From Kitasatospora phosalacinea (GTDB lineage: Bacteria; Actinomycetota; Actinomycetes; Streptomycetales; Streptomycetaceae), in NCBI RefSeq assembly GCF_000716545.1, contig NZ_JNWZ01000001.1, forward strand, positions 1 to 64,000: a DNA stretch of 64,000 bases, read 5' to 3'. Numbering within the stretch: position 1 is the stretch's first letter; every line of letters starts with the position of its first letter. The notes beneath the pieces were generated by a model that was not told where the DNA came from, did no database searches, and saw nothing but the letters and a program-made list of their open reading frames with translations. A program made the position numbers and the translations under genes. Of the stretch, positions 1 through 64,000 are shown piece by piece.

Positions 1-57
1 ACGCGGGCATCGGCGCAGTGGTGGGGGCGGGGGCGGGGGTGCGTGCCGGGAGAGGAG

Positions 58-100
58 CGGTCGGCCCCGCCGGGAAGCGGGGGAGGGACGGGGCCGACCG
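58..100 (-). terminator. Terminator of the flavin gene cluster
   Basis: A perfect 12-bp inverted repeat (58-69 pairing with 89-100) encloses a 19-nt loop just past the stop codon of the minus-strand riboflavin kinase gene. It lacks a T-run, as is common for actinobacterial terminators. I see no gene in bases 1-57. Confidence 0.55.
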
Positions 101-103
101 GGC

Positions 104-541
104 TCAGGGGGTGGTGCGGGGCGGTGCGGTGGGGACGGTGGGGGCGGGTGCGGTGGCCAGCAGGGCATCCGAGCGGCGGACGTCCTCGCGGGCGGCGGCC
201 AGCAGTTCGTCGACGGTGGCGAACTTCTCGGTGTCGCGCAGCCGGGCCACGAACCACAGCTCGACGCGTTCGCCGTACAGGTCGTCCGAGGTGTCGTGGC
301 AGTACACCTCGACGTGCACCTCGGACGAGTCGCCGAAGGTCGGGTTGGTCCCGATGCTGACGGTCGCCCGGTGCACGTCCCCGGTCGCCGGGCGGGTCAG
401 CCAGCCGCTGTAGATCGCGGGTGGCGGGACGACCGTGCCGGGTGCGGGGGAGAGGTTGGCGGTCGGGAAGCCGAGGCCCTTCCCCCGGCCGGCGCCGTGG
501 ACGACGGTTCCGACCAGGGGAGTCGGCGCGAACTCAGGCAT
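104..541 (-). CDS. rcaA: Stand-alone riboflavin kinase (RcaA-like)
   Basis: This 145-residue protein is a riboflavin kinase domain without the FAD synthetase half found in normal actinobacterial RibF. It should convert riboflavin and ATP to FMN. Visible motifs are GRGKGLGFPTANL (residues 18-30, with the PTAN nucleotide/flavin motif), SIGTNPTFG (62-70) and HVEVYCHD, whose Glu (about 78) is the likely catalytic base. Its first bases overlap the end of the upstream flavin reductase gene (534-541), so the two are probably translationally coupled. With a flavin reductase, an LLM monooxygenase and ribokinase beside it, its likely job is to supply FMN to the monooxygenase. The Pro/Thr-rich tail looks disordered. 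The domain call is secure; the rca assignment is inferred from context. Confidence 0.8.
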   Translation of the reverse strand: MPEFAPTPLVGTVVHGAGRGKGLGFPTANLSPAPGTVVPPPAIYSGWLTRPATGDVHRATVSIGTNPTFGDSSEVHVEVYCHDTSDDLYGERVELWFVARLRDTEKFATVDELLAAAREDVRRSDALLATAPAPTVPTAPPRTTP

Positions 542-1040
542 GGGGGGTGAGCTCGCGGAACTGGCTGGTGTGGAAGACCAGCGGCTCCACGCCCGGGAAC
601 AGCTCCGCGGAGAGCAGCTCCAGCAGGACGATCTCGTGGTCCCCGCCGTCGTACACCGGGCCGACCCGGGCGGTCAGCCACAGCGTCGCGTCGTGGATCA
701 GCACCGCGCCGCCGTCCGTGGCCTGCCAGGGCGTGCCGTCGAACCGGTCGCCCGCGCGGGAGGCGAGCTTGCGGCACAGTGCGCCCTGGCCGTGGCTGAG
801 CACGCTCAGGCCGAGCACCGGGGCCTCGGCCAGCCGGGGCCAGGTGGTGGAGGTGCGGGCCACGCTGACCGCGACCATCGGCGGTTCCAGCGAGATCGAC
901 ACGAAGGAGCTGGCCGCGAACCCGACCGGCTCGCCGTCGCGCAGCGCGCCGATCGCGACCACGCCGGTGGGGTACGCCCCGAACGCCCGCCGCAGCGCGC
1001 CCGCGTCCAGTGCTGAGGGGTGGTGAACGGGAGTGGCCAT
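534..1040 (-). CDS. rcaB: NAD(P)H-dependent flavin reductase (RcaB-like)
   Basis: This is a 168-residue protein of the flavin-reductase-like FMN-binding split-barrel family. It should reduce FMN with NAD(P)H and hand free FMNH2 to a partner monooxygenase. The family signature is clear: RRAFGAYPTGVVAIGA near residues 17-32, then PVGFAASSFVSISLEPPMVAVSV (39-61), then a C-terminal FHTSQFREL. It lies 48 bp after the LLM-class monooxygenase gene and overlaps the riboflavin kinase gene by 8 bp, which suggests one transcript. Such pairs are typical of two-component flavin monooxygenases (NtaA/NtaB, DszA/DszD type). The substrate of the system is not readable from this gene alone. Confidence 0.8.
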   Translation of the reverse strand: MATPVHHPSALDAGALRRAFGAYPTGVVAIGALRDGEPVGFAASSFVSISLEPPMVAVSVARTSTTWPRLAEAPVLGLSVLSHGQGALCRKLASRAGDRFDGTPWQATDGGAVLIHDATLWLTARVGPVYDGGDHEIVLLELLSAELFPGVEPLVFHTSQFRELTPHA

Positions 1041-1088
1041 GGCCGGTGCCGTCCTCTCGTGGTGCCGGAAGTGGTGCGAAGGGGCAGG

Positions 1089-2435
1089 TCAGTGGCGGTG
1101 CCGCGCGGCGGGGTGGCCGGCCGGCAGCGCCCGGTCGCCGGAGCCGGTCAGGCGCTCGCGCAGCGACTCGCCGTCCGCGTACTCGCCGCGGAAGGCCCCG
1201 CGCTCGCGCAGGATCGGCAGCACCGACTCGACGAACTCGACCGTGGAGGCGGGCTGCACGGTCGGCGAGAGCAGGAAGCCGTCCAGGTCGGCGCCCTCCG
1301 CCAGGGCGCAGATCTCGTCGGCGATCTCCTCGGCGGTGCCGACCACCGGGCGGGCGCCCACGCCGTGGGTGTGCCAGTCGGCCAGCACGTCGCCGACCGT
1401 CTTCCCCGCGAACCGGGCGACCTGGGTCTGCGACATCTCGGTGGACAGCTCGGTCATCGGGGTGTCCGGCGCGTACGAGGACAGGTCCAGGCCGGTGAAC
1501 ATCGCGTACGAGGCGACGGTGACCTCGGGGCGCTGCGCGTCCAGGATCCGCTGCCAGCGGCGCTCGGCGTCCGAGGTGGTGGCGCCGACCACGCAGGAGA
1601 ACGCCGACATCACCTTGACCTGGTCGGCCCCGCGCCCGGACCGCACCGCCTCGGCGCGGATCGCCCCGGTGTGGGCGGCCAGCTGCTCGACGCTGCCGCT
1701 GCCGACGAACATGCACTCGCCGTGCCGCCCGCCGACCCGCCGGCCCGCCGGGGACGCGCCGGCCTGGAACAGCACCGGGGTGCCCTGCGGGGAACGGGCG
1801 GTGTTGCCGTAGCCGCGCGAGCGGAAGTACGGGCCCTCGTGCTCGACCGGGTGCACCTTCGCCGGGTCGGCGAACCGGCCGGCCTTGTCCTTCTCCAGGG
1901 CGTCCGGCTCCCAGGCGCCCTCCCAGTACTTGTAGACCAGGTCGAGGAAGTCCTCGGCCATCGCGTACCGGTCGTCGTGCGCCACCATGTCCATCCCGAA
2001 CGCCTTGACGGCGGTGTCGGCGGTGCCGGTGGTGACCACGTTCCAGCCGAGGCGGCCGCCGGAGAGCTGGTCCAGGGTGGCGAGGCGGCGGGCGAACGCG
2101 TACGGCGGTTCGACCAGCACCGAGCCGGTCACCACCAGGCCCAGGTCGGTGGTGGAGGCGAGCAGCGCCGAGGCGATCACGAACGGGTCCAGCCGGGGCA
2201 GGTCGAGGGTCTCCTCGGTGGCGATCGGCGGGCGAGCCCCGTTGATCTCCGACCAGCCCCAGGCGTCCGCCAGGAACAGGAAGTCCAGCTTGGCGTCCTC
2301 GCACAGCCGGGCCACCTCCTGCCAGTAGCCGAGGGTGTCGAACAGGTGGCGGCGGCTGTCGGGGTGCCGCCAGGTGGCGGTGCCGCCGGCGTTGGTCTGG
2401 GCGTTCTCGAACAGGCCGAGCTTGAGGCTGCGCAT
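1089..2435 (-). CDS. rcaE: FMNH2-dependent monooxygenase of the NtaA/DszA class, probable riboflavin lyase
   Basis: This 448-residue protein belongs to the large-subunit group (NtaA/SnaA/DszA/SoxA) of the bacterial luciferase-like (LLM) family. Motifs include FLADAWG (about residues 54-60), a stretch EPPYAFARRLATLDQLSGGRLGWNVVT typical of the group (about 108-134), DRYAMAEDFL, and QAGASPAGR (flavin phosphate site region). The DszA-type insertion HEGPYFRSRG is present. Such enzymes use FMNH2 and O2 to oxidise organic substrates. The four-gene context (riboflavin kinase, flavin reductase, ribokinase) matches the Microbacterium rca cluster, where RcaE splits riboflavin into lumichrome and ribose. 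I therefore infer riboflavin as substrate; sequence alone shows only the family. The ATG at 2435 aligns with family N-termini. Confidence 0.65.
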   Translation of the reverse strand: MRSLKLGLFENAQTNAGGTATWRHPDSRRHLFDTLGYWQEVARLCEDAKLDFLFLADAWGWSEINGARPPIATEETLDLPRLDPFVIASALLASTTDLGLVVTGSVLVEPPYAFARRLATLDQLSGGRLGWNVVTTGTADTAVKAFGMDMVAHDDRYAMAEDFLDLVYKYWEGAWEPDALEKDKAGRFADPAKVHPVEHEGPYFRSRGYGNTARSPQGTPVLFQAGASPAGRRVGGRHGECMFVGSGSVEQLAAHTGAIRAEAVRSGRGADQVKVMSAFSCVVGATTSDAERRWQRILDAQRPEVTVASYAMFTGLDLSSYAPDTPMTELSTEMSQTQVARFAGKTVGDVLADWHTHGVGARPVVGTAEEIADEICALAEGADLDGFLLSPTVQPASTVEFVESVLPILRERGAFRGEYADGESLRERLTGSGDRALPAGHPAARHRH

Positions 2436-2487
2436 GGGTGTTCTCCGTTGAACAGGCAGGCAGTGCGGTGGTGGGGGTGACGGGTGG

Positions 2488-3390
2488 TCAGGGGGAGGGG
2501 TCGAGCTGCGCCGCGTACGGCATCGAGGACTGGGCGCCGAGCCCGGTGACGGCCAGCGCGGCCGCCCGGACGGCGCGGGCCGCCGCGGCGGGCAGGTCGG
2601 CGCCGCGGGCGAGGGCGTCGGCGAGGGCGCCGCAGAAGGTGTCGCCGGCGCCGACGGTGTCGACGGCGTCCACCACCGGGGCGGGCAGGTGGACGGCCGG
2701 GCGGCCCGGCTGCTTGATCAGCGCCCCGTCCGCGCCGAGCGTGACCACCACGGCCCCGCACGGCAGTCCGGCGCGCTCCAGCAGTTCGCGCGCGGCGGCC
2801 GGACCGGAGACCGGGCCGGTGCCGAGCAGCGCGGCCAGCTCGCCCAGGTTGGGCACCAGGACGTCGACGGCGGCCAGCACCCCGGGGTCGACCGGACGGG
2901 CCGGGGCCGGGTTGAGGACGACCGTGCCGCCCTGCTCCCGGGCCCGCAGCACCGCGGCCGCCACCACCTCGGCGGCCACCTCGTGCTGCACCAGCACCAC
3001 CTCGCCGGGCGTGCGGACCAGCCACTGCGGCAGGTCCTCGACCGAGAGGACGGCGTTGGCGCCGGGGTTGACCACGATGGTGTTCTCGCCCGCGCGGTCG
3101 ACCACCACCGAGGCGATCCCGGTGCGGGCGTCCGGCGCGGTCAGCACCGCGTCGAGGTCGATGCCCTCGGCGGCCAGCACCCGGCGGATCGGTTCGCCGT
3201 CCGCTCCGACCCGGGCCACCAGGCGCACCCGCGAGCCGAGCCGGGCGGCCGCGACGGCCTGGTTGGCGCCCTTGCCGCCGACGCCCTCGACGAAGCCCCG
3301 GGCGAGCACGGTCTCACCGGGCCGCGGCAGGTCCTCGACGGTCAGGACGAGGTCGCGGTTGACCGAACCGACGACGGTGATGGACGGCAT
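2488..3390 (-). CDS. rcaD: Ribokinase (PfkB family, RcaD-like)
   Basis: This 300-residue PfkB-family sugar kinase has the ribokinase pattern: N-terminal ITVVGSVNRDLV, substrate loop GGKGANQ (residues 38-44) and ATP/catalytic motif DTVGAGDTF (244-252) with Asp250 as catalytic base. It phosphorylates ribose to ribose 5-phosphate. I chose the ATG at 3390 because a GAGGAG ribosome binding site sits just upstream and the conserved fold begins there; the reading frame stays open back to 3477 but would place the LacI-type operator inside the gene. As first gene of the operon it would consume the ribose released from riboflavin. An ordinary ribose-utilisation role cannot be excluded, but no ribose transporter is present nearby. 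Confidence 0.88.
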   Translation of the reverse strand: MPSITVVGSVNRDLVLTVEDLPRPGETVLARGFVEGVGGKGANQAVAAARLGSRVRLVARVGADGEPIRRVLAAEGIDLDAVLTAPDARTGIASVVVDRAGENTIVVNPGANAVLSVEDLPQWLVRTPGEVVLVQHEVAAEVVAAAVLRAREQGGTVVLNPAPARPVDPGVLAAVDVLVPNLGELAALLGTGPVSGPAAARELLERAGLPCGAVVVTLGADGALIKQPGRPAVHLPAPVVDAVDTVGAGDTFCGALADALARGADLPAAAARAVRAAALAVTGLGAQSSMPYAAQLDPSP

Positions 3391-3411
3391 CCGGCACTCC
3401 TCGGGAGCTTC

Positions 3412-3427
3412 GGGAAATCGATTTCCC
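3412..3427. promoter_or_regulatory. LacI-family operator palindrome
   Basis: GGGAAATCGATTTCCC is a perfect 16-bp palindrome with the central CG step that LacI/GalR-family regulators recognise. It lies 22 bp upstream of the ribokinase ATG and 223 bp from the divergent LacI-type gene. It is also strikingly A/T-rich against its surroundings. The natural reading is that the adjacent regulator binds here to repress the ribokinase-monooxygenase-reductase-riboflavin kinase operon. Confidence 0.75.
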
Positions 3428-3498
3428 ACACTCTGGACCAGCACCCGCGAAGCGTCAAGTACCCTCGTGCTGCGCATCGCGCCAGCTCAGAGCGGGCC

Positions 3499-3586
3499 CG
3501 GCCGGCGCCGCTCCGGGGTCCGGCCGGCGCCGCTCCGGGGCCCGGCCGACGCCGCTCCGGGGCCCGGCCGACGCCGCTCCGGGGCC
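3499..3586. repeat. Four tandem copies of a 22-bp GC-rich unit
   Basis: Four head-to-tail 22-bp units (3499-3520, 3521-3542, 3543-3564, 3565-3586) share the core GCCGCTCCGGGG and differ by only one or two bases. They fill the gap between the operator and the LacI-type gene. No coding function is apparent. They may be a slippage-generated minisatellite in the regulator's 5' region. Confidence 0.85.
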
Positions 3587-3649
3587 CGGAACGCGCCGCG
3601 CAGCCCCGAGACCGTTTCCGAGACCGCTCCGACCGGGGAAGGACCCCAC

Positions 3650-4648
3650 GTGACAGCGCCCCGACTCCTCGACGTGGCCGCCGCGGCCGGTGTCTCCCGG
3701 GCCACCGCCTCGCGCGTCCTGGCCGGCACCCCGCGCAACGTCGACCCCGACCTGGCCCGCCGCGTCGAGGAGGCCGCCCGGCGGCTCGGCTACCGCACCA
3801 ACCACTCCGCGCGGGCGCTGCGCACCGGCACCACCGGCACCGTCGGCGTGGTCGTCCCCTCGCTCGCCAACCCCTACTTCGTCCAGCTCGCCGACGCCAT
3901 CGCCCAGCAGGTCCGGGCGGCCGGCGGGCAACTGGTGGTCTCCGACGCGGCCAACTCGCCCGCCATCGAGGCCGAGCAGATCGACACCCTGCTGAGCGGA
4001 CGGGTGGACGGGCTGCTGGTCGTCCCGGTCTCCGCCGCCGCCTCCGGGCCCGCCGTCCGGGCCGCCGCCGGGTGCGCCCCCGTCGTGCTGTTCGACCGCT
4101 GGGCGCACGACTCCGGCACCGTCGCCGTCACGCTCGACAACGCCGCCGCGATGCGCCTGCTCCTCGACCACCTGGACGGCCTCGGCCGCCGCCGGATCGC
4201 CCTGGTCGCCGCCGACCAGGCGTCCTCCTCCGGCGCCGAACGGCTCGCCGCGTTCACCGCCGCCCGCGGCGCCGACGCCGTCACCGTCCTGCTCCCCAGC
4301 TTCACCACCGACGCCGGCCGCACCGCCGGCCGCCGGATCGCCGAACGCCGCGCCGAGGTCGACGCCGTCGTCTGCGGCGCGGACGTCCTCGCCGTCGGCC
4401 TGGTCAGCACCCTGCAGCGCTCGGCGGTCTCCGTCCCCGGCGAGATCGCCGTGACCGGCTTCGACGACACCGAGATGCTCGAACTGCTCGACCCCCCGAT
4501 CACCTCCATCCGCCACCCCCTCGCGGACATGGCCGAACACGCCCTCGCCCTCCTCCAGGGCCCGCCCGCCGACCGCGCCGAGAGCGTCGAACGCTTTCCC
4601 CCGCAACTGGTCGTCCGCGCCTCCACCGACGCGGACGTGAGCCCCTGA
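3650..4648 (+). CDS. LacI/GalR-family transcriptional regulator
   Basis: This is a 332-residue regulator of normal LacI-family length. The N-terminal helix-turn-helix LLDVAAAAGVSRATASRVLAG (about residues 5-25) is followed by the hinge region RTNHSARALRTG and a periplasmic-binding-protein-like sugar-sensing domain beginning GTVGVVVPSLANPYF. The C-terminal TGFDDTEM and ITSIRHPLADMA motifs are typical. The start is GTG at 3650, preceded by GGGGAAGGA. It is divergent from the ribokinase-led operon and the LacI palindrome at 3412-3427 lies between them, so local control of that operon is likely. The effector is unknown: ribose, riboflavin and lumichrome are candidates. Confidence 0.9.
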   Translation: MTAPRLLDVAAAAGVSRATASRVLAGTPRNVDPDLARRVEEAARRLGYRTNHSARALRTGTTGTVGVVVPSLANPYFVQLADAIAQQVRAAGGQLVVSDAANSPAIEAEQIDTLLSGRVDGLLVVPVSAAASGPAVRAAAGCAPVVLFDRWAHDSGTVAVTLDNAAAMRLLLDHLDGLGRRRIALVAADQASSSGAERLAAFTAARGADAVTVLLPSFTTDAGRTAGRRIAERRAEVDAVVCGADVLAVGLVSTLQRSAVSVPGEIAVTGFDDTEMLELLDPPITSIRHPLADMAEHALALLQGPPADRAESVERFPPQLVVRASTDADVSP

Positions 4649-4692
4649 CGGGGGCGGCCGGCGGTCCCGGCCGAGTGCCGCCCGGGTGCTCG

Positions 4693-8194
<3,502 letters not shown>

Positions 8195-8218
8195 CCCCCG
8201 GGGGGACGTCACACCGCC

Positions 8219-9151
8219 ATGCAGATCGCACCCAAGGGCGAACAGGCCCGCAGCAACGCCGCCCTGCCCAAGGCCCGCACCCTGATCGAGGCGCTGCCCT
8301 GGCTGGAGCGCTTCCACGGCAAGACCGTGGTCATCAAGTTCGGCGGCAACGCCATGGTCGACGAGGACCTCAAGGCCGCGTTCGCCCAGGACGTCGTCTT
8401 CCTCCGCTACGCCGGCCTGCACCCCGTCGTCGTGCACGGCGGCGGTCCGCAGATCAGCGCCCAGCTCGACAAGCTGGGCCTGGAGTCCTCCTTCACCGCG
8501 GGCCTGCGCGTCACCACCCCCGAGACCATGGACGTGGTCCGGATGGTGCTCGCCGGGCAGGTCCAGCGCGAACTGGTCGGCCTGCTCAACGCGCACGGCC
8601 CGTTCGCCGTCGGCATGACCGGCGAGGACGCCCACACCATGACCGCCGTCAAGCGCTACGCCGTGGTCGACGGCGAGCAGGTCGACATCGGCCTGGTCGG
8701 CGACATCGTCAACATCGAGGCCGGCGCCGTGAAGGCGCTGATCGCCGACGGCCGGATCCCGGTGATCTCCTCGATCGCCCGCGGCGCCGACGGCCACGTC
8801 TACAACATCAACGCCGACACCGCCGCCTCCGCCATCGCGGCCGCGCTCGGCGCCGAGATGCTGGTCGTGCTCACCGACGTCGAGGGCCTGTACAAGGACT
8901 GGCCGAACTCCGACGACGTGATCAGCCAGCTGAGCGTCAGCGAGCTGGAGGAGATGCTCCCCACCCTGGCCACCGGCATGCTCCCCAAGATGGAGGGCTG
9001 CCTGCGCGCCGTCCGCTCCGGCGTGGGCACCGCCCGCGTCCTGGACGGGCGCGTCCAGCACAGCCTGCTGCTGGAGATCTTCACCGACGAGGGCATCGGC
9101 ACCATGGTCGTGCCCGACGACGACAGCACCGTACTGGGGGGCCTGGCATGA
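8219..9151 (+). CDS. argB: N-acetylglutamate kinase
   Basis: ArgB (310 residues) phosphorylates N-acetylglutamate and is normally the arginine-inhibited control step. It shows the amino-acid-kinase motifs [10 protein letters not shown] (about residues 38-47), VVHGGGPQI and, toward the C-terminus, [13 protein letters not shown]. An N-terminal extension before the kinase core, as found in arginine-sensitive hexameric enzymes, is present. The ATG at 8219 follows a GGGGGGA ribosome binding site; the gene sits 24 bp after argJ and its stop overlaps the argD start (ATGA). Confidence 0.97.
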
Positions 9152-10350
9152 GCAGCAACGACGCCGTCATCGAGCGGTACAAGCACAGCCTGATGAACAA
9201 CTACGGCACCCCGCGGATCCCGCTGGTGCGCGGCGAGGGCCCGCTGCTGTGGGACGCCGACGGCAAGCAGTACCTCGACCTGGTCGGCGGCATCGCGGTC
9301 AACGCGCTGGGCACCGCCCACCCCGCGATCGTCACGGCCGTGACGGAGCAGATCACCACCCTGGGCCACGTCTCCAACCTGTTCACGGCCGAGCCGACGA
9401 TCGAACTCGCCGAGAAGCTGATCGAGCTGGCCGGCCGCCCGGGCAAGGTCTTCTTCTGCAACTCCGGGACCGAGGCCAACGAGGCCGCCTTCAAGATCTC
9501 CCGGCTGACCGGCCGCACCCACCTGGTCTCCCTCCAGGGCGCCTTCCACGGCCGCACCATGGGCGCCCTCGCGCTCACCGCCCAGCCCGGCAAGCAGGAG
9601 CCGTTCAAGCCGCTGCCCGGCGACGTCACGTACGTCCCGTTCGGCGACGTCGAGGCCCTGCGCGCCGCCGTCACCACCGAGACCGCCGCCGTCTTCCTGG
9701 AGCCCATCCAGGGCGAGAACGGCGCGATCCCGCTGCCCGACGGCTACCTGGAGGCGGCCCGCGAGATCACCCGGGCCACCGGCACCCTGCTGGTCCTGGA
9801 CGAGATCCAGACCGGCACCGGCCGCACCGGCCACTGGTTCGCCCACCAGGCGTACGAGGGCGTCGACCCCGACCTCGTCACCCTCGCCAAGGGCCTCGGC
9901 GGCGGCCTGCCGATCGGCGCCGTGCTCGCCTTCGGCCCGGCCGCCGACCTGCTCGGCCCCGGCCACCACGGCACCACCTTCGGCGGCAACCCCGTCGTCG
10001 CCGCGGCCGGCCTCGCCGTGCTGAACACCATCGAGGAGCAGGGCCTGCTGGAGCACGCCGCCAAGCTCGGCGAGCGGCTGCGCACCGGCATCGAGGCGAT
10101 CGGCGACCCGCTGGTCGACCACGTCCGGGGCAAGGGCCTGCTGCTGGGCATCGTGCTCACCGCGCCGGTCGCCGCGCAGGTCCAGGCCGCCGCGCAGGAG
10201 GCGGGCTTCCTGGTCAACGCCGCCGTCGCCGACGCCGTCCGGCTGGTCCCGCCGCTGGTGCTCACCGAGGAGCAGGCCGACGCCTTCCTCGCGGCGCTGC
10301 CCGAGATCCTCCGGACGGTCCGCGAAGCCGCCCCCGACGCGAACAGCTGA
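9148..10350 (+). CDS. argD: Acetylornithine aminotransferase
   Basis: ArgD (400 residues) is a class-III PLP aminotransferase that converts N-acetylglutamate semialdehyde to N-acetylornithine using glutamate. [12 protein letters not shown] (phosphate-binding region), [14 protein letters not shown] and [14 protein letters not shown], carrying the PLP-binding Lys248, are all present. The ATG at 9148 overlaps the argB stop codon, so expression is coupled. Confidence 0.97.
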
Positions 10351-10375
10351 GCGTCCTTCAGGAGAATCATCAGTT

Positions 10376-10930
10376 ATGACCGAACCCCGCCCCGAGCACA
10401 CGACCCCCGCCACCGGCCCGACGCCGCAGGTCCCGCAGACCCGCACCGCGCGCCACCGGCGGATCGTGGACCTGCTGACGCGTCAGCCCGTCCGCTCGCA
10501 GAGCCAGCTCGCCAAGCTGCTCGCCGACGACGGACTCGTGGTCACCCAGGCCACCCTCTCCCGGGACCTGGACGAGCTCGGAGCGGTGAAGATCCGCAAC
10601 CGGGACGGCGCGCTCATCTACGCCGTCCCGGCCGAGGGCGGGGACCGCACCCCGCGCGCCCCCATGGGCGAGTCCGCCAGCGAGGCCCGGATGGCCCGGC
10701 TGGCGGGCGAGCTGATGGTCTCCGCCACCGCCTCCGGCAACCTGGTGGTGCTGCGCACCCCGCCCGGCGCGGCCCAGTTCCTGGCCTCCGCGATCGACAC
10801 CGCCGAGGTGTTCGAGATCCTCGGCACCATCGCGGGCGACGACACGGTGCTGCTGATCAGCCGCGACGCGGCCGGCGGGCAGGCGCTCGCCGACCACCTG
10901 ATGCAACTCGCCCAGGCGAAGTCGCAGTAG
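10376..10930 (+). CDS. argR: Arginine repressor ArgR
   Basis: ArgR (184 residues) is the arginine-binding hexameric repressor of arginine genes. The N-terminal winged helix ([26 protein letters not shown] and [19 protein letters not shown]) contains the SR-D/E-L motif of the family. The C-terminal oligomerisation domain includes [17 protein letters not shown] with the GDD arginine-contact region. About 20 residues at the N-terminus are a disordered Thr/Pro extension. It is the last gene of the operon it presumably represses, giving autoregulation through the sites at 5936-5969. Confidence 0.97.
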
Positions 10931-10971
10931 TTCCGAGGCGCTCCGAACACCTCGTGCGGTACTGGTTTGTG

Positions 10972-11001
10972 AACTCATACGCGGTGGTGCATACTTATGC
11001 C
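10972..11001 (+). promoter_or_regulatory. ArgR operator region (ARG boxes) before argG
   Basis: The 111-bp gap between argR and argG holds an A/T-rich dyad: TCATACGC (10975-10982) and the palindrome GCATACTTATGC (10989-11000). These resemble the argC-proximal elements. The position, 41 bp before the argG GTG, suits ArgR control of argGH as a separate transcript. Confidence 0.62.
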
Positions 11002-11041
11002 TAACGCCGCATGGAACCTGTGTTTGTGAATGGAGATAGCC

Positions 11042-13737
<2,696 letters not shown>

Positions 13738-13742
13738 GGGTT

Positions 13743-13770
13743 CCCGGGCCCGCGCGTCCGGGGGCCCGGG
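13743..13770 (+). terminator. Terminator after argGH
   Basis: A 9-bp perfect G/C stem (13743-13751 with 13762-13770) with a 10-nt loop begins six bases after the argH stop codon. There is no T-run. It probably ends the argGH transcript. Confidence 0.5.
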
Positions 13771-13907
13771 GGACGGCGGGTCCCGGCCGCCGGCGGCCGG
13801 GCCCACCGGAGGTCCGAGCCGCCGCGCGCGGTGACCGGGCCCGAAGCCGACAGCGCGCGGCGGGGCTTCCCCGGGCCCCCGACCGCCTTCCGTCCTACGC
13901 TGGATCC

Positions 13908-15272
13908 ATGTCCAAAGCAGCCATGGCGCTCGCCGAGGGGTTCCGGGGCGAGATCCTGGTGCCCGGGGACGAGGACTACGACGCGGCGCGGGCGGTGTGG
14001 AACGGCGCGGTGGACCGGCGGCCCGAGGTGATCGCCCGGTGCACCGGCGTCGCCGACGTGCTGCAGGCCGTCGCGGTGGCCCGGGAGCACGGCCTGTACG
14101 CGGGGGTCCGCGGCGCGGGCCACAGCCTCGCCGGGCTGGGCACCTGCGACGGCGGGATGCTGATCGACCTGTCGCGGCTGCGCGGCGTCCGGGTGGACCC
14201 GGCCCGCCGGCTCGCGCGGGCCCAGCCGGGGGTGACCTGGGGGGCGTTCGACCACGAGACGCAGGCGTTCGACCTGGCGACGCCGGGCGCGCCGTACTCG
14301 GGGGCGGGCATCGCGGGCACCACGCTCGGCGGGGGAGTCGGCTGGCTGGCCCGGGCGTACGGGCTGACCTGCGACAACCTGCTGGAGGCGGACGTGGTGA
14401 CCGCCGACGGGCGGCTGCTGACGGCGAGCGCGGCCGCGCACCCGGAGCTGTTCGCGGGGCTGCGCGGCGGCGGCGGCAACTTCGGGGTGGTGACCTCGTT
14501 CACCTACCGGCTGCACCGGGTGGGCCCGCACGTGCTGTGCGGGGCGCTGTACCTGCCGGTGGAACTGCTGGCGGAGACCCTCGCCGAGGTGCGCGACTTC
14601 ATGGCGGCGGCACCGGACGGCCTGACGGTGGGGGTGGAGTTCGGGCGCCCGCGCGGGGTGCCGCAGCTGCCGGAGCGGACGGTGCTGCGGATCGGCCTGT
14701 GCTGGTCCGGCCGGGCCGACCGGGGCCGGGAGGCGGTGGCGCCGCTGCGCGCTCTGCCGGGGGTGCTGGTGGACACCGTGCAGACCAGGCCGTACGCGCT
14801 GTGGCAGCGGGCGCTGGACGCGGACCGGGGGCCGGGCGCGGCGAACTCCGGCCGCTCGCAGTTCCTGTCGGTGCTGGACGGGACGGCGATCGACCGGCTG
14901 GCCGAGCGGGTCGCGGCGATGCCGGGCCCGGGCGCCCAGCTGCAACTGGCGTTCCTGGGCGGGGCGGTGGCCCGGGTGGGGCCGGAGGACACCGCGTACA
15001 CGTACCGGACGGCGCCGTACCTGCTGAACGCGGTGAGCCGGTGGACGCGGGGCCCGGCCGAGCCGCACACGGCGTGGGTGCGGGGGTGCTGGGAGGCGAT
15101 GCGCCCGTTCTCCTCGGGCGGGGCGTACGTGAACCTGATGGGGATGGAGGGGCCGGCCCGGGTGGTGGAGGCGTACGGGCTGGCGAAGTACGAGCGGCTG
15201 GTGGCGCTGAAGGACAGGTACGACCCGGCGAACCTGTTCCGGGTCAACCAGAACATCCGGCCGTCCGGGTGA
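13908..15272 (+). CDS. FAD-binding oxidoreductase of the berberine-bridge-enzyme type
   Basis: This is a 454-residue PCMH-type flavoprotein oxidase or dehydrogenase. GVRGAGHSLAGLGTCDGG contains the His that carries FAD covalently in this family. GTTLGGGVGWLARAYGLTCDNLLEADVVTADG is the second FAD segment. The C-terminal YDPANLFRVNQNIRPS is the berberine-bridge-like domain. In the stretch where bicovalent members carry the second, cysteinyl link, this protein has SGAGIAG, so I infer a single His link. No export signal is visible. The substrate is unknown; such enzymes oxidise alcohols, sugars or secondary metabolites. It lies alone after argH. Confidence 0.88.
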   Translation: MSKAAMALAEGFRGEILVPGDEDYDAARAVWNGAVDRRPEVIARCTGVADVLQAVAVAREHGLYAGVRGAGHSLAGLGTCDGGMLIDLSRLRGVRVDPARRLARAQPGVTWGAFDHETQAFDLATPGAPYSGAGIAGTTLGGGVGWLARAYGLTCDNLLEADVVTADGRLLTASAAAHPELFAGLRGGGGNFGVVTSFTYRLHRVGPHVLCGALYLPVELLAETLAEVRDFMAAAPDGLTVGVEFGRPRGVPQLPERTVLRIGLCWSGRADRGREAVAPLRALPGVLVDTVQTRPYALWQRALDADRGPGAANSGRSQFLSVLDGTAIDRLAERVAAMPGPGAQLQLAFLGGAVARVGPEDTAYTYRTAPYLLNAVSRWTRGPAEPHTAWVRGCWEAMRPFSSGGAYVNLMGMEGPARVVEAYGLAKYERLVALKDRYDPANLFRVNQNIRPSG

Positions 15273-15558
15273 CCGGGCCGCCCGCGGCGGCGTGACGCTC
15301 GCCACGTCGGGCGTCGGGAAGGTTGAGAACGGCTGGCGTCTGGGTAGAGCGGTGGCGAACGTCTCTCTTGACGGTCGTCCGACTGTCCGGATACTGAGCG
15401 TGAACGCGTCAGTCCCGGCTGTCCGGACCACCGTCCGGCGGGGCGCGTCGCGCTTTTCCCGGGCCGGGCAGATCCCCGTCCGGGCACACCTCGGACAGGA
15501 ACCGGTGCAGGACCCTCACTCGCACGCGCCGGGCACTTAACGATGGAGGCCCCCGCAC

Positions 15559-16053
15559 ATGGGCATGAGTGTGATCATCGCAGCGGCACGACCGGAAGAA
15601 GCGGAGCAGATCCTCAAGCTCCAGTACCTCGGTTACCAGAGCGAGGCGGAGCTGTACGGCGACTGGACGCTGGAGCCGCTGACCCAGACCCTGGAGAGCC
15701 TCAAGGCCGAGATGTCCGAGCACCGGGTGCTGGTGGCCCGGCTCGGCGACGAGGTCGTGGGCAGCGCCCGCGGCTGGGTGGACGGCGACGGCGTGGGCCG
15801 GATCGGCCGACTGGTGGTGCACCCGCGGATGCAGCGGCACGGCCTGGGCCGCCGCCTGCTGGAGGCGCTGGAGACCCAGCTGACCGCCGACGGCGCGACG
15901 GGCGGTTTTGAGCTGTTCACCGGCCACCGCAGCCTGGGCAACCTGCGGCTGTACCGTCGGCTCGGCTACCGCGAGACCGAGGTGCGCGAGGTGTCCCGCC
16001 GGCTGTCGATCGTGACGCTGGCCAAGCCGGTGGCGGCCACCCTGGCCGCCTGA
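15559..16053 (+). CDS. GNAT-family N-acetyltransferase
   Basis: This 164-residue protein has the GNAT fold. The acetyl-CoA-binding motif A is GRLVVHPRMQRHGLGRRLLEALE and motif B is LYRRLGYRETE. TGHRSLGNLRLYRRLGY is typical of members acting on small amines or peptides. An ATG at 15559 follows TGGAGG; MSVIIAAARP at 15565 is an alternative start. The gene is monocistronic with a strong terminator behind it. Substrate unknown. The 286-bp gap in front shows no gene. Confidence 0.85.
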   Translation: MGMSVIIAAARPEEAEQILKLQYLGYQSEAELYGDWTLEPLTQTLESLKAEMSEHRVLVARLGDEVVGSARGWVDGDGVGRIGRLVVHPRMQRHGLGRRLLEALETQLTADGATGGFELFTGHRSLGNLRLYRRLGYRETEVREVSRRLSIVTLAKPVAATLAA

Positions 16054-16069
16054 GAGCGACCGTCGAGCC

Positions 16070-16108
16070 CTGCGGCGCCCGACCCGAACGAGGGGTCGGG
16101 CGCCGCAG
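16070..16108 (+). terminator. Strong intrinsic-type terminator after the GNAT gene
   Basis: A perfect 16-bp stem (16070-16085 with 16093-16108) has a 7-nt loop and is followed by a short GTGCTTGT stretch. It closes the GNAT transcript and isolates the methionine-transporter leader region. Confidence 0.85.
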
Positions 16109-16138
16109 TGCTTGTCCCGCAAGGGTCGTGTCCGCATT

Positions 16139-16189
16139 TCGGACATCCAGTCCCGAGAATTGGGACAGTGGCCAAATGTCTGATTTACT
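16139..16189 (+). promoter_or_regulatory. Promoter and nested dyads before the leader peptide
   Basis: TTGGGA (16160-16165) and TTTACT (16184-16189) form a plausible -35/-10 pair with an 18-bp spacer. The -10 ends 7 bp before the leader-peptide ATG, so the transcript could be leaderless. Two nested inverted repeats overlap it: TCGGACAT/ATGTCTGA (16139-16146 and 16176-16183, one mismatch) and GTCCC/GGGAC (16150-16154 and 16162-16166). They are candidate operator sites. The regulator is not identifiable here. Confidence 0.5.
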
Positions 16190-16196
16190 GGGTTCC

Positions 16197-16283
16197 ATGA
16201 CCACGACGACGACATGCATCCCCACCGGCGCGACGCCGGCAGGTGAGTCGCGCATGTGCGGCCGTCGAATGTGTCGCAGCTGA
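16197..16283 (+). CDS. Met/Cys-rich leader peptide of the methionine transporter operon
   Basis: A 28-residue open frame, with a run of five Thr at the start and ending RMCGRRMCRS before TGA, has three Cys and two internal Met codons, two of them as Met-Cys pairs close to the stop. It has no ribosome binding site, but a plausible promoter ends 7 bp upstream, so it may be translated from a leaderless mRNA. It lies 192 bp before metN. Cys-codon-rich leaderless short frames are known cysteine-responsive attenuators in mycobacteria. By analogy I infer translation-sensing control of metNIQ by methionine and/or cysteine supply. It is too short to be certain. Confidence 0.5.
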   Translation: MTTTTTCIPTGATPAGESRMCGRRMCRS

Positions 16284-16475
16284 GGGCCTCCGCCCGGCGC
16301 CCGCCGACGCCCCGCCGCCGATGACTCGTTAGGGCCACGCCGGGGGCGCCCCGCCCGCCCGGCGGCCATGATCGAAACGACATCGGCACCCACCCTTCCC
16401 AGGCACCCGCGTGCCCATCCCGCCATTGGCGCGGACACCCCAGCGGCCGTCCGCAGACGAACAACGGAAGCAGCT
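16284..16475 (+). promoter_or_regulatory. Candidate attenuator region between leader peptide and metN
   Basis: This 192-bp untranslated stretch is rich in overlapping G/C inverted repeats, for example CGCCGGG and CCCGGCG arms around 16333-16363, that could act as mutually exclusive hairpins. No T-run is visible. An in-frame ATG at 16368 would extend MetN by 36 residues unlike the family, so I treat it as untranslated. An attenuation role is inference. Confidence 0.35.
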
Positions 16476-17501
16476 GTGATCACCACCAAAGGCCTGACCA
16501 AGGTCTACCGCTCCCAGGGCCGCGAGGTCCGGGCGCTGGACGACGTCGACCTGCACGTGCGGCAGGGCGAGGTGTTCGGGGTCGTCGGCACCAGCGGCGC
16601 CGGAAAGTCCACCCTGGTCCGGTGCGTCAACCTGCTGGAGCGGCCCACCGCCGGCACCGTCACCGTCGACGGCGTGGAACTGACCGCGCTGTCCGGCAGC
16701 GAGCAGCGCGCCGGGCGCGAGCTGCGCGCGGCCCGCCAGCGGATCGGCATGGTGTTCCAGCACTTCAACCTGCTGTCCTCGCGCACCGTCCAGCAGAACG
16801 TCGAACTCCCGCTGGAGATCACCGGCCTGGACCGGCGCGAACGCCGCCGCAAGGCCGCCGAACTGCTCGACCTGGTCGGCCTCGCCGACAAGGCCCGCAG
16901 CTACCCGAGCCAGCTCTCCGGCGGCCAGAAGCAGCGCGTCGGCATCGCCCGCGCCCTGGCCGGCGACCCCAAGGTGCTGCTCTCCGACGAGGCCACCAGC
17001 GCGCTCGACCCGGAGACCACCCGCTCGATCCTCAAGCTGCTGCGCGAACTCAACCAGCAGCTCGGCCTGACGGTCCTGCTGATCACCCACGAGATGGAGG
17101 TGATCAAGTCGGTCTGCGACTCCGCCGCCCTGATGCGCGGCGGCAGGGTCGTGGAGACCGGGCAGCTCACCGACCTGCTCTCCGACGGCCACTCGCGGAT
17201 CGCCCGGGACCTCTTCCCGCTCGGCGACTTCGGCACCGGGGGCCCGGACCGCACCGTCCTGGAGATCACCTTCCAGGGCGACGCGCCCGCCCAGCCGTTC
17301 GTCTCCCAGCTGGCCCGCACCTACCAGATCGACATCAACATCCTCGGCGCGGCCGTCGAGACCATCGCCGGCCGCCTGGTCGGCCGGATGCGGGTCGAGC
17401 TGCCCGGCAGCCACACCGACAACGTGGTGCCGATCGGCTACCTGCGCCAACAGGGCCTCCAGGTGGACGTCCTCGACCTGTCGAACGGAGCGGCGGCATG
17501 A
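16476..17501 (+). CDS. metN: Methionine ABC transporter ATP-binding protein
   Basis: MetN (341 residues, standard family length) powers import of methionine. It has Walker A GTSGAGKST (residues 38-46), the ABC signature LSGGQKQRVGIARAL, Walker B VLLSDEATSALDP and the His switch LLITHEM. The last 75 residues form the NIL ligand-binding regulatory domain (LEITFQGDAPAQPF... YLRQQGLQVDVLD), by which methionine inhibits transport. I chose GTG 16476, giving the conserved N-terminus MITTKGLTKVY. It overlaps metI by 4 bp (ATGA). Confidence 0.95.
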   Translation: MITTKGLTKVYRSQGREVRALDDVDLHVRQGEVFGVVGTSGAGKSTLVRCVNLLERPTAGTVTVDGVELTALSGSEQRAGRELRAARQRIGMVFQHFNLLSSRTVQQNVELPLEITGLDRRERRRKAAELLDLVGLADKARSYPSQLSGGQKQRVGIARALAGDPKVLLSDEATSALDPETTRSILKLLRELNQQLGLTVLLITHEMEVIKSVCDSAALMRGGRVVETGQLTDLLSDGHSRIARDLFPLGDFGTGGPDRTVLEITFQGDAPAQPFVSQLARTYQIDINILGAAVETIAGRLVGRMRVELPGSHTDNVVPIGYLRQQGLQVDVLDLSNGAAA

Positions 17502-18238
17502 CCTGGGACCAGATGCAGGAACTGATGTGGCCCGCCACCTGGGAGACCCTGGGCATGGTCGGCATCGCCGGCCTGGCGACCCTGGTGATCGGCCTGCCGA
17601 TCGGGCTGCTGCTGGTGCTCACCGACCGGGACGGCCTGCTGCAGAACCTGGCGGTCAGCCGGGTGCTCGGCGCGATCGTCAACGTCGGGCGCTCCATCCC
17701 GTTCGTCATCCTGATCGTCGCGGTGATCCCGCTCACCCGGGCTATCGCGGGCACCACGCTCGGCTGGCAGGCCGCCAGCGTCCCGCTCGCCGTCGGTGCG
17801 ATCCCGTTCTTCGCCCGGCTGGTGGAGACCTCCGTCCGCGAGGTGGACGGCGGCCTGGTCGAGGCGCTCAAGTCGATGGGCGCGGGCACCGGCACCATCG
17901 TCCGCAAGACCCTGCTGCCCGAGGCGCTGCCCTCGCTGGTCGCCTCCGCCACCACCACGGTGATCGCGCTGATCGGCTACTCCGCGATGGCCGGCACGGT
18001 CGGCGGCGGCGGGCTCGGCGACCTCGCCATCCGCTACGGCTACCAGCGCTTCGAGACCGGCTTCATGTGGGTCATCGTCGCCGAACTCGTGGTCATCGTC
18101 ACCGTGCTGCAACTGCTCGGCGACTTCGCCGCCCGCCGGCTCTCGCACCGCGGCGACTACCGCAGCCCGCTCAGCTTCTTCCGCTCCGCCGGCGAGAAGC
18201 CGAAGGACGCCGAGGAAGACCTGCTCTCCTCGTACTGA
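17498..18238 (+). CDS. metI: Methionine ABC transporter permease
   Basis: MetI (246 residues) is the membrane permease of the transporter. Five hydrophobic segments are visible: about residues 18-42, 60-82, 86-105, 146-170 and 186-208. The cytoplasmic EAA loop EALKSMGAGTGTIVRKTLLPEALP contacts MetN. The start overlaps the metN stop codon. A charged C-terminal tail (GEKPKDAEEDLLSSY) follows the last membrane segment. Confidence 0.94.
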   Translation: MTWDQMQELMWPATWETLGMVGIAGLATLVIGLPIGLLLVLTDRDGLLQNLAVSRVLGAIVNVGRSIPFVILIVAVIPLTRAIAGTTLGWQAASVPLAVGAIPFFARLVETSVREVDGGLVEALKSMGAGTGTIVRKTLLPEALPSLVASATTTVIALIGYSAMAGTVGGGGLGDLAIRYGYQRFETGFMWVIVAELVVIVTVLQLLGDFAARRLSHRGDYRSPLSFFRSAGEKPKDAEEDLLSSY

Positions 18239-18316
18239 CTTCCCGCCCCCCGCAAGACCGGGGGACGGGTCCCGGCCCCACCAGGGCCGTTCGCATCCCG
18301 CAGAAAGGCACTTTTC

Positions 18317-19153
18317 GTGCGTAACGTCCTGAAGACCACCGCCCTGACCGCCACCGCCGCCGGCCTCGCGCTCACCCTCGCCGCGTGCTCCTCCGGCTCC
18401 TCGGACTCCGGCGCCTCCGCCGACCCGAACAAGGCCCTGGTGATCGCCGCCAGCCCCACCCCGCACGCGCAGATCCTCAAGTTCGTGCAGGACAACCTGG
18501 CGGCCAAGGTCGGCCTCAAGCTGGACATCAAGGAGGTCAGCGACTACGTGACCCCCAACACCTCGGTCCAGGACGGCTCCGCGGACGCGAACTACTTCCA
18601 GCACCAGCCCTACCTCGACGACTTCAACAAGAAGAACGGCACCGACGTCGTCTCCGTCGAGACCGTCCACCTGGAGCCGCTCGGCGTCTACTCCAAGAAG
18701 GCCAAGAGCGTCGGCGAGCTCAAGGACGGCGCCCAGGTCGCCGTCCCCAGCGACGCCACCAACGAGGGCCGGGCGCTCAAGCTGCTCGCCGACAACGGCG
18801 TGATCACCCTCAAGGACGGCGTCGGCACCACCGCCACCGTCCAGGACGTCACCGGCAACCCCAAGCACCTCAAGTTCAAGGAGCTGGAGGCGGCCCAGCT
18901 GCCGCGCGCCCTCGACGACGTCGACGCCGCCGTCATCAACGGCAACTACGCCCTGGGCGCCAACCTCAAGCCGGCCACCGACGCCCTGGTGCTGGAGAAG
19001 GCCGCGGGCAACCCCTACGCCAACATCCTGGCCGTCAAGAAGGGCCACGAGAACGACCCGCGGGTCCAGAAGCTCGCCGAGCTGCTGCACTCCGACGAGG
19101 TCAAGAAGTACATCGACGACAACTTCCAGGGCGCCGTCATCCCGGCGTTCTGA
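18317..19153 (+). CDS. metQ: Methionine-binding lipoprotein
   Basis: MetQ (278 residues) is the surface-anchored substrate-binding protein (NlpA/MetQ family). The signal peptide ends in the lipobox LTLAAC with Cys24 as lipidation site. After a Ser/Gly linker, the mature domain starts KALVIAASPTPHAQIL and has the family motifs DYVTPNTSVQDGSADANYFQH and NGNYALGANLKPATDALVLE. It starts with GTG at 18317 after AGAAAGG, 78 bp behind metI, and completes the metNIQ operon. Confidence 0.95.
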   Translation: MRNVLKTTALTATAAGLALTLAACSSGSSDSGASADPNKALVIAASPTPHAQILKFVQDNLAAKVGLKLDIKEVSDYVTPNTSVQDGSADANYFQHQPYLDDFNKKNGTDVVSVETVHLEPLGVYSKKAKSVGELKDGAQVAVPSDATNEGRALKLLADNGVITLKDGVGTTATVQDVTGNPKHLKFKELEAAQLPRALDDVDAAVINGNYALGANLKPATDALVLEKAAGNPYANILAVKKGHENDPRVQKLAELLHSDEVKKYIDDNFQGAVIPAF

Positions 19154-19170
19154 TCCGCCGACCGGTCCCG

Positions 19171-19204
19171 CGGTGCCCCCCGGCCTCCCCGCCGGGGGGC
19201 ACCG
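19171..19204 (+). terminator. Terminator after metNIQ
   Basis: A perfect 14-bp stem (19171-19184 with 19191-19204) with a 6-nt loop starts 18 bp after the metQ stop codon. Confidence 0.8.
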
Positions 19205-19299
19205 TGCTGACGGGCCGTGAGGTGCGGAGCGGGTACGCTGGCACGCCCGAGGGAAGGCGGGGCGTACGGTGTGTCCACGACCCGGCGAGGAGAGACGGC

Positions 19300-19926
19300 A
19301 TGGTTGCGAACTTCCCCGAGACAGCCATCAGCACCGAACGGCTGCTGTTGCGCTCCCTTGAGGAGCAGGACGCCCCCGGACTGGCCGCCATGCTCGGCGA
19401 CGAACTCGTCCAGACCTGGACCGACCACCCCCGCCCCTACCGCCAGGCCGACGCCCACGAGCTGATCAGCCGTCACGCCCCCGAACGGCGCGCCCGGGGG
19501 CGCGGAATCGTTTTCGCCGTCACCGAGCACCTCACCCAGCGGCTGGTCGGCCTGCTCGAACTCGACCGCACCGACTGGCACCTGCGCGCCACCGAGGTCC
19601 GCTTCGTCACCGCCCCCTGGGCCCGCGGCGAGGGCTACGCGCCCGAGGCCGTCCTCGGCACCGCCCAGTGGCTGTTCGAGGACCGCGGCTTCCAGCGCCT
19701 CGAACTGCGCACCGCCGCCGGCAACACCGCCGCCCAGCAGGTCGCCCAGAAGACCGGCGCGATCAGCGAGGGCGTGCTGCGCAGCGCCGCCATAGTCCGC
19801 GGCGGCGAGTGGGGCCCCGGCCCCGAGGAGCGCACCGACCTGATCGTGTGGAGCCTGCTCCCCGAGGACCTCGACCCGCCCGAGCCCGCCCACCCCGACG
19901 ACCGCTACCACGTCCTGCCCCGCTGA
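19300..19926 (+). CDS. RimJ/RimL-type GNAT acetyltransferase
   Basis: This 208-residue protein begins ISTERLLLRSLEEQDAPGL, the N-terminal hallmark of RimJ/RimL-like GNAT proteins. It continues with VRFVTAPWARGEGYAPEAVLGTAQWLFEDRGFQRLELRT (acetyl-CoA site and beta-5) and NTAAQQVAQKTGAISEGVLRSA. Such enzymes acetylate protein N-termini or small molecules; the substrate here is unknown. The ATG at 19300 is preceded by GCGAGGAGAG. It is monocistronic, between the metNIQ terminator and the cobalamin genes. Confidence 0.87.
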   Translation: MVANFPETAISTERLLLRSLEEQDAPGLAAMLGDELVQTWTDHPRPYRQADAHELISRHAPERRARGRGIVFAVTEHLTQRLVGLLELDRTDWHLRATEVRFVTAPWARGEGYAPEAVLGTAQWLFEDRGFQRLELRTAAGNTAAQQVAQKTGAISEGVLRSAAIVRGGEWGPGPEERTDLIVWSLLPEDLDPPEPAHPDDRYHVLPR

Positions 19927-20113
19927 CCCCGGGCCCGCCCCCGGCCCCTCCCGGGCCCGCCCCGCACCCGTTTCCGGTCGTGCCCCGGCTGTTCACGCCC
20001 CGGCGCGCGCCACGGGCCCGCACCACCCCGCTCAGGCGGTAGCCTCGTGCCCGGGAAGCGTCCACGACGCACCCGCCAGGGGTGGAACGACGGCGTAGGG
20101 AGAACAGCCGCAG

Positions 20114-21352
20114 ATGGCTGACCGGATCACGGTCATCGGGTGGGACGGCACCCCTCTGACCCAGGCCGCCGCCGGCGCGCTCGCCGGAGCCACCCTGGTC
20201 GCCGGAGCGGCCTACCAGCTCGCCGCCCTCCCCGTCCCCGAGCGCGCCGAACGCATCGGCCTCGCCGACCTGCGGGCCGCCGCCCGGAAGATCGCCGACC
20301 ACCGCGGCACCGCCGTCGTCGTCGCCGAGGGCGACCCCGGCTTCTTCGGCGTCGTGCGCACCCTGCGCCGCCCCGAGTACGGCCTCGAACTCGAAGTCCT
20401 GCCCGCCGTCTCCTCGGTGGCCACCGCCTTCGCCCGGGCCGGCATGGCCTGGGAGGACGCCCAGGTGGTCTCCGCCCACGGCGGCCGCCTGCGCCGCGCC
20501 GCCAACGTCTGCCGCGCCCACCCCAAGGTCGCCGTCCTCACCACCGGCGGCGCAGGCCCCAGCGAACTCGCCCTGATGCTCCGCGGCGTCCCCCGCACCT
20601 TCGTGGTCTGCGAAGGGCTCGGCACCCCCGAGGAGGACGTCACCGTCCTCACCTCCGAACGCGTCCCGGACCACGACTGGCGCGACCCCTCGGTCGTCCT
20701 GGTCATCGGCAACGTCCCGCCCGCCGAGGCCGCCTCCGGCTGGCTGGCCGGCAAACCGCTCGACCACCCCGGCACCCAGCGCGGCTGGGCGCTCCCCAGC
20801 CGGGCGTACGCCGGAGCGGACGCCGAGGGCAGGCGCCCCCGCGCACTCCCGCCGCACGTCCGGGCCCTGGCCCTGGCCCGGCTCGCCCCCACCCCCGGCG
20901 ACCTGCTGTGGACCGTCGGCGCCGGGGACGGCGCGCTCGCCGTCGAAGCCGCCCGGTTCGGCGCCGCCGTGGTCGCCGTCGAGGCCGAACCCGCCGACTG
21001 CGCCCGGATCTCCGCCAACGCCCGCAGGTGCGGCGTCGAGGTCGAGACCGCCGCCGGATCCGGCCCCGAAGTCCTCGGCGCCCTCCCCGAACCCGACGCC
21101 GTCGCCGTCGAACAGGGCGGCCCCGTCATGGTCCGCGCGGTCGTCGCCCGCAAGCCCGAGCGCGTCGTCGCCGTCGCCCGCAGCCTCGCCGAAGCCACCG
21201 AGACCCGCCGCGTCCTGGACACCGCCGGCTACCGCACCGACGGCCTGCTGCTCCAGTCCGCCCCCCTGCGCGCCGAGGCCGACGAGGGCGCCGGGCCCTC
21301 CTTCGGACGGGGCGACTACACCCTGCTGATCTGGGGCGAACCGTACGACTGA
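20114..21352 (+). CDS. cobL: Precorrin-6Y C5,15-methyltransferase (decarboxylating), CbiE-CbiT fusion
   Basis: CobL (412 residues) methylates precorrin-6Y at C5 and C15 and decarboxylates the acetate side chain in corrin-ring synthesis. The N-terminal CbiE-like half (about 1-205) has the SUMT-like stretches VVVAEGDPGFFGVVRTL and VLPAVSSVATAFARAGMAWEDAQVVSAHGG. The C-terminal CbiT-like half (about 240-410) has the SAM-binding loop LLWTVGAGDGALAVEAARFGAAVVAVEAE, slightly degenerate relative to the usual GxGxG. ATG 20114 follows GGGAGAAC. The bluB-cobT and cysG-like genes downstream share the pathway. Confidence 0.92.
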   Translation: MADRITVIGWDGTPLTQAAAGALAGATLVAGAAYQLAALPVPERAERIGLADLRAAARKIADHRGTAVVVAEGDPGFFGVVRTLRRPEYGLELEVLPAVSSVATAFARAGMAWEDAQVVSAHGGRLRRAANVCRAHPKVAVLTTGGAGPSELALMLRGVPRTFVVCEGLGTPEEDVTVLTSERVPDHDWRDPSVVLVIGNVPPAEAASGWLAGKPLDHPGTQRGWALPSRAYAGADAEGRRPRALPPHVRALALARLAPTPGDLLWTVGAGDGALAVEAARFGAAVVAVEAEPADCARISANARRCGVEVETAAGSGPEVLGALPEPDAVAVEQGGPVMVRAVVARKPERVVAVARSLAEATETRRVLDTAGYRTDGLLLQSAPLRAEADEGAGPSFGRGDYTLLIWGEPYD

Positions 21353-21779
21353 TCTCCGTTTCCGCCCCCGCCGACCGTCCGACCCGGGCGGTACGGTGAT
21401 CCCCGTCGCATCCGGACAGGGTTTCGAGATCGGCCCGGCCGCGGCCGGTAGGGTTTCCCCGGGGGACCATCCCGTCGATGCAGCACCGTGTCCGATCCGG
21501 CACGGTTGCCACCCATTTGACGCGTTGCAACCCGAACGGCCCGCTTCGCGGGCATTCGACGCGGTGCGCACCCGCCCGGAAGAATGCCGTGAGGGTCCGG
21601 AGCGGCCGCGCCGTCGTGCCGGTTGCCCGGGGCCGTCGTTGTTTCTGATGGCACGCCACCCGAGCGGGTGACGGCCGGTGGAGTAAGGGACGGGTCGGTG
21701 CGGTTCCGTTCCGGCGAAGTGGGCGGGGCCTTCGGGGACCTCGCCGAGGACGCGCAAGCGGCCTGGAAGGAGCATTGAC
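21353..21779 (+). other. 427-bp non-coding region before bluB-cobT
   Basis: No convincing gene is present. I searched for a B12-box (AGYCMGgAgaCCkGCCd-like) and the CCACTG end of a cobalamin riboswitch and saw neither. A small hairpin (21539-21553) and several less GC-rich patches around 21500-21535 could belong to a promoter. The last 15 bp carry the AAGGAG ribosome binding site of the next gene. Confidence 0.5.
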
Positions 21780-24700
21780 ATGACCGACGGCGGCCACGCC
21801 CCCAGTGCCGGTCCCCTCGCGCCCGAACCCGGGCCCGGCGGACCCGTCCCGGAGCCCCACCTCGGCGCGCCCCTCCAGCCCGCCGCGCCCGCCGGGCCCT
21901 GGCACGGCGACCAGCGGCCCGCGTACACCTTCCTCGACCAGCCCGACGGCGAGGAGGAGGACGACGTCCTGTTGATGCCCGGCCCGCAGACCGCCTGGGG
22001 CGAAGCCGCGCAGGGCGTCGAGGCCGTCGTCGGCGAACAGCCGCCCGGCACGCCCGTCGCGCCGTCCTGGCCGCCGCTCGCGCCCCCCCTGCTCACCGTC
22101 GCGGTGCCCGCCGAGCCCACGCCGCTGGTGCCGGCCGAGGCCGCCCGGGCCGTCCAGGCCGAGACCGCTCCGATCGCGGCCGTCCCGGCCGAGGGCGCAC
22201 CGGCCGAGGCCGCGCCGGCGGAGGCCGCGCCGACGGCGGAGAGCGCCGAGGCGCCCGCCGATGGGGCGGGCGGCAGCGGCACCCTGCACCTCGGCTCCCC
22301 GCCGGTCCAGCCCGCCCCCGCCGCCGTCCAGCAGCCCGCGCCGCCGCAGCCGCGCCGCCCGCTGCACGCCGGACCGCCGATCCCCGACCCGTCCCTGATG
22401 ACCGGTCACGTCCCCGTCCGCTCCCTCGCCGACCGCGGCCCGTCCGCCCCCGGCGGCACGCCCGCGTACGGGGTGCCGGTGTCGGCCGCCGAGGCGGCGC
22501 CGCAGGTGCAGCCGCTCCAGGCGCAGGCCCCGGTGCAGCAGGCCCCGGTGCAGCAGGTGCCGGCCGGTACGCCCGTGCACGGCGTGCCGGCGCCGGTCGC
22601 GGTGCAGACCCCGGTCGTCCAGGTGCCCGCGCCCGTGCAGCCGCAGGTGGTCGAGGCCGCCGCGGCCGTCGCCGAACCGGTGGCGGCGGAGCCCGTCGCG
22701 CCGGTCGCCGCCGAGCCAGTGGAGCCCGTGGAGCCGGTGGCGCAGGCCGTGGCGGCTCCGGCGATCGTGGCCGAGGCGGTGGCCGCCGCGGTGGCCGAAC
22801 CGGCCTCCGAAGCCGCGCCCGAAGCCGCGCCCGCCGCGAACCTGGTCCCGGTGTTCGTCGAGCCCGTCGAACCGGCCGCCGGGCAGCAGGCCGCCGCGCC
22901 GTCGGTGGAGCCCGCCGCACCCGCCGCCGAGACGTCCGAGACCGCCGCCGTGGCAGTCGAAGCCGTTGACGCACCGTCGGCCGAGGCCGAGCAGCCCGCG
23001 CCCGCCGAGGCGGAGACCGCGCAGCCCGAGGCCGAGGCCGCGAACGCCGGGACGGTGAGCGGCGAGGCCGCCGCTGCGCCGATCCCCGAGCAGGCCGCGA
23101 AGTCGTCCGGCCGGGGCGCGCACCGGCGCATCTCCGCCTTCCTGGCCGCCCCCGCCGGCCTGCCGCTGCTGGAGCCGGAGGCTCCGGCCGCCGCCGAGGA
23201 GCCGGTCGCGCAGACCCCCGAGACGCCCGTCGCGGAGCCGGTGGCCGAGCAGGTCGAGCAGGTCGAGCAGCCCGAGCAGCCCCAGCAGGTCGAGGCGCCG
23301 GCCGTCGAGCCGGAGGCCGCGCCCGCCGCCGAAGCGGAGTCCGTCGCGGAGCCCGCCGCCGAGCCGGAGCCGCAGTCGGCCGAACAGCCCGCGGCCGTCG
23401 CCGCCGAGCCCGCCGAAGACCCCCGGCCCGAAGCCGAGGTCGCGCCTGCCGCCGAGCCGGTGGCCGAGCAGCCCGAGACCCCGACCGTCGAGGCCGAGCC
23501 CGAGCCCGAGGCCCAGCCCGAGGCCGCCCCCGCTGCCGAAACCGACGCCGCCCCCGCCGCCGAAGCCGAGCCCGTCGCCGAGCCCGAGCCCGCTGCCGAA
23601 GCCGAGCCCGCTGCCGAAGCCGAGTCCGTCGCGGGGGAGGAGCGTCCGCCCGCCGCGCCCGGCTACGACGAGGTCGGCCGGGAGGCCGTCCACCAGGTGA
23701 TCCGGGAGCGCCGCGACATCCGCAACGGCTTCCGGCCGGACGCGATCCCGCACGAGGTGCTGATCCGGGTGCTGGAGGCGGCGCACACCGCACCGAGCGT
23801 CGGCTACTCGCAGCCGTGGGACTTCGTGGTGATCCGCTCCGCGAAGACCCGCCGGAAGATGCACGAACTGGCCGAGCGCCAGCGCGAGGCGTACGCGGAC
23901 TCGCTGCCCAAGGGCCGGGCGAAGCAGTTCAAGGAAATCAAGATCGAGGCGATCGTCGAGACGCCGGTCAACATCGTGGTGACCGCCGACCGCACCCGCG
24001 GCGGCCGGCACACCCTGGGCCGGCACACCCAGCCGCAGATGGCCCCGTACTCGGCCGCGCTGGCGGTGGAGAACCTGTGGCTGGCGGCCCGCGCCGAGGG
24101 CCTGGGCGTCGGCTGGGTGAGCTTCTTCGACGAGGAGGAGCTGGTCCGCGAACTCGGCCTGCCCGAGCACCTGGAGGTCGTCGCCTACCTGTGCGTCGGC
24201 TACGTGGACGCGTTCCCGGACGAGCCGGAGCTGCAGCAGCAGGGCTGGGCGAAGAAGCGCCCGCTGTCCTGGGTGGTGCACGAGGAGCAGTACGGCAACC
24301 GCGCGCTGCCCGGCGAGGAGCCGCACGACCTGCTGTCCGACACCCTGCGCGGCATCCGCCCGCTGGACGCCAAGGCGCTCGGCGAGGCGTGGGACCGGCA
24401 GAAGCGGATGACCAAGCCCGCCGGTTCGCTCGGCGTGCTGGAGATGATCGCGGCCCAGCTGTCCGGCCTGGCCCGGCAGTGCCCGCCGCCGGTCCCCGAG
24501 CCCGGCTGCGTGGCGGTCTTCGCCGGCGACCACGGCGTGCACGCCCAGGGCGTCACCCCGTGGCCGCAGGAGGTCACCGCGCAGATGGTCGGCAACTTCC
24601 TGGCCGGCGGCGCGGTGGTCAACGCCTTCGCCGCGCAGGTCGGCACCGAGGTGTGCGTGGTCGACGTCGGCGTGGCCGCCGAACTGCCGGACGCCATCCA

Positions 24701-25400
24701 GCAGGGCCGCACCACCGGCCTGCTGCCGCGCAAGGTCAAGCCCGGCACCGACGACATGACGCAGGGTCCGGCGATGAGCCGGGACGAGGCGCTGCGCGCG
24801 GTCGAGGTCGGCATCGAGACCGCCCGCGACCTGGTCGCGGCCGGCAACAAGGTGCTGATCACCGGCGACATGGGCATCGCCAACACCACCGCCTCCGCCG
24901 CGCTGATCTCGGTCTTCACCGAGACCGACCCGGCCGAGGTGACCGGTCGCGGCACCGGCATCGACGACGAGACCCACGCCCGCAAGGTCGAGGTGGTCCG
25001 GCAGGCCCTCGACCTGCACAAGCCCGACCCGGCCGACCCGATCGGCGTGCTGTCGGCCGTCGGCGGCCTGGAGCACGCCGCGATCGCCGGCTTCCTGCTC
25101 GGCGCGGCCTCGCTGCGCGTCCCGGTGATCCTGGACGGCGTGATCGCCGGCTCGGCCGCCCTGGTCGCCAAGGCGATCGCCCCCGAGGTGCTGGCCGCCT
25201 GCATCGCCGGTCACCGCTCCGCCGAGCCCGGCCACCAGATCGCGCTCGCCAAGCTGGGCCTGCGCCCGCTGATCGACCTCGACCTGCGGCTCGGCGAGGG
25301 CACCGGCGCCCTGCTGGCCCTCCCGCTGGTGCAGAGCGCCGCCCGGGCGATGCACGATGTAGCCACCTTCGACTCCGCCGGAGTCACCGAGAAGGCCTGA
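21780..25400 (+). CDS. cobT: BluB-CobT fusion: DMB synthase plus nicotinate-nucleotide:DMB phosphoribosyltransferase, long disordered N-terminus
   Basis: This 1206-residue protein has three parts. Residues 1 to about 620 are low-complexity Pro/Ala/Val/Glu repeats (PVAAEP, EAEPAAE types), probably disordered. Residues about 625-845 are BluB (5,6-dimethylbenzimidazole synthase from FMNH2 and O2), with RRDIRNGFRPDAIP and EAAHTAPSVGYSQPWDFVVI. Residues about 850-1206 are CobT, with GSLGVLE, GDHGVHAQGVTPWP, MGIANTTASAALI and GEGTGALLAL, whose Glu1173 matches the catalytic Glu of Salmonella CobT. Product of the first enzyme is substrate of the second, making alpha-ribazole phosphate for the lower ligand of cobalamin. 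ATG 21780 has AAGGAG upstream; the catalytic domains are intact. Confidence 0.93.
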   Translation: MTDGGHAPSAGPLAPEPGPGGPVPEPHLGAPLQPAAPAGPWHGDQRPAYTFLDQPDGEEEDDVLLMPGPQTAWGEAAQGVEAVVGEQPPGTPVAPSWPPLAPPLLTVAVPAEPTPLVPAEAARAVQAETAPIAAVPAEGAPAEAAPAEAAPTAESAEAPADGAGGSGTLHLGSPPVQPAPAAVQQPAPPQPRRPLHAGPPIPDPSLMTGHVPVRSLADRGPSAPGGTPAYGVPVSAAEAAPQVQPLQAQAPVQQAPVQQVPAGTPVHGVPAPVAVQTPVVQVPAPVQPQVVEAAAAVAEPVAAEPVAPVAAEPVEPVEPVAQAVAAPAIVAEAVAAAVAEPASEAAPEAAPAANLVPVFVEPVEPAAGQQAAAPSVEPAAPAAETSETAAVAVEAVDAPSAEAEQPAPAEAETAQPEAEAANAGTVSGEAAAAPIPEQAAKSSGRGAHRRISAFLAAPAGLPLLEPEAPAAAEEPVAQTPETPVAEPVAEQVEQVEQPEQPQQVEAPAVEPEAAPAAEAESVAEPAAEPEPQSAEQPAAVAAEPAEDPRPEAEVAPAAEPVAEQPETPTVEAEPEPEAQPEAAPAAETDAAPAAEAEPVAEPEPAAEAEPAAEAESVAGEERPPAAPGYDEVGREAVHQVIRERRDIRNGFRPDAIPHEVLIRVLEAAHTAPSVGYSQPWDFVVIRSAKTRRKMHELAERQREAYADSLPKGRAKQFKEIKIEAIVETPVNIVVTADRTRGGRHTLGRHTQPQMAPYSAALAVENLWLAARAEGLGVGWVSFFDEEELVRELGLPEHLEVVAYLCVGYVDAFPDEPELQQQGWAKKRPLSWVVHEEQYGNRALPGEEPHDLLSDTLRGIRPLDAKALGEAWDRQKRMTKPAGSLGVLEMIAAQLSGLARQCPPPVPEPGCVAVFAGDHGVHAQGVTPWPQEVTAQMVGNFLAGGAVVNAFAAQVGTEVCVVDVGVAAELPDAIQQGRTTGLLPRKVKPGTDDMTQGPAMSRDEALRAVEVGIETARDLVAAGNKVLITGDMGIANTTASAALISVFTETDPAEVTGRGTGIDDETHARKVEVVRQALDLHKPDPADPIGVLSAVGGLEHAAIAGFLLGAASLRVPVILDGVIAGSAALVAKAIAPEVLAACIAGHRSAEPGHQIALAKLGLRPLIDLDLRLGEGTGALLALPLVQSAARAMHDVATFDSAGVTEKA

Positions 25401-25524
25401 CCCGCAGGCACCGGCCGCCCCCGCAGTGCGAGGGGGCGGCCGCCCCGCCGAACCCGTACCGGCTCAAGGGCGCGCCGGCACAGGGCAGCCCCCCAGTACC
25501 GCCGCCCACCCAGGAGCTCCCCTC

Positions 25525-26757
25525 ATGACCGCGCCCGCGCCCCACCCGTCCACCCAGGGCCTCACCCCGTACCCCGTCGGGCTGCTGCTCGCCGGCCGCC
25601 GCGTCGTCGTCATCGGCGGCGGGCAGGTCGCCCAGCGCCGGCTGCCCGCGCTGATCGCCGCCGGCGCCGACATCCACCTGATATCCCCGGCCACCACCCC
25701 CGCCGTCTCCGCGATGGCCGACGCCGGTGAACTCACCTGGCACCGGCGCCCCTACGCGGACGGCGACCTCGCCGACACCTGGTACGCGCTGGTCGCCACC
25801 GACGACCCGGCGGTCAACACCGCCGTCTCCGCCGAGGCCGAGCGCCTGCGGGTGTTCTGCTCCCGCAGCGACGACGCCTCCGCCGCCACCGCCTGGACGC
25901 CCGCCTCCGGCCACGACTCCGGCGCCACCGTCGCCGTCCTCACCGGAGACCCCCGGCACTCCGCCGCCCTGCGCGACTCCATCGTGGCCGGCCTGCGCGA
26001 CGGCTCCCTCGCCGCCCGCCAGTACCGGGCCCGGGACGCCGGCGTCGCCCTGGTCGGCGGCGGGCCCGGCGACCCCGACCTGATCACCGTCCGCGGCCGC
26101 CGGCTGCTCGCCGACGCCGACGTGGTCGTCGCCGACCGCCTCGCGCCGCGCGAACTGCTCGCCGAACTGCCCCCGCACGTCGAGGTGATCGACGCCTCCA
26201 AGATCCCCTACGGCCGCTACATGGCCCAGGAGGCGATCAACCGGACGCTGATCGAGCACGCCAAGGCCGGCAAGTTCGTGGTCCGCCTCAAGGGCGGCGA
26301 CCCGTACGTCTTCGGTCGCGGCGGCGAGGAACTGCTCGCCTGCGTCGAGGCCGGCGTCCCGGTCACCGTCGTCCCCGGCATCTCCTCCTCGATCAGCGTC
26401 CCCGCGGCCGCCGGCATCCCGGTCACCCACCGCGGCCTCACCCACGAGTTCACCGTCATCTCCGGCCACGTCGGCCCCGGCGACCGCTCCCTCACCAACT
26501 GGGCGGCCGTCGCGGGGATGACCGGCACCCTGGTCCTGCTGATGGCCGTCGACAAGATCGGCGCGATCGCCGCCGAACTCATCACCCACGGCCGGGCCGC
26601 CGACACCCCCGTCGCCGTGGTCCAGGAGGGCACCACCGCCGCCCAGCGCCGCGTCGACGCCACCCTCGCCACCATCGGCGAGACGGTCGCCGCGGAGGGG
26701 ATCAAGCCCCCGGCGGTCATCGTCATCGGCGACGTGGTCGGCGTCCTCCACCCCTAG
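25525..26757 (+). CDS. cobA: Uroporphyrinogen-III C-methyltransferase with precorrin-2 dehydrogenase-like domain
   Basis: This 410-residue CysG-like protein joins an N-terminal Rossmann domain to a SUMT domain. The first (residues about 10-165) has VVVIGGGQVAQRRLPALIAAGADIHLISP, the precorrin-2 dehydrogenase/ferrochelatase type. The second (about 170-410) has VALVGGGPGDPDLITVRGRRLLADADVVVADRL and VRLKGGDPYVFGRGGEE. It makes precorrin-2 from uroporphyrinogen III with SAM, feeding both cobalamin and sirohaem. The N-terminal domain may be only partly active: it lacks the usual long linker of CysG. ATG 25525 follows AGGAG. Confidence 0.92.
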   Translation: MTAPAPHPSTQGLTPYPVGLLLAGRRVVVIGGGQVAQRRLPALIAAGADIHLISPATTPAVSAMADAGELTWHRRPYADGDLADTWYALVATDDPAVNTAVSAEAERLRVFCSRSDDASAATAWTPASGHDSGATVAVLTGDPRHSAALRDSIVAGLRDGSLAARQYRARDAGVALVGGGPGDPDLITVRGRRLLADADVVVADRLAPRELLAELPPHVEVIDASKIPYGRYMAQEAINRTLIEHAKAGKFVVRLKGGDPYVFGRGGEELLACVEAGVPVTVVPGISSSISVPAAAGIPVTHRGLTHEFTVISGHVGPGDRSLTNWAAVAGMTGTLVLLMAVDKIGAIAAELITHGRAADTPVAVVQEGTTAAQRRVDATLATIGETVAAEGIKPPAVIVIGDVVGVLHP

Positions 26758-26766
26758 GCACGCACC

Positions 26767-26805
26767 ACCGGGGGCCCGGGCCCCGCCGTTCCCCGGGCCC
26801 CCGGT
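26767..26805 (+). terminator. Terminator after the cobalamin genes
   Basis: A perfect 14-bp stem (26767-26780 with 26792-26805) with an 11-nt loop begins 9 bp after the stop codon. Confidence 0.8.
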
Positions 26806-26833
26806 CCCTCCTCCGACGTGCGAAAATCGTCCG

Positions 26834-27637
26834 GTGTCCGAGCCTCTCACCGTCACCGACGCCGCCGACCCCCGGCTGAGCGACTACACCGACCTGACCG
26901 ACGTCGAACTGCGGCGCCGCCGGGAGCCCGCCGAGGGGCTGTTCATCGCCGAGGGGGAGAAGGTGATCCGGCGGGCGCTCGCCGCCGGGTTCCGGATGCG
27001 GTCGATGCTGCTGACCGCCAAGTGGCTGGGCGTGATGGCGGACGTGATCGCGGACGCCGACGCGCCCGTCCACCTGGTCGAGCCCGCGCTCGCCGAGCGG
27101 GTCACCGGCTACCACGTGCACCGGGGCGCGCTCGCCTCGATGGAGCGCAAGCCGCTGCCCACCGCGCCCGAGGTGCTCGCCGGAGCCCGCCGGGTGGCCG
27201 TCCTGGAAGGGCTGGTCGACCACACCAACCTCGGGGCGATCTTCCGTTCCGCGGCCGCGCTCGGCATGGACGCGGTCCTGCTCTCGCCGGACTGCGCCGA
27301 CCCGCTGTACCGGCGGGCCGTCAAGACCTCGATGGGCGCGGTCTTCTCCGTCCCGTACGCCCGGCTCGACCCGTGGCCTGAGGCGCTCGGCGCCGTGCGG
27401 GAGGCCGGGTTCGAACTGCTGGCGCTGACGCCCTCCGGCGCGGAGGACTTCACCAAGGCCCGCCCGCACCTGCTCCCGAAGGCCGCGCTGATGCTCGGCG
27501 CCGAGGGCGACGGCCTGACCCCGAAGGCGCTGGCCGCCGCCGGCCAGCGGGTGCGCATCCCGATGGCCCACGGAATCGACTCGCTGAACGTCGGTGCGGC
27601 CGCCGCCATCGCCTTCTACGCCGTCAACCACGGCTGA
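26834..27637 (+). CDS. SpoU/TrmH-family RNA 2'-O-ribose methyltransferase
   Basis: This 267-residue protein has an N-terminal RNA-binding substrate domain (about 1-105, including GLFIAEGEKVIRRALAAG) and a C-terminal SPOUT knot domain. The three SpoU motifs are visible: VDHTNLGAIFRSAAALG (motif 1 with Asn and Arg), LMLGAEGDGL (motif 2) and IPMAHGIDSLNVGAAAAIAFY (motif 3). It should methylate a ribose in rRNA or tRNA using SAM; the target is not readable. GTG 26834 is the start. The gene is monocistronic. Confidence 0.9.
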   Translation: MSEPLTVTDAADPRLSDYTDLTDVELRRRREPAEGLFIAEGEKVIRRALAAGFRMRSMLLTAKWLGVMADVIADADAPVHLVEPALAERVTGYHVHRGALASMERKPLPTAPEVLAGARRVAVLEGLVDHTNLGAIFRSAAALGMDAVLLSPDCADPLYRRAVKTSMGAVFSVPYARLDPWPEALGAVREAGFELLALTPSGAEDFTKARPHLLPKAALMLGAEGDGLTPKALAAAGQRVRIPMAHGIDSLNVGAAAAIAFYAVNHG

Positions 27638-27652
27638 CCGGACGGCCCGCGC

Positions 27653-28090
27653 TCAGCGGGCGGTGAACACCGCCGCGTCCGCGTCGTCCAGCACGAAGCC
27701 GTTGTCGAACCGGACGCGCACCGAGCTGCGCGGCCCCTGCGCCCGGAACTCCCGCCAGTGCGGCTCCAGTTCGGCGAGCTGCGCCTCCAGCCGGCGCAGG
27801 CTCTCCGCGGGCATGGTGTGCCCGTAGTCCTCGAACAGGGCCCGCAGCCGCTCGTACTCGCGGACCTCCTCGGGCGGCGGCAGCTCCCCGGTGACCCGGA
27901 CGACCGTGCCCTCGACGCCCGCGCCCAGCAGCAGGAAGCCGACCGCCGGGCCGTCCTCCCCGGCGGACGCCCCGCCCAGCGCCAGGTCCTCGACCAGCCT
28001 GACGCGCTCACCCTCCACCAGGGCCACCGCTCCCGCCACCTCTCCCGGTTCGTTCCGCACCGCCGCCGGACCGGCGCACGACGGCACCAT
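27653..28090 (-). CDS. Conserved hypothetical protein
   Basis: I do not recognise this 145-residue protein. It has no signal peptide or membrane segment. Its middle (LPPPEEVREYERLRALFEDYGHTMPAESLRRLEAQLAELEPHWREF) is strongly helical, probably coiled coil. The end, SVRVRFDNGFVLDDADAAVFTAR, looks like a beta hairpin. Composition is balanced and codon use is typical, which supports a real gene. ATG 28090 is the best start; a shorter version is possible. It is convergent with the SpoU gene, 15 bp apart. Confidence 0.6.
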   Translation of the reverse strand: MVPSCAGPAAVRNEPGEVAGAVALVEGERVRLVEDLALGGASAGEDGPAVGFLLLGAGVEGTVVRVTGELPPPEEVREYERLRALFEDYGHTMPAESLRRLEAQLAELEPHWREFRAQGPRSSVRVRFDNGFVLDDADAAVFTAR

Positions 28091-28154
28091 TATCCGGTGC
28101 TCGACGGGTCGTTCGGCTTCCGTCCGGGCCGTGCCGTCCGGTAGACAGTGCGGT

Positions 28155-29012
28155 GTGATCACCGATCTGCGGCACCGGCTCGTCGCCCGGCTCCGCCGCC
28201 TCGCCCGGCGCCCCGGCCACCGGGCCCCCCTCGCCGTGGCGGCCCTGCTCGCGCTGCCGCTGGGCGTGCCGTACGGCGTGGTGCACGACCCCCTGGCGCT
28301 GGCGTTCGTCCTCGGCGGGTTCCTCTGGACCGCCCTGGACATGCTGGTCCCCCCGTTCGCCGTCCCGCTGCTGCTGGTCGTCGGCCTGCCGGCCGCGCTA
28401 CTGGCGATCCGCCACCGCGAGCGCCTCAAGCACCTCAAGCGCCTCAAGTGCCCGTCCCGCCCCGGCAACAGCGCCCGGCTCTGCTGCGCCCTCGGCGTCG
28501 CGGCCGTCCTACTGGGCGTGGGCGTGGGCGTAGGTGCGGGCCTGCCCGGCGCGGACTCCGGGCTGCTCGGCCTCGGCGCCCTCACCCTGCTCGCCCTCCC
28601 CGTCGGCCGGCTGCTCCGGCACCGGACCTCCCGGGCCCGCCGCACCGCCACCCGCCCGCTCGGCCAGGGGCGCTGGGCCGCCGCACCGCTGCTGCTCGCC
28701 ACCGGCGCCCTGCTGGTCCACTACGACGTCCCCGCCGACGCCCGCTTCGCCGCCACCCGCCCCGCCCTCACCGCCCACGCCGAACACGCCCTCGCCACCG
28801 GCGACACCGCCCCCGCCTGGGTGGCCGGCTACCGCCTGGAACGCACCGAACTCGTCGGCGGTGGCGCCACCTTCACCGTCGCGGGCACCGGCGTCTTCGC
28901 CCCGCACGGCTACGCCTACTTCCCGCACGGCACCCCCGTCGGCGAGTCCGTCACGTACTGGACCGAGCTCGGCGACGGCTGGTACAGCTGGTCGGGCCCC
29001 GACCGCTTCTGA
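28155..29012 (+). CDS. Hypothetical membrane protein
   Basis: This 285-residue protein has about five hydrophobic segments in its first 175 residues: roughly 18-37, 38-55, 60-80, 105-130 and 130-150. A further segment, WAAAPLLLATGALLVHY, leads into a 100-residue C-terminal domain. That domain (VAGYRLERTELVGGGATFTVAGTGVFAPHGYAYFPHGTP) contains many aromatic and Gly residues and is probably extracellular. The GTG at 28155 gives a short basic N-terminus before the first segment. Function unknown. Confidence 0.55.
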   Translation: MITDLRHRLVARLRRLARRPGHRAPLAVAALLALPLGVPYGVVHDPLALAFVLGGFLWTALDMLVPPFAVPLLLVVGLPAALLAIRHRERLKHLKRLKCPSRPGNSARLCCALGVAAVLLGVGVGVGAGLPGADSGLLGLGALTLLALPVGRLLRHRTSRARRTATRPLGQGRWAAAPLLLATGALLVHYDVPADARFAATRPALTAHAEHALATGDTAPAWVAGYRLERTELVGGGATFTVAGTGVFAPHGYAYFPHGTPVGESVTYWTELGDGWYSWSGPDRF

Positions 29013-29023
29013 CCCGGCGGCCC

Positions 29024-29590
29024 TCACGCCGCCCGGCGCGCCGCCGGCGGGCTGATCGGCTGCGGCGCCGGCCGCCGCGGATCGTGGTGCCGGCGGCCGG
29101 TCAGGTCGCCGACCCGCAGCACCAGGTCCGGTGCCGGGGGAGCGGGCCACACCGCCAACCGGTGCTCCTCCAGCGGGCGGGCCGCGGTGTCCGCCTCCCG
29201 CCCGCGGTCCCGCCCGCGGGTCTGCACCCGCACCCGGTACCAGCCCGGCCCGGCGTGCGCCAGGTTCCCCGGCCCGGCGACGTCCACCCCGTCCCAGGCG
29301 CGCAGTCGCAGCTCACCGCTGCTGTGCAGGGACAGCTCCACCACGCTCTCCCACTCCGGCCCCGGCTCCGGCGGCCGCTGCGCGCAGCGCTCCACCCCCA
29401 GCCGGATCAGCCCGGTGTGCGTGCCGCACAGCACCGTCAGGTGGTCCGGGCAGCCCGCCGCCACCCCGTTCCCGTGGAACAGCCGGTCCAGCGCGTGCGC
29501 GTCCCAGCCGTCCGGCAGCTCCGGTCCGTACAGGAAGTACTGGCAGTACGCGACGTGCATCGCGTCGGTCGTCCACATCATGCGGCCCAT
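29024..29590 (-). CDS. Hypothetical protein, lineage-specific family
   Basis: This 188-residue protein of unknown function has an N-terminal AYCQYFLYG, a central beta-rich HLTVLCGTHTGLIRLGVE and WESVVELSLHSSGELRLRAWDG, and then GPGWYRVRVQTRGRDRGR followed by EEHRLAVWPAPPAPDLVLRVGD. The pattern recalls a common Streptomyces family of small beta-sandwich hypotheticals often encoded beside toxin or kinase genes. The tail is Pro/Arg-rich. I chose ATG 29590; MMWTTDA, nine bases later, is an alternative. No signal peptide is visible. Confidence 0.6.
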   Translation of the reverse strand: MGRMMWTTDAMHVAYCQYFLYGPELPDGWDAHALDRLFHGNGVAAGCPDHLTVLCGTHTGLIRLGVERCAQRPPEPGPEWESVVELSLHSSGELRLRAWDGVDVAGPGNLAHAGPGWYRVRVQTRGRDRGREADTAARPLEEHRLAVWPAPPAPDLVLRVGDLTGRRHHDPRRPAPQPISPPAARRAA

Positions 29591-29653
29591 GCTGCCGCTC
29601 CGTACTGACAAGCCGTCACCGCCACCCGGACACCCTCCGGTAGCCTCCCCGCC

Positions 29654-29850
29654 ATGCCGACCGTGCCGCCCCCCCGCCGCCGCAGGTGCGCCACCGCCTC
29701 GCCACCCACCCCGATCCGGGCGTCCGGACCGCACTGGTCGTCTCCGCCACTCCCGACGAACGCGGCCTGTTCGAACGGCTCACCGCCGATCCGGCGCCCC
29801 GGGTGCGCAAGCAGCTCGCCCAGTGCGACCACACCCCCGCCGAGCTGTGA
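29654..29850 (+). pseudogene. Frameshifted LRV/HEAT-like repeat gene remnant
   Basis: The frame from GTG 29686 to TGA 29850 reads VRHRLATHPDPGVRTALVV, then RGLFERLTADPAPRVRKQLA, which has the form of leucine-rich-variant or HEAT-like repeats. Its only good start, ATG 29654 after CACCCTCCGGTAG, lies in another frame. The two frames meet in a run of seven C (29669-29675). A one-base change there would give an intact protein of about 65 residues. It is either a true pseudogene, a slippage-controlled small gene or a sequencing error. Confidence 0.5.
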
Positions 29851-29950
29851 CGGGCCTGCCCGGGCGGGGAAGGGGGCGTCCACCTGAGAGCGCACGACAC
29901 CTCGGGGACGCGCCGCTGCCCGGACAGCCGCCCATGCGGCGCGTCGAGCC

Positions 29951-31867
29951 TCAGCCCGCCGAGCCCGAGACGCCCGTGCCCGGCCAGGACTCCTCCAGGC
30001 CGCCGTCCGGGCGGACGGTGTAGCGGGTGGAGGAGACCGCGCCCGTCCGGTCGACCCGCTCCTCGCGGATCAGCGCGCCGTTCTCCACCCGCCACACCGC
30101 GCCCGCCTCCGGGTTGGCGGCCGAGGCCCGGTCCGCGAGCAGGACGGGGGCACCGCCGGTGAAGCCGTACAGCTGCACCAGGTCGACCGGCACCGCGCCC
30201 TCCAGGCGGCGCAGCACCACCAGGGCGGCCTGCGCGTCCCGGTAGCGGGCGGGCAGCACCGCGGCGAGCGAGACCGGCGGCCCGGTCTCGGTGGAGCGCC
30301 CGTCGCGCAGCCGGATCGCCGGGCCGCCCGAAGGGTCGGGGTAGCTCAGGTTGGGCCAGTCGACCTGCGGCGGGGCGCCGAAGGACGGCGCCAGCCCGGT
30401 GTCGCCGTGCCCGGCGGCCTTCGCGCCGTCCACCGACAGCGTCGTCCCGCTGGCCGGCTCGACGGGGGCGGTCACCACCCCGGCGGGCCGCCGGCCCAGG
30501 CCCTGCGCGTCCCGGTTCTCGCAGCCCTGCGCGACGGCGATGGCCAGCGCCACGCCCAGGGTGACGGTCACGAACACCACCAGCCGCTGCCGCAGCAGCC
30601 GCTGCCGGGGCGTCGGCCGCCCGCCCAGGGTGTGCGGGCCGCGCCCGGGCGGGGGAGTGCGGTCCCGGCCGGGCACCGGGGTGCGCTCCCGCCCGGGGGG
30701 CGCGGGGCGCCGCTCCCGGACGGTGTCCCCGTCCCGGGCCGGGCGCCGCACGCCGGGCCCGCCGGGGCGGCCGTCCGCCCGCGCCGCCTCCTGCCGGGGC
30801 ATCGCCGGGGTGGCCACCGCCGGGCGCCCGCCGACCCCCGCCGCACCCTCCGCCTTCACCGCCGGGCGGCCACCGGCCGCCGGACGCCCGCCCGCTGCCG
30901 CGTCCGGCCGCAGGCCCGCCTGGGCGCCGCGCACCGCGCCCGGCCGGGCCGGGGGACGCGCCTGGGCGCCGTGCGCCTCCTCGGCGGGCGCCGCCGGGGC
31001 CCGCGCCTCGTCCACCCGCGCGGCCGCCGCCCGGCCGGACCGCCCGCCGCCGCGTGCCGCCAGCTCGCTCAGCCGCTCGTGCAGCGCCGCCGCCGGCGGC
31101 CGCTCGGAGGGCTCCTTGGCCAGGCAGGCGCCCACCAGCGGCGCCAGCACCGGCGGGATGCCGGTCAGGTCCGGCTCCTCGTGCACCACCCGGTACAGCA
31201 TCACCTCGGACGAGGCGCCCGACCCGAACGGAGACTCCCCGGTCAGCGCGAACGCCAGCGTCGCTCCGAAGGCGAACACGTCGGTGGCGGGCGTGACGGC
31301 CGCGCCGCGCACCTGCTCGGGCGCCAGGAAGCCGGGCGAGCCGACCGCCGTGCCGACGTGGGTGAGCGTGGAGGCGCCGCGCGACCAGGCGATGCCGAAG
31401 TCGATGATCCGCGGGCCCTTGGGGGAGAGCAGGATGTTCGACGGCTTCAGGTCCCGGTGCACCACCCCGGCCTCGTGCACCTTCACCAGCCCGTCGGCCA
31501 GCGCCGAGCCGATCCGCGCCGCGTCCGGCCAGGCCAGCGGCCCCTCCTCGGAGACCTGCTTGTACAGCGAGGGCCCGGGCACGTACGCGGTGGCCAGCCA
31601 GGGCCGGTCCGCCTCGATGTCGGAGCCCACCACCCGGGCCGTGCAGCCGCCGCGGATCCGCGAGGCGGCGGCGATCTCCCGGGCGAACCGGGTGCGGAAC
31701 TCGGCGTCCTCGGCCAGCTCGGCCCGGATCAGCTTCAGCGCGACCCGCTGCCCCCGGCGGTCGGAGCCCAGGTACACCACGCCCATCCCGCCGGCGCCCA
31801 GCCGCCGGTGCAGCCGGTACGGGCCGACGATGCGGGGGTCCTCACGCCTCAGCCGCATCATTGCCAT
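29951..31867 (-). CDS. Membrane-anchored Ser/Thr protein kinase
   Basis: This 638-residue Hanks-type kinase has the glycine loop LGAGGMGVVYLG (residues 23-34), Lys45 in VALKLI, HRDLKPSN (138-144, catalytic Asp139) and DFG (156-158), so it should be active. Residues about 280-425 are Ala/Pro/Arg-rich and probably disordered. One membrane segment (RLVVFVTVTLGVALAIAVAQGC, about 428-448) separates the cytoplasmic kinase from a 190-residue extracellular domain with no PASTA repeats. The extracellular part is predicted to be beta-rich (PARYRDAQAALVVLRRLEGAVPVDLVQLYGF). ATG 31867 or the ATG at 31861 may be used. Its ligand and targets are unknown. Confidence 0.92.
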   Translation of the reverse strand: MAMMRLRREDPRIVGPYRLHRRLGAGGMGVVYLGSDRRGQRVALKLIRAELAEDAEFRTRFAREIAAASRIRGGCTARVVGSDIEADRPWLATAYVPGPSLYKQVSEEGPLAWPDAARIGSALADGLVKVHEAGVVHRDLKPSNILLSPKGPRIIDFGIAWSRGASTLTHVGTAVGSPGFLAPEQVRGAAVTPATDVFAFGATLAFALTGESPFGSGASSEVMLYRVVHEEPDLTGIPPVLAPLVGACLAKEPSERPPAAALHERLSELAARGGGRSGRAAAARVDEARAPAAPAEEAHGAQARPPARPGAVRGAQAGLRPDAAAGGRPAAGGRPAVKAEGAAGVGGRPAVATPAMPRQEAARADGRPGGPGVRRPARDGDTVRERRPAPPGRERTPVPGRDRTPPPGRGPHTLGGRPTPRQRLLRQRLVVFVTVTLGVALAIAVAQGCENRDAQGLGRRPAGVVTAPVEPASGTTLSVDGAKAAGHGDTGLAPSFGAPPQVDWPNLSYPDPSGGPAIRLRDGRSTETGPPVSLAAVLPARYRDAQAALVVLRRLEGAVPVDLVQLYGFTGGAPVLLADRASAANPEAGAVWRVENGALIREERVDRTGAVSSTRYTVRPDGGLEESWPGTGVSGSAG

Positions 31868-32431
31868 CCGCCCGTACCCGTTTCCGTTCCGTCAGCCTGC
31901 GGGGTGAGGCCCCGTCCGATGTGGGGCGCCGTCAGACAACCGTCTCGGGACAGCTTACGGACAGGTAGCGGCCCCGCGTCGACACGCAACACGCGAACCG
32001 CCGGTCGGATTGTCCGATCGGAGCCCGGCCCCGCGCCCGGGACGCCCCACCGCCCGCCCCCGACGGCGGCGATCCGCACCCGAACCGACCCGCCCGTCCC
32101 CGACCCCCCGTCAGGAGCCCGCCCCCGCACCGCCGCCCGCGCCGGCTCCGGCGCCGCTCCGCCCGCCCCCAAGGGACGACCCCCAGGCTGCTTCAGGGGT
32201 ACCGGTACCCCCGTCTCCGCCTCCAGGAGTACGCCGCCGCGCCGCTCCTCATCCCAGCGGAGGCGATCGGAACGGTACGCGGGCATGACGAAGCGGACAG
32301 CCCTCCCGCATACGGTTGTTCACAGCGAGGGCGGGCCCGCTCGTCCCCCGAGAAACCGCCCCCGCGCCAACCCCGTTCCACCCGACCCGACCCCGACCCG
32401 CAGCACCAGCCCGGCAGGAGCCCAGCACACC
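31868..32431. other. 564-bp region between kinase and small membrane protein genes
   Basis: No gene here is convincing. It contains the perfect 16-bp palindrome GGGGTACCGGTACCCC at 32196-32211, which could be an operator or a hairpin. It presumably holds divergent promoters for the kinase and for the small membrane protein. A minus-strand open frame (31858-32286) ends in the kinase start but has poor codon bias. Confidence 0.45.
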
Positions 32432-32608
32432 ATGGCACCGCTCAGCAGAGCCCTTCGCCGCCGCCACCTCCCCGCCACGGAGACCCGGCACCCGGTCGTC
32501 GCGCTCGCCATCGTCCTGCCCTGCGCCGTCCTGCTGCTGGCCCTGTTCGGGGCGTGGGACCAACTGGCGACCCAGACCAAAGCGGTCGCCGACCTGATCG
32601 GGCGCTGA
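32432..32608 (+). CDS. Small single-pass membrane protein
   Basis: This 58-residue protein has a basic N-terminus (SRALRRRHLPATETRH) and one hydrophobic helix VVALAIVLPCAVLLLALFGAW (about 22-42), then a short hydrophilic tail. ATG 32432 has GGCAGGAG upstream at 12 bp. A longer start at 32285 is open but would add low-complexity Pro/Arg sequence. Function unknown. Confidence 0.5.
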   Translation: MAPLSRALRRRHLPATETRHPVVALAIVLPCAVLLLALFGAWDQLATQTKAVADLIGR

Positions 32609-32780
32609 CCCCCTCATGGGGTAGGGGTCATCGCCGGCCGGAGCCGCCCTCACCGTCGTGGACGGACAGCGTGAGTGGCACAGGCTGCAGCTCCGGCCCA
32701 CCGGATGGCCGGGAACGACACGTCGGTGAGGGCGTGCCGTTCCCGGCCACCACCGTTTCCCGAGCCGCGCGGAAACGCCG

Positions 32781-32827
32781 CGACCGGACGACACCACGAC
32801 CGGACAACGCCACGGCCGGACAGCACC
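32781..32827. repeat. Three imperfect 16-bp tandem repeats
   Basis: Units at 32781-32796, 32797-32812 and 32813-32827 share the core CG(A/G)CCGGACRAC. They lie between the small membrane protein gene and the terminator of the tRNA operon. No function is apparent. Confidence 0.6.
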
Positions 32828-32842
32828 GCCCTCGGAAACGCC

Positions 32843-32875
32843 GAGAGCCGCAGTCCGGATCGGACTGCGGCTCTC
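32843..32875 (-). terminator. Terminator of the minus-strand tRNA operon
   Basis: A perfect 15-bp stem (32843-32857 with 32861-32875) with a 3-nt loop lies 9 bp beyond the last tRNA-Val. On the minus strand it is followed by GGCGTTTCC. Confidence 0.85.
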
Positions 32876-32883
32876 AACAGTGG

Positions 32884-32955
<72 letters not shown>

Positions 32956-32991
32956 GGGTGCGCCAGGAATCCCGCAGGTGGGAAGCCTGAG

Positions 32992-33063
<72 letters not shown>

Positions 33064-33097
33064 GGGTCGATCCGAAGGACCGGGATCCGAAGACCAG

Positions 33098-33169
<72 letters not shown>

Positions 33170-33208
33170 GGGGAGGACCTCCGGTCGAAACCGGAAGGAA
33201 CCTCTTGG

Positions 33209-33279
33209 AGGTGGAGACGGGATTTGAACCCGTGTACACGGCTTTGCAGGCCGTTGCCTCGCCTCTCGGCCACTCCACC
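33209..33279 (-). tRNA. tRNA-Cys(GCA)
   Basis: A 71-nt cloverleaf: acceptor stem GGTGGAG/CTCCACC with discriminator T, anticodon stem ACGGC/GCCGT with loop CTGCAAA (anticodon GCA), T-loop GGTTCAAATCC. The U discriminator is the expected CysRS identity element. Confidence 0.97.
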
Positions 33280-33326
33280 AGGCAACTTCTGAACTCCTGG
33301 AGAACGATCTTACCCGTTCCCCATCG

Positions 33327-33399
33327 AGCGGACGACGAGATTCGAACTCGCGACCCTCACCTTGGCAAGGTGATGCTCTACCAACTGAGCCACGTCCGC
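33327..33399 (-). tRNA. tRNA-Gly(GCC)
   Basis: A 73-nt cloverleaf: acceptor stem GCGGACG/CGTCCGC with discriminator T, anticodon loop TTGCCAA (anticodon GCC), T-loop AGTTCGAATCT. It is the first gene of the Gly-Cys-Val-Val-Val operon. Confidence 0.97.
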
Positions 33400-33455
33400 C
33401 TGTCTGCCCGGCCCGCCCCCGGTTTCCCCGGCTGCGCTCCCTGGCGACGTGTTGA

Positions 33456-33485
33456 ACTCTAGCGGATCCCCGGCCCAGCTGAAAA
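33456..33485 (-). promoter_or_regulatory. Promoter of the Gly-Cys-Val-Val-Val tRNA operon
   Basis: On the minus strand TTTTCA (33485-33480) and TAGAGT (33461-33456) are separated by 18 bp, a good housekeeping-sigma match. They sit about 57 bp before tRNA-Gly. The same TAGAGT -10 precedes the tRNA-Val(CAC) at 39114. Confidence 0.55.
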
Positions 33486-33682
33486 ATCCGTTCCCGCAGC
33501 GTGGCGCGGGGGTGACCGTCGCGCACCGAACCGCCCCGCCCGCTCCGGACGTTCCGACACGCCCCCGACCTAGACTTTCCGGTACCGGGGCGATCCCCCG
33601 GGGCCCGCCCCGCGCCCGTGCGCAACCGGCACCCGACCCGGCACCGGCAGCGGGCAGCACCGAACATCCGCGCAGGAGAACC

Positions 33683-34765
33683 GTGTCCGGCCGCACCCCG
33701 CCGCTCAGCCCCCACCAGCCGATGGCCCGCTTCGCCGGCCGCCTCGCCACCGGGCTGCGCGAAGTCACCCACGACCCGGCCGCCCTCGAACGCGGCGGAC
33801 TCTGGGCCGTCGCCCACGACTTCGAAGGCCGCCTCACCTGCGCCCGCTTCGCCGACGTCCGCCCCGACCCGGCCCCGCCCGCCACCGACCGCTGGCACGG
33901 CCCCGCCCCCGCCTCCTGGCACAGCTCCCTCGACGCCGACGCCTACCGCGCCGGAGTCCGCCGCATCCGCGAGCACATCGCCGCCGGCGAGGTCTACCAG
34001 GCCAACCTCTGCCGCGTGCTGAGCGCACCCCTGCCCGACCCCGACCGCACCGACGTCGACGCCCTCACCGGCCTGCTCGCCGCCCACAACCCCGCCCCGT
34101 ACGCGGGGACGATCCGCCTCCCCGAGCACGGCGTCGAGATCGCCACCGCCTCCCCCGAGCTCTACCTCTCCCGCCGCGGCCGCACCGTCCGCTCCGGCCC
34201 GATCAAGGGCACCGGCCGCACCGAGCACGACCTGCTCGACAAGGACCACGCCGAGAACGTGATGATCGTCGACCTGGTCCGCAACGACCTCGGCCGGGTC
34301 TGCGGGACCGGCACCGTCACCGTCCCCGACCTGTGCGCCGTCGAGAAGCACCCCGGCCTGGTGCACCTCGTCTCCACCGTCGAAGGCACCCTGCGCCCCG
34401 GAGCCGGCTGGGCCGACCTGTTCGCCGCCACCTTCCCGCCCGGATCCGTCACTGGCGCCCCCAAGAGCAGCGCCCTGCGCATCATCCGCGCCCTCGAAAC
34501 CGCCCCCCGCGGCCCCTACTGCGGCGCCGTCGGCTGGGTCGACGCCGACCGCGGCGAAGCCGAACTCGCCGTCGGCATCCGCACCTTCTGGATCGAACGC
34601 CCCACCACCGGCGCCCCCGTCCTGAAATTCGGCACCGGCGCCGGAATCACCTGGGACTCCGACCCCGACCGCGAGTGGCGGGAAACCGAGCTCAAAGCCG
34701 CCCGACTGGTGGCGATAGCCTCCACCGGCACCCCCGAAACACCCGAAGGAGCACCCCGCCGATGA
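33683..34765 (+). CDS. pabB: Aminodeoxychorismate synthase component I
   Basis: This 360-residue chorismate-binding protein converts chorismate to 4-amino-4-deoxychorismate in folate synthesis. The conserved C-terminal core has IAAGEVYQANLCRVL, IKGTGRTEHDLLDKDHAENVMIVDLVRNDLGRVC, VHLVSTVEGTL and FPPGSVTGAPKSSAL. It is short relative to TrpE, as usual for actinobacterial PabB. The glutamine-amidotransferase subunit (pabA) is not nearby. GTG 33683 has GCAGGAGAA just upstream; ATG 33722 is an alternative. Its stop overlaps the pabC start (ATGA). The preceding 283 bp hold only the divergent tRNA promoter. Confidence 0.92.
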   Translation: MSGRTPPLSPHQPMARFAGRLATGLREVTHDPAALERGGLWAVAHDFEGRLTCARFADVRPDPAPPATDRWHGPAPASWHSSLDADAYRAGVRRIREHIAAGEVYQANLCRVLSAPLPDPDRTDVDALTGLLAAHNPAPYAGTIRLPEHGVEIATASPELYLSRRGRTVRSGPIKGTGRTEHDLLDKDHAENVMIVDLVRNDLGRVCGTGTVTVPDLCAVEKHPGLVHLVSTVEGTLRPGAGWADLFAATFPPGSVTGAPKSSALRIIRALETAPRGPYCGAVGWVDADRGEAELAVGIRTFWIERPTTGAPVLKFGTGAGITWDSDPDREWRETELKAARLVAIASTGTPETPEGAPRR

Positions 34766-35580
34766 TCTGGGTCAACGGAACACTCACCGCCGAGGACGAC
34801 GCCGCACTCTCCGTCCTCGACCACGGACTCACCGTCGGCGACGGCGTCTTCGAAACGGTCAAGACCGAGAACGGCGAACCCTTCGCCCTCACCCGGCACC
34901 TCGACCGCCTCACCCGCTCCGCCCGCGGCCTCGGCCTCCCCGACCCCGACCACGACGAGGTCCGCGAGGCCTGCGCCGCCGTCCTCGCCGCCAAACCGCT
35001 GCCGCTCGGCCGCCTGCGCATCACCTACACCGGCGGCACCTCCCCGCTCGGCTCCGAACGCGGCACCGCCGGCCCCAGCCTGATCGCGGCCCTCGGCAGC
35101 GCCGCCCCCCGCCCCGAGACCACCTCCGTCGTCACCGTCCCCTGGCGCCGCAACGAACACTCCGCCGTCACCGGCCTCAAGACCACCTCCTACGCCGAGA
35201 ACGTCATCGCCCTCGCCGCCGCCCACCGCGCCGGCGCCAGCGAAGCCCTCCTCGCCAACACCGCGGGACGGCTCTGCGAGGGCACCGGCTCCAACGTCTT
35301 CCTCGTCCTCGGCGGCCGCCTCCTCACCCCCGCCCTCGCCTCCGGCTGCCTGGCGGGCATCACCCGCCGGCTCGTCCTCGACTGGACCGGCGCCGAAGAG
35401 ACCGACCTCCCCCTCGAAGCCCTCACCGAAGTCGAAGAGGTCTTCCTCACCTCCACCCTCCGCGACGTGCAGGCCGTCACCCGGATCGACGACCGCGAGC
35501 TGCCCGGCGTGGGCCCGGTGACGCGCAAGGCGATGGAGGTCTTCGCGGAGCGGGCGGCGCAGGACCGCGACCCGGTCTGA
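34762..35580 (+). CDS. pabC: Aminodeoxychorismate lyase
   Basis: This 272-residue fold-IV PLP enzyme removes pyruvate from aminodeoxychorismate to give 4-aminobenzoate. The N-terminus MIWVNGTL and DHGLTVGDGVFET are typical. Lys140 in LKTTSYAENVIALAAA binds PLP, and CEGTGSNVFLV and FLTSTLRDVQAVTRID complete the fold. Fold-IV lyases and branched-chain aminotransferases look alike, but pairing with pabB settles the role. The start overlaps the pabB stop. Confidence 0.93.
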   Translation: MIWVNGTLTAEDDAALSVLDHGLTVGDGVFETVKTENGEPFALTRHLDRLTRSARGLGLPDPDHDEVREACAAVLAAKPLPLGRLRITYTGGTSPLGSERGTAGPSLIAALGSAAPRPETTSVVTVPWRRNEHSAVTGLKTTSYAENVIALAAAHRAGASEALLANTAGRLCEGTGSNVFLVLGGRLLTPALASGCLAGITRRLVLDWTGAEETDLPLEALTEVEEVFLTSTLRDVQAVTRIDDRELPGVGPVTRKAMEVFAERAAQDRDPV

Positions 35581-35644
35581 GGAGGGGAACCGGCTGCGCC
35601 GGGGCGGGGATAGAAGAGGGTCCGGGGCGGGAAAGGGAGACGGC

Positions 35645-36490
35645 ATGACCACCACGTTGCGGCCCGACGGGCCCGAGGAGGCGGGCGTCGGCGGCGGACG
35701 GACGCGGCGCTGGCACATCATGGTGAACGGGCGCCGGGTCGGGGGGCTGCGGACCAACGGGTGGGGCCGCAGCGGTCAGTACCCCGGGGAGATCTGCGAG
35801 CTGGAGGTGGCCGAGCCGGACCGCCTGCGCGGCCGCGCCACCGTCGCGGTGCTGGCCGCCGAGGAAGTGCTCCGCCACTGGGGGTGCGCCCGCGCCCAGG
35901 TCACCGTCCCGGTCGAGGCCCCCGTCGCGCTCCGCCTCGCGCGGACCCTCGGCTACACCGAGCAGATGCGCAACCTCGGCAAGCGCCTCGACCAAGTCCC
36001 GCCCCAGCCGGGCGGATCCACGGACCGGCCGATCACCCCCGAGGAGTACCCGGCCTGGCAGCGCGCCGCCGTCGCCCGGTACCGCGGGGAGCTGATCGGC
36101 GCCGGCCTCGGCCCCGACGAGGCCACCGCCCGGGCCGAGAACGACCACCGCCGGGCCCTCCCCGTCGGCCTCTCCACCGCCGGCACCGTGCTGCGCCACC
36201 TGCTGGACGCCGACGGCCACGTCCTCGGCACGATCTGGGTCACCCTCCACCAGGGCCGGCTGCCCGACGGCAGCCCGCTCGCCTGGGTGATGCTGGTCGA
36301 GGTCGCCCCCGAGCACCGCGGCCGGGGCCACGGCCGCACCCTGATGCGCATCGCCGAGCGCGAGTGCCTGCGGACCGGCGTCCGCGACCTCGGCCTGAAC
36401 GTGTTCCGCGACAACGGGGTGGCGATCGGCCTGTACGAGTCGCTCGGCTACCGGACCACCCGGTACGTGCTCAGCAAACCCCTGCTCTGA
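35645..36490 (+). CDS. Double-GNAT-domain acetyltransferase
   Basis: This 281-residue protein contains two GNAT-like halves. The first (about 20-120) has ELEVAEPDRLRGRATVAVLAAEEVLRHWGC and TLGYTEQ but a degenerate acetyl-CoA loop. The second (about 130-281) has the full motif VMLVEVAPEHRGRGHGRTLMRIAERE and NVFRDNGVAIGLYESLGYRTT. Only the second is likely catalytic. Substrate unknown. ATG 35645 follows GGGAGACGG; it lies 64 bp after pabC and may be read through from it. Confidence 0.85.
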   Translation: MTTTLRPDGPEEAGVGGGRTRRWHIMVNGRRVGGLRTNGWGRSGQYPGEICELEVAEPDRLRGRATVAVLAAEEVLRHWGCARAQVTVPVEAPVALRLARTLGYTEQMRNLGKRLDQVPPQPGGSTDRPITPEEYPAWQRAAVARYRGELIGAGLGPDEATARAENDHRRALPVGLSTAGTVLRHLLDADGHVLGTIWVTLHQGRLPDGSPLAWVMLVEVAPEHRGRGHGRTLMRIAERECLRTGVRDLGLNVFRDNGVAIGLYESLGYRTTRYVLSKPLL

Positions 36491-36514
36491 CCCCCGGGGA
36501 GGGCCCGGCGGGCC

Positions 36515-37012
36515 TCAGCCGTTCAGCAGCTCCACGATCCGCTCCCGCAGGCCCTCCTGCGACTGCCCGCCGTCCAACCGCTTCCCGGCCACCACGTACG
36601 TCGGCGTGCCCTGGACCCCGATCGCCCGCCCCTCGGCCACGTCCGCGTCGACCCAGAGCATGTGCCGCCCGTCGACCAGCGCGGTGTCCACCTCGTCCGG
36701 GTCGACGCCCACCGCGGCGGCGATCTCCACCAGCACCGGCGCCCCGCCCCGCTCGACGTCAGCCAGCCGCTCCAGCACCGCCTCCGCGAACTCCCAGCCG
36801 CGCCCCTGCTCGAACGCCTCCGCCGCCGCCTCGGCCGCCGGGTACGCGTACTTGTGCTTCTCCAGCGGGAAGTGCCGCAGCTCGACGGTCAGCGCGTCGC
36901 CGAACCGCTCCCGCAGCGCCCGGACGTCGTCCAGCGCGGTACGGCAGTCGGGGCACAGCAGGTCGCACCAGAACTCGACGCGGGGCAGGGAGGACGGGGA
37001 GGAATCGCTCAT
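36515..37012 (-). CDS. DsbA/FrnE-like thioredoxin-fold protein
   Basis: This 165-residue protein begins VEFWCDLLCPDCRTALDDVRALRERFG, with a Cys20-Pro-Asp-Cys23 redox motif followed by the helical DsbA insertion. The cis-Pro loop GVQGTPTYVVAGKRLDGGQS is near the C-terminus. No signal peptide is visible, so it is probably a cytoplasmic thiol oxidoreductase. ATG 37012 fits the conserved start. It is convergent with the GNAT gene at 35645. Confidence 0.87.
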   Translation of the reverse strand: MSDSSPSSLPRVEFWCDLLCPDCRTALDDVRALRERFGDALTVELRHFPLEKHKYAYPAAEAAAEAFEQGRGWEFAEAVLERLADVERGGAPVLVEIAAAVGVDPDEVDTALVDGRHMLWVDADVAEGRAIGVQGTPTYVVAGKRLDGGQSQEGLRERIVELLNG

Positions 37013-37055
37013 GCCCCAAGTCTCCCAGGCCGGGAGCGCCCCGCCGAACGCCGGC

Positions 37056-37637
37056 TCAGCGGCCCGGGGCCGGTACCGCCTCCGCCTCCGCCGAGCGCTG
37101 CCTGGCCCGGTACGCGGCCACATGCAGCCGGTTGCCGCAGGTGCGACTGTCGCAGTAGCGGCGCGAACGGTTGCGGGACAGGTCGACGAACACCCGGGCG
37201 CAGCCCGGCGCCCCGCAGCGGCGCAGCCGCTCCAGCTCGCCCGCCATCACGATGAACGCCAGCGCCATGCCCAGCTCGGCGGCCAGGTGCCGGCCGACCG
37301 CGGCGTGCGGGGCGAAGTAGTGGATGTGCCAGCCGTGGTGGTCGTGGTTGGTCAGCCGGGGCGTGGTGCCGGCCGCCGCCACCAGCGCGTTCACCAGCTC
37401 CGCAGCCCGCTCGACCGACCCGGCCGAGAACACCTCGCGCAGCCGGGTGCGCAGCTCGTGCACGGCGGCCAGGTCCGCCGGACCGAGCGAGTCGATCTCG
37501 CTGATCTCCTGCCGGACCACGAACGCGCTCAGCGCCGCCACGTCGGGCAGCAGCTCGCTGCCGCACGCCTCCGGCGCCGTGTTCAGCAGCTCCACCAGGA
37601 TGCTCAGCGCGCACTCGGTGTCATGGGTGATCAGCAC
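37056..37637 (-). CDS. CGNR zinc-finger / ABATE-domain regulator
   Basis: This 193-residue protein has an N-terminal ABATE-type helical domain (about 1-130) and a C-terminal CGNR zinc finger, RRCGAPGCARVFVDLSRNRSRRYCDSRTCGNRLHVAAYRAR, with four Cys ligands. Such proteins are thought to be transcription regulators sensing stress or small molecules. GTG 37637 has AGGAG at 7 bp and matches the usual LITHDTECAL start; an ATG 15 bp upstream is open but less well placed. Confidence 0.87.
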   Translation of the reverse strand: MLITHDTECALSILVELLNTAPEACGSELLPDVAALSAFVVRQEISEIDSLGPADLAAVHELRTRLREVFSAGSVERAAELVNALVAAAGTTPRLTNHDHHGWHIHYFAPHAAVGRHLAAELGMALAFIVMAGELERLRRCGAPGCARVFVDLSRNRSRRYCDSRTCGNRLHVAAYRARQRSAEAEAVPAPGR

Positions 37638-37750
37638 GTGGGGACTCCTCACGCGGCGCCGGCCCGGGGACCGTCGCGTCGGTCATCGGGCGCCGACTCT
37701 ACCGGCCCCGGCCCGAACCGGGACCAGTGCGCGGACCGGGACGCGACTGA

Positions 37751-37790
37751 GCCCCGGGTGTCCACTCCGGTGGGAGCGGGCACCCGGGGC
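37751..37790 (-). terminator. Terminator downstream of ssgB
   Basis: A 10-bp perfect stem (37751-37760 with 37781-37790) with an inner partly paired loop lies about 110 bp past the ssgB stop. A shorter hairpin, 37865-37871 with 37880-37886, is directly behind the gene. Together they separate ssgB from the CGNR gene. The rest of this 265-bp gap shows no gene. Confidence 0.5.
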
Positions 37791-37902
37791 CTGACCCCGA
37801 GGCCGCCGTGGCGGCTGCGAGCTGCGACCGTGCCCCCGAGTAGGACGGTGCGCATCGAGGCGTTCCCGCCGCCGCGCGACGGCGGGCGTACTCGTACGGG
37901 GT

Positions 37903-38316
37903 TCAGTTCTCGGCGAGGATGTGGGACAGCTCCCGGTCGAGGTCGAAGTGGCGGTGTTCGGTACCGGGTGGCACCGCGGCGTCCGTCCGCTTGAGGAAGG
38001 ACTCAAGCGCCCGGGCCGGGGCTTCCAGCAGGGCCTCTCCTTCCGGAGAGCTCAGGGCGATGCAAACCACGCCTTGACCGTGGCTGCGGGACGGCCACAC
38101 CCGGACGTCGCCGGTACCGGTCGGTCGGTGCAGCCCCTCCGCGAGGAGGTCGCGGGCGAACACCCACTCCACGGTCTCGTCGGCTCCGGTGTGGAACGTC
38201 GCATGCACGGCATAGGGGTCGGCAGTGTCGTAGCGCAGGCCCGCGGGGACGGGCAGTGACGACTCGCTGGACACGATGAGGCGCAGGTGCAGCTCGCAGC
38301 TGACCGTGGTGTTCAT
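37903..38316 (-). CDS. ssgB: Sporulation and cell-division protein SsgB
   Basis: This 137-residue SsgA-like protein carries the sequence typical of SsgB: MNTTVSCELHLRLIVSSE, then DPYAVHATFHTGADETVEWVFARDLL and GDVRVWPSRSHGQGVVCIALSSPEGEALLEAP. In Streptomyces, SsgA places SsgB at future septum sites, and SsgB recruits FtsZ to begin sporulation-specific division. Its presence marks the host as a sporulating Streptomycete. ATG 38316 has only a weak ribosome binding site. The C-terminus DLDRELSHILAEN is intact. Confidence 0.97.
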   Translation of the reverse strand: MNTTVSCELHLRLIVSSESSLPVPAGLRYDTADPYAVHATFHTGADETVEWVFARDLLAEGLHRPTGTGDVRVWPSRSHGQGVVCIALSSPEGEALLEAPARALESFLKRTDAAVPPGTEHRHFDLDRELSHILAEN

Positions 38317-38374
38317 AAGCGCCAGGGCCTTTCGCTCAGTGTGCGCTCGGGGAATCGCACGTCGGCGAACGGAC

Positions 38375-38401
38375 CATCCCACCTGAAAGCCCGGTGTAAA
38401 C
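38375..38401 (-). promoter_or_regulatory. Candidate sigma-H-type promoter of ssgB
   Basis: On the minus strand GTTTAC (38401-38396) and GGGATG (38380-38375) are 15 bp apart, resembling the stress-sigma pattern GTTT-N14-16-GGGTAT. ssgB of S. coelicolor is a known sigma-H target, so the position about 60 bp before the ATG makes sense. The -10 has mismatches. Confidence 0.35.
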
Positions 38402-38810
38402 CCGTCTGTCCCGATTCCGGCGCGAGTCGTACCCCTTCCGGCGCATTGCGGAATCCCCCGGCGGCTCCGGCGGCCCGGACGGCGGGCCGGTAACGGCAGG
38501 GCATTACCGGCGGTCGCACCGGGACGGGCCGAGGCGGACTGGAGGAACCCACGAACCTGGCCCGGCCGGCGCCCCGGCCGGGCCCCGGCGCCTCCGGCCC
38601 GGCGAGCGGCCCGGCCGGAGCCGTCACCCGCCGTGTCCGGCGCGGGCCGTCGGCCTGGGGCGCCGACCTGAGCCGCTGGTCGGAGCCGCTGCCGGGGCGG
38701 CCGCCGGGCCGGCCCCGGATCGGTGGCGGCCCGGCCCCGGTCGTCGCCGGGTCGTCGTCGAGTCGTCGTCGGAGAGGAGCGTCCGGGCGGCGGGCCCGGC
38801 GGCGGCGGGG
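38402..38810. other. Gene-free region between ssgB and tRNA-Val
   Basis: About 400 bp without a supported gene. Around 38540-38800 the sequence is a G/C-rich patchwork of short CGGCCCGG-like repeats. Open frames crossing it are Arg/Pro/Ala-rich with no domain. Confidence 0.5.
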
Positions 38811-38843
38811 TTGTTCGGAGCACCCGCGCGGATGGGGTAATGT
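38811..38843 (+). promoter_or_regulatory. Candidate promoter of tRNA-Val(CAC) copy 1
   Basis: TTGTTCGGA (38811-38819) and TAATGT (38838-38843) give an 18-bp spacer if TTCGGA is taken as -35. The -10 ends 13 bp before the tRNA. Confidence 0.4.
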
Positions 38844-38856
38844 TTTCCCTGCACCC

Positions 38857-38928
38857 GGGCGATTAGCTCAGCGGGAGAGCACTTCGTTCACACCGAAGGG
38901 GTCACTGGTTCGATCCCAGTATCGCCCA
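38857..38928 (+). tRNA. tRNA-Val(CAC), copy 1
   Basis: A 72-nt cloverleaf: acceptor stem GGGCGAT/ATCGCCC, D-arm TAGCTCAGCGGGAGAGC, anticodon stem CTTCG/CGAAG with loop TTCACAC (anticodon CAC), T-loop GGTTCGATCC, discriminator A. Its D-arm matches that of the GAC isoacceptors at 32884-33169 exactly, showing common descent. Confidence 0.97.
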
Positions 38929-38940
38929 CCGGAATGCACA

Positions 38941-38987
38941 GGCGTAGGGCTCCGACTTGTTTATCAGGTCGGAGCCCTACGCCTTTT
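38941..38987 (+). terminator. Intrinsic terminator of tRNA-Val(CAC) copy 1
   Basis: A perfect 16-bp stem (38941-38956 with 38968-38983) with an 11-nt loop is followed directly by TTTT. This is one of the few classical T-tailed terminators in the window. Confidence 0.92.
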
Positions 38988-39068
38988 CCGCGCGCTCCGG
39001 CCGGAGTTCTGACGAGCATTCAACGTGCCCTCCCGGAACGGGAACTGGGGGACCGTCCGTGGAACGGA

Positions 39069-39099
39069 TTGTGAACCCGGGCCCAAGTGGTGCTAGAGT
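39069..39099 (+). promoter_or_regulatory. Promoter of tRNA-Val(CAC) copy 2
   Basis: TTGTGA (39069-39074) and TAGAGT (39094-39099) are separated by 19 bp, ending 14 bp before the tRNA. The -10 is the same as that of the minus-strand tRNA operon. Confidence 0.55.
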
Positions 39100-39113
39100 T
39101 CTTCTCGTTGCCC

Positions 39114-39185
39114 GGGCGATTAGCTCAGCGGGAGAGCACTTCGTTCACACCGAAGGGGTCACTGGTTCGATCCCAGTATCGCCCA
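39114..39185 (+). tRNA. tRNA-Val(CAC), copy 2
   Basis: A 72-nt tRNA identical to the copy at 38857-38928, with anticodon CAC. It has its own promoter and terminator rather than forming an operon with copy 1. Confidence 0.97.
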
Positions 39186-39194
39186 CCGAGCACA

Positions 39195-39234
39195 CCGCAG
39201 GCCCCGACCACGCCGTCGGGGCCTGCGGCTTTTT
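39195..39234 (+). terminator. Intrinsic terminator of tRNA-Val(CAC) copy 2
   Basis: A perfect 14-bp stem (39195-39208 with 39215-39228) with a 6-nt loop is followed by a run of five T (39230-39234). Confidence 0.92.
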
Positions 39235-39260
39235 CCGCACCCGACGCTCCCGAGGGGGCG

Positions 39261-40031
39261 TCAGGCCGCCAACTCGCAGGCGTGGCCCGGCTCCAGGCGC
39301 TCGCCGCAGCGGCACCGGGCCGGACGCATCGGCCAGGCCGTGTCCACGTGCTCCGGCGACCCCGCACGCTCGAACCACCGCTCCAGGCCGCGCGCCTGCG
39401 CCGCGTGCCACACCGCCTGCCGCAGGTGCAGCTCGGCCGGCGACAGCGCACCCAGGCGCTCGTGCCGGGCCGCCACCGCCCGCACCAGCTCCATCGCCGC
39501 CAGCGCGTCCGCCGCCGCGTCGTGCGCCCCCACCAACTCCACGCCGTAGTGCGCGCACAGGTCGGTCAGGGTGCGCCGGCCCTTGCGGTAGCGGTCGAAC
39601 TGCTTGTCCAGCACCCGCGGATCCAGCACCAGCAGCTCCGCGCCGTCCAGCACCTCCGGCAGCGAACCCGCCCCGTGCCGGCGCAACTCCCGGTCCAGCA
39701 GCGTCAGGTCGTACGGGGCGTTCATCACCACCAGCGGCACGCCCGCCCTGGACTGCTCGGCCAGCGCCCGGGCGACCTCCACCGCGACCGCGCGCGGCGG
39801 CCGCCCGTGCGCCCGCACCTGTTCGTCCGAGATGCCGTGCACGGCCCGGGCCGACTCCGGGATCGGCACGCCCGGATCGGCCAGCCACGTCCGGACGGAG
39901 GCCGCGCCGCCCGGCGCGGGCTGCACCACCAGGGCGGCCGAAACGATTCTGTCCCGCTCGACGTCGACACCCGTCGTCTCGGTGTCGAAGGACGCCAGCG
40001 GACCGTGATACCAGGAACCCAGCTGCTGCAT
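39261..40031 (-). CDS. DnaQ-like 3'-5' exonuclease
   Basis: This 256-residue protein has a DEDDh exonuclease domain: ASFDTETTGVDVERDRIVSAALV (Asp16, Glu18), VVMNAPYDLTLLDREL (third acidic residue) and GAHDAAADALAAMELV (His and final Asp). A C-terminal segment, CRCGERLEPGHAC, may bind zinc. It resembles stand-alone polymerase-III-epsilon-like exonucleases of Streptomyces. It probably acts in DNA repair or RNA/DNA trimming. ATG 40031 is the start; a weak leader with the thrS promoter region lies between it and thrS. Confidence 0.9.
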   Translation of the reverse strand: MQQLGSWYHGPLASFDTETTGVDVERDRIVSAALVVQPAPGGAASVRTWLADPGVPIPESARAVHGISDEQVRAHGRPPRAVAVEVARALAEQSRAGVPLVVMNAPYDLTLLDRELRRHGAGSLPEVLDGAELLVLDPRVLDKQFDRYRKGRRTLTDLCAHYGVELVGAHDAAADALAAMELVRAVAARHERLGALSPAELHLRQAVWHAAQARGLERWFERAGSPEHVDTAWPMRPARCRCGERLEPGHACELAA

Positions 40032-40240
40032 GACGCCCCCTCAGACGCCGCACGGTCCTTGCCGGGCGCCGCTGCCACCGAGGACCGGTGCAGCGGCCGC
40101 ACCGTGCTGAAGTGATACCGCACTCGGAGGCCGGTCAACCGCCCGCGACGTCCGAATCGTGGCGGAAAGTGACCGAATGATCACGGCGGTGGCGCTCCGG
40201 CCTCGGCGACGGGGACGCGGCCCGGCTCGGTACCATGCAC

Positions 40241-40262
40241 GGTGCAGCGGTTCTGCTGCACC
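40241..40262 (+). promoter_or_regulatory. Hairpin in the thrS leader
   Basis: GGTGCAGC (40241-40248) pairs perfectly with GCTGCACC (40255-40262) around a 6-nt loop, 28 bp before the thrS start. A TACCAT -10-like element (40231-40236) lies just in front, so the hairpin would be at the 5' end of the mRNA. No T-box is present. Confidence 0.4.
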
Positions 40263-40290
40263 ACGGTAGCCAGAACGTCAGGAGAGACCG

Positions 40291-42270
40291 GTGACGGACG
40301 TCCGGATCATCATCAACCGCGAACCCGATCGGGAAGAGCGCGTGGTGACCACGGGCACTACGGCCGCCGAGCTCTTCGCCGACGACCGCGCCGTGATCGC
40401 CGCCCGGGTCGGCGGCCAGCTCAAGGACCTCGCCTACGCCGTCCGGGACGGCGACGAGGTCGAACCCGTCGTGATCTCCAGCCCCGACGGCCTCGACATC
40501 CTGCGGCACTCCACCGCCCACGTGATGGCCCAGGCCGTCCAGCAGGTCTTCCCCGAGGCCAAGCTCGGCATCGGCCCGCCCGTCCGCGACGGCTTCTACT
40601 ACGACTTCGACGTCGAGCGGCCCTTCCAGCCGGACGACCTCAAGGTCATCGAGAAGAAGATGCAGGAGATCATCAAGCGGGGACAGAAGTTCTCCCGCCG
40701 CGTGGTCACCGACGAGGCCGCCCGCGAGGAGCTCGCCAAGGAGCCCTACAAGCTCGAACTGATCGGCCTCAAGGGCTCGGCCGCCACCGCTGGCGAGGGC
40801 GCGGACGTCGAGGTCGGCGCCGGTGAGCTCACCATCTACGACAACCTCGACCCGAAGACCGGCGAGCTCTGCTGGGGCGACCTCTGCCGCGGCCCGCACC
40901 TGCCCAGCACCCGGCACATCCCGGCCTTCAAGCTGATGCGCTCCGCCGCCGCGTACTGGCGCGGCAGCGAGAAGAACCCCATGCTGCAGCGCCTCTACGG
41001 CACCGCGTGGCCCACCAAGGACGAGCTCAAGGCCCACCTCGACTTCCTCGAGGAGGCCGCCAAGCGCGACCACCGCAAGCTCGGCAACGAGCTCGACCTG
41101 TTCTCCATCCCCGAGCAGATCGGCTCCGGCCTCGCCGTCTTCCACCCCAAGGGCGGCATCATCCGCCGCACCATGGAGGACTACTCGCGCAAGCGCCACG
41201 AGGAGGAGGGGTACGAGTTCGTCTACACCCCCCACGCCACCAAGGGGAAGCTGTTCGAGACCAGCGGCCACCTCGACTGGTACGCCGACGGCATGTACCC
41301 CCCCATGCAGCTGGACGAGGGCGTCGACTACTACCTCAAGCCGATGAACTGCCCGATGCACAACCTGATCTTCGACGCGCGCGGCCGCTCCTACCGCGAA
41401 CTGCCGCTGCGCCTCTTCGAGTTCGGGACGGTCTACCGCTACGAGAAGTCCGGCGTCGTGCACGGCCTGACCCGCGCCCGCGGCTTCACCCAGGACGACG
41501 CGCACATCTACTGCACCCGCGAGCAGATGGCCGAGGAGCTGGACCGCACGCTGACCTTCGTGCTGGACCTGCTGCGCGACTACGGCCTGAACGACTTCTA
41601 CCTGGAGCTGTCCACCAAGGACCCGGAGAAGTTCGTCGGGTCGGACGAGGACTGGGAGGAGGCCACCGCCGTCCTCGCCAGCGTGGCCGAGAAGCAGGGC
41701 CTCCCGCTGGTGCCGGACCCGGGCGGCGCGGCCTTCTACGGCCCGAAGATCTCGGTGCAGGCGCGCGACGCGATCGGCCGGACCTGGCAGATGTCGACCG
41801 TGCAGCTCGACTTCAACCTGCCGAACCGCTTCGACCTCGAGTACACCGCGGCGGACGGTTCGCGGCAGCGTCCGGTCATGATCCACCGGGCGCTGTTCGG
41901 TTCGATCGAGCGCTTCTTCGCGGTGCTGCTGGAGCACTACGCGGGCGCCATGCCGCCGTGGCTGGCCCCGGTCACCGTCACCGGCATCCCGATCACCGAC
42001 GAGCACGTGCCGTACCTGCTGGACGTGGCGGCCGAGCTGAAGAAGCACGGGATCCGGGTCGAGGTCGACACCTCGGACGACCGGATGCAGAAGAAGATCC
42101 GCAACGCGCAGAAGACCAAGGTCCCGTTCATGCTGATCGCGGGCAACGACGACGTCGAGGCCGGCGCGGTGTCGTTCCGCTACCGCAGCGGCGAGCAGAA
42201 GAACGGCGTGCCGAAGGCCGAGGCGATCGCCGAGATCGTCGAGGCGGTGCGCAGCCGGGTGCAGGTCTGA
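40291..42270 (+). CDS. thrS: Threonyl-tRNA synthetase
   Basis: ThrRS (659 residues) charges tRNA-Thr. Domains in order: TGS (about 1-60), editing domain with [34 protein letters not shown] (about 70-240), class-II catalytic core with MNCPMHN (zinc Cys), [17 protein letters not shown] and [23 protein letters not shown], and anticodon-binding domain (about 550-659). GTG 40291 has CAGGAGAG upstream. It starts a run of genes whose order matches that of M. tuberculosis. Confidence 0.98.
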
Positions 42271-42295
42271 TCCCGGCGGGACGGGCCTGAGCGAG

Positions 42296-42331
42296 GTGCG
42301 GGGCGGACTCCTTGGGGAGTCCGCCCCGCAC
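42296..42331 (+). terminator. Terminator after thrS
   Basis: A perfect 16-bp stem (42296-42311 with 42316-42331) with a 4-nt loop lies 25 bp after the thrS stop. TGCTCTGTT follows. The HIT gene therefore probably has its own promoter or depends on read-through. Confidence 0.82.
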
Positions 42332-42369
42332 TGCTCTGTTCGTGGGCTGTGGCGCATATGCTGGCGGGC

Positions 42370-42915
42370 ATGACGAGTGAGCCGGAACTGCAGCGGGGCG
42401 TGGGGGAGCCGGACGGCTTCCGTCGCCTGTGGACACCTCATCGGATGGCGTACATCCAGGGCGAGAACAAGCCCACCGGGCCGGCTCCCGACGACGGTTG
42501 TCCGTTCTGCTCGATCCCGAAGCTGAGTGACGAGGAGGGGCTGATCGTCCAGCGCGGGGAGTCGGTGTTCGCGGTGCTGAACCTGTACCCGTACAACGGC
42601 GGGCACCTGATGGTGGTGCCGTACCGGCACGTCGCGGACTACACCGAGCTGGACGGGCCGGAGACGGCGGAGCTGGGGGAGTTCACCAAGAAGGCGATGA
42701 CGGCGCTGCGGGCGGCCTCGGGGGCGCACGGGTTCAACATCGGGATGAACCAGGGGGCGGCCGCCGGAGCGGGGATCGCCGCGCACCTGCACCAGCACGT
42801 GGTGCCGCGCTGGGGCGGGGACACCAACTTCATGCCGGTGGTGGGGCACACCAAGGTCCTGCCGCAGCTGCTGGGGGACACCCGGAAGATGCTGTCCGAG
42901 GTGTGGCCGGTCTGA
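42370..42915 (+). CDS. HIT-family protein, Ap4A phosphorylase-like
   Basis: This 181-residue HIT protein has the histidine triad HLHQHVVPRW. It also has an N-terminal CPFC half-site that, with the HVADY region, may bind zinc. The segment LWTPHRMAYIQGE and NLYPYNGGHLMVVPYRHV is characteristic of the actinobacterial group that includes mycobacterial Ap4A phosphorylase Rv2613c. It should cleave diadenosine tetraphosphate or a related dinucleotide. As in M. tuberculosis it lies between thrS and pgsA. ATG 42370 or the ATG at 42358 could be the start; the ribosome binding site is weak. Confidence 0.9.
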   Translation: MTSEPELQRGVGEPDGFRRLWTPHRMAYIQGENKPTGPAPDDGCPFCSIPKLSDEEGLIVQRGESVFAVLNLYPYNGGHLMVVPYRHVADYTELDGPETAELGEFTKKAMTALRAASGAHGFNIGMNQGAAAGAGIAAHLHQHVVPRWGGDTNFMPVVGHTKVLPQLLGDTRKMLSEVWPV

Positions 42916-42925
42916 CGGAAGCGTT

Positions 42926-42959
42926 CAGGGGCGTACGGGAGGTTCCCCGTACGCCCCTG
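42926..42959. terminator. Bidirectional terminator between convergent genes
   Basis: A perfect 14-bp stem (42926-42939 with 42946-42959) with a 6-nt loop lies between the HIT gene and the minus-strand membrane protein gene, and can serve both. Confidence 0.82.
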
Positions 42960-42982
42960 CTGCTCGTCCGCGCCGGGCCGGG

Positions 42983-44626
42983 TCAGCCGGCGTCGTACTT
43001 GTCGGCGCGGTAGGGGCGGGAGCCCTGGATCTCGCTGCGCAGGATGTTGGAGCGGTTGGTGAAGCGGTCGACGGCGACGTCGTGCTCCTCGAGGAACTCG
43101 ATCACGGCGGCGTGGATGATGCCGACGACGGGGCGGGGCAGGTAGATGGTGTCGTCGGACTTGTAGCGGCTGTTCCAGGTCGGGTCGGCCCAGGCCTGGC
43201 GCAGGCAGAGGGGTTCGGGGAAGGCGATCGAGCCGCCGAGCCACTTCAGCAGGCCGGGGACCTTGTGGAAGGGGGCGCGGACGGCCTGCCGGACGACCTC
43301 GTCGTCGGTGACGACCGGGAGTTGGACGGTGCGGTTCTCCCAGAACACCAGCGTCTTGGGGACGTCCTTCTCGGGGACCTTCGGCTTGGCGGTGAAGTAG
43401 CCGTTGATCGGGCCGAGGGTGTGCGGGGTGACGTGGATCTGCAGGTTGCGGGAGAGCACCATCACGTTGATGACGATGGTGGCGACCAACTGGCCCTTGT
43501 GCAGGACGAACTGGACGGCGATCCGGTGCCGGGTGTCGGTGCCGAGGCTCTGCTTGCTGGCGAGCTCCTGGACGGCGAAGTCGCGCATCCGGTCGCCGTC
43601 CATGTCGGGGCCGGAGGGGCGGCCGATCTCGTCGGCGCCCTCGCCGATGTCCAGCACCACCCAGTGGCTGATCTGCGGGCGGGGCAGGCCGCCGTTGGGG
43701 ACGTCGCTGCTGGTCAGGCCGGAGAGGCGGTCGGCGATGCGGCGGGTGAGGTCGGCGACGTGGAAGGTCCGGAAGTCGTCGTGGCCCTCGGCGGGGCGGA
43801 GGTCCTCGGTCATGGACCACTCGGACCAGCGGGCGCCGATGCCGAGGATGCCCTTGGGGCCGGCGTAGTGCTGGATGTTGGTGGCCTGCTCGGTGGTGAG
43901 GCGGTCCAGACCGGCCTTGAGGGCGTTGGCCTTCTTGTCGAGGTGGTCCTTGGGGACGGCCTTGGGGACGACGGCGGCCACCGGGCTGCCGCCGACCAGG
44001 TCTCCCCAGCGGGCGCGCTGCTCCATGACGCTGGTGACGACGGTGCGCTTGGCGAGGTACCAGCCGAGGGCGGGGCCGAGCATCACGACCCGGAGGTAGA
44101 GGCCGAGCGGGCCGGAGTAGGGCGGGATGACCAGCAGGTACAGCGCGAGGGCGAGGGCGAGCAGCAGGGCCAGGGTGCCGATGAAGCCGTCGCGGGCGGC
44201 GGACTTCTTGCTGCCGAGCCAGGCGCGGGCCTGGTAGGCGGCGAGCCAGACCAGGGTGCCGGGCAGGAACAGCACGCCGAAGAACAGGCTCAGGCCGGCC
44301 AGCCTGCGGTCCCGGGCCTCGCGCAGGTCCTGGGCGGCGAGGCAGTGTTCGACGACCAGCCGGACGTCGGTGCCGTGCGAGGGGACCAGCGGTTTGCGGC
44401 CGCCGCCGAGGGTGCGGTCGATCAGGGCGCGGCTGAAGGCTTCGCCGGCGCTGGGGCGGAACAGCGCGAACTTGCCCTTCTTGACCGTGACTCCGGCGAG
44501 CGCCTCGAGTTCCGTGACGTCGCCGGTGCGGTAGGCGGCGGAGGAGAACGCCTGCGTGACCGCGGTCTGGTTCCCGACGTCCGAGCGTGGTACCTGTGCG
44601 CCCGGCGTCATGTCGAGCTGAGTCAC
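42983..44626 (-). CDS. Unrecognised membrane protein
   Basis: I do not recognise this 547-residue protein. Residues 1-110 are soluble, ending in HCLAAQDLREARDRRLAG. Four hydrophobic segments follow within about 110-205: LSLFFGVLFLPGTLVWLAAYQARAWL; FIGTLALLLALALALYLLVIPP; and two around LGLYLRVVMLGPALGWYLA. The C-terminal 340 residues are soluble, with DFRTFHVADLTRRIADRLSG, WVVLDIGEGADEIG and RHRIAVQFVLHKGQLVATIVINVMVLSRNLQIHVTPH. No known catalytic motif is visible. It sits on the strand opposite its conserved neighbours, with a start at ATG 44626. Confidence 0.8.
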   Translation of the reverse strand: MTQLDMTPGAQVPRSDVGNQTAVTQAFSSAAYRTGDVTELEALAGVTVKKGKFALFRPSAGEAFSRALIDRTLGGGRKPLVPSHGTDVRLVVEHCLAAQDLREARDRRLAGLSLFFGVLFLPGTLVWLAAYQARAWLGSKKSAARDGFIGTLALLLALALALYLLVIPPYSGPLGLYLRVVMLGPALGWYLAKRTVVTSVMEQRARWGDLVGGSPVAAVVPKAVPKDHLDKKANALKAGLDRLTTEQATNIQHYAGPKGILGIGARWSEWSMTEDLRPAEGHDDFRTFHVADLTRRIADRLSGLTSSDVPNGGLPRPQISHWVVLDIGEGADEIGRPSGPDMDGDRMRDFAVQELASKQSLGTDTRHRIAVQFVLHKGQLVATIVINVMVLSRNLQIHVTPHTLGPINGYFTAKPKVPEKDVPKTLVFWENRTVQLPVVTDDEVVRQAVRAPFHKVPGLLKWLGGSIAFPEPLCLRQAWADPTWNSRYKSDDTIYLPRPVVGIIHAAVIEFLEEHDVAVDRFTNRSNILRSEIQGSRPYRADKYDAG

Positions 44627-44817
44627 CTGTGCAGCTCCTTCTCCCCTGATCGATCTGCGGCAGGTTACCGTGCGGGGGCCGGGCCGTGCGGATCATCGGC
44701 TGATCCCGGGTCACATATCGGCCGTGCTCGGCGTTTTCGGGGAGATGCTGCCCCGTGCGGGCGGCTTCGACGCCCCCGGTTTGTCGGCGGGTGCCGAGGA
44801 GGTGGAGTATCACGGGC

Positions 44818-45240
44818 ATGACGAGTGCGTACGCACCGGGGCCGGTGCTGGTTTTCGACGGTGATTGCGCGTTCTGCTCCAGCTGCGTGCGGTGGGCGGA
44901 GCGTTACCCGCGGCAGAGCCTGTCCTCGGCGGGCTGGGAGGCGGTGGCGTTCCAGTTCGCGGACATGGCGGCGCTGGAGGAGTTCACCGGCGGGGAGGTG
45001 ACGGCGGAGCGGGCCTCGCGGGAGGTGCTCTGGGTGACGCCGGACCGCCGGGTGTACGGCGGGGCGCAAGCGGTGGCGCGGCTGCTGATGCGGTCGGGCG
45101 GGCTGTGGGCGTGGGCCGGCGGGGTGCTGGCGCTGGCGCCGGTGCGGCCGGTGGCGGAGGCGGTCTACCGCTGGGTGGCGGAGAACCGGGACCGGATGCC
45201 GGGCGGCACTCCGGCGTGCGCGCTGCCGCGCCGGTCGTAG
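44818..45240 (+). CDS. DCC-family thiol-disulfide oxidoreductase (DUF393)
   Basis: This 140-residue protein starts with LVFDGDCAFCSSCVRWAERYPR, the DxxCxxC signature of the DCC (DUF393) family. VLWVTPDRRVYGGAQAVARLLMRSGGLWAWAGGVLALAPVRPVAEAVYRWVAENR has the family's hydrophobic second half and conserved Arg/Tyr. The reaction is unproven; a thioredoxin-like redox role is assumed. ATG 44818 lies 12 bp after GAGGAGGTGGAG. It is divergent from the membrane protein at 42983-44626. Confidence 0.88.
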   Translation: MTSAYAPGPVLVFDGDCAFCSSCVRWAERYPRQSLSSAGWEAVAFQFADMAALEEFTGGEVTAERASREVLWVTPDRRVYGGAQAVARLLMRSGGLWAWAGGVLALAPVRPVAEAVYRWVAENRDRMPGGTPACALPRRS

Positions 45241-45261
45241 CGGGGCCCCGGCGGCCGGGGT

Positions 45262-47274
45262 TCAGCCGGCGGTGTGCCGGGCGGCGAGGTGGGCGGGCAT
45301 CGGTGCGTGCCGCAGGTAGGCGCGGGTGAACTGGCCGGTTCCGTGCGACAGCGAGCGCAGGTCGAGCGGGTAGCGGACGAGTTCGAGTTCGGGCACTTCG
45401 GCGCGGACCAGGCTGAGGCCGGGTCCGCCGATCTCGGTGCCCAGGACGTGTCCGCGGCGGGCGGAGAGGTCGGTGAGGACGGCGCCCTGGTACTCGTCGG
45501 GCAGCAGGACGCGCACTTCGTCGACGGGTTCGAGGACTTCGACCGAGGTGTGGTCGGCGGCTTCCTTGAGGGCGAGGGCGGCGGCGGTCTGGAAGGCGGC
45601 GTCGGAGGAGTCGACGGAGTGCGCCTTGCCGTCGGTGAGGGTGACCTTGACGTCGGTCATCGGGTGGCCGCGCAGGCCCTGGGCGAGTTGGGCGCGGACG
45701 CCCTTCTCGACGGAGGGCACGAAGTGGCGGGGGACGGCGCCGCCGACGACGCGGTCGACGAATTCGAAGCCGCCGCCGGGCAGCGGTTCGACGGTGAGGT
45801 CGCAGACGGCGTACTGGCCGTGGCCGCCGGACTGTTTGACGTGCCGGCCGTGGCCGTCGGCGGGGGCGGCGAAGGTCTCGCGGAGGGCGACCTCGTAGGG
45901 GACGGCGTCGACGTGGACGCCGTGGCGGTGGGTGAGGCGGTCGAGGGTGACGGCGAGGTGGGCCTCGCCGGTGCACCACAGGACGAGTTGGCCGGTGTCG
46001 GGGTTCTGTTCGACGCGCAGGGCCGGGTCCTGGGCGGAGAGCCGGCCGAGGGCCTGGGAGAGCCGGTCGTCGTCGGCCTTGGAGCGGGCCCGGACGGCGG
46101 TGGGGAGCAGGGCTTCGGGCAGCGGCCAGGGCGGTAGGACGGTGTCCCCGGTGGTGAGGGTGTCGCCGGTGCGGGCGGTGGTGAGCTTGGTGACGGTGGC
46201 GAGGTCTCCGGCGACGGCGTGCGGGACGGGGCGCAGTTGGCGGCCGAACGGGCTGTGCGGGGCGGTGAGGCGCTCCTCGGTGCCGTCGGGGAGGTGGGCG
46301 GCGGTGTCGGGGCGCAGGGTGCCGGCGAAGACCTTGAGCAGGCTGAGCCGGCCGAGGTAGGGGTCCTCGCCGGTGTGGACGACCTGGGCGGTCAGGGGCG
46401 CGTCCGGGTCCGCCGCGGGGAGGTCGTCGACGCGGTCGGCGGGGGAGGGGAAGGCGTCGGCGACCAGGTCGAGCAGGGCGTCGCAGCCGGTGCCGTCGGG
46501 GGCGGTGGCGAGGACGGGGTGCAGGGTGCCGGCCAGCAGTTCGCGGCGCAGTCCTGCGGTGAGGGCGGCGGTGTCGAGCGGCTCCCCGTCGAGGTAGCGG
46601 GCGAGCAGGGCGTCGTCCTCGCCGGCGAGGGCTTCGACCAGGCGGGCGCGCTCGTCGTCCGGGGCGGGGGCGTCCTCGGGGGTGCCGTACGTCCGGCCGG
46701 TGAGCAGGTCGGTGCCGCCGTGCAGGTGGCCGTCGCGCAGGTCGACGTGGTGCAGGAGGCGGACGGTGTCGGGGGTGCCGAGGGTGTCCTGGAGCGTCCG
46801 CAGGACGTCGTCGAGGCGGACCCGGGCGGTGTTCAGGTGGGTGAGGACGATCGCGCGGGGGAGGCGGGCGTCCTCGCACTGCCGCCACAGGGCGCGGACG
46901 GGGCCGGGGACGTCGGGGTCGGCGGCGGAGTGGACGAACAGGGCGGCTTCGGCGGTGCGCAGGGCGGCCTGGAGCTCGCCGGCGAAGTCGGCGTAGCCGG
47001 GGGCGTCGACCAGGTTGACCTTGAGGCCGCGCCAGGGCAGGGGCAGCAGGGCGAGTTGGACGGAGCGCTGCTGCTGGTGCTCGATGTCCTCCCAGTCGGC
47101 GGCGGTGGTGCCGTCGGGGACGGTTCCCGGTCTGGTCAGGACGCCGGCGGTGCGGGCGAGTGCTTCGGCGAGGGTGGTCTTCCCGGCTCCGCCGGCGCCG
47201 ACCAGGACCACGTTGCGGAGCAGGTCGGGGCGGTCGGCGGGTGGTGCGGGGGTGTGGGCCGTCCGGTCCGGCAT
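45262..47274 (-). CDS. EF-G-like translational GTPase (EF-G2 type)
   Basis: This 670-residue protein follows the EF-G domain order (G, II, III, IV, V). P-loop GAGGAGKTT is at residues 26-34 and G3 is NLVDAPGYADF. G4 reads LTHLN rather than NKxD, so guanine specificity may be weak. Domain IV contains RETFAAPADGHGRHVKQSGGHGQYAVCDLTVEPL, and domain V DEVRVLLPDEYQGAVLTDLSARRGHV. It is about 30 residues shorter than EF-G and diverged, as in mycobacterial FusA2-type paralogues, whose role (perhaps ribosome rescue or stress) is unsettled. AGGAGG stands before ATG 47274. Confidence 0.88.
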   Translation of the reverse strand: MPDRTAHTPAPPADRPDLLRNVVLVGAGGAGKTTLAEALARTAGVLTRPGTVPDGTTAADWEDIEHQQQRSVQLALLPLPWRGLKVNLVDAPGYADFAGELQAALRTAEAALFVHSAADPDVPGPVRALWRQCEDARLPRAIVLTHLNTARVRLDDVLRTLQDTLGTPDTVRLLHHVDLRDGHLHGGTDLLTGRTYGTPEDAPAPDDERARLVEALAGEDDALLARYLDGEPLDTAALTAGLRRELLAGTLHPVLATAPDGTGCDALLDLVADAFPSPADRVDDLPAADPDAPLTAQVVHTGEDPYLGRLSLLKVFAGTLRPDTAAHLPDGTEERLTAPHSPFGRQLRPVPHAVAGDLATVTKLTTARTGDTLTTGDTVLPPWPLPEALLPTAVRARSKADDDRLSQALGRLSAQDPALRVEQNPDTGQLVLWCTGEAHLAVTLDRLTHRHGVHVDAVPYEVALRETFAAPADGHGRHVKQSGGHGQYAVCDLTVEPLPGGGFEFVDRVVGGAVPRHFVPSVEKGVRAQLAQGLRGHPMTDVKVTLTDGKAHSVDSSDAAFQTAAALALKEAADHTSVEVLEPVDEVRVLLPDEYQGAVLTDLSARRGHVLGTEIGGPGLSLVRAEVPELELVRYPLDLRSLSHGTGQFTRAYLRHAPMPAHLAARHTAG

Positions 47275-47401
47275 GGCTGGCCTCCTGCCGCTCGATCAGC
47301 GTGGATACCATTGTCCAGCCGGGCGGGTCCATTCGCGCGGCCGCCCGGCGGGCGAGCGGTCCGCGGGTGCCAATCCGAGGAGCGGAGCGGACCGGAAGGC
47401 C

Positions 47402-48058
47402 ATGCTCAACAAGTACGCGCGTGCCTTCTTCACACGTGTCCTCACCCCGTTCGCCGCGCTGCTGCTGCGGTGGGGTGTCAGTCCGGACGCGGTCACGCTG
47501 ATCGGTACGGCCGGGTCGGTGGCCGGCGCCCTGGTGTTCTTCCCGCGCGGGGAGTTCTTCTGGGGCGTGATCACGGTGACCCTGTTCATCTTCTCCGACC
47601 TGGTGGACGGCAACATGGCCCGCCAGGCGGGCCGCTCCAGCAAGTGGGGCGCGTTCCTGGACTCGACGCTGGACCGGGTCGCCGACGCGGCGATCTTCGG
47701 CGGTCTGGCGATGTGGTACGCCGGGGGCGGGAACGACGACCTGCTGTGCGCGGTGTCGATCTTCTGCCTGGCCAGCGGCCAGGTGGTGTCGTACACCAAG
47801 GCGCGCGGCGAGTCGCTGGGCTTCCCGGTGAACGTCTCGGGGCTGGTGGAGCGGGCCGAGCGGCTGGTGATCAGCCTGACCGCGGCCGGGTTCGCGGGCC
47901 TGCACAAGTTCGGGGTGCCGTACATCGAGTGGCTGCTGCCGATCGCCCTGTGGGCGGTCGCGGCGGGCAGCCTGGTGACGGTGGCGCAGCGGATGCTGAC
48001 CGTGCGCCGGGAGTCGGCGGAACTGGAGGCGGCGGCCGCCGCCGAGGGGGGCAAGTGA
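47402..48058 (+). CDS. pgsA: Phosphatidylinositol-phosphate synthase
   Basis: This 218-residue CDP-alcohol phosphotransferase has the full active-site motif DGNMARQAGRSSKWGAFLDSTLDRVAD (D-G-x2-A-R-x8-G-x3-D-x3-D, about residues 66-92) and about six membrane segments. In actinobacteria the enzyme at this locus joins CDP-diacylglycerol and inositol 1-phosphate to give phosphatidylinositol phosphate. The adjoining acyltransferase and pimA genes, which overlap end to start, support this over PG-phosphate synthesis. Confidence 0.93.
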   Translation: MLNKYARAFFTRVLTPFAALLLRWGVSPDAVTLIGTAGSVAGALVFFPRGEFFWGVITVTLFIFSDLVDGNMARQAGRSSKWGAFLDSTLDRVADAAIFGGLAMWYAGGGNDDLLCAVSIFCLASGQVVSYTKARGESLGFPVNVSGLVERAERLVISLTAAGFAGLHKFGVPYIEWLLPIALWAVAAGSLVTVAQRMLTVRRESAELEAAAAAEGGK

Positions 48059-48960
48059 AGGAACGGTTGGTCGACGCCGCCTACGCGGCGGGCTGGGCGG
48101 GGCTGAAGCACCTGCCCGAGCCGGTGGCCCGGCGCCTGTTCGACGCCATCGCCGACGCGGCGTGGCGGCGGCAGGGCAAGGGGGTGCGGCAGTTGGAGGC
48201 CAACCTGTCGCGGGTGCACCCGGACGCGGACGGGATCCGGTTGCGGGAGCTGTCCCGGGCCGGGATGCGCTCGTACATGCGGTACTGGATGGAGTCGTTC
48301 CGGCTGCCGACCTGGAGCCGGGAGCGGATCGCCGGCGCCATAACGGTGAAGAACCTGGAGCAGCTGAACGAGGCGATGGCGGCGGGGCGGGGCGCGGTGC
48401 TGGCGCTGCCGCACATGGCGAACTGGGACTTGGCGGGGGCGTGGATCGCCTCGGCGGGCGGGCTCCCGTTCACCACGGTCGCCGAGCGGTTGAAGCCGGA
48501 GTCGCTGTTCGACCGGTTCGTGGCGTACCGGGAGAGCCTGGGCATGGAGGTGCTGGCGCTGACCGGCTCCCAGGTCTCGGTGGTCGGGACGCTGGCGCGG
48601 CGGCTGCGCGAGGGGAAGCTGGTGTGCCTGGTGGGCGACCGGGACCTCTCGGAGGCCGGGATCCGGGTGGACTTCTTCGGCGAGCCGACCCGGATGCCGG
48701 CCGGTCCGGCGGCGCTGGCGCAGCGGACGGGGGCGGCGCTGTTCCCGGTGTCGCTCTGGTACGACGGTCCGGTGCTGCGGGCCGAGGTGCACCCGGAGGT
48801 GAAGCCGTCCGGCGAGGGGTCGCGGCAGGAGCAGGCCGCCGCGATGACCCAGGCGATGGCGGACGTGTGGGCGGGCGCGATCCGCGAGCACTCGGTGGAC
48901 TGGCACATGCTGCAGAAGCTGTGGCTGTCCGACCTGACGCCGCGGGGGGCGGAGCGTTGA
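48055..48960 (+). CDS. Phosphatidylinositol mannoside acyltransferase
   Basis: This 301-residue LpxL/HtrB-like acyltransferase has the catalytic HxxxxD motif as HMANWD (about residue 120) and the glycine-rich VGDRDLSEAGIRVDFFGEPTRMPAGPAALAQRTGAAL segment. It corresponds to mycobacterial Rv2611c (PatA), which acylates the mannose of PIM. The GTG start overlaps the pgsA stop (GTGA) and its own stop overlaps the pimA start, so all three are translated together. Confidence 0.92.
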   Translation: MKERLVDAAYAAGWAGLKHLPEPVARRLFDAIADAAWRRQGKGVRQLEANLSRVHPDADGIRLRELSRAGMRSYMRYWMESFRLPTWSRERIAGAITVKNLEQLNEAMAAGRGAVLALPHMANWDLAGAWIASAGGLPFTTVAERLKPESLFDRFVAYRESLGMEVLALTGSQVSVVGTLARRLREGKLVCLVGDRDLSEAGIRVDFFGEPTRMPAGPAALAQRTGAALFPVSLWYDGPVLRAEVHPEVKPSGEGSRQEQAAAMTQAMADVWAGAIREHSVDWHMLQKLWLSDLTPRGAER

Positions 48961-50129
48961 GGATCGGCGTGGTGTGCCCGTACGACTGGGACGTGCCCGG
49001 CGGGGTGCAGTTCCACATCCGGGACTTGGCGGAGCACCTGATCCGGCTCGGGCACGAGGTGTCGGTGCTGGCGCCGGCCGAGGACGAGGAGGCGCTGCCG
49101 CCGTACGTGGTCTCGGCGGGGCGGGCGGTGGCGGTGCCGTACAACGGGTCGGTGGCGCGGCTGAGCTTCGGGTTCCTGTCGGCGGCCCGGGTGCGGCGCT
49201 GGCTGCGCGAGGGCCGGTTCGACGTGCTGCACGTGCACGAGCCGAACTCGCCGTCGCTGTCGATGCTGGCGGCGTGGGCGGCGACCGGTCCGATGGTGGG
49301 GACGTTCCACACCTCGAACCCGCGCTCGCGGGCGATGATCGCGGCCTCGCCGATCCTGCAGCCGGGCCTGGAGAAGATGTCGGGCCGGATCGCGGTGTCG
49401 GAGTACGCCCGGCGGACGCTGGTGGAGCACCTGGGCGGGGACGCGGTGGTGATCCCGAACGGCGTGGACGTGCGGTTCTTCGCGGACGCCGAGCCGGATC
49501 CGCGCTGGCAGGGCGGCGCCGCCGGGGGCGGGCCGGGCACGATCGGCTTCATCGGCCGGATCAACGAGCCGCGCAAGGGCCTGCCGACGCTGCTGGCCGC
49601 GCTGCCGCGGATCCTGGCCGAGCGCCCGGGCGTGCGGCTGCTGGTCGCGGGCAGGGGCGACGAGGAGGAGGCGGTGGCGGGCCTGGCGCCCGAGGTGCGG
49701 GCGCAGGTCGAGTTCCTCGGCATGGTCTCGGACCGGGACAAGGCGCGGCTGCTGCGCTCGGTGGACCTGTACGTGGCGCCGAACACCGGCGGCGAGTCCT
49801 TCGGCATCATCCTGGTCGAGGCGATGTCGGCCGGCGCGCCGGTGCTGGCCAGCGACCTGGACGCGTTCCGGCAGGTGCTGGACGGCGGCGCGGCCGGCGA
49901 GCTGTTCCCGGTGGAGGACGCGGACGCGCTGGCCGCCGCGGCGGTGAAGCTGCTGGGCAGCCCCGAGCGGCTGCTGGCGCTGCGCGAGGCGGCGTCCCGG
50001 CACGTGCGGCGCTTCGACTGGGAGACGGTCGGCGCCGAGGTGCTCTCGGTGTACGAGACGGTCACCGACGGGCGGCCGCCGGTGGCCGAGGTCGAACCGT
50101 CCGGCCGCCGTCCGCGTCCGAGTCGTTGA
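48957..50129 (+). CDS. pimA: Phosphatidylinositol alpha-mannosyltransferase
   Basis: PimA (390 residues) adds the first mannose from GDP-mannose to phosphatidylinositol on the cytoplasmic face. It is a GT4 enzyme with N-terminal RIGVVCPYDWDVPGGVQFHIRDLAEHL, FHTSNPRSRAMIAASPILQP and the nucleotide-binding GFIGRINEPRKGLPTLL and ESFGIILVEAMSAG. The start is TTG 48957, inside TTGA with the acyltransferase stop; no ATG or GTG is available before the conserved start, and GGGGGGCGGAG stands in front. Confidence 0.94.
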   Translation: MRIGVVCPYDWDVPGGVQFHIRDLAEHLIRLGHEVSVLAPAEDEEALPPYVVSAGRAVAVPYNGSVARLSFGFLSAARVRRWLREGRFDVLHVHEPNSPSLSMLAAWAATGPMVGTFHTSNPRSRAMIAASPILQPGLEKMSGRIAVSEYARRTLVEHLGGDAVVIPNGVDVRFFADAEPDPRWQGGAAGGGPGTIGFIGRINEPRKGLPTLLAALPRILAERPGVRLLVAGRGDEEEAVAGLAPEVRAQVEFLGMVSDRDKARLLRSVDLYVAPNTGGESFGIILVEAMSAGAPVLASDLDAFRQVLDGGAAGELFPVEDADALAAAAVKLLGSPERLLALREAASRHVRRFDWETVGAEVLSVYETVTDGRPPVAEVEPSGRRPRPSR

Positions 50130-50158
50130 CCAGTCCCGTCCGGAAGAGGTAGCCCCGC

Positions 50159-50524
50159 ATGCCGTTGATCACCGTTGACTACACCGACCGGCTCGCCGGG
50201 GCCTTCGACCGGCGGGGCTTCGGCCTGGCCCTGAACCGGCTGGCGGTGAAGCTGCTGGACGCCAAGGCGGACAGCTGCAAGACCCGGTTCCGGCGCACCG
50301 AGGAGGCCGTGGTCGGGGCGGACGCCGAGACGTTCGCGCTGGTCGCGATCGGGGTCGAGATCTTCCCGGGCCGCAGCGCGGCGGCCAAGGCGGCGCTGAG
50401 CGAGGCGGTGCTGGCGGCGCTGCCCGCGTACCTGGGGGCGGGTGCCGGGCCGGTGCAGGCCACCGTCGCGGTGGGCGAACTGGACAGCGCCGCCTACCGT
50501 TCGGCGACCCTCGGGCTCGGCTGA
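50159..50524 (+). CDS. CHMI-type tautomerase
   Basis: This 121-residue protein resembles 5-carboxymethyl-2-hydroxymuconate isomerase. MPLITVDYTDRLAGAFDRRGF puts a Pro directly after the initiator Met, as the tautomerase superfamily needs for its catalytic Pro1. The middle KLLDAKADSCKTRFRR and VAIGVEIFPGRSAAAKAALSEAVLAAL agree with the family. No other homoprotocatechuate genes are present, so the substrate is probably different. ATG 50159 is preceded by GGAAGAGG. It lies 30 bp behind pimA. Confidence 0.78.
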   Translation: MPLITVDYTDRLAGAFDRRGFGLALNRLAVKLLDAKADSCKTRFRRTEEAVVGADAETFALVAIGVEIFPGRSAAAKAALSEAVLAALPAYLGAGAGPVQATVAVGELDSAAYRSATLGLG

Positions 50525-50543
50525 GCCGGTACCGTAGCGCCCC

Positions 50544-51089
50544 GTGGCTACCTGGATCTGGGCCGTTGCGGCCGTCGCACTGTTCGCCGTCTACCTGAGC
50601 TGGACGGCGGGCAGGCTGGACCGGCTGCACGCCCGGATCGACGCCGCCCGGGCCTCGCTGGACGCCCAACTGCTGCGCCGCGCCTCGGTGGCGGTGGAGC
50701 TGGCCACCTCCTCTTTGCTCGACCCGGCCGCGTCGATCGTGCTGCTGGAGGCGGCGCACGCGGCCCGGCAGGCCGAGCCCGATCAGCGCGAGGTGGCCGA
50801 GAGCGAGCTGAGCCTGGCGCTGCGGGCGGTGCTGGACGAGCCGGAGCAGGTCACCGCGGTGCGCGAGGCGCCGGGCGGCGAGGAGGCGGTGCGCGACCTG
50901 GTCGAGGCGGTGCGCCGGGTGCCGATGGCGCGGCGCTTCCACAACGACGCGGTGCGGGCGGCGCGGGCGGTGCGCGAGCACCGGCTGGTGCGCTACTTCC
51001 GGCTGGCGGGGAGCGCCCCGTTCCCGTTGGCCTTCGAGATGGACGACGAACCCCCGGCGGCACTCACGCCCGAGGGCGCGCCCGCGTAG
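50544..51089 (+). CDS. LemA-like membrane protein
   Basis: This 181-residue protein has one N-terminal membrane segment (IWAVAAVALFAVYLSW, about 5-20), then a long helical domain starting LDRLHARIDAARASLDAQLLRRASVAVELA. The end, ARRFHNDAVRAARAVREHRLVRYFRLAGSAPFPLAFEMDDE, follows the LemA pattern of a helical bundle closing with a Pro-Phe strand. Function unknown. GTG 50544 is the start, 20 bp after the tautomerase stop. Confidence 0.72.
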   Translation: MATWIWAVAAVALFAVYLSWTAGRLDRLHARIDAARASLDAQLLRRASVAVELATSSLLDPAASIVLLEAAHAARQAEPDQREVAESELSLALRAVLDEPEQVTAVREAPGGEEAVRDLVEAVRRVPMARRFHNDAVRAARAVREHRLVRYFRLAGSAPFPLAFEMDDEPPAALTPEGAPA

Positions 51090-51235
51090 GCTGAACCCGT
51101 TTCCTGCCGCAGCCGGGTCGCTGGCCTGATTGTCGTACGCCGGGGACGGCCCTGGACCATGTGGCGTATGGGTCGTGGTGTCTCCGGGCCTACGATAGAC
51201 CGATAGCACCGGTTCATCCCTGAGTGAGGTCTTAC

Positions 51236-52147
51236 GTGTCCACCACCCCCACTTCCGCCGAGCAGCCCCAGGTCGGCACCGCCCGCGTCAAGCGCGGCAT
51301 GGCCGAGCAGCTCAAGGGCGGCGTGATCATGGACGTGGTCAACGCCGAGCAGGCGAAGATCGCCGAGGACGCCGGTGCGGTCGCGGTCATGGCCCTGGAG
51401 CGGGTTCCGGCCGACATCCGCAAGGACGGCGGCGTGGCCCGGATGTCCGACCCGAACATGATCGAGGAGATCATCGACGCGGTCTCCATCCCGGTGATGG
51501 CTAAGTCCCGGATCGGCCACTTCGTCGAGGCCCAGGTCCTGCAGTCGCTGGGCGTCGACTACATCGACGAGTCCGAGGTGCTCACCCCGGCCGACGAGGT
51601 CAACCACTCCGACAAGTGGGCCTTCACCACCCCCTTCGTCTGCGGCGCCACCAACCTGGGCGAGGCGCTGCGCCGGATCGCCGAGGGCGCGGCCATGATC
51701 CGCTCCAAGGGCGAGGCCGGCACCGGCAACGTGGTGGAGGCCGTCCGCCACCTGCGCCAGATCAAGAACGAGATCGCCAAGCTGCGCGGCTTCGACAACA
51801 ACGAGCTGTACGCCGCCGCCAAGGAGCTGCGCGCCCCGTACGAGCTGGTCCGCGAGGTCGCCGAGCTCGGCAAGCTCCCGGTCGTGCTGTTCTCGGCGGG
51901 CGGCGTGGCCACCCCGGCCGACGCCGCGCTGATGCGCCAGCTCGGCGCCGAGGGCGTGTTCGTCGGCTCCGGCATCTTCAAGTCGGGCGACCCGGCCAAG
52001 CGCGCCGCCGCCATCGTCAAGGCCACCACCTTCTTCGACGACCCGAAGATCATCGCGGACGCCTCCCGCAACCTGGGCGAGGCCATGGTCGGCATCAACT
52101 GCGACACCCTCCCGGAGACCGAGCGCTACGCCAACCGCGGCTGGTAA
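51236..52147 (+). CDS. pdxS: Pyridoxal 5'-phosphate synthase lyase subunit PdxS
   Basis: PdxS (303 residues) builds PLP from ribose 5-phosphate, glyceraldehyde 3-phosphate and ammonia. It has [21 protein letters not shown], the catalytic Lys in [15 protein letters not shown], the second Lys in [13 protein letters not shown], and [19 protein letters not shown] 51236 has GAGGT upstream and is preferred to GTG 51224, which overlaps the ribosome binding site. A TACGAT -10-like element lies at 51191-51196. Its glutaminase partner pdxT follows 98 bp later. Confidence 0.97.
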
Positions 52148-52245
52148 GCGCCCACGCGTCCGGCCCGCCGTGCGAGTTCCCGGCACGGCGGGCCGCTGCG
52201 TGGCGTCCGGGCCCTGTAGTTCGAGAACGAAGAGGTAGTGAGACC

Positions 52246-52857
52246 GTGAGCACCCCCACCATCGGCGTCCTGGCCCTGCAGGGCGATGTCCGCGAGCACC
52301 TGGTGGCGCTGGCCGCCGCCGACGCGCTGGCCCGGCCGGTGCGCCGTCCGGAGGAGCTGGCCGAGGTCGACGCCCTGGTGATGCCCGGTGGCGAGTCCAC
52401 CACCATCTCCAAGCTGGCCGTGCTGTTCGGCCTGATGGCGCCGCTGCGCGAGCGGGTCGCGGCCGGCATGCCGGTGTACGGCACCTGCGCGGGCATGATC
52501 ATGCTGGCGGACAAGATCCTGGACGGCCGGGACGACCAGGAGACCGTCGGCGGCATCGACATGACCGTCCGCCGCAACGCCTTCGGCCGGCAGAACGAGT
52601 CCTTCGAGACCGCCATCCCGTTCACGGGCCTGGCCGGCGACCCGGTCACCGGCGTGTTCATCCGCGCCCCCTGGGTCGAGGCGGTCGGCGCGGGCGTCGA
52701 GGTGCTCGCCGAGGTCCCGGCCGCGGACGGCCCGGACGCCCGGATCGTCGCGGTCCGCCAGGGCAACCTGCTGGCCACCTCCTTCCACCCGGAGCTGACC
52801 GGCGACCACCGCGTCCACGAGTACTTCGTGCGGATGGTCGAGGCCGCCGGTCGCTGA
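52246..52857 (+). CDS. pdxT: Pyridoxal 5'-phosphate synthase glutaminase subunit PdxT
   Basis: PdxT (203 residues) frees ammonia from glutamine and channels it to PdxS. It has [12 protein letters not shown], the oxyanion motif [12 protein letters not shown], the nucleophile in [11 protein letters not shown] and the His-x-Glu dyad in [14 protein letters not shown] 52246 has GAAGAGGTAG upstream. The pdxS-pdxT pair matches the order in M. tuberculosis, but the acyl-CoA thioesterase found between them there is missing. Confidence 0.97.
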
Positions 52858-52955
52858 GCGCCCCGGGCGGCGCGGTGACCGTGTGCCACCTGATGGTGCG
52901 GCACCGGTAAGATCTCCCCTGTTCATTTCCCATTGGCGACGAAAAGGAGCTGGCG

Positions 52956-53711
52956 ATGTCCGGCCACTCTAAGTGGGCTACCACCAAGCACAAGAAGGCC
53001 GCGATCGACGCCAAGCGCGGCAAGCTCTTCGCCAAGATGATCAAGAACATCGAGGTGGCGGCCCGCACCGGCGGCGGTGACCCGGCCGGCAACCCGACGC
53101 TCTACGACGCCATCCAGAAGGCGAAGAAGAGCTCCGTCCCGATCGACAACATCAACCGGGCGGTCAAGCGCGGCTCCGGCGCCGAGGCCGGCGGCGCCGA
53201 CTACTCGACGATCATGTACGAGGGCTACGGCCCCAACGGCGTGGCCGTCCTGATCGAGTGCCTCACCGACAACCGCAACCGCGCCGCCTCCGACGTGCGC
53301 GTGGCGATGACCCGCAACGGCGGCAGCATGGCCGACCCGGGCTCGGTCTCCTACCTGTTCAACCGCAAGGGCGTGGTGATCGTCCCCAAGGCCGACGGCG
53401 TGGACGAGGACAAGATCCTGGACGTCGTGCTGGACGCCGGTGCCGAGGAGGTCAACGACCTGGGCGAGGCCTTCGAGGTGATGTCCGAGGCCACCGACAT
53501 GGTCGCGGTCCGCACCGCCCTGGTCGACGCGGGCATCGACTACGACTCCGCCGACGCCAACTTCGTCCCCAGCATGCAGGTCGAGCTGGACGCCGAGGGC
53601 GCCCGCAAGATCTTCAAGCTGATCGACGCGCTGGAGGACAGCGACGACGTGCAGAACGTCTTCGCCAACTTCGACGTCTCCGACGAGATCATGGCCGAGC
53701 TGGACGCCTGA
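52956..53711 (+). CDS. yebC: YebC/PmpR-family protein
   Basis: This 251-residue YebC/TACO1-family protein starts [36 protein letters not shown] and has [18 protein letters not shown] and [25 protein letters not shown]. The family was first seen as DNA-binding regulators beside ruvC; recent work on relatives shows a role in translation of proline runs. ATG 52956 follows AAAAGGAG. It precedes ruvC by 112 bp. Confidence 0.95.
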
Positions 53712-53775
53712 TCCCCGGTCGTCCCCCGCCCGGTGGCCGCTGGTGGCTGCCGGGCGGAAGCGTGTCCGGGGCCGG

Positions 53776-53798
53776 TTGTCGGTGGCCGGGGGTAACCT
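53776..53798 (+). promoter_or_regulatory. PafBC-type (RecA-NDp) DNA-damage promoter before ruvC
   Basis: TTGTCGGTGGCCG (53776-53788), four bases, then TAACCT (53793-53798) matches the actinobacterial RecA-NDp pattern TTGTCRGTGGCTG-N4-TANNNT at all but one defined position. It lies 26 bp before the ruvC GTG, so transcription would start just ahead of the gene. PafBC-dependent, LexA-independent induction of ruvCAB is therefore likely. Confidence 0.72.
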
Positions 53799-53823
53799 GC
53801 GCAGGTCGAGGAGAGGTGGCGCC

Positions 53824-54396
53824 GTGCGAGTGCTGGGTGTGGACCCCGGGCTGACCAGGTGCGGCGTCGGAGTGGTCGAAGGGCTGCCGGGGCGGCAGTT
53901 GGCGATGCTCGGCGTCGGCGTGGTGCGCACGCCCGCCGAGGACGAGATCGGCCCCCGGCTGCTGGCCATCGAACAGGGCCTGGAGTCCTGGCTCGACCGG
54001 TACTCGCCCGAACTCGTCGCCGTGGAGCGGGTGTTCGCCCAGCACAACGTCCGCACCGTGATGGGCACCGCGCAGGCCTCCGCCGTCGCCGTGCTGTGCG
54101 CGACCCGCCGCGGCATCCCCGTCACGCTGCACACCCCCAGCGAGGTCAAGGCCGCCGTCACCGGCTCCGGCCGGGCCGACAAGGCCCAGGTCACCGCCAT
54201 GGTCACCCGCATCCTGCGGCTCGACGCCCCGCCCAGGCCCGCCGACGCGGCGGACGCCCTCGCCCTGGCCATCTGCCACATCTGGCGCGGCGGCACCACC
54301 AACCGCCTCACGGCCGCGATCAAGGCCCACGGTACCGGCGGCTCGTGGCACGGTGCCGGGGCGCCGGGCCGCCCGCGAAGTTCCCCGCGCCCCTGA
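53824..54396 (+). CDS. ruvC: Holliday-junction resolvase RuvC
   Basis: RuvC (190 residues) is the endonuclease that cuts Holliday junctions. Its RNase-H-like active site is intact: [16 protein letters not shown] (first Asp), [25 protein letters not shown] (Glu) and [13 protein letters not shown] (last Asp residues). The last 25 residues are Gly/Ser/Pro-rich and probably disordered. GTG 53824 follows GAGGAGAGG. It leads ruvC-ruvA-ruvB. Confidence 0.96.
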
Positions 54397-54446
54397 CGGC
54401 CCGGGACGCACCAAGCATCGGAACCATCGAGAGGAACGACTTCGCC

Positions 54447-55058
54447 ATGATCGCCTTCGTGCAGGGCCCGGTTGCGGTGCTGGGGGCCGGGGTGGCCGTG
54501 GTGGAGGTCGGCGGGGTGGGGATGGCGGTGCAGTGCACGCCGGCCACGCTGGCCGCGCTGCGGGTGGGGGAGCCGGCCCGGCTGGCGACCTCGCTGGTGG
54601 TCCGGGAGGACTCGCTGACGCTGTTCGGGTTCGCCGACGACGACGAGCGGGCCACGTTCGAGGTGCTGCAGGCCGCGCCCGGGGTCGGTCCGAAGCTGGC
54701 CCAGGCGATCCTCGGGGTGCACTCGCCGGAGGCGCTGCGGGTGGCGGTGGCGGCCGGCGACGAGAGGGCGCTGATCGCGGTGCCCGGCATCGGCAAGGCG
54801 AAGGCGGCCAAGCTGCTGCTGGAGTACAAGGACAAGCTCGGCGCCCCGCACGGCACCGTCCCGGCGCAGAAGCCGGTGGCGTCCGGCCCGGCACCCTGGC
54901 ACGAGCAGCTGCACTCCGCGCTGGTGGGCCTGGGCTACGCTCCGCGGGAGGCGGACGAGGCGGTGGCCCGGGTGGCACCGGAGGCCGAGGCGCAGTCCGT
55001 GCCGGACGTCGGCGCCCTGCTGCGGCTGGCCCTGCGCGGGCTGAACCGGGCCCGCTGA
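54447..55058 (+). CDS. ruvA: Holliday-junction helicase subunit RuvA
   Basis: RuvA (203 residues) binds the four-way junction and loads RuvB. It has an N-terminal OB fold ([31 protein letters not shown]... [15 protein letters not shown]) and two helix-hairpin-helix motifs ([32 protein letters not shown]). A short linker and the C-terminal RuvB-contacting domain ([18 protein letters not shown]) follow. ATG 54447 follows GAGAGGAA. Confidence 0.96.
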
Positions 55059-55116
55059 ACAGCGCCGAAGCAATGTGACGACACGTCACCAAGTCGACAT
55101 GGAGAGCGGTTTTCCG

Positions 55117-56202
55117 ATGAGCCCGTACGAGTCCGACCCCGTTGACCGCCTGGTGACGGCGTCCGCCGACGGCGAGGACCAGGCGGTGGAGGCCGCGCTG
55201 CGGCCGAAGCTGCTGGAGGAGTTCATCGGGCAGGAGCGGGTGCGCGAGCAGCTCTCGCTGGTCCTGCAGGCGGCCCGCAAGCGCGGCTCGGCGCCGGACC
55301 ACGTGCTGCTGAGCGGCCCGCCCGGGCTGGGCAAGACCACCCTGTCGATGATCATCGCGGCCGAGCTGAACGCCCCGATCCGGATCACCTCGGGCCCGGC
55401 GATCCAGCACGCGGGCGACCTGGCGGCGATCCTGTCCTCGCTGACCGAGGGCGAGGTGCTGTTCCTCGACGAGATCCACCGGATGTCCCGGCCCGCCGAG
55501 GAGATGCTCTACATGGCGATGGAGGACTTCCGGGTCGACGTGATCGTCGGCAAGGGCCCCGGCGCCACCGCGATCCCGCTGGAGCTGCCGCCGTTCACCC
55601 TGGTCGGCGCGACCACCCGGGCCGGCCTGCTGCCGCCGCCGCTGCGCGACCGCTTCGGCTTCACCGGCCACATGGAGTTCTACGCCCCGGCCGAGCTGGA
55701 GCGGGTGGTGCACCGCTCGGCGGGCCTGCTGGACGTGGAGATCGACCCGGCGGGCGCGGCCGAGATCGCCGGCCGCTCGCGCGGCACGCCCCGGATCGCC
55801 AACCGGCTGTTGCGCCGGGTGAGGGATTTCGCGCAGGTCCGGCACGACGGCCTGGTCTCGCGGGAGATCGCCGCGCGGGCGCTGGAGGTCTACGAGGTCG
55901 ACGCGCGCGGCCTGGACCGGCTGGACCGGGCGGTGCTGGAGGCGCTGATCAAGCTGTTCGGCGGCGGCCCGGTGGGCCTGTCCACGCTGGCGGTGGCGGT
56001 CGGCGAGGAGTCGGAGACGGTCGAGGAGGTGGCCGAGCCCTTCCTCGTCCGGGAGGGCCTGCTGGCGCGCACCCCGCGCGGGCGGATCGCCACCGCGGCG
56101 GCCTGGCAGCACCTGGGGCTGACCCCGCCGCAGGCACCGGGGGCGCCGGGGGCGGCGCGGAACGTTCAGCAGAACGGCCTCTGGGGCGACGGCCAGGCAT
56201 AA
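55117..56202 (+). CDS. ruvB: Holliday-junction helicase motor RuvB
   Basis: RuvB (361 residues) is the AAA+ motor for branch migration. Walker A is GPPGLGKTT and Walker [10 protein letters not shown]; sensor 1 is GATTRAGLL and the Arg finger lies in [12 protein letters not shown]-terminal winged helix ends in [27 protein letters not shown]. The start is uncertain: ATG 55117 gives a usual length and has GGAG at 12 bp, while GTG 55075 and ATG 55099 are also open. Confidence 0.96.
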
Positions 56203-56386
56203 CACCGGCGCCTTATCGGGAGTTTATGTGCATGCCAAGGCTCGCCACTTCCGGCGGCACACTGGCATGCTTGGCGTTGTCCGTTCAGTGCGGGTCGCCT
56301 AGACTCCGCCGGACCGCCCCAGTCACCCGACGGGCCGACGTATACGCACTGGCTGCCACCCCGGCGGCCTACAAAGGACCCTGGCT

Positions 56387-56791
56387 GTGCAATTCATCAT
56401 CCTTCTCCTCCCGCTCCTCGCCATCTTCCTGATGATGCGCTCGCAGAAGAAGCGTCAGGCCCAGATGCAGAGCATGCAGACCGCCCTGCAGCCCGGCTCG
56501 GGGGTCCGCACCATCGGCGGGATGTACGCGCTGGTGAAGGCGGTCAACGACGAGACCGTCGAGCTGGAGGTCGCCCCCGGTGTGGTGGCCCACTACACCA
56601 AGGGCGCGATCGCGGCCGTCCTGGAGCCGCTGGAGTACGACGCGATCATCAACGGCCGCCCCGCCGAGGACGAGGCCGTCGAGGACCCGGCCGGCGCGGA
56701 CGCCGTGGAGGGCGCGGACGCCGACGAGAAGCCGCTGAGCCTGTCCAAGGACGAGGCGAAGGCCGACGCCGAGGCTCCCGAGAGCAAGTAG
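56387..56791 (+). CDS. yajC: Preprotein translocase auxiliary subunit YajC
   Basis: YajC (134 residues) has an N-terminal membrane helix (FIILLLPLLAIFLMM) followed by RSQKKRQAQMQSMQTALQPGSGVRTIGGMYALVKAVNDETVELEVAPGV, the family core, and an acidic Ala/Glu/Asp tail. It belongs to the SecDF-YajC complex that aids protein export. GTG 56387 follows AAAGGA. The 184-bp gap in front contains no gene. Confidence 0.93.
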   Translation: MQFIILLLPLLAIFLMMRSQKKRQAQMQSMQTALQPGSGVRTIGGMYALVKAVNDETVELEVAPGVVAHYTKGAIAAVLEPLEYDAIINGRPAEDEAVEDPAGADAVEGADADEKPLSLSKDEAKADAEAPESK

Positions 56792-56939
56792 TACGGTCGG
56801 GGCACCCTCGACCGAGCGGCATCCGCCGCAAGCCCAACAGGACCTCTTGGGCCGTCGTGCGTCCGCCGCCTTCCGGCCCCGCCCAGCGCGGGGCCGGAGG
56901 CCGGCCGCCGGGCGGCATGGACAGGGAGAAACGAGCAAG

Positions 56940-58736
56940 GTGGCAACACCCAAGTCGCGGTCGCGCGACGGATACCCGGGACGGGCGCTGGCGCTCATCC
57001 TGGTGGTCACCGTCGGCCTTGTGGCCCTCATGTTCGGGACGGACAGCACCAAGCCACGTCTCGGTATCGACCTCGCGGGCGGTACCAGCGTCACGCTGAC
57101 CGCCAAGTCGGATGATCCTTCCGCGGTCAACAAGACCAACCTGGACACCGCGGTCAACATCATCCAGAAGCGCGTCAACGGCATGGGCGTCTCCGAGGCG
57201 GAGGTGCAGACCCAGGGCAACGCGAACATCATCGTCAACATCCCCGACGGTGGTAACACGCAGCAGTCCATCGACAAGGTCGGCGACACCGCCAAGCTCT
57301 ACTTCCGCCCGGTGCTGACCGCCGAGCCGTCCGGCGTGGCCGCGCAGCAGCCGGACCCGTCCGCCTCCGCCTCCGCGGGCGCCTCGGCCGCCCCGAGCGC
57401 GGGCGCCTCCGCGAGCGCCGGCAGCGGCGCCTCCGCCCCCGCGAGCGCCTCCGCCTCCGCCTCCGCCACCAAGGCCGGCCGCGCCCTCTCCGGCGCGCTG
57501 CAGGCCGACCCGACGGCCTCCGCCTCCGCGGGCGCCTCCGCCTCCGGGTCCGCCCCGGCCCAGCCGAGCGCCTCGGCCGGCGCCTCCGGCGAGGCCTCGG
57601 CCCCCGCCGCCGCGCCGACCCCGGACGCCGAGACCGCCGCGCTGCAGCAGAAGTACGCCGCGCTGGACTGCACCGACAAGGCGCAGCGCCTCAACTACCA
57701 GACCAGCGACCCGACCAAGCCGGCCCTCGCCTGCTCGTACGACGCCGAGCAGGGCCTCTGGTACAAGTTCGTGCTCGGCGGCGTCGCCGTGAACGGCTCG
57801 GACGTCACCAAGGCGCAGGCCGTGTACGACAACCAGACCGGCAAGGGCTGGATGGTCGACCTGTCGTTCAACGACACCGGCTCCAAGGCCTTCGCCGACA
57901 CCACCAAGCAGCTGGCCACCCAGTCCTCCCCGGCCAACCAGTTCGCGATCGTGCTGGACGGCCAGGTCGTCTCGCACCCGTACGTGTCGGAGTCGATCAC
58001 CGGCGGCACCGCCGTGATCAGCGGCACCTTCACCTCGGACGAGGCCAAGTCGCTGTCGAACGTGCTGAGCTACGGCGCGCTCCCGCTGGACTTCGTCAAG
58101 AGCGACGTCACCACGGTCTCCCCGCAGCTCGGCTCCGAGCAGCTGAAGGCCGGCCTGGTCGCCGGTCTGATCGGCATGGTCCTGGTGGTCGCCTACTCGC
58201 TGGTCTACTACCGCGGCCTGGGCCTGGTCTCGATCGCCGGCCTGGTCGTCTCGGCGATCCTGACCTGGTCGATCATGAGCCTGCTGGGCGCGGGCATCGG
58301 CTTCGCGCTGAACCTGCCCGCGGTCTGCGGCGCGATCGTCGCGATCGGCATCACCGCCGACTCGTTCATCGTGTACTTCGAGCGGATCCGGGACGAGGTC
58401 CGCGAGGGCGCCCAGCTCCGGGCCGCCGTGCAGCGCGCCTGGCCGCGGGCCCGGCGCACCATCCTGGTCTCGGACTTCGTGTCCTTCCTCTGCGCCGCGG
58501 TGCTCTACCTGGTGTCGGTCGGCAAGGTGCAGGGCTTCGCCTTCACGCTGGGCCTGACCACCCTGCTCGACGTCGTGGTGATCTTCCTGTTCACCAAGCC
58601 GCTGATCAGCCTGCTCGCCCGCACCAAGTTCTTCGCCAGCGGCCACCCGTGGTCCGGCCTGGACCCGAAGCGGCTCGGCGCCCGCCCGCCGCTGCGGAGC
58701 TCCCGCCGCCGTCCCACCACCACCCAGGAGGTCTGA
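56940..58736 (+). CDS. secD: Protein translocase subunit SecD
   Basis: SecD (598 residues) uses the proton gradient to pull secreted proteins outward. After the first membrane segment (LALILVVTVGLVALMF) come LGIDLAGGTSVTLTAKS and the extracellular P1 domain. It is interrupted at about residues 130-230 by an Ala/Ser/Pro-rich low-complexity insertion. The C-terminal half has five membrane helices, with GLIGMVLVVAYSLVYYRGLG and GIGITADSFIVYFERIRDEVREG. GTG 56940 follows AGGGAGAA. secF follows with 3 bp between. Confidence 0.96.
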   Translation: MATPKSRSRDGYPGRALALILVVTVGLVALMFGTDSTKPRLGIDLAGGTSVTLTAKSDDPSAVNKTNLDTAVNIIQKRVNGMGVSEAEVQTQGNANIIVNIPDGGNTQQSIDKVGDTAKLYFRPVLTAEPSGVAAQQPDPSASASAGASAAPSAGASASAGSGASAPASASASASATKAGRALSGALQADPTASASAGASASGSAPAQPSASAGASGEASAPAAAPTPDAETAALQQKYAALDCTDKAQRLNYQTSDPTKPALACSYDAEQGLWYKFVLGGVAVNGSDVTKAQAVYDNQTGKGWMVDLSFNDTGSKAFADTTKQLATQSSPANQFAIVLDGQVVSHPYVSESITGGTAVISGTFTSDEAKSLSNVLSYGALPLDFVKSDVTTVSPQLGSEQLKAGLVAGLIGMVLVVAYSLVYYRGLGLVSIAGLVVSAILTWSIMSLLGAGIGFALNLPAVCGAIVAIGITADSFIVYFERIRDEVREGAQLRAAVQRAWPRARRTILVSDFVSFLCAAVLYLVSVGKVQGFAFTLGLTTLLDVVVIFLFTKPLISLLARTKFFASGHPWSGLDPKRLGARPPLRSSRRRPTTTQEV

Positions 58737-58739
58737 CCC

Positions 58740-59861
58740 ATGTCGCTCCGCAACATCGGTCACCGCCTCTACCAGGGCGAGGTCTCCTTCGACTTCGTCG
58801 GCAAGCGGAAGATCTGGTACTCGATCTCCGGGGTCATCGTCCTGGTGGCGGCCATCGGCCTGGCCATGGGCCTGCACCTGGGCATCGAGTTCAAGGGCGG
58901 CTCGGTCTACACCGTGCACAAGCCCGGCCTGTCGGCCTCCCAGGCCAAGGACACCGCCGACCGGATCATCGGCTCGCACACCGCCCTGGCGCAGACCACG
59001 GACAAGGGTGACGTCCGGATCCAGGTCAGCGCCCAGGAGTCGATCCCGGCCACCACCTTCACCAAGGAGTTCTCGCAGGCGATCGGTGTCCAGGAACAGG
59101 ACATCAACGCCCAGGTGATCGGCCCCTCCTGGGGCGCCGACATCTCCAAGAAGGCGCTGACCGGCCTGATCGTCTTCATGGTCCTGGTCACCGTCTACAT
59201 GGCGATCGCCTTCGAGTGGCGGATGGCGCTGGCCGCCCTGGTCGCCCTGATCCACGACCTGCTGATCACCATCGGCGTCTACGCCCTGGTCGGCTTCGAG
59301 GTCACCCCGGGCACCGTGATCGGCTTCCTGACCATCCTCGGCTACTCGCTCTACGACACGGTCGTCGTCTTCGACACCGTGAAGGAGAACACCCGGGGCC
59401 TCACCAAGCAGAACCGCCGCACCTACAGCGAGGCCGCCAACCACGGCCTCAACCAGACCCTGGTGCGCTCCATCAACACCACGGTCGTGGCGCTGCTGCC
59501 GGTCTCCGCGCTGCTGTTCATCGGCGGCGGCCTGCTCGGCGCCGGCACCCTGAACGACATCTCGCTGGCCCTGTTCATCGGCCTCGCCGCCGGTGCCTAC
59601 TCCTCCATCTGCGTGGCCACCCCGCTGCTCGCGCAGCTCAAGGAGCAGGCCCCGGACATGAAGGCGCTGGCCAAGCGGGTCGCCCAGCGCCGGGCCGCCG
59701 AGGCCAAGGCCGCGGCCGAGGGCCGGGACAGGGGCGCCGACGGTGAGGATGCCGACAGTGCGGACGGCACCGGCGAGGAGGTCGCGGCCGGTATGGTCGG
59801 ACAGCGTAACCAGCCGACCGGCCGCGCCCGGGGCAAGGGCCGACCGTCCGGCAAGCGCTGA
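58740..59861 (+). CDS. secF: Protein translocase subunit SecF
   Basis: SecF (373 residues) partners SecD. It has the first membrane segment IWYSISGVIVLVAAIGLAMGLHLGIEFKGGSVY, then GFLTILGYSLYDTVVVFDTVKENT (the D(x)xVVxFD-type motif) and LNQTLVRSINTTVVALLPVSALLFIGGG. The C-terminal 70 residues are basic and Ala-rich, rich in Arg/Lys at the very end, probably cytoplasmic. ATG 58740 follows CCCAGGAGG. Confidence 0.96.
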   Translation: MSLRNIGHRLYQGEVSFDFVGKRKIWYSISGVIVLVAAIGLAMGLHLGIEFKGGSVYTVHKPGLSASQAKDTADRIIGSHTALAQTTDKGDVRIQVSAQESIPATTFTKEFSQAIGVQEQDINAQVIGPSWGADISKKALTGLIVFMVLVTVYMAIAFEWRMALAALVALIHDLLITIGVYALVGFEVTPGTVIGFLTILGYSLYDTVVVFDTVKENTRGLTKQNRRTYSEAANHGLNQTLVRSINTTVVALLPVSALLFIGGGLLGAGTLNDISLALFIGLAAGAYSSICVATPLLAQLKEQAPDMKALAKRVAQRRAAEAKAAAEGRDRGADGEDADSADGTGEEVAAGMVGQRNQPTGRARGKGRPSGKR

Positions 59862-59881
59862 CCCTCCGCGAAGGAACCCCC

Positions 59882-60436
59882 GTGACCTCCACCACCGATC
59901 CCGCCCTCTCCGAGCTGCTCAACAGCCGGATCCGGGACGTGCAGGACTACCCCAAGCCGGGCGTCCTGTTCAAGGACATCGCCCCCCTGCTGGCCGACGC
60001 CGAGGCGTTCGGCACGCTGACCCGGGCGCTGGCCTCGCGGGCGGTGGAGCTCGGCGCCACCAAGGTGGTCGGGCTGGAGGCGCGGGGGTTCGTCCTCGCC
60101 GCCCCGGCCGCGTTCGCCGCCGGGCTCGGGTTCGTCCCGATCCGCAAGAAGGGCAAGCTGCCCGGCCGGGTGTTCTCCCGCTCGTACGACCTGGAGTACG
60201 GGTCGGCGACGCTGGAGGTCCAGTGCGACGCGTTCGAGCCGGGCGAGAAGGTCCTGGTGGTGGACGACGTGCTGGCCACCGGCGGGACGATCGCGGCCTC
60301 GCTGGACCTGGTCCAGGAGACCGGGGCCGAGCTGGTCGGCGTGGTGGTGCTGATGGAGCTCGGCTTCCTGACGGGGCGCGCGAAGCTCGCCCCGCACCTG
60401 CACGGTGCACCGCTGGAGACGCTCGTCGTGGTGTGA
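59882..60436 (+). CDS. apt: Adenine phosphoribosyltransferase
   Basis: Apt (184 residues) converts adenine and PRPP to AMP. The PRPP motif VLVVDDVLATGGTIAASLDL and GLEARGFVLAAPAAFAAGLGFVPIRKKGKLPG are conserved, and the N-terminal IRDVQDYPKPGVLFKDIAPLL is typical. GTG 59882 follows GAAGGA, 20 bp after secF. The neighbours rel and secF are the same as in mycobacteria and S. coelicolor. Confidence 0.96.
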   Translation: MTSTTDPALSELLNSRIRDVQDYPKPGVLFKDIAPLLADAEAFGTLTRALASRAVELGATKVVGLEARGFVLAAPAAFAAGLGFVPIRKKGKLPGRVFSRSYDLEYGSATLEVQCDAFEPGEKVLVVDDVLATGGTIAASLDLVQETGAELVGVVVLMELGFLTGRAKLAPHLHGAPLETLVVV

Positions 60437-60455
60437 GGACGCGCCGTTCGAGAGC

Positions 60456-60483
60456 CGCCCGGGAACGGAACCGTTCCCGGGCG
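60456..60483 (+). terminator. Terminator between apt and rel
   Basis: A perfect 13-bp stem (60456-60468 with 60471-60483) closes on two bases, 19 bp after the apt stop. It suggests that rel is transcribed from its own promoter in 60484-60564, where TACGAT at 60532-60537 is a possible -10. Confidence 0.65.
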
Positions 60484-60564
60484 CTCGCGTTCCCGGGGCG
60501 GCCGCGCCGCCGCGGGGGCGCGCGCTGTCGGTACGATGAAGGTTGATCCGACGTAGGAGTGTCC

Positions 60565-62916
<2,352 letters not shown>

Positions 62917-63000
62917 CCGGGAGCCGCCGCTCCGGTCGCCGCCCGCCCCCGCCCCGCCGACACTGGCCGGGTGGGGGCGGTCTGGCTTCCGGGAGGCAGC

Positions 63001-63792
63001 GTGCACGGGATACGGGTGGTGACGGCGGTGGCCGGCGCGGCGGTGGCCGCGGTGCTGGCGGCCGGGTGCGGCAGCGGCGGCACGGGCGCCGGCGGCGCCC
63101 CGGCGAGCGGCACCGGCAGCGCGGTGACGGCCTCCGCGGCGGCCGCCACCGGGGCCGGCGACAACGGGGTGGCCCAGCTGCCCGCGGACGAGGTGCTGCG
63201 GCAGGCCGTGCAGGCCCTCAAGGACGCCGGATCGGTCCGGGCGGCCGGCTCGGTGACCGGCGAGGGCGCCCGGATCGACATGGACCTGCGGATGGACGCC
63301 TCGGGCGACTGCACCGGCACGCTCGGCCAGGCCGGCACCGGCAGCTTCCAGGTGGTCAAGGCCGGCCAGGACCTGTGGGTCAAACCCGACCGCGAGTTCT
63401 GGCAGGGCCACGGCGGCGACGCGATGGCCCAGCTGGTCGGCGACCGCTACCTGAAGACCACCGCCGACAACCCGGACTTCGGCGAGATCGCGAGCCTGTG
63501 CGACCTGGGCGCGCTGGCCGACAGCCTCGGCACCGGCAAGACCGGCCTGACCAAGGGCACCCCCACCACCGTGGCCGGCCGCCCGGCCCTCACCCTGACC
63601 GCCGACTCCGGCAGCGGCACCGTGTACGTGGCCACCACCGGCTCGCCGGTGCCGCTGAAACTGGAGAAGGCCACCGGGACGGTCGAATTCGGCGACTTCG
63701 GCACCCCGGTGCCCAGCGCCACCCCCGGGCCCGACCAGAGCCTGGACCTGGACCAGCTGCAGTCGCCCGCCTCCTCGCCCACGGTGGTGTGA
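63001..63792 (+). CDS. Putative lipoprotein
   Basis: This 263-residue protein has a signal peptide (GIRVVTAVAGAAVAAVLAAGC) with lipobox LAAGC, so it is lipid-anchored outside the cell. A Gly/Ala/Ser linker leads to a domain with LRQAVQALKDAGSVRAAGSVTGEGARIDMDLRM and GSFQVVKAGQDLWVKPDREFW. The fold is consistent with the LppX/LprG-like (DUF1396) or LolA-like lipoproteins that carry lipids, but I cannot assign it. GTG 63001 follows GGGAGG. Confidence 0.82.
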   Translation: MHGIRVVTAVAGAAVAAVLAAGCGSGGTGAGGAPASGTGSAVTASAAAATGAGDNGVAQLPADEVLRQAVQALKDAGSVRAAGSVTGEGARIDMDLRMDASGDCTGTLGQAGTGSFQVVKAGQDLWVKPDREFWQGHGGDAMAQLVGDRYLKTTADNPDFGEIASLCDLGALADSLGTGKTGLTKGTPTTVAGRPALTLTADSGSGTVYVATTGSPVPLKLEKATGTVEFGDFGTPVPSATPGPDQSLDLDQLQSPASSPTVV

Positions 63793-63799
63793 CGCGACG

Positions 63800-63837
63800 C
63801 CGGAGGGGCCCCCGCCGCGTGGCGGGGGCCCCTCCGG
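63800..63837. terminator. Bidirectional terminator between convergent genes
   Basis: A perfect 17-bp stem (63800-63816 with 63821-63837) with a 4-nt loop separates the lipoprotein gene from the minus-strand gene entering the window's end. Confidence 0.88.
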
Positions 63838-63859
63838 AGCACGGTCGGTCGGGAGCCGG

Positions 63860-64000
63860 TCAGGAGGTGAACTCCTGCAGCGACTTCTGCGCCTGGTCGA
63901 GCAGCACCTGACGGCCCTCCAGCTCGGCCTCCAGCTTGGCCGCCTTGGAGGTGTTGCCCGCCGCCCGGGCCTTGTCCAGGTCGGCGCGGAGCTTGTCGAC
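63860..64000 (-). CDS. 3' end of a probable DUF349 protein
   Basis: Only the last 46 codons are inside the window; the gene continues beyond base 64000. The visible end (KLRADLDKARAAGNTSKAAKLEAELEG, then RQVLLDQAQKSLQEFTS) is a charged coiled coil. Both the coiled coil and the position beside rel agree with the DUF349 proteins of Streptomyces. Identity is inferred from this context. Confidence 0.6.
   Translation of the reverse strand, partial: VDKLRADLDKARAAGNTSKAAKLEAELEGRQVLLDQAQKSLQEFTS

Follow-up and report, generated by a model that had tools for sequence, protein, structure and literature searches.

Two questions are raised by the left edge of this locus: which compound its first four genes act on, and to what end. 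In the window (the whole stretch of 64,000 nucleotides of Kitasatospora phosalacinea DNA analysed here), four open reading frames for a riboflavin kinase, a flavin reductase, a luciferase-like monooxygenase and a ribokinase lie on the minus strand between positions 104 and 3390. The frames at 104-541 and 534-1040 overlap by 8 bases, and gaps of 48 and 52 bases precede those at 1089-2435 and 2488-3390, respectively. The first-pass annotation had described four same-strand genes with this compact spacing and a regulator of their own, and each of these points was confirmed from the reading-frame positions, the Pfam/NCBIfam families and a divergent LacI-family gene at 3650-4648 on the plus strand. 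A gene set of this kind, with RcaA, RcaB, RcaD and RcaE and their roles, was reportedly described by Xu in 2016 as the rca cluster of Microbacterium maritypicum G10, where genes for riboflavin kinase, flavin reductase, ribokinase and riboflavin monooxygenase likewise stand together. Kanazawa is said to have described, in 2018, a two-component riboflavin monooxygenase of Devosia riboflavina, which is alphaproteobacterial, unlike the window. Judging from sequence comparison, we hold it highly likely that the genes at 104-3390 belong to a rca-type operon for riboflavin breakdown, including import, control by LacI and use of the ribose.

The decisive piece for the riboflavin reading is the monooxygenase (rcaE, riboflavin monooxygenase/lyase, 448 aa; 1089-2435, minus strand), which is assigned as an orthologue of RcaE by PDB score, identity and tree. 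The protein matched Bac_luciferase (PF00296, 142.4 bits) and TIGR03860 (NtaA/DmoA, 418.4 bits; cut-off, 279.7). In the PDB scan, its best solved relative was 5w48 ("Riboflavin Lyase"; 705.3 bits, 67.8% identity), and the next chain scored 301.5 bits; EmoA scored 166.9 bits, on which an EmoA-type enzyme was rejected. A tree of 36 rows was built with EmoA and most of the genome's 29 PF00296 matches left out (the luciferase-like genes from its own genome were four, from NtaA-type pairs on contigs C12 and C91), with solved chains entered as aligned stretches instead of entire proteins, and with the root at the midpoint. The window protein was placed on short branches inside a 25-row RcaE clade (support 100/100, stem 0.95) together with the solved riboflavin lyase, and DmoA, LadA, HcbA1, DszA, YtnJ and nitrilotriacetate monooxygenase (3sdo) were placed outside, on which an NtaA- or DszA-type enzyme was rejected. 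Within the clade, 171 of the 448 positions were invariant, and 27 of these residues were absent from all 11 outgroup rows. The tree program flagged long branches that meet, among them the stem between the RcaE clade and the outgroups, and five rows of odd composition, one of which (L028) lies inside the clade; the DszA fork was supported at 89/76. On these comparisons, the window protein belongs firmly in the RcaE clade, but the outgroups are not firmly ordered. The first-pass annotation had named a firm placement with NtaA, EmoA or DszA, away from RcaE, as the result that would speak against its riboflavin-catabolic (rca-like) reading; the opposite was found, for EmoA by score only, and that reading is supported, with riboflavin as the substrate that we infer.

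The three partner genes agree with this assignment. The protein of 104-541 (145 aa, minus strand) is a candidate rcaA-like stand-alone riboflavin kinase, in which Flavokinase (PF01687, 111.8 bits) was the sole Pfam match and the FMN adenylyltransferase half of RibF is absent; GKGLGFPTAN and GTNPTFG...EVHVE, which we take to be motifs of the riboflavin kinase family, were seen by eye to be intact. The genome has two PF01687 matches, the other one (C85:26636-27004) lying in an open frame of 335 aa, as long as a housekeeping RibF. The gene at 534-1040 (168 aa, minus strand) encodes a rcaB-like flavin reductase (Flavin_Reduct PF01613, 109.4 bits), whose best solved relative was the flavin reductase 3pft (141.2 bits). 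For the rbsK/rcaD-like ribokinase at 2488-3390 (300 aa, minus strand; PfkB PF00294, 202.0 bits), ribokinases headed the PDB list (best, 6znx, 191.9 bits), and the score against the ribokinase model TIGR02152 (279.5 bits) was 20 bits short of the equivalog cut-off of 299.65, which counts against the rca reading. The composition of a rca cluster, a RcaE orthologue adjoined by a stand-alone riboflavin kinase, a flavin reductase and a ribokinase, is thus present as far as family matches and the tree define it.

Base 1 of the window is also base 1 of its contig (C1); the operon is therefore truncated at its 3' side and lacks the transporter gene found next in relatives. For comparison of neighbourhoods, 24 related loci were fetched, and in 14 of them the gene after rcaA encodes a PnuC/RibM-family protein (riboflavin-type transporter). 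The present genome has two matches to this family, one adjoining the FMN riboswitch, with neighbours that by eye are riboflavin biosynthesis genes, and a rca-type copy at the end of contig C48. This end overlaps the first 50 bases of the window with 49 of 50 bases agreeing, so that the carrier gene very probably follows rcaA just beyond the window edge. Scores against PF04973 were 146.7 bits for the C48 copy and 146.1 bits for the copy of the related locus L009. According to the available text of PMC3239331, the riboflavin transporter RibM/PnuX belongs to the Streptomyces ribBMAH cluster, and PMC4418817, in the part available, calls RibM paralogous to the PnuC family and the substrates of RibM and PnuC hard to separate from sequence. 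The gene after rcaA in relatives is likewise of PF04973 and thus of the PnuC family, but the rca-linked copy is distinct: the L009 gene is 95% identical to it, whereas its identity to the riboswitch-linked copy is only 42%. That RibM and PnuC substrates are hard to separate, and that the C48 copy is itself only 42% identical to the riboswitch-linked one, count against the rca reading. In its favour, the second flavokinase and the second PnuC/RibM-family copy both appear to be dedicated to the operon, and the RibM/PnuC-family neighbour in relatives lends further support to a role in riboflavin use.

Regulator, ribokinase, RcaE, reductase, kinase and RibM-family gene occur together in the LacI arrangement in 13 of the 24 loci, and L017 is one more locus of this arrangement, in a contig ending before the ribokinase and the regulator. 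Six others (L023-L026, L029 and L031, from Microbacteriaceae and Nocardioides) have the four enzyme genes in a different arrangement, with an NMT1-type ABC transporter before rcaE, a PadR regulator, and reductase and kinase held apart (assigned by Pfam on L025, and by similarity to L025 for the other five). Because the gene set recurs in this way, it is not a chance neighbourhood. Taking these six loci as stand-ins for strain G10, the window differs in having LacI with a palindrome, rbsK-rcaE-rcaB-rcaA in a single run and, in its relatives, the RibM-family gene. In L011, regulator, ribokinase and RcaE are present, the reductase, kinase and RibM genes were not found within 8 kb, and its genome gave one flavokinase match; these three partners are therefore not indispensable. 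No partner genes were detected at E <= 1e-8 in two loci from marine alphaproteobacterial MAGs (L027 and L028), which, like the result for L011, counts against the rca reading.

The divergent regulator (332 aa, GTG start; PF00356, 44.3 bits; PF13377, 89.4 bits) matched RbsR best among the NCBIfam models (171.6; cut-off, 382) and fell below the cut-off of every one of them, which counts against the rca reading. Upstream of the operon, a perfect 16-base palindrome (GGGAAATCGATTTCCC, 3412-3427) is proposed as the operator from its uniqueness and conservation. It is the only site with at most one mismatch to the consensus of the relatives in the 7.6-Mb draft genome, and the number expected by chance in the window at two mismatches is 0.02. 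In 14 of the 24 loci, that is, in every locus showing the LacI gene, the palindrome core lies 26 bases after TTGACG, which at 3453-3458 (minus strand) is the putative -35 box of the operon promoter; a putative -10 box (CAGAGT, 3430-3435, minus strand), placed by eye 17 bases after it, is weak and differs among relatives. The core is a perfect palindrome in nine of these 14 relatives and has one asymmetric pair in five, an imperfection that counts against the reading. On both strands of the other 10 loci, among them L017, which ends before the upstream region, TTGACG with the operator core was absent. A divergent LacI-family gene and a palindromic putative site at the operon promoter, as would befit a LacI-type repressor, are thus found side by side. 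Control by an FMN riboswitch was rejected, since the window gave no match at the gathering threshold and the single match in the genome lies on contig C27 (150 of 170 first-look candidates scored).

With the chemistry of RcaE taken from the available text of PMC12746152, the operon would work as follows. Riboflavin would be imported through the RibM/PnuX-type carrier, the stand-alone kinase would convert part of it to FMN, and the reductase would reduce FMN to FMNH2. RcaE, with FMNH2 and O2, would then cut the ribityl chain off riboflavin to give lumichrome and ribose, which the ribokinase would phosphorylate for entry into the pentose phosphate pathway. The single palindrome lies just downstream of the promoter; by binding there, the LacI protein may keep the operon repressed until its ligand, most likely ribose or a ribose phosphate, arrives. 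Other bacteria are already known to have these enzymes, and the operon is well supported as a new example, not as a new kind of system. In their available text, PMC12746152 describes RcaE and "a set of 5 genes", and PMC12934955 gives the name RcaE to the riboflavin monooxygenase of D. riboflavina and reports that the rca cluster seems to be confined to Actinomycetota and Devosia. No paper linking rcaE, riboflavin and Streptomyces was found in our literature search, PMC5399262 and the accessible portion of PMC8877437 adding nothing on streptomycetes; we do not claim that streptomycete clusters are unpublished.

What becomes of the lumichrome bears on the purpose of the operon. A lum cluster such as that of Nocardioides simplex (PMC12746152, in the part available) would take over after the RcaE step; by two coarse family proxies (Rieske and TPP-enzyme matches, not Lum sequences), no counterpart was seen in this genome. 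The closest Rieske/TPP-enzyme pair is 17 kb apart on contig C83. Of the 11 frames called there, which do not include the Rieske gene itself, the six scanned encode NUDIX, SpoIIE, histidine kinase, sigma factor, TetR and three-domain TPP-enzyme proteins, and this region was rejected as a lum cluster. By the same proxies, the closest pair in the rcaE-bearing N. astragali (L026) is about 22 kb apart on contig C8. On this coarse check, lumichrome is probably left over or leaves the cell. It is possible, though on balance doubtful, that the same enzymes serve to produce lumichrome and release it as a signal (in plant growth or as a quorum-sensing mimic), with ribose salvage as a by-product. This was raised in PMC12746152, whose available text reports no strain with rcaE colocalised with lumichrome-degradation genes, and the C83 result agrees with it, but the conserved ribokinase and the LacI regulator with RbsR as its best match suggest sugar salvage, and the check was made by proxies. 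In a wider form, somewhat less likely still, Kitasatospora and its relatives would have a dedicated lumichrome source with a single-site LacI switch and a RibM-family carrier of its own, in which undegraded lumichrome is exported to plants or neighbours as a signal and ribose pays for it.

The other explanations fare worse. The operon might guard the cell against roseoflavin and other flavin analogues, or tune flavin pools, the carrier admitting analogues and RcaE destroying them; RibM of Streptomyces davawensis is given in the available text of PMC3239331 as transporting both riboflavin and roseoflavin. Neither a ribokinase nor a LacI regulator of sugar type would be needed for this, and we regard the idea as improbable. 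Streptomycetes make F420, a deazaflavin precursor of which bears the same ribityl chain, and an enzyme of RcaE type could have shifted to such an N-ribityl compound, but 68% identity to riboflavin lyase, short branches in the clade and the riboflavin kinase in the operon make this very improbable. Least credible is a monooxygenase of the usual NtaA/DmoA type that breaks down sulfur, alkane or chelator substrates and stands beside flavin genes by chance. The window protein passes the TIGR03860 cut-off, as RcaE itself is expected to do, but the tree, the PDB scores and the conserved riboflavin kinase and RibM-family neighbours count against this reading.

Riboflavin breakdown is known at the enzyme level from Microbacterium and Devosia; the rca-type reading would extend it to a group of antibiotic-producing relatives of the streptomycetes, and predicts a one-site regulon with a linked carrier. 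In Actinomycetota, rcaE is packaged in two ways that differ in regulator and transporter. Whether bacteria convert vitamin B2 to the plant-active pigment lumichrome as food or as a signal would become testable by simple knock-outs.

The genes at 104..3390 constitute an rca-kind riboflavin-catabolic operon in a LacI/RibM-type arrangement; family membership and orthology are well shown, and the substrate and the purpose are inferred. An ORF check bore out the coordinates of the four claimed ORFs, all on the minus strand, for an rcaA-like riboflavin kinase (104-541), an rcaB-like flavin reductase (534-1040), rcaE, the riboflavin monooxygenase/lyase (1089-2435), and an rcaD-like ribokinase, rbsK (2488-3390), with the expected 8-base overlap and gaps of 48 and 52 bases. 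Family scans of these ORFs returned Flavokinase, Flavin_Reduct, Bac_luciferase/TIGR03860 and PfkB, as had been read from the sequence, and identified the operon's own regulator, also claimed, as a LacI-family gene in the opposite reading direction (3650-4648, plus strand). The names RcaA, RcaB and RcaD and their activities reportedly stem from work by Xu in 2016 and agree with the earlier wording. The neighbouring gene at 4693-5886 (minus strand) gave a faint beta-propeller match alone (24.2 bits, cut-off 90) and none in an NCBIfam scan; four of the 24 related loci (L009, L010, L012 and L014) have a relative no further than about 2 kb from the regulator.

The monooxygenase was compared with solved structures by a Protein Data Bank scan, in which 20 distinct sequences matched. 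The highest-scoring of those considered was 5w48, 'Riboflavin Lyase' (705.3 bits over residues 1-447 of 448, 67.8% identity); among the others were dimethyl-sulfide monooxygenase (301.5 bits), LadA (289.9), hexachlorobenzene dehalogenase (263.1), DszA (237.3), YtnJ (203), nitrilotriacetate monooxygenase 3sdo (201.4) and EDTA monooxygenase (166.9). The placement with RcaE, for which the first-pass annotation had proposed a phylogeny, was upheld in a tree of 36 rows (the window, the 24 fetched loci, 7 solved chains and 4 paralogues from the same genome): the window protein grouped with 5w48 and 23 of the loci in a single clade (100/100; stem length 0.95 changes per column), and the 24th locus, L032 from Amycolatopsis, fell outside it as a paralogue (31%). 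As the software flagged an attachment of long branches to one another, the stem of this clade among them, reliance was placed on clade membership and not on the identity of the nearest outgroup. Within the clade, 171 of the 448 window positions were invariant, and 27 of these were absent from all 11 outgroup rows.

The 24 related loci were obtained from one scan of genome contigs, and partner genes were sought by tblastn with the window genes. The full set of regulator, ribokinase, RcaE, reductase and kinase, together with a further gene, was present in 11 loci (L009, L010, L012-L016, L018-L020 and L030) and, reordered and with a reductase just 44% identical, in two from Catenulispora; in L017 the contig ends before the ribokinase and regulator. 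In six loci from Microbacterium, Agromyces, Leifsonia and Nocardioides, an NMT1-type binding protein, an ATPase and a permease precede rcaE, the regulator is of the PadR family, and the reductase and kinase lie apart (families scanned on L025, the other five being assigned by similarity to it). RcaE relatives of 55% identity were also seen in two marine alphaproteobacterial MAGs, Octadecabacter and Planktomarina (L027:7989-9368 and L028:2247-3623), where tblastn found no kinase, reductase, ribokinase or other partner nearby (L028 is just 3.7 kb long); according to PMC12934955, the cluster seems to be confined to Actinomycetota and Devosia. At a threshold of E <= 1e-120, 16 of 70 genomes from the genus held RcaE, the window's own counted. 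So did 18 of the 394 genomes sampled from the family (best 4 candidates of each genome scored), namely the same 16 genus members and two genomes from other genera. Its distribution is patchy and concentrated in one genus.

The further gene, found in 14 loci (the 13 with the full set and L017), belonged to PF04973 (NMN_transporter; PnuC/RibM) in both copies scanned, L009 and L022; the other 12 copies were 80-97% identical to the L009 protein, that of the second Catenulispora 70%. PF04973 was matched twice in the window's own genome. The copy on contig C27, near the sole FMN riboswitch match among the 150 of 170 candidates scored and surrounded by riboflavin biosynthesis genes as judged by eye, was 42% identical to the L009 gene, whereas that at C48:49217-49771 was 95% identical, and the DNA beyond it mostly matches L009 at 87-95%. 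Window base 1 is also base 1 of contig C1 in a draft genome of 7.6 Mb and 226 contigs; bases 1-50 agree at 49/50 with C48 (50,079 bases) from base 49,913, falling to 51/60 over 60 bases as C48 passes into other sequence. Given this overlap, C1 is very probably contiguous with C48, the carrier gene beginning 184 bases after rcaA. The last bases of C48 (L048) resemble a sequencing-library adapter, which may be linked to the assembly break between the two genes. As RibM and PnuC are hardly separable by sequence, according to a passage of PMC4418817, riboflavin as the carrier substrate rests on the operon context.

The stretch that separates rbsK from the LacI gene holds a perfect palindrome of 16 bases (3412-3427), the genome's only match at up to one mismatch; the pattern read backwards had no match in the genome at that tolerance, and the chance expectation in the window at two mismatches is 0.02. 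Of the 24 loci, 14 show an upstream LacI gene, and in every one of these a TTGACG box precedes the palindrome's core by exactly 26 bases (symmetry perfect in nine, one asymmetric pair in five), and core with TTGACG was not found on either strand of the other 10 (L017 being without the upstream region). The core was also present in 9/9 further loci of the same genus, at least five of which duplicate loci already counted. The -10 box, CAGAGT, is weak, and the regulator's best-scoring NCBIfam match, RbsR, is below cut-off. On the simplest reading, the LacI protein would directly repress this one promoter.

A lum cluster that degrades lumichrome has been published (PMC12746152) and includes a Rieske dioxygenase and a two-subunit TPP decarboxylase; to look for one here, the Rieske/TPP family pair, not the Lum sequences, was used as a proxy. 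The nearest such pair in the genome lies 17 kb apart on contig C83; this region was rejected as a lum cluster, the 6 of its 11 called ORFs that were scanned comprising a three-domain TPP enzyme alongside NUDIX and regulatory genes. In Nocardioides astragali, rcaE (L026:8001-9338) stands with an ABC transporter and PadR; since the known lumichrome degrader also belongs to Nocardioides (same source), a search for a strain that combines the two halves should turn to this species.

One Kitasatospora locus, L011, has the regulator, palindrome, ribokinase and rcaE; regulator, ribokinase and RcaE stand alone within 8 kb, where tblastn found no rcaA, rcaB or RibM gene, and its genome has a single flavokinase match. 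This locus is a natural test of the partner requirements of RcaE.
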